Shown here piece after piece: positions 1 through 46,648 of a stretch of 46,648 bases of DNA. A program made the translations under genes and the position numbers. Below the pieces are notes generated by a model. It did not search any database and was not told the DNA's origin. It saw nothing but the letters and a program-made list of their open reading frames with translations. Within the stretch, counting starts at the first letter, position 1. Every line of letters starts with the position of its first letter. Source of the stretch: Gemmataceae bacterium (GTDB lineage Bacteria > Planctomycetota > Planctomycetia > Gemmatales > Gemmataceae); the NCBI GenBank assembly GCA_025055215.1, contig JANWYO010000059.1:1-46648 (forward strand). The letters run 5' to 3'.

Positions 1-37
1 GTTTCAATCCCCTCCATTTCGGGGCATCTCATCTGAC
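1..37 (-). CRISPR. CRISPR repeat at window edge (leader-proximal)
   Basis: The first 37 bases look like one CRISPR repeat. On the minus strand the element begins GTCAGATGAGATGCCCC and ends GGGGATTGAAAC. It holds a short CCCC/GGGG stem with an eight-base loop, and its last eight bases, ATTGAAAC, match the common 5' tag of crRNAs made by Cas6. The array should therefore be transcribed leftward, in the same direction as the cas genes at 674-5942, with the rest of the array outside the window. Only one copy is visible, so the exact repeat length (36 or 37) and the spacers cannot be confirmed here. The cas1, cas2 and cas6 genes next to it are the main support. Confidence 0.75.
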
Positions 38-673
38 AGCGTACGTTCCAAGCTACGATTTGACAAGAAGTTCTGCTTCGTTATTCGCCGACCCCCTCCC
101 CCGGGGCATCCGAGGACATTGGAGTTGCAGCGAGTGGGCAGGCGCAACCCTCCGTGATATCGCAACTTACGATCACCGCCGACCTGAAAGTCGGCGATTG
201 TCGCAAGGTCCTTGCCAGCATGTGGTTGTGGATTTTGATCCGTTTTGCATAGGGGTCGGCGGTGCGTTCTCCAAGGGCTGCGGCCTGGGGCCGTACCAGC
301 CAAGGATTGCAGCTCGTTAGTGCAATGAGGCTTGGATCGGTTTTGGGGCCGGTCGTTTCGGCCAATCAGCTTGCGTCGGCGACGGCCGCGAAGCCGGTAA
401 GTGGCAGGAGGAATGTGGGACGGAGCCATGAAAGGACCAAGACGGTGGCAAGGGGAAAAGTCGGTCACCGGCCGGAGGAGAATACGCGGGGCTGGGGCGA
501 CAGCTGACAAGAGAAGCGTCTCAAGAGATCGTTGGCAGAGGGCCGTGGCTGAAGAGAGAGCCCTTGGAGGTTTCTGGAGGCGCTGGCGTAATCCTTGTTG
601 TGCTGCCAGTAAGGTGTCCGGATGTTGGCGAGCGGTCGTCATCGGGGGCTTTGGCTCGGAGCGGAGCGATGAG
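38..673 (-). promoter_or_regulatory. Leader-like noncoding region between cas2 and the array
   Basis: This 636-base stretch separates the cas2 stop from the CRISPR repeat and should hold the array leader and promoter. A perfect 7-bp stem-loop lies at 177-196 (CGCCGAC, loop CTGAAA, GTCGGCG), flanked on each side by a TCGCAA word (about 159 and 201). Open frames cross the region on both strands, but none has a convincing start, a recognisable protein or continuity with a neighbour. I find no clear -35/-10 pair close to the repeat. Leader function is inferred from position and repeat orientation only. Confidence 0.5.
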
Positions 674-952
674 TTAAAGAACTTCGTCGGTGTCGCCGCG
701 TTCCACATAGATGCCGGTGCCGAAGATCTCGGTGCCGGGGATGCACCGATTGCAGAGGTGGTAGATACGGACCGTGTCTTCGGTGGGGTCGATTTCCGCG
801 CGGATGATGTCGCGCAGGCGAACGAGAGGGCCGTCGTCGATTTCACCTTCAAAGACGCTTTTCTGCACATGGGGGAGGAAGCCTTTCAGGCGACGCATCA
901 GGCGGGTGCGTCGCCGGTCGCAGACGACATCATAGCAGACGACGACATACAT
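674..952 (-). CDS. cas2: CRISPR-associated endoribonuclease Cas2
   Basis: A 92-residue Cas2, the usual size. Cas2 is the central dimer of the Cas1-Cas2 integrase that inserts new spacers at the leader end of the array. The protein opens with MYVVVCYDVVCDRRR, the ferredoxin-like first strand with the conserved Asp at residue 8, and continues with the typical LPHVQKSVFEGEI segment and a late strand around residues 68-84. The open frame continues upstream to 1108, but the ATG at 952 is preferred because GGGAG lies seven bases before it and the added residues resemble no Cas2. The gene is the last of the minus-strand cas run, 294 bases after cas1. That gap shows no gene. Confidence 0.95.
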   Translation of the reverse strand: MYVVVCYDVVCDRRRTRLMRRLKGFLPHVQKSVFEGEIDDGPLVRLRDIIRAEIDPTEDTVRIYHLCNRCIPGTEIFGTGIYVERGDTDEVL

Positions 953-1246
953 ACGCGAACTCCCGGGGGTAAGCACGCGAGCGAGTCGGACCGTCGGGAA
1001 CGGGTCCCTGGTGTCGGACGGCGTGTCACACGGTCTAGCCGCCGAGCCGTTGTCGGGATTTTCGCGGTTATCTGGGTACATAGTGTCGGCTGAGAGAGGT
1101 GGGGTCAAGGCCCGCAGCCGTGTTTCTCGATTGTTTGCGGGGCCGCGGCAGCGGGTTTCGACAGTGGCAGGGGCGCGATCAAGGCGATCGGTCCTCGAGG
1201 GCGAGGGATTAGACGGCCAAAGAGGTCATGGCATGGGCGGGAGAGG

Positions 1247-2308
1247 TCAAGCAGGGACGAAGGGGCGATAGGCGTCGTCCTTGCCATCGATGACACGCGC
1301 GAGGTGATAGACCTGTTCGCGGATAATGTCGCGCCATTCCAAGGAAGCCTGGCGGGGGGGATAGAAGAGGCGTTCACGGAGGCGGCGGAAGAACTCGGTA
1401 AGGAAGACGCGGCGACCGGTGTCTGCCAGGTAAACCCCCTCAGGGGCGGGATCGGCATCGAGTTCGTCGGAGGGAGGGTCGGCGAGGATTTCGGCGAGGT
1501 CTTGGCCTTGGTGGCGTTCGAAGTCGAGGGGTCCGAGCTGCCGGCGGTTGACGAGGCGGAGGACGAGGCTGTCAATGAGGGGGCGGAGTTCTTCGAGGAG
1601 GTCGAGCATGAGGGAAGGGCGACCGTAGTGGGGCTGATGCAGGAAGCCGAGCATGGGGTCGAGACCGGCGCGGAGGAGTTCGGACTCGATGATGCGACCG
1701 AGAAGGGTGTAGCCGAAGGACAGGCAGGCGTTGAAAGGATCGCGTGGGGGGCGGCGGGAGCGTCCGAGGAAGGTAAATTCGGGCGGCTGAACGAGTTTCG
1801 GCAGGTGGGCAAAGTAGATGGCGGCGGCACGGCCTTCGAGGCCGCGGAGCGTCTCGAGGTTGGTCGTGGCGCGGAGCTGTTCCAAGATGATCCAGAGCTG
1901 ACCGAGGGCTTGGGCGAGGGCGTCGTCACGGAGTTTCCGTTGGCCTCGGAGGAGTAGCTGCCGCTGGTGAGTGATTTTGCCGAGAAGGACGGCTTGGGCG
2001 ATGCGGGAGGCAAAGGCGGCGTCGAGGCAGCGTTGGAACTGGGCGAGGCGGAGTTGGACGTTTTTTGAGGCCGCCGAGAGGAGGCGGGCGCGGAAATACC
2101 CGTGGCGCGACAGGAAGACGACATCGACCCCCTGACGGGCGAGGGCCGCGATGGCGGCCGAGGTGAGTTCGACCTGGCCTAGGAGGACGAGCTGTTCGAT
2201 CTCCCCGAGGCGGACGCGACGGAGGACGGCTTTGTTCTTCTGGAGCAAGAGCTGATCACCTTCGATGTGGATGGCGACCCCTTGCTCGGTGATGGCCAGG
2301 GAATGCAT
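1247..2308 (-). CDS. cas1: CRISPR-associated endonuclease/integrase Cas1
   Basis: A 353-residue Cas1, the metal-dependent integrase that joins prespacers to the repeat with Cas2. The N-terminal beta domain (about 1-80) contains the AALARQGVDVVFLSRHGYF segment. The helical catalytic domain has Glu158 in GLEGRAAAIYF, His224 in GFLHQPHYGRPSLMLDL, and the acidic group Asp236/Glu239/Glu240 in DLLEELRPLID, which together match the Cas1 metal site. The tail past residue 285 is somewhat extended. There is no fused reverse transcriptase or Cas4 domain. The gene starts 71 bases after the CAPP stop, consistent with one transcript. No strong ribosome binding site is visible before the ATG. Confidence 0.95.
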   Translation of the reverse strand: MHSLAITEQGVAIHIEGDQLLLQKNKAVLRRVRLGEIEQLVLLGQVELTSAAIAALARQGVDVVFLSRHGYFRARLLSAASKNVQLRLAQFQRCLDAAFASRIAQAVLLGKITHQRQLLLRGQRKLRDDALAQALGQLWIILEQLRATTNLETLRGLEGRAAAIYFAHLPKLVQPPEFTFLGRSRRPPRDPFNACLSFGYTLLGRIIESELLRAGLDPMLGFLHQPHYGRPSLMLDLLEELRPLIDSLVLRLVNRRQLGPLDFERHQGQDLAEILADPPSDELDADPAPEGVYLADTGRRVFLTEFFRRLRERLFYPPRQASLEWRDIIREQVYHLARVIDGKDDAYRPFVPA

Positions 2309-2379
2309 GGCGGAGCGTCACGCCTGTCGCGGAGTGGTCTGGAAACGGGGCTCGGCCTACGGACGGGAGCGAGACCGAG

Positions 2380-4416
2380 TCAGCCTGGTTCCTTCTCCGG
2401 GTGACTTACCTGCTGAGAGGTCACGCCGCCAACGGGCGTGACGAAATTATTAGCGCTCGGTTCCTTCTCCGGGTGACTTACCTGCTGAGAGGGCGGACGG
2501 CCAGCCTCGTCCCCTGGTGAAGGGGGCTGCGCCTCGCGCTGGTGTGGCGTGGCCGACGTGGTCTCCGGAACCCATTGGAGTTCTTCGACGCCCTGGTCTT
2601 CCACCAGGCGGTAGCGGCCGCCCGGACAGGCGACCTCCCGGTCGGGGTGGAGCCGGAGGAGCGTGACGAACGCCTGGCGGAGGGAGTCGTGTTCGCGTTG
2701 CACCTCGGCGAGCTTGGTGGCGGAGGCAGCGAAGCGGCGGGCGAGGGTTTCGAGGTCTGGGGCCGGTGATGGCGGCGCCGGCGGCCCAGGGGGAAGGGTG
2801 AGAAGGTGGAGCAGGGGAGTGGGGTAGCGATCGGGGGCATAATCGAAGGAGCAGTTGCAAGGCACGCGCCGCGTGATGTGACCGACTTTTTTTCGGATGG
2901 AAGCACACGATACGGGGTTGCCGCGGAGCTGGCTCTTCAAGAGCTTTTCGGGACCGACATCGACGCACTTGCCCAAGAGGTAGTTGACGGCCTGAGGCCC
3001 TCCTTCGACGTGGCCGAGCGTATGGATCAGGACGAGTTGTTCCTCGTGGCTGAGTCGGCGATGTTCATCGACGGTCTGTTTCAGCTCGGCGAGAACGGGG
3101 CAATGATGGAGGAGGTGACGGATCCTTGGGTCGGCCGTGAAATCGGCCTCGGTCCAGGGTGGGGCCGGCGGCGGTGGCGGCGGCCCGACCGGGGGCGGTG
3201 GGGATTGACCGGGCGGTAGCGGGGCCTCCGCCGAGGCCAAGTCGGTGGGCACGGCCTTAAGACGATCGATAGCGGCGTACAAGACCGCCCGGGGACAACG
3301 GACCACTCGGCGAAGGGCTGCCAACGGCTGGGAGAGGGGCTGGCCTTGATCGTCGAGCAGGGCGGCGCGTCGACCGGTGCGGCGGTGGATGCCCAGGGGG
3401 AGTTTGATCAGGTTGCCCAAGCCTTTTCCGGAGCGGCTCCCCTGCTTGGGGAAGAATTCAAGGCGGAGCCCCGGGGGCAGCTGCGGCGTGTGCCAGGCGA
3501 GGAACTGGCGACCGAAGCGATGCAGCACATCGGCGGACTCCGGCTGTTCGAGAAAGACCCAAAAATGCCGTCCCTTGTATCCCGAATCTTCGAATATCAA
3601 TTCAAAACCGATGTCGCGGAGGAGGCCTAGTAGCTGAAGAGCGTGACGGCGCAGGGCATCGCGCAGGCTGCGGGCGATGCTCGGCTGGCGGAGCGCCTGT
3701 TCCAAGGCTCCCTTATCGATGTCCAGATCGATGACGAAGAAGGTACAGGTGCCGTCGAGACGAATGGGATAGACGCCGACCGTGTAAGTGCCCAGCAGAT
3801 GATTGCGGACAACCGCCACGGTCAGCGGCTCGTGCACCGGACTGTAGCCCCCTTCTCCCTTGGGGCTGGACCACTGCCGGGCATGGACGTCTTCTCGGCC
3901 GGCGAAGAGGGTCAGGAAACGGGCGCAGTCGGCATCGGAAGGGGCAAGCTCAACTTCTGGAGGCTGGTCGTCATCCGTGGCCTCGTGGCGGGCCAAGGTT
4001 TTGGCCAACTCAGGAGCTAAACCGGCTTCCACGGCCCGCTGGAGCGCGGCCTGCAAGCGGGGGCCGGCATCATCCTCGCGCAGCACCTCGGCATAAAGTG
4101 TCAGCCACTCCGCGTTGGCCGGCTGGCGGTTCAAAAGGCGTTCGAGCAAGCCCGCTGCTCGGCCGGTGTCGCCCCGTTCCCAATAGTGGCGGGCCAGGCG
4201 ATGGGCGGCGACGTCGTCGTCCGGGTTGTCGCGAAGGGCGAGTTGAAATTCCCGGAAGGCCAGGGGCATCAGCCCGGCCTCTTCACAGAGGAGGCCCCAC
4301 TCAGTGTGTCCGCCGCGCACCTCGCGGCGCGCGAGGACCGCGGCCTCCAGATCGGCCAACACAGTGGGGTCATCCCCGGAGCGGAGACGGTCACGAAAGG
4401 ACGCCAAGTCGGACAT
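2380..4416 (-). CDS. TPR-fused CRISPR-associated primase-polymerase (CAPP)
   Basis: A 678-residue archaeo-eukaryotic primase-superfamily protein. Residues 1-145 form TPR-like helical repeats. The Prim-Pol core spans about 160-390: motif I is DLDID (230-234), motif II includes SGYKGRHFWVF with His284, and motif III is KLPLGIHRR (338-346). After a proline-rich linker (395-420), a PriL-like region carries Cys439, Cys484, Cys504, Cys520 and Cys522, a plausible Fe-S site, with the LSHEEQLVLIHTLGHV segment. A short coiled coil follows at 555-590. Family knowledge: CAPP proteins such as that of Marinitoga piezophila make primers and DNA and associate with Cas1-Cas2, suggesting a role in spacer acquisition. 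AGGG lies seven bases before the ATG. The C-terminus contains two copies of SQQVSHPEKEP, encoded by a 34-bp direct repeat. Confidence 0.88.
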   Translation of the reverse strand: MSDLASFRDRLRSGDDPTVLADLEAAVLARREVRGGHTEWGLLCEEAGLMPLAFREFQLALRDNPDDDVAAHRLARHYWERGDTGRAAGLLERLLNRQPANAEWLTLYAEVLREDDAGPRLQAALQRAVEAGLAPELAKTLARHEATDDDQPPEVELAPSDADCARFLTLFAGREDVHARQWSSPKGEGGYSPVHEPLTVAVVRNHLLGTYTVGVYPIRLDGTCTFFVIDLDIDKGALEQALRQPSIARSLRDALRRHALQLLGLLRDIGFELIFEDSGYKGRHFWVFLEQPESADVLHRFGRQFLAWHTPQLPPGLRLEFFPKQGSRSGKGLGNLIKLPLGIHRRTGRRAALLDDQGQPLSQPLAALRRVVRCPRAVLYAAIDRLKAVPTDLASAEAPLPPGQSPPPPVGPPPPPPAPPWTEADFTADPRIRHLLHHCPVLAELKQTVDEHRRLSHEEQLVLIHTLGHVEGGPQAVNYLLGKCVDVGPEKLLKSQLRGNPVSCASIRKKVGHITRRVPCNCSFDYAPDRYPTPLLHLLTLPPGPPAPPSPAPDLETLARRFAASATKLAEVQREHDSLRQAFVTLLRLHPDREVACPGGRYRLVEDQGVEELQWVPETTSATPHQREAQPPSPGDEAGRPPSQQVSHPEKEPSANNFVTPVGGVTSQQVSHPEKEPG
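2387..2492. repeat. 34-bp exact direct repeat, two copies, 72-bp period
   Basis: Two identical 34-base copies lie at 2387-2420 and 2459-2492, separated by 38 bases. Each starts GGTTCCTTCTCCGGGTGACT on the plus strand. The 38-base interval contains a perfect TCACGCC/GGCGTGA hairpin at 2421-2441. The repeat sits inside the 3' end of the primase-polymerase gene, and the 72-base period keeps frame, so the protein repeats SQQVSHPEKEP. Repeat and interval lengths resemble a minimal CRISPR unit, but the sequence is unrelated to the repeat at 1-37. Confidence 0.9.
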
Positions 4417-4497
4417 GACTACACCCTGTCACGGATTGACGTCGATCGTTGCCCACGTGATTCTCTCAATCGTAACAGACGTCGTTGCGAAGTGCGA

Positions 4498-4655
4498 GCG
4501 CGAACACAAGAGAACGCGGAAGCGCGGAACGATGAGAATGAGGGTGTGAAACGATCAATCGTGAGTGCGCGAAAAGACGAAGCAAGCGCGAAACGATCAA
4601 TTCGGGAATGCGCCAAACGGCTAATCGGGGAGCCGAAACGATCAACTGGCGCGGT
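4498..4655. repeat. Degenerate ~22-bp phased repeat cluster upstream of the primase gene
   Basis: Seven related words built on GCGCGAAACGATCAATCG occur in the region before the primase start (4416). Anchored on the GAA or CAA step, they begin at 4502, 4527, 4548, 4571, 4590, 4614 and 4635, a spacing of 19-25 bases or about two helical turns. The best copies (4548, 4590, 4635) share GAAACGATCAA. The cluster could bind a regulator or be a decayed tandem repeat. A similar word recurs near 38970. Confidence 0.65.
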
Positions 4656-4664
4656 AAAGCTTGG

Positions 4665-4949
4665 TCAGGGACGCTGGGATCCCGGGGGACTGATGTCCAA
4701 GACCTGCCCTTCGCGCCATTTCCGACTATGGGAAGCTACCACCACCGTCCCGATTTTCGGGTCATAAACTCCTATGGCCGCGGCCGCAGAGCCGTGGAGC
4801 TTATGGAAGGCGACACCATATCTCCAGATAGGGGCCCTTCCCTCGATTATTACTAGGGCCCCCCTTGGGATAGGTGGCGGTTCCGGAAGCGGCGTCTCGG
4901 GTGTGACGGGTTCGGAGACGCCTATCGAGTAAAACACATAGTCGTCCAT
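4665..4949 (-). CDS. csx3: CRISPR-associated Csx3-like protein (candidate ring nuclease)
   Basis: A 94-residue protein resembling Csx3/Crn3. The core GALVIIEGRAPIWRYGVAFH (30-49) and GVYDPKIGTVVVASHS (60-75) followed by REGQVLDI follows the Csx3 pattern of GxGPIW, H, VYDPRLG and SHS. Family knowledge: Csx3 proteins bind and degrade cyclic tetra-adenylate, the second messenger of type III CRISPR systems. His49/His52 and Asp63 fall where the described active residues are expected; the usual Arg after YDP is Lys65 here. The region before residue 30 is proline-rich and shorter than usual. GGAG lies seven bases before the ATG. The gene sits between cas6 and the primase gene on the same strand. Confidence 0.78.
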   Translation of the reverse strand: MDDYVFYSIGVSEPVTPETPLPEPPPIPRGALVIIEGRAPIWRYGVAFHKLHGSAAAAIGVYDPKIGTVVVASHSRKWREGQVLDISPPGSQRP

Positions 4950-5063
4950 AACAGACTCCAGTCACTCCAGCGGCAACAAATCCGCGGCGACACCTGGGAT
5001 TTCTCAGGCCAACTGATGACCTAAGGACAACGAGCGATTGCCCCCGGGCCGACAGGGCGGGCT

Positions 5064-5942
5064 TCACTCGGGAGTAAGGTCTTCGCACCGGAAGTGCCCC
5101 AGACCAAAGACCGTTCCTTTGCCGACGTGAAGCCAGGCGGCCGCCACCAACAGCGGTGCCAAAGGGCCCACCCCCTCGGGTAGGAGCAAGACGCCACCGA
5201 CGCCACGGAGATCCAGCTCGGTTTCCTGACTGCCGGAATAGCGATGAAGGTTAAGCGGATAGCCCAACCAACGGCTGGGGCGAGCGCGGGCACTGGCCAG
5301 CAACAGGGCCTGGAGCGCGCGCCAAGGCGTCTGGTCTTCGTCGGGCAAGAAGGCAGCTAACCGCCGCCACGCTGCCACAGCCAAATCGACGAGCGTTGGG
5401 TGGGCGATCAGTTTTCCATCTCGGAGGAGGCGAAGCGGTGTGTAGAAGACGAGGCGGCACGGGGCATCAGGGTCGATGGGCCAGCGGGCTCGGTCAAGTC
5501 GCCAAGGCCCGAGGCCCTCGGCGGGCCGGCCGGTCGGCCCGAGGTCGATCCAACCCCGGATCCCGAAGGGGAGGCGTGCCGAGCCCAGCCCGTAACTTGT
5601 TGCCTTCTCCCAGGCGCGCCGCAAAGTTGCGTCACGGTCAACGGCCGAGCCAAACAGGATCCAGTCGATCGCCGGCTCCGCGGGCCGCTCGCCCAGGACG
5701 GGTCGCAGCAGGTAGCCGGGCACTACTCCCTGGGGTGGCTTGAAGACCTCGTCGTAAACGGCGCGGTCGACCTCGTACAGGGCTGCCCCCCACACCCCGC
5801 GAAGCATGGGAATCGTGACATTTACATTTGGGAGCGAGAGGAGCAATCGGCGGGGCCAGATCGAAATGCGTGCCAGGAATTGGTTTACTGACTCAAGCCC
5901 TTTCGGAGAGATGGCGGCCCTGTTTGGGGTGTCGGGTTCCAT
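5064..5942 (-). CDS. cas6: CRISPR pre-crRNA endoribonuclease Cas6
   Basis: A 292-residue RAMP protein of the Cas6 family, which cleaves the pre-crRNA within each repeat and leaves the 8-nt 5' tag. The C-terminal half has the typical layout: YSGSQETELDLRGVGGVLLL, then LAPLLVAAAWLHVGKG and the glycine-rich loop GTVFGLGHFR. The catalytic histidine cannot be fixed by eye. The ATG at 5942 is preferred over the in-frame ATG at 5963 because AGGAG lies eight bases before it. It is the first gene of the leftward CRISPR run, 114 bases before csx3. Its presence fits the ATTGAAAC repeat end at position 1. Confidence 0.85.
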   Translation of the reverse strand: MEPDTPNRAAISPKGLESVNQFLARISIWPRRLLLSLPNVNVTIPMLRGVWGAALYEVDRAVYDEVFKPPQGVVPGYLLRPVLGERPAEPAIDWILFGSAVDRDATLRRAWEKATSYGLGSARLPFGIRGWIDLGPTGRPAEGLGPWRLDRARWPIDPDAPCRLVFYTPLRLLRDGKLIAHPTLVDLAVAAWRRLAAFLPDEDQTPWRALQALLLASARARPSRWLGYPLNLHRYSGSQETELDLRGVGGVLLLPEGVGPLAPLLVAAAWLHVGKGTVFGLGHFRCEDLTPE

Positions 5943-5985
5943 CGGTGGTTCTCCTGTTGACATCGCTGATATTCTCGGTGCGGAC

Positions 5986-6001
5986 CACTGAAGCCTCAGT
6001 G
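5986..6001. promoter_or_regulatory. Inverted repeat upstream of cas6
   Basis: A perfect 6-bp inverted repeat, CACTGA-AGCC-TCAGTG, lies 44 bases upstream of the chosen cas6 start, in the only sizeable gap before the CRISPR operon. Position and symmetry suit an operator. No regulator gene is nearby and no confident -35/-10 pair was found, so function is a guess. Confidence 0.35.
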
Positions 6002-6092
6002 CTCCGCATTCTAGTACCCGCCGGAGGCGGCGTGGCTGACAAAAAGACCGGACAGTTCCCAGGCTCGCGGCGGCTTGGGGCGGCGGGCGGCC

Positions 6093-7211
6093 TCATTCCG
6101 ACGGCCCGCCCATCAGGGCTTCCACCGACAGGTAAGGGATGATGACCTGGTTCGCGAGCAGCACGCCGGCGACCGCCGCGATCAGGAACAGTGCGAGGAG
6201 CACCAGTTTGCCCACCTTGTCGAACATGTTGACGAGGCTGCCGACGATCTGGATTCCCAAGCTGAGCCCCACCAGGCTGCCCGTCACAACGATCCCTCGG
6301 GCGTAGCTTGGATGGGCCCGGGCCGCCCACCAGAAGGCAATCTCCGTAACCTGGGCCAGCAGCGTGAATGGCCCCACGATCGAGCGAACGACGCACGGAT
6401 AGCTCGTGAAGGCGAAGGTCAACCCCGTCAGGCCAAAGAGCACGCAGAAGGTCAGCAGGTGGGCATGAGTCGATTGCGCCAGCTTCTCCAGCGACATGCC
6501 GCCACCAGGCTCCACCATGCGGCAGTATTCCGCCACCTCCTCCCAAGTGTCGAGGGGAAATTGGGCCGCACTGCCGCCCACGTTGGCTGAATGGCAGCGG
6601 GCGCACCGCTTCTCGACGATCGATTTGATCTTGACGAACTTGATCTTGCCTTTGTCGGGGCCGTTTTCGTCGATGAACTCGGCAAACTCGGCGGTGATGG
6701 GGTGCTCACGCAGCATGCCGGTGGGAACGTACTCGTCGTTGTCGAAGCTCTGCTGGTCGAAGCCGGCGCGAATCCACTGAAGGACGGCCAGGCGTTCGCC
6801 GTCGCGCTCTTGGCGCAGCTCGGTGACCGCCTGCTGGCGGAGTCGGTCCTTGGCCTCCTGGTCCGGAGCGGTGTCGTAGCCTTTGGCGCGTGCCCGGCGC
6901 ATGATTTCGCGGTTCCAACCAGCCGAGCGGACGGTGAAGGCCGGCCGCATCGTGCCGCTGCCGTTGAAGGGCTTGGTTTCTTCTTCCACGAGGAGACGCT
7001 CAAACTGGCTGATTCCACCGAGTCCGTGGTAGGCGCGGACGACGTCCTCGGCGTCGGGTAAGGGCTGACCCGGCTTGGCATGTTGGAAGTGGAGTTGTAC
7101 CAGGGCCGAGAAGTAGCCCAGCCCGACACTCAGTAGGAACGTGGCAACCACCAACTTGCCGGCCAGGGGGAGCTGGCGCAGGGTGAAGCAGGGGCAGGGT
7201 TCGGCATTCAT
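6093..7211 (-). CDS. Membrane protein with one c-type heme motif
   Basis: A 372-residue membrane protein. One segment lies near the N-terminus (about 20-38) and four lie at the C-terminal end (about 250-360), with a large presumably extracytoplasmic domain between. That domain has a single heme-attachment motif, CARCH, at 203-207, followed by HSANVGG. The layout suggests an electron-transfer or redox-sensing protein, but I recognise no named family. The ATG at 7211 is chosen over an upstream GTG at 7226 because GGGG lies nine bases before it. It lies 59 bases after nrnA on the same strand and 150 bases before cas6. A functional tie to the CRISPR genes is not indicated. Confidence 0.7.
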   Translation of the reverse strand: MNAEPCPCFTLRQLPLAGKLVVATFLLSVGLGYFSALVQLHFQHAKPGQPLPDAEDVVRAYHGLGGISQFERLLVEEETKPFNGSGTMRPAFTVRSAGWNREIMRRARAKGYDTAPDQEAKDRLRQQAVTELRQERDGERLAVLQWIRAGFDQQSFDNDEYVPTGMLREHPITAEFAEFIDENGPDKGKIKFVKIKSIVEKRCARCHSANVGGSAAQFPLDTWEEVAEYCRMVEPGGGMSLEKLAQSTHAHLLTFCVLFGLTGLTFAFTSYPCVVRSIVGPFTLLAQVTEIAFWWAARAHPSYARGIVVTGSLVGLSLGIQIVGSLVNMFDKVGKLVLLALFLIAAVAGVLLANQVIIPYLSVEALMGGPSE

Positions 7212-7270
7212 GGGCACGGTCCCCACAGGTTGCGGAAGGAAGCCGGGGGTGGGTTGCCAGACATTATCTT

Positions 7271-8260
7271 TCAGACGGGACAGGGGGGCAAGGCAGCCTC
7301 CACGGCGGCCAGGACGCGAGCTTTGGCCTCGGGCAACGGGGCGTCGAGGACGGCGCCGGCGGCGGCGGCGTGGCCGCCGCCGCCAAAACCCTCCGCCAAC
7401 CGCGCTACGTCCACCCCGCCGCGCGAACGAAAACTGACCTTCACGCCGCCTCGCGGCTGCTCCAGGAAGAACAGCCCCACCGTTACCCCCGCCAGACTAA
7501 GGGTATAGTTCACCAGGTCTTCGCTGTCGGCCGGCACCGCGCCAGTGGCCGCGTAATCCGCCAAGTGCACCTCCGTGAACGCCACACGGCCGGCGCTGAA
7601 AGTCTGCAACCGGCCCAGGACCACGCCGGCCAGCTTCAGCCGCCCGAGGGTATTACTCTCAAAAAGCTGGTCGTACAAGCGGGTCGGCCGGGCGCCAGCC
7701 GCGACCAGCCGGGCCGCTAACTCAAACGTCCGCGACGTTGTGTTACTGTGCCGAAACCAACCCGTGTCCATCGCCAGGGCAACGAACAGCAGCTCAGCGG
7801 CCGAGGCCGCAAGCGGCTCCCCCAATGCCTCGATCGCTTCACACACCAGGCGACCGCTCGCTTCCGCCGAAGTGTCCACCAAGGCCACCGCCCCCAGGTC
7901 ATCTTGGGTACGGTGGTGATCAATCACGATCTTGACCGCCGGCAGCGCCTGGAGGAACGGGCCGAAATCACCCAACTGGCCCCAGGTTCCGGTATCGACA
8001 ATGATGACCACCTCGGCGGTTCGCCAGCGGTCGCCGGGGAGTTCGAAGCGCTCCAGATGGCGTTCCGGGTCGAGAAAGTCGTACCGGGCCGGGATGGAAC
8101 TGGCCACGACGGTGGCAACTCTCTTGCCTCGGCGCCGGAGGACGTCGGCCAAAGCCAGCATCGACCCCAAGCCGTCTCCATCCGGTCGGATGTGCGTCGT
8201 GAGCAAGAACTGCTGATGGCGCGCCACCGCGTCCACCAGCGGACCCCAGTCTACCGGCAT
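7271..8260 (-). CDS. nrnA: DHH/DHHA1 phosphoesterase, NrnA-like
   Basis: A 329-residue DHH-family protein of the NrnA type, which degrades short oligoribonucleotides and/or pAp. The metal-binding motifs are THIRPDGDGLGS (22-33), VDTG (about 88-91) and DHH (about 114-116), with the DHHA1 substrate-binding loop FGGGGHAAAAGA near the C-terminus. The length suits the family. GGAGG lies eight bases before the ATG. A TATAAT box at 8292-8297 on the minus strand gives a likely short leader. The gene is divergent from ispF. Confidence 0.9.
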   Translation of the reverse strand: MPVDWGPLVDAVARHQQFLLTTHIRPDGDGLGSMLALADVLRRRGKRVATVVASSIPARYDFLDPERHLERFELPGDRWRTAEVVIIVDTGTWGQLGDFGPFLQALPAVKIVIDHHRTQDDLGAVALVDTSAEASGRLVCEAIEALGEPLAASAAELLFVALAMDTGWFRHSNTTSRTFELAARLVAAGARPTRLYDQLFESNTLGRLKLAGVVLGRLQTFSAGRVAFTEVHLADYAATGAVPADSEDLVNYTLSLAGVTVGLFFLEQPRGGVKVSFRSRGGVDVARLAEGFGGGGHAAAAGAVLDAPLPEAKARVLAAVEAALPPCPV

Positions 8261-8291
8261 GCGACGCCCCTCCCTAATCGGTGAAGCGACT

Positions 8292-8321
8292 ATTATATGC
8301 CCGGTGGACTCGCGTTGTCAC
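8292..8321 (-). promoter_or_regulatory. Promoter for nrnA (overlaps the ispF promoter)
   Basis: On the minus strand GTGACA (8321-8316) and a perfect TATAAT (8297-8292) are 18 bases apart, and the -10 box lies 31 bases upstream of the nrnA ATG. The -35 box overlaps the -35 of the opposing promoter. Confidence 0.6.
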
Positions 8322-8344
8322 AAAGGCCGTGCCCCGGCTACAAT
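8315..8344 (+). promoter_or_regulatory. Promoter for ispF
   Basis: TTGTCA (8315-8320) and TACAAT (8339-8344) are 18 bases apart, each one mismatch from the sigma-70 consensus, and end 42 bases before the ispF ATG. The -35 box is shared with the divergent nrnA promoter. Confidence 0.6.
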
Positions 8345-8386
8345 CCTGCTCGTTGACCTTCACGAGCTTGCGCGGGAGCGCTCGGT

Positions 8387-8866
8387 ATGCGCATCGGCCT
8401 CGGGCACGACACTCATCGGCTGGTCGAGGGACGGCCGCTCATCCTCGGCGGCGTCCGCCTCGAGCACCGCCGCGGGCTGCTTGGCCATAGCGACGCCGAT
8501 GTGGTGCTCCACGCTCTGACCGACGCCCTGCTAGGCGCCGCCGGTTGGGGCGACATTGGCGACGCTTTCCCCGACACCGACCCGGCTTATCGGGATTGTG
8601 ACTCCAGTCGGTTTGTCCGTGAGGCGGCGGCGCGCCTGCGTCAGGCCGGCTGGCGAGTCGTCAACGTCGATATTGTCATCTTCGCCGAGGAACCTCGGCT
8701 TGGCCCCGTGAAAGAGGAGATTCGGGCCAACCTGGCGCGGCTGCTCGAGATCAGCCCCGATTCCGTCAATGTCAAGGCGAAAACTGGCGAAAAGGTCGGG
8801 CACATCGGGCGGGCAGAAGCCATCGGTTGTCAGGTGGTGGCCCTGATCGACGACCAGCGGCCCTAG
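8387..8866 (+). CDS. ispF: 2-C-methyl-D-erythritol 2,4-cyclodiphosphate synthase
   Basis: A 159-residue IspF, the enzyme of the non-mevalonate isoprenoid pathway that cyclises CDP-ME 2-phosphate and releases CMP. The N-terminus MRIGLGHDTHRL holds the metal ligands Asp and His, LLGHSDADVVLHALTDALLGA is the family signature with the third metal His, and the C-terminal KAKTGEKVGHIGRAEAI motif is intact. GGAG lies eight bases before the ATG. It is followed by cysS after 61 bases and probably cotranscribed with it. Confidence 0.97.
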   Translation: MRIGLGHDTHRLVEGRPLILGGVRLEHRRGLLGHSDADVVLHALTDALLGAAGWGDIGDAFPDTDPAYRDCDSSRFVREAAARLRQAGWRVVNVDIVIFAEEPRLGPVKEEIRANLARLLEISPDSVNVKAKTGEKVGHIGRAEAIGCQVVALIDDQRP

Positions 8867-8927
8867 CCCCCGGGCGGGTGCGGTCACCGCTCTCGGCGGA
8901 CCCAGAGGGATGGATTCGAGGTGCGCG

Positions 8928-10457
8928 ATGGCCTTGCGCGTTTACAACACATTGACCCGGCAAAAAGAGCCGTTCCAGACCGTCCACCCCGGCAAAGTGG
9001 GCATGTACGTCTGCGGACCGACGGTATACAAGCCCAGTCATGTGGGGCACATGGTGGGCCCGGTGATTTTCGACACGGTCAAGCGATACCTCAGCTACCT
9101 CGGTTATCAGGTCACGTTCGTTGTCAACATCACCGACATCGACGACAAAATCATCGCCGAAGCTGCCCGGCAGAAGCGGGATTGGAAGGAGTTGGCTGAG
9201 AGCGTGACCGCCGACTATCTCGAAAATCTTAAGCAACTCGGCGTCACGACCATCGACCATTTCCCGCGGGCCACGGAACACATCGCCGACATCCAGAGGA
9301 TCATTCAGGGCCTGATTGATAAGGGATATGCCTACGCCGTGGATGGCGATGTGTACTTCAGCGTACCCAAGGATGAGGATTATGGCAAGCTTTGCAACCG
9401 TGACCCGGAGCAACTGGAGGCAGGGGCCCGCATCGAGGTCAGCGACAAGAAACGGAACCCGGGCGATTTTGCCCTGTGGAAGGCGGCCAAACCGGGCGAG
9501 CCGAAATGGGACGGCCCTTGGGGCCCGGGTCGACCCGGTTGGCACATCGAATGCTCGGCCATGAGCATGAAACTTTTGGGCCCCACGCTCGACATCCACG
9601 GCGGCGGGCTGGACCTCCAGTTTCCGCACCACGAGAACGAATTGGCCCAGTCCGAGTCTTATAGCGGCCTCCCCTTCGTCCGATTCTGGATGCACAACGG
9701 GTTGATGAAAATCCGCAGCCAGAGCCGCAAAATCCGGGCCGATGACGCCGCCGGAGACGACGGCTTGCAGAAAATGTCCAAGAGCCTCGGCAATGAAATC
9801 GTCGTTCGGGAGGTGTTGAAGAAACACTCACCGGAGGTGTTGCGTTTCCTATTGTTGAGCACCCATTACCGCAGCCCGATCGAATACAGCGAGGAGCGGT
9901 TGGGAGAATTGAAGCGCGGTCTCGACAGCTTTCACCGATTCTTTGAGCGCTACCAGCGAATTACCGGGGAGAGCTTCTACCAGTTGCCGGCGCCGAGCCG
10001 ACGGGGCGCGTTCGAGCCTGGTGGCACCCATGCCGACTTTCTCGCCGAGGTGGGCCGTCACCGCGACGCCTTTCTGGACTGCATGGACGACGACTTCAAC
10101 ACCGGTGGCGCCATAGGGGCGTTGTATGAGCTGTTGAACACGCTGAACCGGTTTGCCGACGCGCACCAGCTGGAGAGCGGTGCGCCGGCCGCCTCAGCGG
10201 TGGCTGATTTCCGACGAGGCACGATGGTCTTACGCGAGTTGAGCCAGATTCTGGGCTTGTTCCGCGAGCCGCCGGCAGCGCCGTCGGCCGGCCAAGACCG
10301 CCTCGTCGCCGGCCTGGTGCAACTGTTGATCGACCTTCGCGCCGAAGCCCGCAAGGCCAAGAATTTCGCCATCGCCGACCAGATCCGCCAACGATTGGCT
10401 GAGCTGAACATCACCCTGGAGGATCGCCCCGGCGGCACCGGTTGGCGCCTCGGATGA
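8928..10457 (+). CDS. cysS: Cysteine--tRNA ligase
   Basis: A 509-residue class I aminoacyl-tRNA synthetase that charges tRNA-Cys. Visible marks are MYVCGPTVY with the first zinc Cys, the HIGH-like SHVGHM, the WHIECSAM segment, the HHENE zinc-binding element, and KMSKSLGN. About 20 extra residues ([21 protein letters not shown]) precede KMSKS, as in some planctomycete CysRS proteins as far as I recall. The ATG at 8928 is preferred over 8910 because GAGG lies six bases before it. ispF lies directly upstream. Confidence 0.96.
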
Positions 10458-10523
10458 ACGACCAGCCTGGGGGCACCTTGGCCAAGCCGGGTGCCACCCA
10501 GCCCCATGGAAAGGAAGCCATCG

Positions 10524-12398
10524 ATGCGCGCGAACCGCTTCCTCGGCGGCATGGTCAGGCGGGCCTCGGCAGAGCGACTTCCGAGCGGCCTCGGGCGGGA
10601 GTCACTCTCCTGGGAGTCAAGGTTGTCACCGGCCGGTTGGACCCTCTTTGCCCGGGCGGAAGGTGAATTTGTCCGAAGCCTGACCGAGAACGGGGTGACG
10701 CTGCTGCTGCGGGGCTGTGCCCTGATGCCCGAGCGTCCCGAGCCAGCTGCCGTCCTCCCCCTCGTTCATGAGCATTACTGCCGGTTCGAGGACCTGCCCA
10801 CGGACCGTCTCGAAGGGGCCTTTTCACTGGCCGTGATCGATCGGCCGGCGGGCCGCATTGTGCTTTATCAGAACCTCGCGGGCTCGGGCTTCATCTATTA
10901 CACGGACACGTTCGACGGGTTTCTCTTTGCCAGCTGCCTGCCATTGTTGCTCGACCTGCGGGATGTCGCCCCCCAAGTGCACGAGGCCATGCTGCCGGCC
11001 TATTTCGCCTTCCGCACCGTGCCGGGGCGACACACGCTCTTCGCGGCCATTGATCGGCTCTTGCCCGGGGAACTGCTTCGCTACGATGACCGCGGCCTGC
11101 ACCGGCAACAGCGGGACACGGTTCGGCCGTGGCGGGAGGCGCCAACGATCGGGGCCGAAGCTGTCGAGCATCTCGAGGAAACGATGACCGAGGTGCTCGC
11201 CCATTATGCCGGCGAGCGGCCGGCGACCGCCACGTTGCTTTCGGGTGGGGTCGATAGTTCCTACTTGCAGGCGGTGTGGAGCCAGACGATGCGACGGTCC
11301 GACCAGCCGCCGCGCAGCTTCGCTGTGCGCCTCGATCATCCCCGGACCCGGGCCGACGCCGACTATGCCCAAACGACGGCGGCGGCGTTGCGCACTGAGC
11401 ATACGTTCGTGGACGCCGAAGCCCCGTTCTCGACCTACTTGCTCGAAACCTTGGCCGAAACTGGGGAACCGCTCAATCATCTGCAAGCGGGCTACTTCCT
11501 CCTGCTGGCCCGAACGATGGTTGCTGACGGTTATTCCTCGGGCTTGTGTGGCGAAGGCGCCGACGCCCTCTTCGGCCACGCCGAGGCAGGTCCGGTGCAC
11601 ACCGCCGAGTGGCTCCGCCGGCTGCTGCCGGCAAAGCGCCTGCGCGACGCCGCGCACCAGGTGGCGGAGGGCTTGGGATGGGAGCGGCTGGCCTGCCGCT
11701 TGCGGCTGGCCCAACGCCTGTATGACCTCGACGACTTTAATCACCCCGCCAACCAGATCACGCTCTGGACCCATTGGCCGTCGGTCTGGCGCTGCTTTGG
11801 GGCAGCGGCGGCGGAAAAGGCCGTGGCCTTACGCCGAGAGTGGGTGCTCAGCCTGGAAGTCGCTTCCGAACCGTTAGAACTGCTGCACATGGTCGCATTT
11901 TGGGCTGATGCCGTCGGCAGCGCCGCCCTGTGGACGACGATCTTCAACCGGGCGGGCGGCGATTTGCTTTGTCCTTTTCTTGATTCTCGCATCCTTCGCC
12001 TGGTGACGCGCTTGGCGCCCCGGCTTCGCTACGTTCGCCGCCAACCCAAGGTGTTGTTGAAGAGGGCGCTCTCCCGACACCTTCCCCGACAGTTGGTTTA
12101 TCGCCCTAAGCTGGCTTTCAGCCAGCCCGTGTTTGAGTGGCTGGCGCCAGGCGGTCAACTTCGGCCCTTGGTGGAGGCCATCGAGCCGTATCCCTTTGTG
12201 CCCAGGGAGGTCCTCGCGGAGGCAAAGGCCCGGCCCAACTGGTTTCTCTACAGCCTCCTCTGCTACGATCTCTGGCATAAGACGTTCATCTGCCAGACCC
12301 TGCCGCGCGAGAAAGAAGACTTCAGCCGCTGGGATGAGCTGCCGACCTCGGGGACGGCTGCGAGCAGCCGAGCGCAGCCGCGGTCATTCCTGTCGTGA
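10524..12398 (+). CDS. Asparagine-synthase-like protein lacking the glutaminase cysteine
   Basis: A 624-residue protein with the two-part plan of asparagine synthase B: an N-terminal Ntn-hydrolase-like half with LEGAFSLAVID, and a C-terminal AMP-forming synthase half with the PPi loop SGGVDSS, the GLCGEGADALFGH segment and LCPFLDSRIL. Active glutaminase domains start Met-Cys-Gly; here the start is MRANRFLGG, so the Cys2 nucleophile is absent. It may use free ammonia or another nucleophile, as beta-lactam synthetase relatives do. The ATG at 10524 follows AAGGAAG at a good distance; earlier starts at 10491 (GTG) and 10506 do not restore a Cys2. The product is unknown. Neighbours are cysS and ruvC on the same strand. 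Confidence 0.82.
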   Translation: MRANRFLGGMVRRASAERLPSGLGRESLSWESRLSPAGWTLFARAEGEFVRSLTENGVTLLLRGCALMPERPEPAAVLPLVHEHYCRFEDLPTDRLEGAFSLAVIDRPAGRIVLYQNLAGSGFIYYTDTFDGFLFASCLPLLLDLRDVAPQVHEAMLPAYFAFRTVPGRHTLFAAIDRLLPGELLRYDDRGLHRQQRDTVRPWREAPTIGAEAVEHLEETMTEVLAHYAGERPATATLLSGGVDSSYLQAVWSQTMRRSDQPPRSFAVRLDHPRTRADADYAQTTAAALRTEHTFVDAEAPFSTYLLETLAETGEPLNHLQAGYFLLLARTMVADGYSSGLCGEGADALFGHAEAGPVHTAEWLRRLLPAKRLRDAAHQVAEGLGWERLACRLRLAQRLYDLDDFNHPANQITLWTHWPSVWRCFGAAAAEKAVALRREWVLSLEVASEPLELLHMVAFWADAVGSAALWTTIFNRAGGDLLCPFLDSRILRLVTRLAPRLRYVRRQPKVLLKRALSRHLPRQLVYRPKLAFSQPVFEWLAPGGQLRPLVEAIEPYPFVPREVLAEAKARPNWFLYSLLCYDLWHKTFICQTLPREKEDFSRWDELPTSGTAASSRAQPRSFLS

Positions 12399-12439
12399 GG
12401 CAGCGCGACTGGTTTCCTCGCCACGATGAGGGCCGTCTC

Positions 12440-12943
12440 ATGCGGATCCTCGGTATTGATCCCGGGGTGCGCGTTACGGGCTATGCCGTGCTTGAGGGGA
12501 GCGGCCCGGAGCTTCGGGTGTGCGAGGCCGGCGTGATTCGCACCAAGGCGGAGCGCGGGGCGGCTGAGTTGGCGCGGCGGCTCGCGGACCTGTATACCGC
12601 AGTGGTGGAGGTCATCGATCAGTTCCGCCCCGGGGTCATGGCCGTGGAGCAGCTGTACGCCCACTACCAACATCCCCGAACAGCGATCCTGATGGGCCAC
12701 GCCCGCGGCGTGGTGTTCCTGGCGGCCGGGCAGCGCGGCGTGCCGGTCGTCAGCTATAATGCTACCCGCATCAAGAAGACCATCACCGGGCATGGGCGCG
12801 CTCCTAAGGAGCAAGTTCAACGAACGATCCAGCGCGAGCTGGGGCTGGAGCAACGGCCGGAGCCACCCGACGTCGCCGACGCGTTGGCGGCGGCCATGTG
12901 TTGTTGGTACGTTCACCGGCGATCCGACAGAGAGCACGCATGA
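12440..12943 (+). CDS. ruvC: Holliday junction resolvase RuvC
   Basis: A 167-residue RuvC, the endonuclease that resolves Holliday junctions with RuvAB. It starts MRILGIDPGVRVTGY with the first catalytic Asp at residue 7, has AVEQLYAHYQHPRTA with the catalytic Glu, the DNA-binding YNATRIKKTITGHGRAPKEQV segment, and PDVADALAAA with the last acidic residues. The ATG at 12440 fits family length and has GAGGG just before it. Its stop overlaps the ruvA start (ATGA), so translation is likely coupled. ruvB is not in the window. Confidence 0.96.
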   Translation: MRILGIDPGVRVTGYAVLEGSGPELRVCEAGVIRTKAERGAAELARRLADLYTAVVEVIDQFRPGVMAVEQLYAHYQHPRTAILMGHARGVVFLAAGQRGVPVVSYNATRIKKTITGHGRAPKEQVQRTIQRELGLEQRPEPPDVADALAAAMCCWYVHRRSDREHA

Positions 12944-13578
12944 TCACGAGGATTACCGGAACCATCCAGCGCGTCCTCGAGGACGAGGTACGGCTGAGCG
13001 TCGGGCCGATGGAATATCAGGTACTGGTGCCGGAATTTGTCCGCCGACGGCTTCAAGGCCGGGTCGGCGAAGAGGTGACGCTGCACACCAGCCATTTCCT
13101 TGAGGGCAACCCGATGCAAGGGCGTCTGGTGCCGCGGCTGATCGGCTTTCTGTCCGAGGCGGAGCTGGAATTCTTCGACTTGTTCTGCACCGTGGACAAG
13201 GTGGGCGTCCGCAAGGCGATTAAGGCGTTGGGTCGGCCGATCAAGGAAATAGCCGATGCTATCCAGCGGCAGGATGCGAAGTGGCTGACTTCGCTGCCAG
13301 GTGTCGGCACGGCCACGGCGGAGCAGATCGTCGCTACCCTAAGGCGGAAGGTCACGAAATTCGCCCTGATGGCCGAGCCTGCCGGCGGCAGCCCGGCGGC
13401 TGCCGCCAGCCCCGCCGCCGCCAGCTCCGTCATCGAAGACGCCTACCAGGCACTGCTCAGCGTCGGTCACAGTCCCTCTGAGGCCCGCGAACGCCTCGAC
13501 CAAGTCCTGAACAGCGGCAAGACGTTCCAGTCGGTCGACGAAATCTTGCTGGCGATTTACAGCCGCGCGTCGCGCTGA
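12940..13578 (+). CDS. ruvA: Holliday junction branch migration protein RuvA
   Basis: A 212-residue RuvA, the tetramer that binds four-way junctions and loads the RuvB motor. It begins MITRITGTIQRV with an OB-fold, has the helix-hairpin-helix LTSLPGVGTATAEQIV around residues 109-124, an Ala/Pro-rich linker, and a C-terminal RuvB-binding domain (AYQALLSVGHSPSEARERL). The start overlaps the ruvC stop by four bases; the upstream part of the frame belongs to ruvC. The first helix-hairpin-helix (CTVDKVGVRKAIKAL) is less canonical than usual. Confidence 0.94.
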   Translation: MITRITGTIQRVLEDEVRLSVGPMEYQVLVPEFVRRRLQGRVGEEVTLHTSHFLEGNPMQGRLVPRLIGFLSEAELEFFDLFCTVDKVGVRKAIKALGRPIKEIADAIQRQDAKWLTSLPGVGTATAEQIVATLRRKVTKFALMAEPAGGSPAAAASPAAASSVIEDAYQALLSVGHSPSEARERLDQVLNSGKTFQSVDEILLAIYSRASR

Positions 13579-13723
13579 GTAGCGTGCACAGATCGTCGCC
13601 GGCGGTGCGGTGGTCGCCTGTTCGCCCAAGCCCTTAGCTACGGCCCGGCAACGTTCCAGCGGCGGCGCGGCCCCTCCGAGGCCGAGTCATGGAGCACACC
13701 GCCTGGATTTGGCAGGAAAACGG

Positions 13724-13752
13724 GTGACAACCGGCGAGCAGTCGTTTATACT
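13724..13752 (+). promoter_or_regulatory. Sigma-70-like promoter for the DUF1501 gene
   Basis: GTGACA (13724-13729) and TATACT (13747-13752) are exactly 17 bases apart, each one mismatch from consensus, about 80 bases before the ATG at 13833. The 254-base gap between ruvA and this gene holds no other feature I can support. Confidence 0.6.
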
Positions 13753-13832
13753 TTACCATTGAGCCAACACAAGCACCCTGCCTGCCCGCTTGTGGTCAAT
13801 TGTTCCTGCCCCTCCGCCCTGGAGGAAATGTC

Positions 13833-15251
13833 ATGCCTGCCTTACGGTCTTCTTGCCCTGGGCCGATCGACCGGCGAACCTGGTTGAAAGTCGGGGGACT
13901 GAGCCTGGGAGCACTGGTGTCCGGCGTCGAGCCGAGCCTGGCACGCCTGTTTGCGGCTGATGCGGCCCCACGGCGGCTGAGCAAGGATTTTTCGGTCATT
14001 TTGTTTTGGGCCAATGGGGGGCCGAGCCATCTTGACTTGTTCGACCTCAAACCGGGGGCCCCGGAGGAGATTCGCGGACCATTTAAGCCGATCCAGACCA
14101 ACGTGCCGGGGATTCAGATCACGGAGGAACTGCCGCGGTTGGCGCAACTGGCGGACAAGTTCGCGATCATCCGCAGCCTGCACCACAACCGCGCCGAGCA
14201 CTCGGGGGCGACCAACCGCTTCCTGACCGGGTATGCATCGGTGGCGGCTAATCTCAACGATTCCGAGTTTCCGGACATCGGCTCGATCGTCGCCAAGCAG
14301 CTGGAAGGCCAAGCAGGCGACATTCCGATCTACATTGGTGACACCAAGTTCTATGGTGCCGGCCCGGCCTACCTGGGGCCCGCCTACGCCCCGTTCATGC
14401 CCAGCCCCAACCCGCTCTCGTCCACGGGCAACAACGTCTACGATCCGGTGCCGATTTACCTCACGCCCGAAAGCGCGAAGAACCTGGTCCTGTCGTCGGA
14501 GGGCGCCCTGACGCTCCGCCGCCGACACCAGCTTGCCCAAACCCTCGATGCCCTGCCTCGGGCCCTCGATCGCTCGCCGACCATGGCCACGTTCGACTCC
14601 TTCCAACGCCGGGCCGTCGAATTGTTGGCCAGCAGTAAAATGCGAGAAGCCTTCGACCTCTCCCGCGAATCGGACAAGACCCGGGAACGCTACGGCCATA
14701 CGCATTGGGGCAAGAGCCTGTTAACCTGCCGACGGTTGATCGAGGCTGGGGCTCGTTTTGTTCAATGTCAAGCCAGCTATCGCCTCCGGCCTGAAACGGG
14801 TCGAACCAGCAATTGGGATGACCACTCCGTCAATTCGCACATTTTTGATGCCTACCGCGAAAAACTTCCGTCGTTTGATCAGTCGGTCTCTGCCCTGATC
14901 GAGGATCTTTACCAGCGCGGGCTGGACAAGCATGTGCTGTTTATTTTCTGCGGAGAGTTCGGCCGCACACCGCGCATCGGCTACCAAGACCCCAGCCGGC
15001 GGCCTGGGCGCGACCATTGGCCCCGCGCCATGAGCGTGCTCCTGGCGGGGGGCGGCCTGAAAATGGGTCAGGTCATCGGGGCCACCAACGCTCGCGGCGA
15101 GGAACCGATCCATCGGGCCATGAACAGCAACTGCTTGCTGGCCACCATCTACCACCGCTTCGGCATCGACGTAAACCACGTCTACTACGACCGCACGGGT
15201 CGGCCGATCCCCATCTTGCAGGAAGGCGAGCCGATCGCGGAACTGCTGTGA
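13833..15251 (+). CDS. DUF1501 family protein, Tat-exported
   Basis: A 472-residue DUF1501 protein, a family greatly expanded in planctomycetes and related to the alkaline phosphatase/sulfatase fold. A twin-arginine signal (IDRRTWLKVGGLSLGAL) near residues 12-28 implies export in folded form. Family landmarks include FWANGGPSHLDLFDLKP, IIRSLHHNRAEHSGATNRFLTG, NWDDHSVNSHIF and FIFCGEFGRTPRIG. AGGA lies six bases before the ATG at 13833, which fixes the start. The substrate is unknown. Such genes often pair with a DUF1549/DUF1553 gene, but none is adjacent, so this copy is solitary with its own promoter. Confidence 0.93.
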   Translation: MPALRSSCPGPIDRRTWLKVGGLSLGALVSGVEPSLARLFAADAAPRRLSKDFSVILFWANGGPSHLDLFDLKPGAPEEIRGPFKPIQTNVPGIQITEELPRLAQLADKFAIIRSLHHNRAEHSGATNRFLTGYASVAANLNDSEFPDIGSIVAKQLEGQAGDIPIYIGDTKFYGAGPAYLGPAYAPFMPSPNPLSSTGNNVYDPVPIYLTPESAKNLVLSSEGALTLRRRHQLAQTLDALPRALDRSPTMATFDSFQRRAVELLASSKMREAFDLSRESDKTRERYGHTHWGKSLLTCRRLIEAGARFVQCQASYRLRPETGRTSNWDDHSVNSHIFDAYREKLPSFDQSVSALIEDLYQRGLDKHVLFIFCGEFGRTPRIGYQDPSRRPGRDHWPRAMSVLLAGGGLKMGQVIGATNARGEEPIHRAMNSNCLLATIYHRFGIDVNHVYYDRTGRPIPILQEGEPIAELL

Positions 15252-15290
15252 TCGCCGATTTGGACGCGGAGAGGCGCCGGAGAGTCGTCG

Positions 15291-15316
15291 CCGCGGCTCC
15301 CGCAAGGGAGCTGCGG
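15291..15316. terminator. Hairpin between converging genes
   Basis: An 11-bp stem with one G-T pair (CCGCGGCTCCC / GGGAGCTGCGG) and a GCAA loop lies in the 182-base gap between the DUF1501 gene and the tail of the TolC-like gene. There is no T run, so a shared terminator is plausible but not proven. Confidence 0.4.
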
Positions 15317-15433
15317 CGCTGGGTCGCCGACCGCGCTATAGCTTCGGCATGGGCGTCTCTTGCGCCCCTGGATCCGGCCGAAGGAGGTGCCGGGCAAGCG
15401 GCGCCGTTGCCTGCCGGGTCGGGGACACGGAGG

Positions 15434-17086
15434 CTAGGGATTGGTGGGGGCGGCGTCTAACCCAAGGGCGGCGCGGTAATCGGCATAGGCCCGGTAAAAA
15501 TCCGCCAAAGCGTCGATCACTTTCGCTTGGGCGCCGGCGGCGGCCAGTTCACGCAGGTTGACTTCGAGCAAGTTGCTCTGCCCTTTCTGAAACCGCTCCA
15601 GTTCCAGCTCCGCGACCCGCCGGGCCACCCGTTGTTCTTCCCGCGCCCGCTGAAGCCGAGCGTGGGTTCGGTCGAGATTGGAAATGGCGTCTTGCACTTC
15701 CACGACGATCTGATCGCGGGCATAGCGCTCCTGGGCGAGAAGCTGCGTCACGGTCGCCCGGGCGGCCTGGGCGCGACCGCGGGCATCGCGGCGCTGCAGA
15801 GGCACCTCCAGCAACACCGACGCATCCGGGGTCGTGCGATCCAAGGCAAAAATCCCGGTGGCCTTCTTCCCTCGACCGACGTCCTGGGCAGCCCCGACAG
15901 CGGCATTCAAAGCGGGGAGGGTCTGGTTCTCCGCCAGGCGCAACTCGACGGATGCCTGCTCCTTGAGGGCCTGGAATCGATCCAATTCGGGCCGGAATCG
16001 CAGCGCCGTTTCCACGTCGTTGCGCAGGCGCTGCACATCGGGTGGGGCCGGTTCTTGGCGGAGGAAATTTCGCGGCAGCCGTTCCGCCGGCGGCACCACC
16101 GGATTTCCCGCCGCATCCCGGAGATACAACGACAAGTCGAACGCCGCCTGTTGCAGGCGGCGTTCGGCCGCAATGAGCAGGCCTTCGCGCTCGGCGATGA
16201 GGCGGCGGTTATCGATGACCACGAACTCGGCAATCGCCCCGCGCTTGTATTGCTCTTCCAAGCCTACCTGCCGGTCCCGCGCGATCCGCAACAGCTCGTC
16301 GGCGACGAAGAATTGCTCCCCCGCCGCCACCCAGTTCCAGTAGCGCACCGTGGCCGCTCGGATGAAGTCGATGCGGAAGCGGCGGACGACGGCATCGGCG
16401 AGCGGCTCACCCAGCTGCGCTTGCCGCAGCAAGGCCCGACGGCGGTCGATGGGACCGTCCCGCAACACCGGCAGGATGACCCCGGCGCGGAACTCGCCCC
16501 CATCCGCGGTGAGCCGATCCCCGTAGTAGACGGGAAACTTCCCCAGGCCGAGGCGGTAGCCGCCGTAGAAACTGGCTCCGTACCAGGGAGTGGCCTGCTC
16601 CGCATATAGGTCGAAGCGCTCACTCGGGAACGTCCCATCCTGGAGGATGCCGCGGCCCCGCAGGTTCAAGTCGAAGCTCCCCTCGGCTGACAGCCGCTTC
16701 CCCGCGGCGATGGCCCGCTCCTGCTCGGCGGCCAGAAGCAAGGGGAACGAACGCTGGACGCTGGCCAACACCTCGGTCAGTTCTAATGGGGCAGTCGGCT
16801 CTTCCACCTTTCGCGGAGGGGGGAGCGTTTTTGCCTCAGCCTCTGGGGCCGGCGGCGCCTCGCCCGCCGGCTTGGGTCGCTCCGAGGCGCTCTCGGGACG
16901 CCGCGGATCGGCCGGCAACTCGGACGGAAGGCTGGGCAATGGGGGCAATGTTGGTGGAAAAAGAGGCCGGCGAATCCCCGCGGGGTAGGGCCCATCAGCC
17001 AGCCGGCTGCTGCTGAAGCAGCCCAGCATCGGAGCGACGATGAGCCCGATCAGGCTGAGCAACCCGCGAGGCATCCATGCCTTCAT
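15434..17086 (-). CDS. TolC-type outer membrane efflux lipoprotein
   Basis: A 550-residue outer membrane factor of the TolC family, the outer duct of a tripartite exporter. The N-terminus is a lipoprotein-like signal ending APMLGC (Cys23), followed by a Pro-rich linker to about residue 95. Two long helical blocks follow, with repeated patterns such as EEQYKRGAIAEFVVIDNRRLIAEREGLLIAAERRL and the equivalent near the C-terminus (LERFQKGQSNLLEVNLRELAAAGA), the internal duplication typical of TolC. The start overlaps the HlyD-type gene stop by four bases (ATGA), so the two are translationally coupled. Confidence 0.9.
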   Translation of the reverse strand: MKAWMPRGLLSLIGLIVAPMLGCFSSSRLADGPYPAGIRRPLFPPTLPPLPSLPSELPADPRRPESASERPKPAGEAPPAPEAEAKTLPPPRKVEEPTAPLELTEVLASVQRSFPLLLAAEQERAIAAGKRLSAEGSFDLNLRGRGILQDGTFPSERFDLYAEQATPWYGASFYGGYRLGLGKFPVYYGDRLTADGGEFRAGVILPVLRDGPIDRRRALLRQAQLGEPLADAVVRRFRIDFIRAATVRYWNWVAAGEQFFVADELLRIARDRQVGLEEQYKRGAIAEFVVIDNRRLIAEREGLLIAAERRLQQAAFDLSLYLRDAAGNPVVPPAERLPRNFLRQEPAPPDVQRLRNDVETALRFRPELDRFQALKEQASVELRLAENQTLPALNAAVGAAQDVGRGKKATGIFALDRTTPDASVLLEVPLQRRDARGRAQAARATVTQLLAQERYARDQIVVEVQDAISNLDRTHARLQRAREEQRVARRVAELELERFQKGQSNLLEVNLRELAAAGAQAKVIDALADFYRAYADYRAALGLDAAPTNP

Positions 17087-18504
17087 TTCCGCTCCTTCAA
17101 CTTCACCGGGCCGAGTGGCTGATCCTTCTTCGGCGTTTCAAACTCCCGTACCGGCGGGAAGGCATTCAGCTGCCGCCACAACTCCCAACCCAGCGACACG
17201 CGATTCAGCAGGACCCATCCCTGGGTGCGCACGCCCTGGCGGAGATAGCGCTCGTCCGGCCACGGCTGGTCGTCCGGGTCGGGCTCGACCAGGATGCGGA
17301 AATACCCCTTGTCGTCGGCGGTCGGGTCGACCAGGTAGACCCGTCCCCCGAAAGTGCCCACCGCGACCGAAGGCCAGCCGACGAACTGCACCGCGGGCCA
17401 GCCCTCAAATTGCAGCCGGACCCGGTCCCCTTTGTGGACCAGCGGCAAGTCATTACCGTCAATTTGAAGTTCGGCGACGATACCGGGGTAGTCCTCGCCC
17501 GTCAACATTTGTTTGGCGTCGGCGTTAGGTATATCGGGGACCAGGATCGCCAGACGTTCGCCCGGGCGGACGAGGATGCCGCCGGCCTCGCCGGCGGCCA
17601 CCAGGCGGAACACGGTGCCATCCACGGGAGAATCGACATACTGCGCGCGCTGCCGGGCAATGCGCACCTCGATCTGGGCCTTGTCGCGACGGATGTTGGC
17701 CACCTCGGCTTCGGCGCTGCGCAGCGACGCCCGTTCCAGGTTGATCATGGCCGCCGTGTCGGCGTCGATCTTGCTCAAATTGTCCCGGGCCGCCTGGACC
17801 GCCGCTTCCCCCAGCTTGATCTGAGCTTCCGCCTGCTCGAGCTTGGCCTTGGAGGTTTCAAAGGCCGCGACGGCCAATTCGACGTCGCGCTTCGAGGCCA
17901 AGCCGCGGCGCTCCAAGTCCCGTTGCCGTTCGTAATTCGGCAAGGCGGCGTCGTAATTCGCCTTGGCCTCCAACCACGACTGTCGGAAAGCGTGCAACCG
18001 GGCTTCCTCCTGCCGGACGTAGCTGGATTGCACGGCAATCGCCAGATTCCGCGAGTTTTCCAGGTTGCGGATGCGAGCTTCGATGTCGCGGACCCGCTCC
18101 TCCGCCGCCCGCAGCCGATCCAGAATCGCCCGCTCTTCGTCCAGCAGCCGCAACTCCAGCTGGGGATCGTTGTCCACCATCTCGACAATCCGTTGGCCGG
18201 CTTTCACCCGCTGACCTTCGACGACGTACCACTTTTTGATCCGGCCTTCGATCGGCGAGCAGACAAACTGCGGCCGCTGCACGGGGTTGAAGGCGATGGC
18301 CCGGCCGGTCCCGTGGACGGTCTGCGTCCACGGGACAAACATCAAAAGCACGGGAACCAAGGCGAAAAAGACAAACAGGACACGGGACAAACGGCGGGCG
18401 ATCCGCGGCGTTCGCGACAGCTGGAGGGCAGGGAGGTTGACGGGGATCTCGCTCGTGGCGAACCCGTTCCACTCAGGCGCCAATCGGTTCCGGGTAAGCG
18501 TCAT
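17083..18504 (-). CDS. HlyD-type periplasmic adaptor of a type I export system
   Basis: A 473-residue membrane fusion protein. It has one N-terminal transmembrane segment (about 37-60), a biotinyl-lipoyl half near 66-100 (VCSPIEGRIKKWYVVEGQRVKAGQ), a long alpha-hairpin coiled coil (about 110-255), the returning lipoyl half (YVDSPVDGTVFRLVAAGEAGGILVRPGE) and a beta-barrel region to the end. The ATG at 18504 has AGGAG eleven bases upstream, inside the end of the ABC gene. It bridges the inner-membrane ABC protein and the outer membrane protein encoded on either side. An upstream extension of the frame lies within the ABC gene and is rejected. Confidence 0.9.
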   Translation of the reverse strand: MTLTRNRLAPEWNGFATSEIPVNLPALQLSRTPRIARRLSRVLFVFFALVPVLLMFVPWTQTVHGTGRAIAFNPVQRPQFVCSPIEGRIKKWYVVEGQRVKAGQRIVEMVDNDPQLELRLLDEERAILDRLRAAEERVRDIEARIRNLENSRNLAIAVQSSYVRQEEARLHAFRQSWLEAKANYDAALPNYERQRDLERRGLASKRDVELAVAAFETSKAKLEQAEAQIKLGEAAVQAARDNLSKIDADTAAMINLERASLRSAEAEVANIRRDKAQIEVRIARQRAQYVDSPVDGTVFRLVAAGEAGGILVRPGERLAILVPDIPNADAKQMLTGEDYPGIVAELQIDGNDLPLVHKGDRVRLQFEGWPAVQFVGWPSVAVGTFGGRVYLVDPTADDKGYFRILVEPDPDDQPWPDERYLRQGVRTQGWVLLNRVSLGWELWRQLNAFPPVREFETPKKDQPLGPVKLKERK

Positions 18505-18512
18505 GAGTAATG

Positions 18513-20783
18513 TCACTCCTCGATGTCCGAAGCCATGAGGGCGTGGCCCCCGGCCAAGGCGGCCAGCGACGCGTCGGTCACCGGATCGAGCCGAACCTGA
18601 CGGTCGCACAAGGCGGCGACCTCAGGATTCTGGGTCATGACCAGCAGGGTCCAGCGGGCATCACGGCCCATGATGACCGGGAGCACCTCGCGACGGGAGT
18701 CTTGGTCAATGCTGTCCAGCACATCGTCCAGGACCAGCAAGCGAGGCTGTCCGACGATGGCACGGGCCAGCATCAGCCGCGCTGCTTGCCCCAACGACAA
18801 GGGCGAGCCACCCGTGCGCAAGCGGGTGTACAGGCCATCGGGGAGTTCCAAGACCACCTGGAGCAACCCCACCGCCTTCAGGGCCTGCCGCACGTCGGCG
18901 ACCGACAGCTCGTCGCGTCCCATGCGGACGTTGTCGAGGACGCTGGCCTCAAAAATCTCGATCCCGCGGACGACGGCCACATGGGCGCGAAGCGATTCGA
19001 GTTGCAGCTCGCGCAGGTCCATGCCGTCGATTTCGATGTACCCGTGGGTCGGCACCCGCAGCCCGAACAACAGGTCCACCAGGGTGCTCTTGCCCGCTCC
19101 GTTGGGACCCCACAGGGCGACACGCTCGCCGGCCTCGAGCGTGAGGTTGAACTGGTGCAAGGCGGGGCGATGTCCCCCTTCATAGGTGAAACTCAGATCG
19201 TGGATCAGGACGCTGGCCCCGCCGCTGCGCGCGTGATGGGCCACCCCCCGGGTGCGCTCCAGCGGCAAATCGACCAGGACGCCCAGCTTTTCCACCGCGG
19301 CCAGCAGGTCGTAATAGCTCTCCAGGTGCTTGCTGAATTTCGTGAACGACAGCACCACCAGGCTGACGACCAGCTCGGCGGCCACCAGTTGGCCCAACGT
19401 CAGTTGACCATAGATGACCAGAAAGCCGCCCAGGGCCAACAGGACCGTCAAGGCGATGGCGTTAACCGCCAGGGCGAAAGCGAACTGCCGCATGACAATG
19501 CGGAAATGAGCATGACGGGCCAAGAGGTATTCCCGGGTCAGGATGTCGGTACGGTCGGTGGCAAACTGGGGGCCGCCTGCCAATTTGAAGGCCGACGGAT
19601 GGCGGGCGATCTCCTCGAGCCAGGCAGCGACCGCGTATTTGGCCCGGGACTCGCGAATGGCCGTCGCCACCGCGCCGCGTCCCAAGGGCCAGAAGAGGAA
19701 AACCAAGGCCGCCAGTAGCACGATGTCGAAGCCCAACAATACCTGGTGGTACGAGGCGAGTAGGGCCAAGCCGATGATCGTGGACAGCACTACGTCCACG
19801 CCGTCGAGCAGCAACGTCGCCGACGCCTTTTGGACCGTCAACACGTCGAAAAAGCGGTTGACCAGTTCGGGGCCGTGCTGCCGGTCGAAGGCATCCAGCC
19901 GCACCCGAGCCAGGCGATAAGAGATATCGGCGGCGACCCGGGTGAAAATGCGCCGTTGAATGTATTCGACCACCACCGCCTGCAGGAACCGGAAGAGAGC
20001 GACCATCGCCTGGCAGATCAACAGGCCAGAGCAAAGGACGATCAATTGTTGCACGAGCGTGGCCAAGGCGACGGTGTTGACCACGGCCATCAGGGCGATG
20101 GGGGTGGCCAGGTTGAAAAACCCGACGGCGACCGCATAGGCGACCACGTGCCAGAGGTCTTGGCGCTCAGGGCGCAGCAATCCGAACAAGCGGTTCAATG
20201 GCGGTGGCCCGTGGTGGGCCTCCGCCGGGATCCCGGTTGCACTAACGCCCGAGCCGGATTGCACCGAGGCCTCCGCCAGCGGGGCCGCGGGCTGCGCAAA
20301 AAGCCACTCCAGCACGGTGTCAGCGGTCGCCGCGTTCAACCTGCGAGCCAGCTCCTCGGCGGTCAGCAATTCGTCGGAGTCGGTCGGGTCGACCCGAGCC
20401 AACCGGCCTCGCCCGCCGCGTTCCTCGGTGAGCACGAACCAGCGGGCACTGCCGTCGCTGGCCGCCGCAAACAGGGCCAACGGGACTTCCGGCTCGACGA
20501 CGTTCAAGGCTTCGCGAATCGACAACTGCCGCGAGAGGAGTTGCAACCCGAGGGCTTGGGCGGCCTGGACCAGGCGCTGTCGTGACGCCCGCGCCGCCGT
20601 CGGCGAGATGTCGATCTCCGCCTGGCGGAGGGCGCGCTTGGCCCGGGTCACGTCGAGGGGCACCCCCGCGGCCTGAGCCAGGATCTGCAACACCGTCAGA
20701 TTCGAGGCGGTCGGTTCCGGCTGGGCGTCCGGGCTTGCCGCGGTTTTGTCCGCCGTATCGTTCGATCGGGGGCGGGCAGTCAT
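18513..20783 (-). CDS. Type I secretion ABC transporter with altered ATPase motifs
   Basis: A 756-residue exporter: an N-terminal C39-peptidase-like domain without a catalytic Cys (about 25-170), a six-helix membrane domain (about 200-480) and an ATPase domain. Walker A is intact (GPNGAGKST). The signature motif reads LSLGQ, Walker B is LLVLDDVLD with Asp where the catalytic Glu normally stands, the Q-loop Gln is replaced (VAVVRGIEIFEASV), and the H-loop reads LVMTQNPE with Gln instead of His. Hydrolysis may be slow or unusual. The ATG at 20783 has AAGGGG seven bases upstream. It heads a three-gene operon with the HlyD-type (8 bases downstream) and TolC-type genes. The cargo is unknown. Confidence 0.88.
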   Translation of the reverse strand: MTARPRSNDTADKTAASPDAQPEPTASNLTVLQILAQAAGVPLDVTRAKRALRQAEIDISPTAARASRQRLVQAAQALGLQLLSRQLSIREALNVVEPEVPLALFAAASDGSARWFVLTEERGGRGRLARVDPTDSDELLTAEELARRLNAATADTVLEWLFAQPAAPLAEASVQSGSGVSATGIPAEAHHGPPPLNRLFGLLRPERQDLWHVVAYAVAVGFFNLATPIALMAVVNTVALATLVQQLIVLCSGLLICQAMVALFRFLQAVVVEYIQRRIFTRVAADISYRLARVRLDAFDRQHGPELVNRFFDVLTVQKASATLLLDGVDVVLSTIIGLALLASYHQVLLGFDIVLLAALVFLFWPLGRGAVATAIRESRAKYAVAAWLEEIARHPSAFKLAGGPQFATDRTDILTREYLLARHAHFRIVMRQFAFALAVNAIALTVLLALGGFLVIYGQLTLGQLVAAELVVSLVVLSFTKFSKHLESYYDLLAAVEKLGVLVDLPLERTRGVAHHARSGGASVLIHDLSFTYEGGHRPALHQFNLTLEAGERVALWGPNGAGKSTLVDLLFGLRVPTHGYIEIDGMDLRELQLESLRAHVAVVRGIEIFEASVLDNVRMGRDELSVADVRQALKAVGLLQVVLELPDGLYTRLRTGGSPLSLGQAARLMLARAIVGQPRLLVLDDVLDSIDQDSRREVLPVIMGRDARWTLLVMTQNPEVAALCDRQVRLDPVTDASLAALAGGHALMASDIEE

Positions 20784-20835
20784 CAATCGACCCCTTCATG
20801 CACGGAGTAACCTGTCACCTTAATAGCCTAACCTC

Positions 20836-21165
20836 TCAGGTCAAATTTTCTACCCGAGGAGTCTGGAAACCCGGGACGGGTCGCGGAACCGCATTAACCA
20901 CAGTGGGAGAATCCCCTTGTATGGAAGGCTGCTCAGGTTTAGGCTCATAGATGAAGCTTTCAAGTGTCGGCATGACGCCAGCCAAAAACCGGCCGCGGTT
21001 CATAGGTGGGCGAACCGGACGAACAGGGGGCGACGACTCGCAGCGGACCTGCGCCAGCACCGACGGGTGCAAAGGTTCTGGGGCCTGTTCGGCCCGCAAC
21101 GCGGTCTGCGTTCGCGGCCGACGGAAGATCAGGTGGCCAAGTCCGACCAGGAACCCACAGGCCAT
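20836..21165 (-). CDS. Possible small membrane protein upstream of the export operon
   Basis: A 109-codon frame with a hydrophobic N-terminus (MACGFLVGLGHLIFRRPR) and a Pro-rich, low-complexity remainder ends 52 bases before the ABC gene on the same strand. If real it would start back to back with the GH10-like gene. Codon choice is less GC-biased at its 3' end than in neighbouring genes, and I recognise no family, so it may be chance. The rest of the 389-base gap (20784-21172) shows no other clear feature. Confidence 0.25.
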   Translation of the reverse strand: MACGFLVGLGHLIFRRPRTQTALRAEQAPEPLHPSVLAQVRCESSPPVRPVRPPMNRGRFLAGVMPTLESFIYEPKPEQPSIQGDSPTVVNAVPRPVPGFQTPRVENLT

Positions 21166-21172
21166 GGGCACG

Positions 21173-22654
21173 ATGAAGTTCGCGCTACCCGACGAGCTGT
21201 CACCGCAAACTGCTCGGGAGCTGGGGCGAGCCTGTGTCGTTGGCGGTCCGGATGCCATGCCTTGGCCGACGCGCACCGACGTCGAAGGGGCCTGTCTGAT
21301 TGTGCGCCGCGACGTCGAGGAAAGCGGCAATTTGCTCGTCCCCTGGTGCGTGGATGGCGTGGGACATTTCATGCTTGCCAGCGCCACGCTGATGGAGCGT
21401 GAGCCCCCTTACGATCTGCTGCTCGAGCTGGCCCGAGGCAAGGTGAACCAGCTGCGCTCCCAAGCCAGTGATTGGCAGGAGGGTGGCGTCCAGCTGCCGC
21501 CAGAACTCACGGACCAGATTCGGCAGGTCAGCTGCCAACTGGCTCGGGCCTTGACGCAAGAATCGGCCAAGGAAGCCAGCCAGCTGGCGGCTACGGTGTT
21601 GGCCGAGACCTGTCACGCGGCCGAGTCGCTCGTCCGGGTGTATGTGGACCAGGTGTTCCGGTTTCGCCACCAGCGGACGCCGCTGTTGGACAGCGACCTG
21701 GCCTGCGGCCTCAATCGCTTGCCGAACCCGGACGGCGTTGCCTCCGCGGTGCAGACCGCGTTCAACGCCATCTCGGTGCCGATGACATGGAAGCAGGTGG
21801 AACCGGCCGAATCGCAATTCAATTGGCGCGCCACGGACGAGATTGTCGCCTGGGCGGAGGACCAAGGCCTTCGGGTCTCGGCAGGCCCCCTGATCGATCT
21901 GGCCCCGGACCAGCTCCCCGACTGGCTGGGGCTGTGGGAACGCGACCTCCACGGCCTGGCCGATTTCATGTGCCACTACGTGGAGGCCGCCGTGCGCCGC
22001 TACCGGGGTCGCATCCGCTATTGGCAACTCACGGCCGCGAGCAACTGGACGTCGGCGCTGTCCCTGGGTGAAGACGAACTTTTGTGGATCAATGTGCGCG
22101 TGGCCGAGGCGGCCCGGCACGTCGATCCTTCGCTGGAGGTAGTCGTCGGCATTTGTCAACCCTGGGGCGATTACATGGCCCGGGAGGACCGCAACCAGTC
22201 CCCCTTCCTTTTCGCCGACACCTTGATCCGGGCAGGGTTGAACCTCGCCGCCCTCGACCTGGAATGGGTCATGGCCGTGGAGCCCCGCGGCAGTTACTGC
22301 CGCGACCTTCTGGAGGCTTCGCGGCTGCTTGACCTGTACGCGTTGCTGGGGGTGCCGCTGCAAGTAACGCTCGGTTACCCGTCGGCGGCGGGGCCGGATC
22401 CTGGGTCGGCCCAGGGTTGCCAGGTGGCCGCTGGACGTTGGCGCGGTGGCTTCACGCCCGGGGACCAGGCGGATTGGACCGAGGCGATGGCCGCCTTGGC
22501 CTTGTGCAAGCCGTTTGTGCGCGGCGTGCGCTGGGTCCATCTCGACGATGCTGGCCCCCATTGGGCGCCGCACTGCGGCTTGATCGACGGCAGCGGAGAG
22601 GTGCGGCCCGGCCTGGAGCGGCTGCGGCAACTGCGGCAACTCCATCTGCGCTGA
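21173..22654 (+). CDS. GH10-like (endo-xylanase fold) protein, possibly inactive
   Basis: A 493-residue protein. Residues 1-130 form an N-terminal domain starting MKFALPDELSPQTARELGRA. The rest resembles the (beta/alpha)8 barrel of glycoside hydrolase family 10: AFNAISVPMTWKQVEPAESQFNW is the typical strand-3 region. Where active GH10 enzymes carry the acid/base Glu (an NE motif), this protein has YWQLTAASNW, and no clear nucleophile motif is visible near DLEWVMAVEPRGSYCRD, so xylanase activity is doubtful. I recall similar proteins from planctomycetes. In-frame ATGs occur at 21164 and 21173; neither has a strong ribosome binding site. No signal peptide is seen, so it is probably cytoplasmic. 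Confidence 0.75.
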   Translation: MKFALPDELSPQTARELGRACVVGGPDAMPWPTRTDVEGACLIVRRDVEESGNLLVPWCVDGVGHFMLASATLMEREPPYDLLLELARGKVNQLRSQASDWQEGGVQLPPELTDQIRQVSCQLARALTQESAKEASQLAATVLAETCHAAESLVRVYVDQVFRFRHQRTPLLDSDLACGLNRLPNPDGVASAVQTAFNAISVPMTWKQVEPAESQFNWRATDEIVAWAEDQGLRVSAGPLIDLAPDQLPDWLGLWERDLHGLADFMCHYVEAAVRRYRGRIRYWQLTAASNWTSALSLGEDELLWINVRVAEAARHVDPSLEVVVGICQPWGDYMAREDRNQSPFLFADTLIRAGLNLAALDLEWVMAVEPRGSYCRDLLEASRLLDLYALLGVPLQVTLGYPSAAGPDPGSAQGCQVAAGRWRGGFTPGDQADWTEAMAALALCKPFVRGVRWVHLDDAGPHWAPHCGLIDGSGEVRPGLERLRQLRQLHLR

Positions 22655-22712
22655 CCTCCGCCCCACTGCGGTCGTCCGGCACGCTCCGCGGCCGCCCGGC
22701 GGTGGCTTTCGG

Positions 22713-22741
22713 TTGTTCAGCCTTCGGGGGCTTTCTACAAT
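22713..22741 (+). promoter_or_regulatory. Possible purF promoter
   Basis: TTGTTC (22713-22718) and TACAAT (22736-22741) are 17 bases apart, ending 57 bases before the purF ATG. The -10 box is good and the -35 box weak. Confidence 0.4.
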
Positions 22742-22798
22742 CTGCACGTCGGCATCCCTGATGCCGCTCGAGTGGCCCGAAGCCGTTGACCACCCAGG

Positions 22799-24418
22799 AT
22801 GGATGACCCGAGCGCTCCTATGGACGAGCCGCAGCACGAGTGTGGCATCGCTGCCATCTATCACTTGGAAAGCGAGCATCCGTCGCGGTTGACGCCAAGC
22901 CCCGGGCCGGAGCATGTCTCGCGCCTGATGCCCCGGATGCTGCTGGACCTGCAAAACCGCGGCCAGCTGGCCGCCGGTTTTACCACCTTTTTGCCGGGGC
23001 GGGACCGCATCCTGGAGACTTACAAACAGCTCGGCACGGTCATCGAGGCGTTCCGCCTCAACCGGCGAGAGAAATGCGAAAGCATCCAGCAGGAATACGC
23101 CGGACGGGCGGCCATCGGCCACGTGCGCTACGCCACTTGCGGGGCGAACGACAAGAGCTATGCCCAACCGTTTGAGCGGGTCCACGGGCGGCGCTGGAAG
23201 TGGTTTAGCTTTGCCTTCAACGGGCAATTGGCGAACTTCGCCGAACTCAAGGCGGCCCTGCTTGCCCAGTCGGACTACCACCTGACCCGCGACACGGACA
23301 CCGAAGTCATCCTGCACTACCTCGCTCAGGAGATGCGGGGAGACGAGCGGCCGGACCTGGTGGAGCTTTTTCGCCGGGTCAGCCAGAAATTCGATGGTGC
23401 CTACAACATCGTTTTTTTGAACGCCATGGGCGACATGGTCGTGCTCCGGGATCCGCTGGGATTTCGGCCGCTTTGTTATGCCCACGATGGGCCGCTGTTT
23501 GCCGCTGCCAGCGAGAGCGTGGCCCTGTTGAACCTCGGCTTTCGGGACATCCGTTCCTTGGAGCCGGGCGAGATGGTCCTGATCCAGGACAACCGAATCC
23601 GTTTCGAGCGCTACGCTCCGAGACGCGCTCCGGCGCATTGCTTTTTCGAGTGGATTTACTTCGCCAACGTGGCCAGCACTTTGGACCACCGGAGTGTTTA
23701 CCTGACGCGCGCCGCGTTGGGGAAGGAGTTGGCCAAGCAGGAACGGATGCTCGGGAAGGTGCCGTTGGACGAGGACACCATCGTGGTCCCGGTGCCGGAC
23801 ACGGGGAAGGCGGCGGCCGATGCCATGGCCTTCGAGTTGGGCTTGCGCTCTGTCGAGGGCCTGATGCGCAACCGCTATGTGGGGCGGACGTTCATCGAAG
23901 GCGAGAACCGGGCCGATCGCGCCCGCATCAAATACACTCCGCTGCACGAGGTTCTGTGCGACAAGCGGGTCCTCCTCATCGAGGATACGATCGTCCGCAG
24001 CACCACGCTGAAGTCGCTGCTGCACCACCTTCGCGAGCGCGGTGGCGCTCGGGAAATCCACGTCCGGGTCGCCTGCCCGCCGATTGTGGCCCCGTGTTTC
24101 TACGGCATCGACATGTCCACGGTGCGGGAATTGTTCGCCCCGCGTTTCCTCCGCGGTCTGAGGCCAACAGAGGCGGAACAACGTGCGATGGCCGAGGAAC
24201 TGGGTGCCGACAGCCTCTTTTACTTGCCGCTGGAAGCGGTCGCCCGCTGCATCGGTCTGGACCCGGGCCACTTGTGCCAGGCGTGCCTGACCGGCCGTTA
24301 TCCGACCCCCGCCGGGGAGCGGCTTTATCAGCTGGCGCTGCGCCACCGGGACGGGGGCAGCACCGCGCGAACGTACGAAGCGGCCGCGGCCGACCACGTC
24401 GCCGCGGCCCGTTCCTGA
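22799..24418 (+). CDS. purF: Amidophosphoribosyltransferase PurF-like
   Basis: A 539-residue glutamine PRPP amidotransferase, the first committed enzyme of purine synthesis. A 14-residue propeptide precedes Cys15 (ECGIAAIY), the glutaminase nucleophile. The Ntn domain has [14 protein letters not shown] and [10 protein letters not shown]. The phosphoribosyltransferase half has the PRPP loop [18 protein letters not shown], plus [16 protein letters not shown], and ends with the [12 protein letters not shown] segment seen in the B. subtilis-type enzyme, whose cysteines bind Fe-S. It is slightly longer than usual. An in-frame ATG at 22820 is an alternative start and gives a shorter propeptide. It converges on hslU. 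Confidence 0.92.
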
Positions 24419-24479
24419 ACCCCAGATGCCCGCCCGAGCCGAGGCCAAGCCCCCCGCCGCGAGTACTTCGGGCAACCCC

Positions 24480-25817
24480 TCACAGAATAAACTTGCTCAG
24501 GTCTTCGTTCTGGAGGATGCCCGTCAGGCGCCCGCGGACGTAAGCCGCATCGATGACGACGTGCTTGTCGGGCAGGTCGGGGCCTTCGAAGCTGACGTCT
24601 TCGAGGACGCGCTCGAGGATGGTATGGAGCCGGCGGGCGCCGATGTTCTGCGTGGTGCGGTTGACCTCGAAGGCAATGTCAGCGATGGCCTCGATCCCAT
24701 CCCGGCTGAATTGCAGCGCAATCCCCTCGGTGGCCAGTAACTCGGCATATTGTTTGGTCAAAGCATGTTCCGGCTCGGTCAGGATGCGAAGAAAATCCTC
24801 GCGCTTGAGGTCCGTCAATTCGACGCGGATGGGAAACCGCCCCTGAAGCTCCGGCATCAGGTCGGACGGTTTCGAGACGTGAAATGCCCCCGCGGCGATG
24901 AACAGGATGTGGTCGGTCCGAACCGGGCCGTGCCGGGTATTCACCGTGGTCCCCTCCACGACCGGGAGCAAATCCCGCTGCACCCCCTGGCGGGATACGT
25001 CCGGCCCGTGGGTCGAAGGGGGGCCACAGACCTTGTCCAGCTCGTCGATGAAAATGATTCCCTGGTTTTCCGCCAGGTCGATGGCCTTTTCCGTCACCAC
25101 TTGTCGGTCGATGAGGGCCTCGGTTTCCTGCTCCATCAAGACGCGACGGGCCTCGCGGATCGGCAGCTGCCGCTGTTGCGCTTGCCGCGGCATGATCTTC
25201 TCGAACATGTTCTGGAAATCGACGTCCATCTGTTCCATGCCGAGGTTGGAGAAGATCTGCACCGGCACCGCGCGCTGTTCGACGGTGAGTTCGACCAAGC
25301 GATCTTCCAGTTCCCCGGCCTCCAAGCGGGCCCGCATCTTTTCGCGGGTGCGGCGGTGACGCTCGTTGTCATCCGCGTTCTCCGGGTCCCAAGACTGGGA
25401 CTGAGGCACGAGGAGGTCGAGGAGGCGTTCGGTGACGCGCTGCTTGGCGTCGGTTTCGACCAACGAGCGCTGTTCCTGTTTGACCATGCCGACGGCCACC
25501 TCGGCCAGGTCGCGGATCATGCTTTCCACATCGCGGCCGTGGTAGCCGACTTCGGTGTACTTGGTGGCCTCGACCTTGAGAAAGGGGGCCCCGACCAATT
25601 GGGCGAGGCGGCGGGCGATCTCGGTTTTGCCGACGCCGGTCGGCCCGATCATGATGATGTTCTTGGGGGTGACGTCCTTGCGCAGCTCGGGGGGCAGCTG
25701 CTGCCGCCGCCAACGGTTGCGGATGGCAATGGCCACGGCCCGCTTGGCCGCCTCTTGGCCGACGATGTAGCGATCCAGTTCCCGAACGATCTGGCGGGGA
25801 GAGAGTGCTTGAGCCAC
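24480..25817 (-). CDS. hslU: ATP-dependent protease ATPase subunit HslU
   Basis: A 445-residue AAA+ unfoldase that feeds substrates to the HslV peptidase. It shows the N-terminal LSPRQIVRELDRYIVGQEAAKRAVAIA, Walker A GPTGVGKT, the pore motif GYHGRDVE, Walker B IIFIDELDK, and the conserved C-terminus DLSKFIL that docks into HslV. The start is GTG at 25817 with GAGGA nine bases upstream. hslV precedes it by 64 bases on the same strand. Confidence 0.97.
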   Translation of the reverse strand: MAQALSPRQIVRELDRYIVGQEAAKRAVAIAIRNRWRRQQLPPELRKDVTPKNIIMIGPTGVGKTEIARRLAQLVGAPFLKVEATKYTEVGYHGRDVESMIRDLAEVAVGMVKQEQRSLVETDAKQRVTERLLDLLVPQSQSWDPENADDNERHRRTREKMRARLEAGELEDRLVELTVEQRAVPVQIFSNLGMEQMDVDFQNMFEKIMPRQAQQRQLPIREARRVLMEQETEALIDRQVVTEKAIDLAENQGIIFIDELDKVCGPPSTHGPDVSRQGVQRDLLPVVEGTTVNTRHGPVRTDHILFIAAGAFHVSKPSDLMPELQGRFPIRVELTDLKREDFLRILTEPEHALTKQYAELLATEGIALQFSRDGIEAIADIAFEVNRTTQNIGARRLHTILERVLEDVSFEGPDLPDKHVVIDAAYVRGRLTGILQNEDLSKFIL

Positions 25818-25881
25818 GGTGTCGGATCCTCAGACCACGGCTATCCGACCCGCGCGTCTTCCGGGACCACGCGCGTGTCGG

Positions 25882-26415
25882 TCAGGAAAGTTCCTCAACC
25901 TCGATGTTCCGGTTGGTGTAGATGCACAAGTCGGCGGCGATCTCCAAGGCTGCCCGCACGATCTGCCCCGCCGACAACGCCGAGTGGGCTTGCAAAGCCC
26001 GGGCGGCGGCTAAGGCATACGCTCCCCCCGAGCCGATGGCGGCCACGCCATCGCTCGGCTGAATGACGTCGCCGGTGCCGCTGATGAGCAGGAGGTGGTC
26101 CCGGTCGAGGGCCAGGATCATCGCCTCCAAGCGGCGCAAGGCACGATCCATGCGCCAGTCCTTGGCCAGTTCGGTGGCCGCTCGCGGAACGCTCCCCTGA
26201 TGATCCTTGAGTTTGGCCTCGAAACGTTCTAGCAGGGCAAAGGCATCCGCCGCTGCGCCGGCAAATCCCACCAGCACCTTTCCCTGGTGGAGCCGGCGAA
26301 TCTTGTGGGCGTCGGCCTTCATGACGACCGAGCCGAGCGTGACTTGGCCATCGCCGCCAATGGCGGCGCCGCCTCGGTGCCGCACCGCCAAGATAGTCGT
26401 GGCGTGAAGGCGCAT
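25882..26415 (-). CDS. hslV: ATP-dependent protease peptidase subunit HslV
   Basis: A 177-residue proteasome-like peptidase. A five-residue propeptide (MRLHA) precedes the catalytic Thr6 in [23 protein letters not shown], the family signature. [20 protein letters not shown] and the C-terminal [15 protein letters not shown] are also typical. A GGAGAGGGG stretch lies just before the ATG. It forms an operon with hslU. Confidence 0.97.
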
Positions 26416-26745
26416 CGTCCCCTCTCCATCTTCCGGAGGGCTGGGCGTATCGCTCGTCCGCCCTTTTCGGGCGTCGGTGCTTCGTAGATAATGTATGAGG
26501 CGGCTAGCCCGCGGGCGGTCGTAGACCTCGACGGGCCCGCCAAGTTAACCGGACGCGGACCAGCGACCGACTCGTTGACCGCATTCGCCCATCGTCCTTC
26601 CGGGTCGCGAGAGCGGTACGGCGTGCGGCTTGTCGTTGGATGAGCAACGTGTCGCATAGGCGTGATGGGCCGAGTGTTCGGACATTGCCCGCGGCGCACA
26701 CCGGTTCCCGGAATGAGCCGGCCCATTTGATTAAGGACGACAGCC
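26416..26745. other. Intergenic region between hslV and the TPM gene
   Basis: This 330-base gap between diverging genes must hold both promoters. I see a short CGCCC/GGGCG stem at 26459-26473 and an AT-rich word near 26487-26494, but no confident -35/-10 pair. No RNA gene or protein frame in it is convincing. Confidence 0.5.
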
Positions 26746-27774
26746 ATGATGCCAATGTTGATGTTGCTCTGCGGGGCTACTCTCGCCGAGGTGCGGGTCG
26801 AGGCACCGTTTGCCGTCAAGGACGACGCCAACTTTTTCAGCAGGCAGGCTGTCGACCAGGCCAATTCGATCATCGCCGACATCAAACGTCGCTACAAGGA
26901 AGACCTGGCGATCGAGACCTATCCCGCCGTCCCCGACGACCGGCGAGCTGACTTGGAGCGCGGAGACCGGAACGCCTTTTTCCACGAGTGGGCCCGGAGT
27001 CGGGCCCGGGCATTGCAGGTGACGGGGGTCTACGTCCTGATCTGCCGGCAGCCGTCTCATCTCCAGGTGGAAGTCGGCAATCACACCCAGCAGAGGGCGT
27101 TTACGCTTCGGGACCGCGATGAGTTGGTGCGGCTGATGCTGGACCGGTTTCGCCGGAAAGAATACGACCAGGGGCTACTGCAAGCGGCGACCTTTGTACG
27201 CGACACCCTGGCCCGGAACCTTGGGCCGGGACGGCACACGGCGGCGACGCCCGGACAGGCAATCGGTGGCGCGGCGGCGGAGCAAGATGGCACCGCGCCG
27301 GGTGCCGGAGGGTGGGACTGGCTGGGAGGCCTCGGCGGGCTAATCTGCGTGGCCCTGGCAATCGCGGGCTTGGTTTGGGTCATTATCGCCATCATCCGCG
27401 CCATCGCCGGCGCCGGCGGCGGCTACCCCGCCCGCGCCACCAACGGCGGCCCCCCGTACGCGGGAGGCGGGGGCGGCTTCTGGAGCAGCCTGCTCGGCGG
27501 CCTTTTCGGCGCCGCCGCCGGTAACTGGATGTATGACCATTTCTTCCGCAGCGGCCCCAGCTCCTCCGGCAGCGATTGGGGAGCCTCCAACGCCTACGCC
27601 GCTGGCGGCGACGAGGGCCTCCCACCCCCGCAAGATACCGATTACTCGGGTGCGGGCGGCGACTTCGGCAGCGGGGCGGACTCTTCCTCCGACAGCTTTG
27701 GCGGCGGCGACCTCGGTGGCGGCGACTTCGGCGGTGACCTTGGGGGCGGCGATTTCGGTGGCGGCGATTTCTAA
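26746..27774 (+). CDS. TPM-domain membrane protein with Gly-rich tail
   Basis: A 342-residue protein with a short N-terminal signal (MMPMLMLLCGATLA), a TPM (TLP18.3/Psb32/MOLO-1) domain at about 20-155 (VDQANSIIADIKRRYKEDLAIETY, GVYVLICRQPSHLQVEVGN), a transmembrane segment at about 196-222, and a low-complexity tail. The last 30 residues repeat GGGDFGG and GGGDLGG, like the Gly-rich ends of other bacterial TPM proteins. The family is linked to membrane repair and photosystem upkeep elsewhere; the role here is unknown. AAGGA lies eight bases before the ATG. Confidence 0.83.
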   Translation: MMPMLMLLCGATLAEVRVEAPFAVKDDANFFSRQAVDQANSIIADIKRRYKEDLAIETYPAVPDDRRADLERGDRNAFFHEWARSRARALQVTGVYVLICRQPSHLQVEVGNHTQQRAFTLRDRDELVRLMLDRFRRKEYDQGLLQAATFVRDTLARNLGPGRHTAATPGQAIGGAAAEQDGTAPGAGGWDWLGGLGGLICVALAIAGLVWVIIAIIRAIAGAGGGYPARATNGGPPYAGGGGGFWSSLLGGLFGAAAGNWMYDHFFRSGPSSSGSDWGASNAYAAGGDEGLPPPQDTDYSGAGGDFGSGADSSSDSFGGGDLGGGDFGGDLGGGDFGGGDF

Positions 27775-27866
27775 TACCCGCCGGTAACAGGTGCCCAGCC
27801 AATCACGAATGGTTGTCGTGCTTCCATTACGACCACCAAAGCCACCACGCTCCGGGGGCTTTTGAA

Positions 27867-28346
27867 ATGCTCGGTGGCGACTGCATTCTGTGTCGGAAAA
27901 TTGGCTCCCTGCCGCAGGCCGCCAGCCCAGATTGCATCTTCGAATTCCCCCAATCCGTGCTCTTCCTCGGCCCGTGGCAGTATTACCGCGGCTACTGCGT
28001 CCTCGTGGCTCGTTGGCACGCGACGGAACTCAGCCAGCTGGCCCCCCAGGACCGACACGCCCACTTGGAGGAAATGTGCCTCGCAGCCAGGGCCATCGAG
28101 GACGCGTTCCGGCCGAAAAAGATGAATTACGAGCTTCTTGGCAACCAGGTGCCCCACCTTCATTGGCACCTGGTGCCGCGCTACGCCGACGACCCCGATT
28201 TCAAGCACCCCATCTGGGTGGCCATCGACCGGGCCAAGGACGATAAATCGGCCCTCCGCCGGCTTGAGCAAGGGTCGAGCGATCGAGCAGAGACGGCCCG
28301 TATCTTGCGGAACCAGCTTGCCGCCTTAATGGCGCGACGCTCATGA
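27867..28346 (+). CDS. HIT family nucleotide hydrolase/transferase
   Basis: A 159-residue HIT protein. The histidine triad is VPHLHWHLVPR, and an N-terminal CILC pair could bind zinc. Family members hydrolyse or transfer nucleoside monophosphates from adenylated or dinucleoside polyphosphate substrates. The ATG at 27867 is preferred; an upstream TTG (27813) would add residues unlike the family. Its stop overlaps the hemC start by four bases, suggesting coupled translation, although no biochemical link is obvious. Confidence 0.85.
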   Translation: MLGGDCILCRKIGSLPQAASPDCIFEFPQSVLFLGPWQYYRGYCVLVARWHATELSQLAPQDRHAHLEEMCLAARAIEDAFRPKKMNYELLGNQVPHLHWHLVPRYADDPDFKHPIWVAIDRAKDDKSALRRLEQGSSDRAETARILRNQLAALMARRS

Positions 28347-29263
28347 GCCATCCTCTCCGCATCGGCACCCGTGGAAGTCGCCTGGCGCTCTGGCAGGCGG
28401 AGTACGTAGCCCAGCAGCTGCGTCCGTTGGCGGGGCCGCGGCAGGTGGAGTTGGTCCCCATTGAGACCGCGGGCGACGTGAGGCGTGACGCTCCGCTGTG
28501 GCAGCTAGGCGGCCAGGGGGTTTTTACCAAGGAGATCCAGCGCGCCCTCCTCGATCGGCGGGTGGACGTGGCGGTCCACAGCCTGAAGGATTTGCCGACC
28601 TGGCCGGTGGAGGGGCTGATATTGGCCGCTGTCCCGCCGCGAGGTCCGAGCGGCGATGTGTTCTTGTCAAAACGCTACGCCTCCCTGGCAGCTTTGCCCC
28701 CGGGAGCGGTGGTGGCCACCGGCAGCCTGCGACGGCGAGCGCTCCTGTTACACCGCCGCCCTGACCTTCGGCTGGTGGAGCTGCGCGGCAACGTCGAAAC
28801 CCGCCTGCGAAAGCTGAGCGAGGAGCCTCTGGATGCGATGGTGCTGGCCGAGGCGGGGCTGGAACGCCTCGGTCTGGCTCAAGCCATCACCGAGCGGCTC
28901 GACCCTTGCTGGATGGTGCCGGCCGTCGGGCAAGGCGCCCTCGGCCTGGAGTGCCGGCAGGACGACGCAGCAACACGGTACCTGGTGCAGCGCCTGGACG
29001 ATCCGCCCACTCGGGCGGCGGTCACAGCCGAGCGGGCGATGTTGTCGGCCCTTGGAGGCGGTTGCCATGTCCCGATCGGGGGAATGGCGACGATTGATGG
29101 CGATATCCTGACGCTTCGGGGGTGTGTCTTGACAGCGGATGGCCAACAGCGGGTGGATGGAAGCTGCTCCGGGAGCGTCGGCGAGGCTGAGGCCGTTGGC
29201 CGACGATTGGCGGAGCAGCTCTTGGCCCAAGGGGCTGGCCGGTGGTTGGCCGGCGGGTCGTAA
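28343..29263 (+). CDS. hemC: Hydroxymethylbilane synthase (porphobilinogen deaminase)
   Basis: A 306-residue HemC, which polymerises four porphobilinogens into hydroxymethylbilane for heme synthesis. Landmarks are LRIGTRGSRLALWQA, the VHSLKDLPT catalytic Asp loop, the ATGSLRRRALL substrate-binding arginines, and Cys241 in GGGCHVPIG, which carries the dipyrromethane cofactor. The start ATGA overlaps the HIT gene stop. No other heme gene is adjacent. Confidence 0.96.
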   Translation: MSHPLRIGTRGSRLALWQAEYVAQQLRPLAGPRQVELVPIETAGDVRRDAPLWQLGGQGVFTKEIQRALLDRRVDVAVHSLKDLPTWPVEGLILAAVPPRGPSGDVFLSKRYASLAALPPGAVVATGSLRRRALLLHRRPDLRLVELRGNVETRLRKLSEEPLDAMVLAEAGLERLGLAQAITERLDPCWMVPAVGQGALGLECRQDDAATRYLVQRLDDPPTRAAVTAERAMLSALGGGCHVPIGGMATIDGDILTLRGCVLTADGQQRVDGSCSGSVGEAEAVGRRLAEQLLAQGAGRWLAGGS

Positions 29264-29303
29264 CGCGACCGGTCGGGCCGGTGGGACCGGGACTCGGCCA
29301 CGG

Positions 29304-29332
29304 TTGACAGCCAACACCAGCCCCGGTACGGT
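29304..29332 (+). promoter_or_regulatory. Possible promoter for the pilus-assembly-like operon
   Basis: A perfect TTGACA (29304-29309) is followed after 17 bases by TACGGT (29327-29332), a poor -10 box, about 45 bases before the ATG at 29378. Confidence 0.4.
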
Positions 29333-29377
29333 ACAAGCAGACCATTCCGAGCGACATTTCAGGGGAGATTCGTTCCC

Positions 29378-31756
29378 ATGCCGGCTCCGCAACCTGGTGT
29401 GTGGGGGATTGACATCGGCCAATGCGCCCTGAAGGCCTTGCGCCTTCAACTGGTCGATGGCGAAGTCACGGCGACGGCCTTCGATTACATCGAGCACCCC
29501 AAGCTGCTCAATCAACCCGAGGCTGAGCCCGAGGAACTCGTCCGCGAAGCCCTGCAAAAGTTCCTCGAACGCAACAAGACCAAAGGCGACCTGATCGCCG
29601 TCAGCGTGCCCGGCCAAGCCGGCCTCGCCCGCTTCGTCAAACTCCCGCCCGTCGAAGAGAAGAAAATCCCGGACATCGTCAAGTTCGAGGCCAAGCAGCA
29701 AATCCCCTTCAACCTCGACGAGGTCGTCTGGGACTATCAGAAGATCGGCTCGGGTACCGTGACCGACGGCTTCGCCATGGAAACCGAGATCGGTCTGTTC
29801 GCCATCAAGCGCGAGACGGTGGAGAAGTTCCTCGGCCAATTCCGCGACGTGAACGTGGAGGTCCACTTCGTGCAGATGGCCCCATTGGCCCTGTGTAATT
29901 TCGTCACCTACGACCTCCTCGGCAAGGATGCGACTCCCCCGGAAGATGGCGAAGGTTCCAAGGAGTGCCTGGTGGCTCTCGACGTCGGGACGGAAAGTTC
30001 CAATCTCGTCATCACCGATGGGGAGCGGACCATTTGGCAGCGGCCGATTCCTTACGGCGGCAACCATTTCACCCGGGCGTTGATCAAGGACTTGAAGCTG
30101 AGCTTCGCCAAGGCGGAGCATCTGAAGCGGAACGCGACCAAGTCGCCGGACCTGAAGAAAATACTGGCGTCGCTCAAGCCGGTGCTGAACGATTTCGTCA
30201 ACGAGGTGCAGCGTTCGCTGGGCTTTTTCGCCAACACGCACCGCGATGCCACGGTGCAATACGTTGCCGCCTTGGGAAATGCCTTTCGGCTTCCCGGGAT
30301 GCAGAAATACCTCAGCGAAAAGCTCGGTCTGGAAGTGCGCAAGCTCCAGAAGTTCGAGCGGCTGCGGGGCGAAGGGGTGGTGACAGCACCGGCGTTTACC
30401 GAAAATCTGATGACCTTCGGCACTGCTTACGGGCTGGCCCTGCAAGGGTTGCAGCAGACGCGGTTGCATACCAACCTACTGCCGAAGGAAATTCATGTTG
30501 CTCGACAGATTCGCGCGAAAAAGCCGATGGCCGCCGCGGCGGCAGCGGTGCTCCTGCTGGGGGTGGGGGCACTGACGTTGGGATACTCGCGGGAGCATCG
30601 TTCCGTCGCCGCCCCCGTCATCCAGGATGCCATGCGGGAAGGAAGAAATGTCCTGACCGAGGCCAACGAGTGGAAAAGCCGCTGCGAGCGACGCGTGGCT
30701 GCCATCAACGAACTGCAAAACGCCATCGAAAGCGTGCTCGCCGGTCAGGATGAACGTAAGAACTGGCTCCAGCTGCACAAGTACATCAACGACTGCCTTC
30801 CCGGGCCGGATGACTCTCAGTTGACCGAAGAGCAGAAGCGGGCCTATTGGGACAACGGCGGCGCCACCCCCAACGATCCGGTCGAAGGTCGATTGGCCTA
30901 CGAGAAGTTTCGCAAACGGCAGGCCGGATTGGCTGATGCCAAAGAAGAAGACGACGGCATCGAGGCCCTTATCCACGTCAACCTGGAAGCCGTCAATTGC
31001 CTTTTCAGCGACGACCTAAATGCTGTTTTCACCCGCGGCCGCTTTTTCACCACCCTGCGGGAGTCCGGCCGTGGGTCGGACACCATCGGTATGCGGGAGC
31101 CGCTCACCCAGCCGCCGTCCGGCAAAGGTTGGGTGGTGGAGCTCCGCGGTTACACCTACCACAAAAAGACGCGACAATTTCTGACCGACACCCTGATGGC
31201 CAATCTGGCGACCCGTGCTGGGCCTCGCAAGACGGCGCCTCCCCCCCAAGCGGCCCCTGCCAATCCGTCGGTACCGGCCGAGAAGGAGATGAAGGACGAC
31301 GACGCCATCAAAGGGCGAATCAGTCACGTCTTCCTTTATGCGTATAACCCGGTTCGCAATCCCGATCCGGCCCGTTTTGAATTGATCCACCGCAGCTACC
31401 TGCGCGATCTGATCGCCGGTGGCAAGTTTGAAGAGCCAGGAACCATGCCCGGGACCGGGCTGCCGCCGGGGACGCAGAGCCTCGACCTCGGACTGGACCG
31501 CAGCCGAAATCGTTGGAAACCCGTTGGCGGCGTGGGCACGGCCCCAAGCCGCCCGGCGGACGACCAGGGCGGTGCCAATTCGCCCTCTGAGACGACGACG
31601 CCCAGGGCCGACATCGAGGTCAAGAAAGGGCAGATCGTTCGTACTGAATTCGTCATCATGTTTGTCTGGGACGAGCCGACGCCTTCGGACAAGTACGTGC
31701 AATCGGGGAAGCTGCCAGCGACTGATGCCAACCCCCCGGCAACCGGGGGCCGTTGA
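29378..31756 (+). CDS. PilM-PilN-like fusion, type IV pilus assembly-type
   Basis: A 792-residue protein. Residues 1-360 are PilM-like with an actin/FtsA ATPase fold: WGIDIGQCALKAL is the first phosphate motif and LVALDVGTESSNLVITDG the second. Residues 365-369 then read TNLLP, the PilN motif that normally docks into PilM, followed at about 385-403 by one transmembrane segment and a large presumably periplasmic domain with Pro-rich linkers to the C-terminus. In standard pilus operons PilM and PilN are separate. Two bitopic proteins follow, as PilO and PilP would. No secretin, ATPase or pilin gene is adjacent, so a true pilus role is unproven. Confidence 0.75.
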   Translation: MPAPQPGVWGIDIGQCALKALRLQLVDGEVTATAFDYIEHPKLLNQPEAEPEELVREALQKFLERNKTKGDLIAVSVPGQAGLARFVKLPPVEEKKIPDIVKFEAKQQIPFNLDEVVWDYQKIGSGTVTDGFAMETEIGLFAIKRETVEKFLGQFRDVNVEVHFVQMAPLALCNFVTYDLLGKDATPPEDGEGSKECLVALDVGTESSNLVITDGERTIWQRPIPYGGNHFTRALIKDLKLSFAKAEHLKRNATKSPDLKKILASLKPVLNDFVNEVQRSLGFFANTHRDATVQYVAALGNAFRLPGMQKYLSEKLGLEVRKLQKFERLRGEGVVTAPAFTENLMTFGTAYGLALQGLQQTRLHTNLLPKEIHVARQIRAKKPMAAAAAAVLLLGVGALTLGYSREHRSVAAPVIQDAMREGRNVLTEANEWKSRCERRVAAINELQNAIESVLAGQDERKNWLQLHKYINDCLPGPDDSQLTEEQKRAYWDNGGATPNDPVEGRLAYEKFRKRQAGLADAKEEDDGIEALIHVNLEAVNCLFSDDLNAVFTRGRFFTTLRESGRGSDTIGMREPLTQPPSGKGWVVELRGYTYHKKTRQFLTDTLMANLATRAGPRKTAPPPQAAPANPSVPAEKEMKDDDAIKGRISHVFLYAYNPVRNPDPARFELIHRSYLRDLIAGGKFEEPGTMPGTGLPPGTQSLDLGLDRSRNRWKPVGGVGTAPSRPADDQGGANSPSETTTPRADIEVKKGQIVRTEFVIMFVWDEPTPSDKYVQSGKLPATDANPPATGGR

Positions 31757-31826
31757 ACCGTCCGAGCGGAGGATTGGCCTCCAACTTGCCGATTCCGCGA
31801 GGATCCCCCAAAGGGGGACGAAGATC

Positions 31827-33401
31827 ATGGCCAAGAAAAAAAGTTCGCTCGACGCGCAAACACTCCTGCGGAACCGCTTCTGGATCATCCTGGGCGTGAC
31901 CGTTCCGCTGATTTTGGTTGCGATGATCTTCTTGACGACGCTGGTCGCCGCGGACCTCGACAAGCGTCGCCGTGACATCGACAAGTCCAAGCGAGAATTG
32001 GACGCCCGGAAGACGTTGCGGGAGACTCAGAAGGAGCTGGAGGCGCTGACCGAACAGGAGAAAAAGCTCCAGGTGCGCCGCGAGGAAGTGTGGGCCGAGG
32101 CTTGGAAAATCCAGAGCGACCTGATGACTTGGCCCGCGCCGCTGCGACAACTGGACAGTCTGCACTTCGGCGAACCCATCGACGACAAACTCCGCGACGC
32201 CTTCATCCAGGACAACGCCTACAAGGCACAAGTCGAGGAAGTGGTGCGGATCCCGGAGCCGGTCTTGTTCAAGGATGGCTGGGAAAAAGTGGTCGTGCAT
32301 GTGCCGAAGTTTGACGTGGCCCGTTTCCAAGGCCCTCCCACGCCGGAGGAGATGTGGCTGGCCGAGGAAGACATTTGGGTGCAGCGCGAGCTGTTCCTGG
32401 CCATTAAGCAGGCCAACGACTACGTCGCCAAGTTCACGCGCCTGGAGAGTGGCGACGCCACCCCCAAACCCGACCCCGCCAAGCGCGAACTCTTCCGGCA
32501 GCGCTTCCGCAATCCCCGTTGGGAGCTTGACCTCATCCTGGCCCGGAACGTCGAAAACCGTCCGGTCCTTCGGGGCACCATTAAGAACGTCAGCAAGCAG
32601 CGACAACTGTTGGGCCGGGTCAACTTCCTCGTCTGGCTCAACGAGGACGAAACGGCCAAACCCGAGGAGCTGTCGGTCCAGGGCGAATCGCTGGCGGCCG
32701 ACGAGTCAGCGCCGTTGAAGTTGTTGGACGAGGATCGGGTCCTGAAAGACGAAGTCGTCGTCAAGGACATCGATCCCAAGGGGATCTTTGCGGTGCGTCA
32801 GGTGCTGGACGTTGCCAGCGCGCCCGTCAAACGGATCGATCGGATCGTGATCGGGCAGCACAGCCACCGAACTTACCAGCCCGAACTGAAGCCGCCGAGT
32901 TTCAGCAAAGTGACCGCCCCACGGTTGGCCATGACGCCCGCCAGCGGCCCGGTGCGGCCGGACACGCCAGCACCGGGCGATCCGATTGCCCGCCCGGCCG
33001 ATGCCCACTTGCGGACCGACAACGGCGTGCTGCGGTTTCGCTACATGGAAGTCTCTCCCCAGGTTCGGCGCTTGCCCCTCGCCATGGTGCTGGTGGTGGA
33101 CTCGGCCCACATTCAGGGTGTGTTGACCGCCTTGGCGAACTCCAAGCTGCGGTTGCAAACGACGCAGGTGGACTGGCACCGGACCCGGGAAAAGATTCGG
33201 CCGCCGGAGCCAGCCAAGCCCAAGGAGCCGGCACCGCCCATGACGGGGGCCCCCGAGCGGCCTGGGGCCGCCGCGGCTATGGAAGAGCCGCCCATGAGCC
33301 TGGTGGAACTCGCCTACTACGGTATCGCCTCGCTTTACGAGCGCTACCCGCCCAAGGCCCCGCCGCGGGAAAGCGATGACACGTCGGCAGGCCGCCGTTA
33401 G
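31827..33401 (+). CDS. Bitopic membrane protein, PilO-like position
   Basis: A 524-residue protein with a short Lys-rich cytoplasmic start (MAKKKSSLDAQTLLRNRFW), one transmembrane segment (about 18-38), and a charged coiled coil (about 40-90), followed by an unrecognised periplasmic region and a Pro-rich tail. Topology and place after PilM-PilN match PilO, but it is more than twice PilO's usual length and I see no clear homology. It is separated by 70 bases from the fusion gene and 131 from the next. The frame continues upstream within the PilM gene, but the ATG at 31827 is the logical start. Confidence 0.65.
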   Translation: MAKKKSSLDAQTLLRNRFWIILGVTVPLILVAMIFLTTLVAADLDKRRRDIDKSKRELDARKTLRETQKELEALTEQEKKLQVRREEVWAEAWKIQSDLMTWPAPLRQLDSLHFGEPIDDKLRDAFIQDNAYKAQVEEVVRIPEPVLFKDGWEKVVVHVPKFDVARFQGPPTPEEMWLAEEDIWVQRELFLAIKQANDYVAKFTRLESGDATPKPDPAKRELFRQRFRNPRWELDLILARNVENRPVLRGTIKNVSKQRQLLGRVNFLVWLNEDETAKPEELSVQGESLAADESAPLKLLDEDRVLKDEVVVKDIDPKGIFAVRQVLDVASAPVKRIDRIVIGQHSHRTYQPELKPPSFSKVTAPRLAMTPASGPVRPDTPAPGDPIARPADAHLRTDNGVLRFRYMEVSPQVRRLPLAMVLVVDSAHIQGVLTALANSKLRLQTTQVDWHRTREKIRPPEPAKPKEPAPPMTGAPERPGAAAAMEEPPMSLVELAYYGIASLYERYPPKAPPRESDDTSAGRR

Positions 33402-33532
33402 AATGAAAAAGGGTTAGCAATCCACTTCATGGCGAACGAGCACACAGGGGGCAGCACTGCGGCTTTCTGCTGCTCTCGGTAGAGAAGGCGAAGGTTCCTC
33501 ACGGCCCGCCAGCTCTCGGGGGGACAAGTACG

Positions 33533-35575
33533 ATGGCCAAGAAATTCGACTTCCGACAGTTCCTGCTGGCCCGCGGCGAGAAGGTGGGGATCGGGATCGC
33601 GGTCGGCATCACCCTCCTCGTCACGGCTTTGGGCGGCTATACCGCCTTCACCAGCCCCAGCCCGGAGTCGGTGTCAGCAGAGATTTTCGAGCGTGCCCGG
33701 GCAGTGCGCCAGCGAATTTACGAGGGAGCCGCCACCAGTGCCGATTCGATCCGCTCGGACCTGAATGAGCCGGTGCGCAACGTCCAGCTGCCGCCCGATG
33801 CCTTTCCGCAGCGGGCGTTGCCATTCATGCCGCGGGGCATCGAAGACGCTAAGCGCCGCAACCCGGACGTCCTGGTCCCGGTCGAAGTGCAGATCGACGT
33901 GATTCGCGCCCCGGTGCGCTGGTACGACGTCATCTCGGAGGGAGGCCGGTTGAAAGTGGGTATCCTGGTGCCGCGAGGCACCCCGGCCATCAACGAGCGC
34001 AAAGCCGAGCCGACCGCCCGTCAGAAGCGCCTGGCACAGCAGATGGAGTATTTGGCTCGACTGTACCAGGCTCGCGGGTTGCCACCGCCAATCATGCCCT
34101 CGCCCACGCAGCAGGCGCGCTTGGCGGAAGCCGCTACCGATAACACCGTCAAGTACGAACTTCGCCATGTGCCGGTCGGGGATGTCGGCGAAAACCCGAA
34201 ATTCGCCGAAATCATGTATCCGGTGCGGATGGTGATTGTCGCGATGTCGTTCCCCTATAAGGAACAACTCGAAAGTTTCCGCCGGGCACTGCGGCTGCCG
34301 ACCATCGAAGCCCTGATGGCGGAACGAGACGCCATTCCGAGCTTCATCGGTCTCCACGTGCAGCGGCGCGTCGTCAAGCCCGGGCTGAAACCCGAGGAGG
34401 GGTGGGAAGACCTCGACGTTGGAAAAGACAACACCCAGTGGGTTTCGTACCGCGCGTTGCTCTCGCGCTCGATTTCCGTCGAAAAAGAAAACCCCAAACT
34501 GGAAAAGCTCATCCCTAACCGGCAAGTCGTGATGCCGCGACCGGTCCTCGGCCGTGAGGAGCGTTACCCGGACCTGAACTTGGCGACGATCGCCAGCACC
34601 CTCGATGCCTTAGAAAAGACGGGAAAAGGGGCCGCCCTCAAGACGTCGCCGCTGGCCAGTAAGCTCCTGGGTGAGAAAGACCCCTTTGCAGCCCCCGAGC
34701 CCGAGGATCGGGAGCCCGCCCCGCAAATGACCCCAGCCCCTGAAAGCAAAACCGAAGGAACGGTTATTCCCGGGCACTGCCTGCTGCGGTTCATCGACGT
34801 GACGGTACGCCCCGGAATGACGTACGAGTACCGCGTGCAGGCCCGGATGGCCAATCCGAACCTCGATAAGAGGGACTTGGTGGCCTATCCGTACTTGGCC
34901 GAAGTCAAGGAATTGGCGAGTCCGTGGTATGTCATCCCCAAGCCGGTGACCATCGAAAGCGAGTTGGCCTACTACGCTGTCAACGACCAGAAAGTGGGCC
35001 TCGCCTTGGGCGATGCCGACCGCGTGCTCGTGCAGATGCACCGCTGGCTTGAGGTGGCCCGCCTCAATCCGGCTTACCGCGACACCGAGACGCCCATCGC
35101 CGATTGGGCCATCCACGACGTGCCGGCCCATCGCGGGGAGCATATCGGCCGGTTGGTTGACGGGGTGAAAGTGCTGATGTGGTATCCGACGCGCGAGACT
35201 TTCGACTTGGCCATCAACCCGGCCAGCCTGAAGACGTCGCGGCCGCGCGGCGCGCCGCTGCCGCGGGGGATCCCGGTCGATTTCAGCACCAAAGACATCC
35301 TGGTCGATTTTGAAGGCGGAAAAGGGACCAGCGTCACCGTGAAGAGCGGCGACCGCACCCGCAACGTCACTGACGACGCCGAGGTCGAAATGCTCATTCT
35401 AACGGCCGAGGGCAAATTGGTCGTTCGCACCACTACCCGCGACAGCCAGAACGAAGAACGGAGCAACCGCTTCCGCGAGTGGAACGACAAGGTCAAGGAC
35501 GCCGAACAGCGCGCCGCTTCCGGTGGGAGCGGCAAATCGCCGTTCGACACCAAGAAGGATCCTTTCATGCAATGA
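33533..35575 (+). CDS. Unknown bitopic membrane protein of the PilM operon
   Basis: A 680-residue protein starting MAKKFDFRQFLLARGEKVG, with one transmembrane helix (about 17-40) and a long periplasmic part. A middle segment contains two Pro-rich linkers (about 180-195 and 395-415). The part from about 420 (LLRFIDVTVRPGMTYEYRVQARM) looks like a fibronectin- or PilP-like beta domain, by impression only. It is the third gene of the set and ends before a strong terminator. GGGGG lies about ten bases before the ATG. I recognise no named family. Confidence 0.6.
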   Translation: MAKKFDFRQFLLARGEKVGIGIAVGITLLVTALGGYTAFTSPSPESVSAEIFERARAVRQRIYEGAATSADSIRSDLNEPVRNVQLPPDAFPQRALPFMPRGIEDAKRRNPDVLVPVEVQIDVIRAPVRWYDVISEGGRLKVGILVPRGTPAINERKAEPTARQKRLAQQMEYLARLYQARGLPPPIMPSPTQQARLAEAATDNTVKYELRHVPVGDVGENPKFAEIMYPVRMVIVAMSFPYKEQLESFRRALRLPTIEALMAERDAIPSFIGLHVQRRVVKPGLKPEEGWEDLDVGKDNTQWVSYRALLSRSISVEKENPKLEKLIPNRQVVMPRPVLGREERYPDLNLATIASTLDALEKTGKGAALKTSPLASKLLGEKDPFAAPEPEDREPAPQMTPAPESKTEGTVIPGHCLLRFIDVTVRPGMTYEYRVQARMANPNLDKRDLVAYPYLAEVKELASPWYVIPKPVTIESELAYYAVNDQKVGLALGDADRVLVQMHRWLEVARLNPAYRDTETPIADWAIHDVPAHRGEHIGRLVDGVKVLMWYPTRETFDLAINPASLKTSRPRGAPLPRGIPVDFSTKDILVDFEGGKGTSVTVKSGDRTRNVTDDAEVEMLILTAEGKLVVRTTTRDSQNEERSNRFREWNDKVKDAEQRAASGGSGKSPFDTKKDPFMQ

Positions 35576-35664
35576 CCGACATCCCGGACCGCGACGGTGT
35601 CGGTGGTTCGCCAACCGGATGACCACGACGCCCTCCCGTGGCGAAAACTCCCACTTGGTGACAC

Positions 35665-35698
35665 CCGGGGAGCGGCTTGGCCGCTCCCCGGCTTTTCT
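35665..35698 (+). terminator. Rho-independent terminator after the PilM operon
   Basis: A perfect 12-bp GC-rich stem (CCGGGGAGCGGC, loop TTG, GCCGCTCCCCGG) at 35665-35691 is followed by CTTTTCT. It lies 90 bases after the operon's last stop and 70 bases before valS, so it separates the two units. Confidence 0.85.
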
Positions 35699-35767
35699 GC
35701 TTTCGCCGGGCATGGTGGCCCGGCCCGCGAGTTGAACGTGCCCGAAGGATTCTGGCGGACAACTGGC

Positions 35768-38767
<3,000 letters not shown>

Positions 38768-39252
38768 AGCCCGACGAAACGAGCGCCCATTGACGGCTGC
38801 GAGAAATTCATGGCCGTTAACGGGTGCTGCCAGCAACAATCGAGCCATCGGCGGTTCGTGGGCATGGTGCGTGGCGGTGCCGGCCGGTGGGCTGGCATTC
38901 TTCCTCGCAAACGAGCCGTCGCCCCCCGGATCGCGGGTGCACCTGTTGCTTGGAGCGGGGTTGAGCGCTCACGATTGATCGGTTCCCGTTCCCTCTGTGC
39001 CCAACGAGCCTCTCGCGTCCTTAGGCGAGCGTGAACCGGTCAATTGTTTTCCGCTGCTGCAACGTCGCTGTGCCGACATCCAGAGGGAAATCCCGCATCG
39101 CTGACCGGTCTTCCCGGCGGACCGACCTGTGGTTATCTTAACTTTTTAGCGATCGATGGCGGCAGTCGCCTCACCCAGTCCGATGTCCTCCAGCCCGTTG
39201 CTCGAGGGCGGGCTTGGAAGCAGGTGGTTTCGCGCGACAAGGAGTGGTTCCG
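38768..39252. other. Intergenic region upstream of secG with paired motif copies
   Basis: This 485-base gap has no convincing gene. It contains GAACCGATCAATCGTGAGCG on the minus strand at 38966-38985 and GAACCGGTCAATTG on the plus strand at 39033-39046. The two form an imperfect inverted pair about 50 bases apart and resemble the repeat words upstream of the primase gene at 4498-4655. A TTATCTTAACTTTTTAG stretch near 39133 is the most AT-rich part and could belong to the secG promoter, but no good -35 box was found. Confidence 0.45.
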
Positions 39253-39627
39253 GTGACGGAAGAAACCAAATCGTGGATGCCGACGTTGGTGGTGGTCATC
39301 GTCGGTGCGGTGTTGTTTATTATCCGGGCGTGGCAATGGATTCCCGTCTGGTTGTCCAACCTGCTGGTGCTGTTGACGGGATTGTTCCTGATTCTGCTGG
39401 TTTTGATTCAGCGGGGCAAAGGCGGCGGCCTTGCCGGGGCGTTCGGTGGCGCGGGCGGCTCCAGCCCCTTCGGGTCCCGCGCGGGCGACACCTTCACCCG
39501 CTTTACCATCAACGTCGCCTTGGTGTGGTTCCTGATGATCATCTTCCAGGTCAAAGGAATGCAGCCGCCGCCGCTGCTTCCTGCTCCGCCGGGTCCCAGC
39601 CAGGTCGGCCCAGCCAGCCCCAACTGA
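39253..39627 (+). CDS. secG: Preprotein translocase subunit SecG
   Basis: A 124-residue SecG, the small accessory subunit of the SecYEG channel. It has two membrane helices; the second half of the first ends in the family signature [18 protein letters not shown], followed by [13 protein letters not shown] and the second helix. The start is GTG at 39253 with AAGGAG eight bases upstream. The first helix is preceded by another hydrophobic stretch ([16 protein letters not shown]), giving a longer N-terminus than E. coli SecG. The C-terminus is Pro-rich. Confidence 0.88.
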
Positions 39628-39644
39628 GACGTGTGGCGTCTGTC

Positions 39645-39675
39645 GCTCCTGGACCGGCCCTGCCGGTCCAGGAGC
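39645..39675 (+). terminator. Strong hairpin between secG and yicC
   Basis: A perfect 14-bp stem (GCTCCTGGACCGGC / GCCGGTCCAGGAGC) with a CCT loop starts 18 bases after the secG stop. The following bases (ACTGCTTCTC) are only mildly T-rich, so it may end or attenuate transcription into yicC. Confidence 0.6.
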
Positions 39676-39715
39676 ACTGCTTCTCACCAGCCCGTTGTCG
39701 TCCCGCGAGGTGGGT

Positions 39716-40606
39716 GTGCTCCTGAGCATGACCGGCTACGGCGAGGCACGATTCCAAAGCGATGCCTTGACGCTGGCCATCGAACTGCGTGCCTTGAATA
39801 ACCGCTACCTCAAGGTGTCGGTCCGCGCCACGGAACCGTACCACCTCCTCGAAGCCGAATTTGAAAAAGTCATCCGCCGCATGGTCCGACGCGGCACGAT
39901 TCAGCTCCATTTGTATTGCGATCGCCATTATGCGCCGCACGATTTCCGGATCAACGCCGTCGCCCTGAAAAGCTACCTCGACCAGTTGCGGTGTCTGCAC
40001 GCGGAGCTAGGCCTGAAGGTGGTGCCGGAGGCCGTCCTTGGCCACCTCCTGGCGTTGCCGGGCGTGGTGCCGGAGCCGGGGAACGTGCCGGCGGCGCTGG
40101 AAGATGAATGGCCCGTGGTGAAGCAGGTGCTGGAGGAGGCCCTGAGCCGACTGCAAAAAATGCGGCAGGATGAAGGGCGGGCCATGGGGCAGGAACTCCT
40201 GCGCCTCCGCGACCATATTGCCCGCCACCTGGGGCGCATCCGGCAGCGGATCCCGGCGGTGACTGTCGCTTATCGCGACCGCCTCCATGAACGCGTCCGC
40301 AACCTGCTGGCAGAGTTGGACGTGCAGATCGACCAGAGTGAGCTGATCAAGGAAGTCTCGATCTTCGCCGAACGCAGCGACATCTCCGAGGAGGTCGTCC
40401 GCCTGGCGAGCCACCTCGATCAATTCCAGGAAATCCTCAACGAACCGGAAAGTCCGGGCCGAAAGCTGGAGTTCCTGACCCAGGAGATGTTCCGCGAGGC
40501 GAACACCATCGGCTCCAAGGCAAGCGACGTGGAGATTTCCCGGGACGTGGTGGAGATCAAGGGGGCGTTGGAAAAGGTCCGCGAGTTGGTACAGAACGTC
40601 GAGTGA
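39716..40606 (+). CDS. yicC: YicC family endoribonuclease
   Basis: A 296-residue YicC protein. The start is GTG at 39716, giving MLLSMTGYGEARFQ as in homologs, with GAGG five bases upstream. The C-terminal DUF1732 part is clear: RSDISEEVVRLASHLDQF, then GRKLEFLTQEMFREANTIGSKASDVEIS. YicC proteins are reported to be ribonucleases that take part in RNA decay. gmk follows after 55 bases, a common arrangement (yicC-gmk-rpoZ) that supports the call. Confidence 0.94.
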   Translation: MLLSMTGYGEARFQSDALTLAIELRALNNRYLKVSVRATEPYHLLEAEFEKVIRRMVRRGTIQLHLYCDRHYAPHDFRINAVALKSYLDQLRCLHAELGLKVVPEAVLGHLLALPGVVPEPGNVPAALEDEWPVVKQVLEEALSRLQKMRQDEGRAMGQELLRLRDHIARHLGRIRQRIPAVTVAYRDRLHERVRNLLAELDVQIDQSELIKEVSIFAERSDISEEVVRLASHLDQFQEILNEPESPGRKLEFLTQEMFREANTIGSKASDVEISRDVVEIKGALEKVRELVQNVE

Positions 40607-40661
40607 GGCGGGCGACCGTCCCGTGCGGATGGTCATCGGACCCGCGCAGCGAGGCACCGAC

Positions 40662-41246
40662 ATGTCCCAAGGCCCGCTCGTGATTATTTCCGGCCCGAGC
40701 GGCAGCGGCAAGTCCACCATCGTGGCGCGCCTGCTGGCGACGTGCGGCCTTCCGTTGCGCCTGGCGGTCTCGGCCACTACCCGGCCGCCCCGGCCAAGTG
40801 AAGTTGATGGCGTCCACTATTACTTCTGGAGCCGCGAACGCTTCCAGGACGAGGTCGCCGCCGGCGCCTTCCTCGAGTGGGCCGAGGTCTATGGCCACCT
40901 TTATGGGACCCTGCGTCGGGAAGTCGACGACCCCAGAAGCCGCGGCTACGGCGTCATCCTCGAAATCGACGTGCAAGGGGCGGCCCAGGTCCGCCAGCAA
41001 TGCCCCGACGCCGTCGCCATTTTCATCCGCACGTCGTCGCTGGACACCTATGCCCAGCGCCTGCGGCAGCGCGGCACGGAAGACCCGGCAGCCCTGCAAC
41101 GCCGCCTGGCCGCTGTCTGCCACGAACTCGACCAAGCCCCAAGATACGACTATCAGGTAGTCAACGATGATCTGGAACAGGCCGTCGCTCAGGTGTGCGA
41201 CATCATCCGACGGCATTGGCAAAGGAGGGACACGCATGCTGGATGA
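40662..41246 (+). CDS. gmk: Guanylate kinase
   Basis: A 194-residue GMP kinase that makes GDP. The P-loop is GPSGSGKST (about 11-19). SATTRPPRPSEVDGVHYYF is the GMP-binding region, and GVILEIDVQGAAQVR the Walker B-like segment. GAGG lies seven bases before the ATG at 40662. The 3' end overlaps the rpoZ start by 11 bases. Confidence 0.96.
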   Translation: MSQGPLVIISGPSGSGKSTIVARLLATCGLPLRLAVSATTRPPRPSEVDGVHYYFWSRERFQDEVAAGAFLEWAEVYGHLYGTLRREVDDPRSRGYGVILEIDVQGAAQVRQQCPDAVAIFIRTSSLDTYAQRLRQRGTEDPAALQRRLAAVCHELDQAPRYDYQVVNDDLEQAVAQVCDIIRRHWQRRDTHAG

Positions 41247-41508
41247 ACTGAAAGAAGAGGCCATTGTCAACAAGGTCGGCGGCCGCTTCAAGCTGTCAAC
41301 ATTGATTCAAAAGCGGATGGTGGCCCTGAACACCGGCGCCAAGCCGCTGGTCGAGGTGCGCGGTGGCGACAAGCTGGCAATCGTGATTCAGGAGATCCTC
41401 CAGGACAAGATCTACCTGGACGTCGCCGGCCAGGTTCAGGTGCGTGATGCCAACGCTCAAGTGGCCGACCGCCAGGTCCGCTTGGCGGATGCCGATAGCG
41501 ATGATTAA
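41236..41508 (+). CDS. rpoZ: RNA polymerase omega subunit
   Basis: A 90-residue omega subunit, which helps fold the beta' subunit. It contains VGGRFKLSTLIQKRMVALNTGAKPLVEV, matching the family N-terminus, followed by an extended acidic-basic tail. AAAGGAGG lies seven bases before the ATG, inside the end of gmk. The yicC-gmk-rpoZ order supports the call. Confidence 0.88.
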   Translation: MLDELKEEAIVNKVGGRFKLSTLIQKRMVALNTGAKPLVEVRGGDKLAIVIQEILQDKIYLDVAGQVQVRDANAQVADRQVRLADADSDD

Positions 41509-41592
41509 CCGCCGTGCCGCAGCCCGCCACATTCGTTGGCCCTCCCCAAGCCGGCGGGCTGCGGCCCCGGTCCCGCCCGGAGTGCCACGCCC

Positions 41593-42951
41593 ATGTCGTA
41601 CCCGCCGCCGTCGGGATCCAAGGCGTCCACTTCTTACCGACCCGTGTCTGCCTGGGCCGTCACGGGCTTCGGCTTTTCGCTGCTCTTTGCCCTGATCGTG
41701 TTCCTGGGGATCGGCACCGCCTTGGCCACCGGGCAACCGTTTGTCGCCTACGGCACCCTGCTGCTGGGAGTGGCCGGGCTGGCCATCTCCCTCGTTGCCC
41801 GCGGGCAGATCCGCGCCTCGGAAGGGACTCGCGCGGGCGATGGCTTGGCCATCGCGGGCTTCTGGCTCGCCCTGGTTCCCGGTCTCCTCTACCTTGCTTA
41901 TCTGCTCGGCATCGAACTCGCCATCCGCTCCCAGGCCCGCGAATTTACCGACGCCTGGTGGCAACGCTTGCGCCAGGGCGACGCCTATGCCGCCTTCGTC
42001 CTGACCCAGCCCCCCGACCAACGCATCGGAGATAACCCTCGCGACGAACGCCGCCTTCTTGCCCGCTATGGCCTGGGACCGCGCGGCGACAAGGGACCGC
42101 TGCCGCTCTTTCTGGAACTCGACGTGGTGCGAATCATGCTCCAGGCCGGCCACGACGCTCAGGTCGAGCCGCTCGGCACGCGCCGCTGGCAGTATGTGGA
42201 AGGCGGCTACCTGGTGGAGCAGACCTACCGGATTCGTACTCCGGAGGCCCTCTGCGAAGTCGTATTGCCGGTCTTCGGCAGCGACAGTGCCCAGGCCCGG
42301 CCGGAGTACGAAGGGCGTCCATGGCACGTCGTCCTTCTGGAGCCACCGGCCTTTCGAGTGTTGGAGATGACGTCCTTGGGCGCGGAGATGGCAGCACGAC
42401 GGCAAGAGGCCGAGCGCTTCGCCGCCGAGTGGACGCGGAAGTTGAACCAGCGGGCGTGGCCAGAGGCCTACCGCGACACGTGCGAGCCGAGTCGCCGAAT
42501 GCCCTTGGACCAGGAACACGCCGCCCGGTCGCTGGCGGCGGTCTTCGCCGCCAGCCCCCACTCCCTGCTGGCTGCCGGTCTGTTGGTGCATCCCGAGGCG
42601 CGCTTAATCCTGTTCCTGCCGGGATTCGCTGACTTCCGCGCCGGACGGTTGCTCCAGTTCGACCGGCTGCTGGCCCCCGATCGGGAAACGGAAAACGCCT
42701 TGGCGTCGGCGTCGAGGATGCTTTTTACCGGCTCCATCCCCGCCGTCTGGTCGGTGCCGCGCGACGGCCGACTGCGAACCGCCCCATGGCAACGCCGGGC
42801 CGCCGGCCTCCAGGTGCACGTCCCTATTGAGTTGCAGCTGAACGACAAGTTCCGCTTTGAAGGGACCGTGACGCTCCGCCACGACGACCGGAGCGCCAGC
42901 TGGCAGATCCTGGCAGTGGACCTCACCTTCGGTCGGCCCCGTGTCCCGTGA
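41593..42951 (+). CDS. Unknown membrane protein after rpoZ
   Basis: A 452-residue protein. The N-terminal 110 residues contain about three hydrophobic segments (near 20-45, 50-68 and 84-110) with a short conserved-looking loop (RGQIRASEGTRAGDGLAIAGFW) like the DUF4190-type repeat. The large soluble remainder has no motif I can name. The ATG at 41593 is chosen because earlier codons read as low-complexity. Its stop codon is embedded in a palindrome shared with the converging gene. Confidence 0.6.
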   Translation: MSYPPPSGSKASTSYRPVSAWAVTGFGFSLLFALIVFLGIGTALATGQPFVAYGTLLLGVAGLAISLVARGQIRASEGTRAGDGLAIAGFWLALVPGLLYLAYLLGIELAIRSQAREFTDAWWQRLRQGDAYAAFVLTQPPDQRIGDNPRDERRLLARYGLGPRGDKGPLPLFLELDVVRIMLQAGHDAQVEPLGTRRWQYVEGGYLVEQTYRIRTPEALCEVVLPVFGSDSAQARPEYEGRPWHVVLLEPPAFRVLEMTSLGAEMAARRQEAERFAAEWTRKLNQRAWPEAYRDTCEPSRRMPLDQEHAARSLAAVFAASPHSLLAAGLLVHPEARLILFLPGFADFRAGRLLQFDRLLAPDRETENALASASRMLFTGSIPAVWSVPRDGRLRTAPWQRRAAGLQVHVPIELQLNDKFRFEGTVTLRHDDRSASWQILAVDLTFGRPRVP

Positions 42952-42961
42952 CGCTCACGGG
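42945..42961. terminator. Palindrome spanning both stops of converging genes
   Basis: CCCGTGA-CGC-TCACGGG: each 7-bp arm contains the TGA stop of one gene, and only three bases separate the two genes. It could act as a short two-way terminator, although no T run follows on either side. Confidence 0.4.
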
Positions 42962-43140
42962 GCCGGGAAAAAAGTCCGACTCACCCACAGCAGCAGCCCC
43001 AGTAATCCCAGCCCCAGCAGCAGGCTGACCGCGATCAGGGCCTTTTCCACCGGCAAGAGCGGCTCGCTGACCATGTGTTTCAGCTCGCCCGCCATCGCCT
43101 CCTCGGTCTCAGGATGGCCTTGTTCGTCCATACCTGTCAT
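42955..43140 (-). CDS. Small single-helix membrane protein coupled to yeiH
   Basis: A 61-residue protein with a charged N-terminal half (MTGMDEQGHPETEEAMAGEL) and one transmembrane helix near 34-54 (ALIAVSLLLGLGLLGLLLW). Its ATG overlaps the stop of the YeiH-type exporter gene by four bases (ATGA), a strong sign of coupled translation. It may be an accessory or stabilising subunit of that transporter, which is inference only. A second in-frame Met lies three codons in. Confidence 0.7.
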   Translation of the reverse strand: MTGMDEQGHPETEEAMAGELKHMVSEPLLPVEKALIAVSLLLGLGLLGLLLWVSRTFFPAP

Positions 43141-44582
43141 CCCCCCACGGTCGGCGGTTGAACGCCCTGGAAGAAAATCCATGAAATCGCCAAGCCGATC
43201 CAGATGATGAAGCCGAACAGGCTGACGACGTAGGCGACGGCCAATCGGCCGACGCCCTCGGCCCACAGTCGTCGAAAGTCGGCCTCTAGGCCGATGGCCA
43301 AGAAGGTGAGGGTGAATAGGAGTGTGCGGAAGACATCGGCCTCGCGGGCGGCCAGCGTCAGAGGAGCGAGCCACCCCTGTTCAGTCAGGCAGAGCGTCAG
43401 CACGACAAGGAACGTCAGGAAGTATCCCACGACGAACTTGGGAAAGCGGCGGCCGATCTCGCCCAGCGGCAGCGTCGCGCCGGGTCTGGGATCAATGCGG
43501 TACACCCAGATGAGCGACAAAATCACCGCCCAGATGCCAATGAAGACGTCGATGAACATTTTCACCGTGGTGGCCGTCCCCACGATCCAGCCTTCTTCAT
43601 AGGTCAGGCCCAAGTCGGCCTGGGCGCGGCTGCGGATGAGGGCGTCGGTGATGGCGCCGCTGGCCACCGCGGCCCCGTCGGTCTTGACGGCCAAACCCAT
43701 CCAGGCGCCGGCCACCAAAGGCTCGTGGTACAGACAGGCCTGCGCCAGCCAGGGCAGGACCAGGAGTTCGACGACGGCAAAGATGACCACCAGCGAAGAC
43801 ACCATGATCGGGACCACGGGGCGGGCGCGAATGGCCGCCCCCGTGGTGATCGCTGCCGACACACCGCAGATCGAAATCCCCGAAGCCAATGGGGCCGCCC
43901 ACTCGCGGCTGAACTTGAACACCGTCCGTGCCAGCAGATAAACCAACGCCCAATAGATCAGGTATGCCTCAACGATGGCAGCGAAGCCGCGAAAAAGCAC
44001 CGCCGACGCCAGCCGGGTCGCCCCCGCGGCCTTGACGCCGAGGGCCGCACCCAGAATGACGATGGCGGTCTTGACGAACCACTCCGGCCGCGCCGCCGGC
44101 TTCAGCCAGGCCGCCCATCTGGGCAGGCAGTTGCCCACGACCAAGCCCGCGGCCAAGGCGAAGATGTAACCCGCTTCGCCGGTCAGGCCCATCGACCACG
44201 ACAACCCATGCGCCGCACGCTTGTCCGGCGTCGCCGCAATCCAGGCATGGTGTCCGGCCACGAGGCAAGCATAGCTGACGGCCACCAACACGGCGAACGC
44301 CGGCACGAACGAACGGACCTCCCGGCCCATGAGCCAAGCGGCGAGGGAGAACAGGCCGACCATCAAGAAAAAAGTGCCGACCAGGCTGACCACCGGGGCC
44401 AGGGAGGCGTAGGCCGGCGAGACTGGTGCCAGGGCGTGCTCGAGAGCAGTCCATTCGCGGACAACGACAACCCAGCCGAGGCTGTCGATGCCCCCCAGCA
44501 GTGTCATGGTGAGGGCAAAGAGGATCAAGCCGACGAGGACTGCCCAGCCGTCTTCGGAGTGCGTGGGGTGCTTCATCCGCAT
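43137..44582 (-). CDS. YeiH-type putative sulfate exporter family transporter
   Basis: A 481-residue polytopic membrane protein with about eleven hydrophobic segments. The central part (EWFVKTAIVILGAALGVKAAG, FKFSREWAAPLASGISICGVSAAITTGAAIRA, TVKMFIDVFIGIWAVILSLIW) matches the YeiH/UPF0324 family. These are predicted anion exporters with loosely known substrates. The N-terminal ~150 residues are longer than in E. coli YeiH and add extra helices. Start choice between 44582 and 44576 is unclear. The lutA-like gene lies 17 bases upstream. Confidence 0.85.
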   Translation of the reverse strand: MRMKHPTHSEDGWAVLVGLILFALTMTLLGGIDSLGWVVVVREWTALEHALAPVSPAYASLAPVVSLVGTFFLMVGLFSLAAWLMGREVRSFVPAFAVLVAVSYACLVAGHHAWIAATPDKRAAHGLSWSMGLTGEAGYIFALAAGLVVGNCLPRWAAWLKPAARPEWFVKTAIVILGAALGVKAAGATRLASAVLFRGFAAIVEAYLIYWALVYLLARTVFKFSREWAAPLASGISICGVSAAITTGAAIRARPVVPIMVSSLVVIFAVVELLVLPWLAQACLYHEPLVAGAWMGLAVKTDGAAVASGAITDALIRSRAQADLGLTYEEGWIVGTATTVKMFIDVFIGIWAVILSLIWVYRIDPRPGATLPLGEIGRRFPKFVVGYFLTFLVVLTLCLTEQGWLAPLTLAAREADVFRTLLFTLTFLAIGLEADFRRLWAEGVGRLAVAYVVSLFGFIIWIGLAISWIFFQGVQPPTVGG

Positions 44583-44599
44583 GTCATCGCCAGGGACGT

Positions 44600-45319
44600 T
44601 TAAGCGGGGTGCTCCAGGACCTGGGCGAGATGCAGCGCCCGGACGTTGCTCCGGCGGCGCCGGAGGCAGCCGGCGATATTCATGAGGCAGCCGGCGTCGG
44701 TGGCCACCACGGCATCAGCGCCGGATTGTTCGATGAAGGCACTCTTGTCCTGGACCATGGCCCCGCTGATCTCGGGATAACGGACCGCGAAGGAACCGCC
44801 AAAACCGCAACATTCGTCCGCGCGCTCCAGCGGGACCAGCTCCAGCCCGCGCACGTGCCGCAACAGCCGCTCCGGCTCGGTGAACAGACCCAGACCCCGA
44901 AGGTGACACGACATGTGATAGGCTACCCGGCCGTCGAAGCGGGCCCCTACGTCTTCCACCTTGAGCACGTTGACGAGGAAATCGGACAGTTCGTGGGTCC
45001 GCCGGGCCAGGTCCTCGGCCCGGCCGTGCCAGATCAAGTCGTCGTGGAACAGCTCCGGGTATTCGAGCTTGACCATCGCGGCGCACGAGCCGGAAGGAGT
45101 GACGACCAGGGGACTGCGGGCGAAGACGCTGATCGTGTGTCGGGCCAGTTCGCGGGCGTCGGCGTGGAAACCGCTGTTGAAATGGGGTTGGCCGCAACAA
45201 GTCTGCGCCTTGGGAAAATCGACACGGACACCCAGTCGGCGTAACAACCTGACCGTGGCGATGCCGACTTCCGGGAAGAAAACGTCGCCGAGGCAGGTCA
45301 CCATGAGGGAAACGTTCAA
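44600..45319 (-). CDS. lutA: LutA/YkgE-type Fe-S oxidoreductase subunit
   Basis: A 239-residue protein with two CCG domains: Cys9 with TCCGQPHFNSG (41-50) and YHMSCHLRGLG with DECCGFGGSFAVRYPEIS, the heterodisulfide-reductase-type Fe-S ligand pattern. Length and order fit LutA/YkgE, part of the LutABC L-lactate oxidation complex. lutB and lutC are not adjacent, so the partners are elsewhere or the substrate differs. The C-terminal half also carries the DAGCLMNIAG segment typical of the family. Confidence 0.88.
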   Translation of the reverse strand: MNVSLMVTCLGDVFFPEVGIATVRLLRRLGVRVDFPKAQTCCGQPHFNSGFHADARELARHTISVFARSPLVVTPSGSCAAMVKLEYPELFHDDLIWHGRAEDLARRTHELSDFLVNVLKVEDVGARFDGRVAYHMSCHLRGLGLFTEPERLLRHVRGLELVPLERADECCGFGGSFAVRYPEISGAMVQDKSAFIEQSGADAVVATDAGCLMNIAGCLRRRRSNVRALHLAQVLEHPA

Positions 45320-45367
45320 GTGCAGGCTCCATCGACTGGGGCGGCGGCCTGAGCCGTCGCCGAAGGT

Positions 45368-46108
45368 TCACAGAAGTCGGCGACTTTCCTGGAGGAGTCC
45401 CTCCACCAGAAAACGGATGGATCGCTCGGCCATATGGTTGAAATATTGCCAGGAGTGTCCGCCGGCCTCGGTTTTCAGGTCGCACTGATGCGGAATGCCC
45501 AGGGCTGTCAGTTTTTCGTGCAGTCGGTCATTGCCGCGATACCAGTTGAGGTCGGTGGGGTCGCAGCAGAAGAAGATATGCGTCGGAAACTCCGTGGGGT
45601 GAACATGAAGCAAGGCCGTGTCCTGCCGGCATTCCTCTTTGCTGTCGTACATGGCGTCGAGGACGAAGCCGCGACCGTACCATTCGTGGTAATCGATGGC
45701 CGACGAGATGGCGGCGACGGCGGGAAACAGTCGGGGGTATTTGAAGGCCAACCGCAAGGCCCCCTGACCGCCCATGCCGATGCCGTGCAGCCCGACAGCC
45801 CCTGGCCGCAAGCCCCAGCGAACCTCGAAGTGGGGCAGGACGTGTTGCAGCAGATGGCGCTCGGGGGTGATGTGGGGGTCGAAACTGGGACAAAGGCGAT
45901 CCGCCCACCACGACATGCCCCCCCGAGGGCAGATGCACGCCAGGCGAAAGTGGTCGAGCCAGCGGACGAAGACGGGCTGCTCCGAAAGTGTCCCTAAACC
46001 GGCATGGTGCAGGTGCAACAGGCCAAAGCGTGGCTTGGGGGTGTCGGCGGGCTGGAAGACATCGGCGGGTTTGCCGCCGATCCATTCCTGGGTCCAGGTG
46101 CCAGGCAT
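45368..46108 (-). CDS. Esterase-like alpha/beta hydrolase without nucleophile serine
   Basis: A 246-residue protein resembling the FrmB/esterase D family. Where the nucleophile elbow should read GxSxGG it reads LHGIGMGGQGALRLAFKYP, so Gly replaces Ser. The other triad parts look present: the Asp region (FFCCDPTDLNWYRGND) and His in AGGHSWQYFNH. Unless another residue serves as nucleophile, hydrolase activity is unlikely. It lies in a leftward run between the TPR gene and the lutA-like gene, with short gaps. Confidence 0.75.
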   Translation of the reverse strand: MPGTWTQEWIGGKPADVFQPADTPKPRFGLLHLHHAGLGTLSEQPVFVRWLDHFRLACICPRGGMSWWADRLCPSFDPHITPERHLLQHVLPHFEVRWGLRPGAVGLHGIGMGGQGALRLAFKYPRLFPAVAAISSAIDYHEWYGRGFVLDAMYDSKEECRQDTALLHVHPTEFPTHIFFCCDPTDLNWYRGNDRLHEKLTALGIPHQCDLKTEAGGHSWQYFNHMAERSIRFLVEGLLQESRRLL

Positions 46109-46137
46109 CGCTGACCAGCCGGTGCCTTTAGCCGCGG

Positions 46138-46170
46138 GTTGGGGCGGCGGCCTCTGGCCACCGCCCCAAC
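46138..46170 (-). terminator. Hairpin after the TPR gene
   Basis: A perfect 10-bp stem (GTTGGGGCGG / CCGCCCCAAC) with an inner GGCC pairing lies in the 76-base gap between the TPR gene stop and the esterase-like gene. No T run follows in the minus direction. Confidence 0.45.
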
Positions 46171-46184
46171 TCCAGCCGACCGGC

Positions 46185-46648
46185 TCACTCCAACGCCTTC
46201 AGCTTCTTCTCTACCGCTGCCTTGCGCTGCTGCTCCCGCCGGCTCGGCCCCGCGCTTTCAATCGCCTTCTTCCACGCCGCCATCGCCTCCGCCTTCTCTC
46301 CCAACGCCATGTGAACGTCCCCGAGATGGTCGTAAATCTCGACGTGCTGGCCTTCCTTGTCCTTGACCGCCTCAAGCAGGTACTTCTTCGCCTCCTGGTA
46401 CTTCTTCTGCTTGAACAACACCCAGCCGAGGCTGTCCAGGTAAGCCGCGTTGTCCTTGTCGTCCTCCGGCCGCAAATCGGGGTCGGCCCGGCGCTGCTTG
46501 CGGTCTTCCTCCAGGGCCTTGCGAATCAGCCGCTCGGCTTCTTCCAGGTTGCGGTTGTGGTCGGCCCAGATGTATCCGAGGTCGTTGTTGTACGTCGGAT
46601 CGTTCGGCTTGTCCTTGAGCAGCCGCTGAAGGTGCTCCGTCGCCTTGT
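46185..46648 (-). CDS. TPR-repeat protein, 5' part beyond the window
   Basis: The C-terminal 153 residues of a tetratricopeptide-repeat protein; the frame is open to the right edge. Repeats are visible as NAAYLDSLGWVLFKQKKYQEA, then VEIYDHLGDVHMALGEKAEAM, each with the usual small-residue pattern. An earlier segment at the edge (PTYNNDLGYIWADHNRNLEEA) is a further repeat. The C-terminus is Lys/Arg-rich. TPR proteins act as protein-binding scaffolds; the specific role is unknown. Confidence 0.8.
   Translation of the reverse strand, partial: KATEHLQRLLKDKPNDPTYNNDLGYIWADHNRNLEEAERLIRKALEEDRKQRRADPDLRPEDDKDNAAYLDSLGWVLFKQKKYQEAKKYLLEAVKDKEGQHVEIYDHLGDVHMALGEKAEAMAAWKKAIESAGPSRREQQRKAAVEKKLKALE

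What the first reader, a model, noticed from the sequence alone, without database searches (positions are those of the whole stretch)
2380..4416. Primase-polymerase with TPR front, Fe-S-like PriL region and repeat-bearing tail
One chain joins protein-binding TPRs, an intact AEP active site (DLDID, His284, His344) and a cysteine set resembling the PriL Fe-S region. It could prime, extend and dock onto Cas1-Cas2 alone. It may fill gaps in prespacers or copy captured RNA or DNA.
Basis: partly seen in the sequence, partly recalled or inferred. Interest (0 to 1): 0.68.

Follow-up and report, generated by a model that had tools for sequence, protein, structure and literature searches.

The report
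CRISPR-associated primase-polymerase of a planctomycete
This gene encodes a known kind of bacterial enzyme that can start and extend DNA strands and sits beside the CRISPR spacer-integrating genes, where it probably helps make or finish new CRISPR memory; the only less-charted part is a conserved four-cysteine domain that weakly resembles part of the archaeal and eukaryotic primase.

Summary
The gene is real: 2380-4416, minus strand, 678 aa. It is a CAPP (CRISPR-associated primase-polymerase) of the published TPR type: NCBIfam NF040561 'type A1', 283 bits against a cut-off of 200. It lies in a cassette cas6 - csx3 - CAPP - cas1 - cas2 - CRISPR repeat, with type III effector genes on other contigs of the same genome. 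TPR front and AEP active site are confirmed. Of the five cysteines named, four (C439, C504, C520, C522) are almost invariant from planctomycetes to archaea, with near-constant spacing; C484 is not conserved. The four-cysteine domain folds confidently in prediction (pLDDT 96) but matches no solved structure. Three weak signals point to the PriL/Pri2 C-terminal Fe-S domain: a profile comparison, a sub-threshold Pfam match in one homologue, and a viral PriL model. Iron is unproven and zinc is equally possible. The 'repeat-bearing tail' is real DNA but disordered and absent from the closest relatives. Publications already describe this architecture, Cas1 binding, DNA-priming activity and a Pri2/PriX-like role for the C-terminal domain. 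Copying RNA is unlikely for this type. New member of a known kind; the open question is the metal and role of the cysteine domain.

The parts
2380..4416 (-). CAPP gene, 678 aa: TPR - AEP - four-Cys domain - helix/beta-hairpin - disordered tail
   Evidence: NCBIfam NF040561 282.6 bits vs cut-off 200; PADLOC PrimPol 'adaptation polymerase' 2.7e-82; AF2 mean pLDDT 87.6
3991..4410 (-). TPR-containing helical N-terminus, residues 3-142
   Evidence: Pfam TPR_19 over cut-off; nine helices in the model
3292..3924 (-). AEP (primase-polymerase) catalytic domain, residues 165-375; D230, D232, H284, E320, K338, H344
   Evidence: PF22548 1.7e-37; PDB 7nqd E 6e-30; Foldseek 7nqf E 2.4e-14; conservation
2779..3159 (-). 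Four-cysteine C-terminal domain, residues 420-546 (C439, C504, C520, C522)
   Evidence: conserved in 60 homologues; AF2 pLDDT 96.4
2566..2754 (-). Helix plus beta-hairpin module, residues 555-617, aligned with the Mu Gam/Gp157-TOTE-like domain of relatives
   Evidence: PF22709 in 30 of 60 homologues, e.g. L117 2e-21; predicted helix and hairpin here; this protein itself does not match the Pfam model
2387..2503 (-). 3' end with two 32-base identical direct repeats, 72 apart; disordered tail, not conserved
1247..2308 (-). cas1
   Evidence: PF01867 8e-86
674..952 (-). cas2, 92 aa
   Evidence: PF09827 5.9e-21
4665..4949 (-). csx3 (Crn3-type, cyclic-oligoadenylate-related)
   Evidence: PF09620 1.8e-20; PADLOC Csx3 3e-25
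5064..5963 (-). cas6
   Evidence: PF10040 5.6e-9; PADLOC Cas6 1.4e-42
1..37 (-). CRISPR repeat at the contig end, reverse complement GTCAGATGAGATGCCCCGAAATGGAGGGGATTGAAAC
   Evidence: about 30 of 37 bases match the array repeat of the Gemmataceae relative L069; the assembly stops here

Best explanation
It is a CAPP of class A, TPR type, from a Gemmataceae planctomycete, acting in the adaptation step of a type III CRISPR system. Proposed mechanism: the TPR+AEP part holds Cas1 (shown for the Marinitoga homologue, inferred here). The AEP domain starts a primer on single-stranded DNA with a purine ribonucleotide and continues with dNTPs, or extends an existing 3' end with strand displacement (shown for homologues, inferred here). 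This either makes double-stranded prespacers from single-stranded fragments or fills the gaps left after Cas1-Cas2 integrates the spacer (inferred). The four-cysteine domain behind the AEP is a metal-stabilised helical domain that most likely steadies the initiating nucleotide or primer 5' end, as the PriL/Pri2 C-terminal domain does for PriS/Pri1 (inferred). The terminal helix/hairpin module may grip duplex DNA (speculative), and the tail is dispensable (inferred).
For: NCBIfam type A1 far over cut-off; solved Marinitoga CAPP domain is the top sequence and fold match; intact conserved catalytic residues; cas6-csx3-CAPP-cas1-cas2-repeat order; 64 of 80 homologous loci carry cas1, and the four-Cys signature goes with cas1 or cas2 in 56 of 59 loci, the three exceptions ending within about 0.9 kb of the gene; CRISPR arrays in 35 loci; type III RAMP genes and a GGDD Cas10-like ORF elsewhere in the genome; biochemistry of homologues (PMC8211822).
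Against: No activity data exist for this protein; it is about 30% identical to Marinitoga CAPP over the catalytic domain. The type III effector genes are on other contigs, so their pairing with this cassette is inferred. Marinitoga CAPP's CTD binds Argonaute; whether this genome has one was not checked. A role in adaptation in living cells has not been shown for any TPR-type CAPP in the papers read.
Confidence: 0.8

Rival explanations
1. The four-cysteine domain is a zinc-stabilised structural domain unrelated by descent to PriL; it serves dimerisation or partner binding rather than a Pri2-like nucleotide role. (A rival about this domain only, not about the whole protein.)
For: No match in 350,542 PDB chains (best E 6.8); no Pfam match above threshold; spacing C-x64-C-x15-C-x1-C differs from archaeal PriL C-x70-C-x8-C-x6-C (L151); Marinitoga CTD self-associates and binds Ago, and the MpCAPP primase buffer contained ZnCl2 (PMC8211822).
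Against: hhalign against 28 archaeal PriL gives score 23.6, P 0.0025, above 200 column shuffles (max 21.4) and all other CAPP segments (13.5 or less), with C504 in register with the second PriL cysteine; viral PriL among structural neighbours; sub-threshold PF04104 over the right region in archaeal homologue L120.
Confidence: 0.45
2. The enzyme copies captured RNA into DNA for RNA-derived spacers.
For: Type III systems target RNA, and RT-fused CAPPs share the AEP and cysteine domain.
Against: No reverse-transcriptase domain here; MpCAPP of the same type is poor on RNA templates (PMC8211822); in CaCART-CAPP the RNA-templated activity is attributed to the RT domain (PMC10415136).
Confidence: 0.05
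3. A mobile-element or TOTE-type replicative primase that happens to lie beside cas1.
For: Best Pfam domain is AEP-TOTE; the C-terminal module also belongs to a TOTE-type Pfam family in relatives.
Against: Conserved linkage to cas1/cas2 across phyla; the homologues with no cas gene found nearby that could be read (L132, L133, L138, L139, L141, L142) lack the complete four-Cys set.
Confidence: 0.05

Closest known systems
CAPP class A, TPR type (Marinitoga piezophila / Marinitoga sp. 1137; NCBIfam NF040561 'type A1'; PADLOC PrimPol)
   Same: TPR - AEP - CTD with conserved cysteines, beside cas1-cas2, catalytic DxD, same fold of the catalytic domain (PDB 7nqd-7nqf, 7p9j)
   Different: Planctomycete host (the string 'planctomyc' does not occur in the main text of PMC8211822); preceded by cas6 and csx3 rather than linked to Argonaute; longer Pro-rich linker and a disordered repeat tail
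RT-fused CAPP (Caloramator australicus CaCART-CAPP)
   Same: AEP and C-terminal domain, CRISPR adaptation context
   Different: This protein has no reverse transcriptase
PriL / Pri2 C-terminal 4Fe-4S domain (Pfam PF04104)
   Same: Helical domain with four conserved cysteines, 'S-C' motif at the second cysteine, weak profile similarity
   Different: Spacing of the third and fourth cysteines; no significant Pfam or PDB fold match; fused to the catalytic chain rather than a separate subunit; metal unknown
TOTE conflict-system AEP primases (Pfam PF22548, PF22709)
   Same: Same AEP family; half of the CAPPs share the Mu Gam/Gp157-like C-terminal module
   Different: AEP homologues without cas genes nearby lack the complete four-Cys set

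Membership tests
CAPP class A, TPR type | Whole-length match to the curated family model | tested here: met
   NF040561 282.6 bits, cut-off 200, residues 23-586
CAPP class A, TPR type | N-terminal TPR domain | tested here: met
   TPR_19 over cut-off; helical repeats in model
CAPP class A, TPR type | AEP domain with DxD catalytic motif | tested here: met
   D230/D232/H284 invariant in 60
CAPP class A, TPR type | C-terminal domain with conserved cysteines | tested here: met
   C439, C504, C520, C522
CAPP class A, TPR type | Operon with cas1 and cas2 | tested here: met
CAPP class A, TPR type | DNA primase, polymerase and strand-displacement activity; Cas1 binding | not testable with these tools
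   shown for homologues only (PMC8211822)
PriL/Pri2 Fe-S domain (PF04104) | Match above the Pfam gathering score | tested here: not met
   none of 52 domains; best 12.5 bits against 22.4 in L120
PriL/Pri2 Fe-S domain (PF04104) | Four conserved cysteine ligands | tested here: inconclusive
   four conserved cysteines, but the C3/C4 spacing differs
PriL/Pri2 Fe-S domain (PF04104) | Same fold | tested here: inconclusive
   no PDB hit; viral PriL model, prob 0.77, E 1.2
PriL/Pri2 Fe-S domain (PF04104) | Bound 4Fe-4S cluster | not testable with these tools
   needs purified protein
PriCT domain (Pfam PriCT_1/PriCT_2) | Match to a PriCT model | tested here: not met
   no PriCT family among the 18 families matched by any of 52 domains at E up to 10

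The most novel reading that the evidence does not exclude
CAPPs are single-chain equivalents of the archaeal/eukaryotic PriS-PriL primase: the four-cysteine domain is a diverged PriL C-terminal domain carrying a 4Fe-4S cluster, recruited in cis into CRISPR adaptation across bacteria and archaea.
Probability: 0.3. Interest if true: 0.5.

Novelty: new member of a known kind. Interest (0 to 1): 0.3.

Why it matters
The protein itself extends a published family into a planctomycete with a compact cas6-csx3-CAPP-cas1-cas2 cassette. The testable point of wider interest is the four-cysteine domain: it is nearly universal in cas1-linked CAPPs and incomplete in the related AEPs without cas genes. If it is a PriL-type Fe-S domain, the two-subunit primase arrangement was recreated in one bacterial CRISPR enzyme, and redox or iron state might influence spacer acquisition.

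Tried and rejected
A global hhalign (-glob) against PriL gave nothing; only the local mode gave the P 0.0025 match. Foldseek of the full model was dominated by AEP and TPR. The idea that the tail repeat is a dispersed or CRISPR-like element was dropped: no other copy within 3 mismatches in the genome. Folding of the end repeat as RNA is not better than shuffles. Several homologous loci (L101, L102, L106, L107, L111, L131) were first read in a wrong frame; those rows were left out of the conservation alignment A2, and locus L105 appears frameshifted. The counts per column still include those rows and so understate conservation. The Nature 2022 paper on CAPP primer initiation is not in the library, so its content is taken from the review PMC10345425.

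Full report
What is there. The ORF at 2380-4416 on the minus strand is intact, 678 aa. It matches NCBIfam NF040561, 'CRISPR-associated primase-polymerase type A1', at 282.6 bits (cut-off 200) over residues 23-586, PADLOC 'PrimPol, adaptation polymerase' at 2.7e-82 and Pfam AEP-TOTE at 1.7e-37. The closest solved structures by sequence and by fold are the Marinitoga sp. 1137 CAPP catalytic domain (7nqd, 7nqe, 7nqf, 7p9j).

Surroundings. Reading on the minus strand: cas6 (5064-5963), csx3 (4665-4949; PF09620 1.8e-20), CAPP, cas1 (1247-2308, PF01867 8e-86), cas2 (674-952, PF09827 5.9e-21), and at bases 1-37 a sequence that is, by my count, about 30 of 37 identical to the CRISPR repeat downstream of cas2 in Gemmataceae locus L069. 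The contig ends there, and no second copy is in the assembly, so the array itself is inferred. Seven RAMP matches lie on contigs C50, C82, C136 and C290, and a Cas10-like GGDD sequence on C136, so the genome has type III effectors. A genome of the same family carries a CAPP with the same tail sequence as L069, which is recorded as Gemmataceae; this places the window in that family (inference).

Relatives. A scan of one genome per species gave 198 relatives, of which the best 80 loci were kept. cas1 is found in 64 of the 80 and cas2 in 58; the gene order CAPP-cas1-cas2 recurs, with cas6 and csx3 upstream in some planctomycetes (L066, L067; in L085 cas6 and csx3 precede a truncated CAPP). CRISPR arrays are visible in 35 loci.

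Cysteines. In an alignment of 60 homologues, C439, C504 and C522 are invariant and C520 nearly so; D230, D232 and H284 are invariant and E320 and H344 nearly so. The spacing is C-x64-C-x15-C-x1-C here, with x61-69, x14-18 and x1 across the set. Four cysteines go with cas1 or cas2 linkage in 56 of 59 loci; the three exceptions (L063, L074, L086) end within about 0.9 kb downstream of the CAPP. Readable relatives without cas genes lack the full set.

Is it a PriL Fe-S domain? AF2 models residues 420-546 with pLDDT 96.4. Foldseek finds nothing in the PDB (best E 6.8). Among viral models the best is a phage AEP protein (A0A6J5NV52, TM 0.63 on the query, E 0.017), and the third is an archaeal-virus primase large subunit (A0A1S5Y2Y2, prob 0.77, rmsd 3.0 over 82 columns, E 1.2). 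A local profile comparison with 28 euryarchaeal PriL domains gives score 23.6, P 0.0025; 200 column-shuffled PriL profiles reach at most 21.4, the reversed one 12.2, other CAPP segments at most 13.5. In that alignment C504 is in register with the second PriL cysteine, while C439 is two positions off the first. One archaeal CAPP domain (L120) matches PF04104 below threshold over the corresponding region (E 0.092, 12.5 bits against 22.4). Spacing in archaeal PriL (L151: C-x70-C-x8-C-x6-C, counted) resembles the CAPP for the first interval only. My reading: distant relation to PriL is about as likely as not; a 4Fe-4S cluster is possible, and zinc not excluded. The review PMC10345425 already proposes that the CAPP CTD acts like Pri2/PriX at the initiating nucleotide, and PMC8211822 labels it 'PriCT, containing conserved cysteine residues'; a scan for a Pfam PriCT match found none. 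No metal for this domain was found in the passages read.

Other parts. Residues 555-617 form a helix and a beta-hairpin; the aligned region in 30 of 60 homologues matches PF22709, the Mu Gam/Gp157-like domain of TOTE systems. This module is not mentioned in the passages read of the CAPP papers. Residues 624-678 are mostly below pLDDT 50. The two copies of SQQVSHPEKEP come from a 32-base exact repeat unique in the genome and are absent from homologues' tails, so I treat the tail as a private, probably unimportant feature.

Function. Steps shown for homologues: DNA-templated priming with a purine ribonucleotide start, extension, strand displacement, binding of Cas1 by TPR+AEP, self-association, poor use of RNA templates (PMC8211822). 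Steps inferred here: the same activities in this protein; prespacer synthesis or post-integration gap filling; Pri2-like role of the CTD. RNA copying is improbable without an RT domain (PMC10415136).

Verdict. A sound observation of a known protein type. Two corrections: four cysteines rather than five, and no evidence for a functional repeat tail. Additions: csx3 in the cassette, the Gam-like module, and the co-occurrence of the four-Cys domain with cas1/cas2.

Noticed in passing
window 4665-4949, minus strand: A csx3 gene (PF09620) lies between cas6 and the CAPP; csx3 occurs in the same place in planctomycete relatives L066, L067 and L085, which suggests a link to cyclic-oligoadenylate signalling.
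   Followed up: partly
window 2400-2460: Between the two 32-base direct repeats at the 3' end of the CAPP gene lies a perfect 8-base inverted repeat (GTCACGCC ... GGCGTGAC).
   Followed up: no
CAPP residues 555-617 (window 2566-2754, minus strand) and homologues: Half of the CAPPs end in a Pfam Mu Gam/Gp157-TOTE-like module, not mentioned in the CAPP paper passages read; Mu Gam binds DNA ends (general knowledge), so a duplex-gripping role is conceivable.
   Followed up: partly
own genome contigs C50, C82, C136, C290 (loci L144-L150): Several type III RAMP genes and a GGDD Cas10-like ORF are scattered on separate contigs, including an ORF of about 570 aa with two RAMP matches (L146).
   Followed up: partly
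L105 8001-10223: The CAPP ORF of this Pirellulaceae contig changes frame after the second conserved cysteine (frameshift or assembly error).
   Followed up: no
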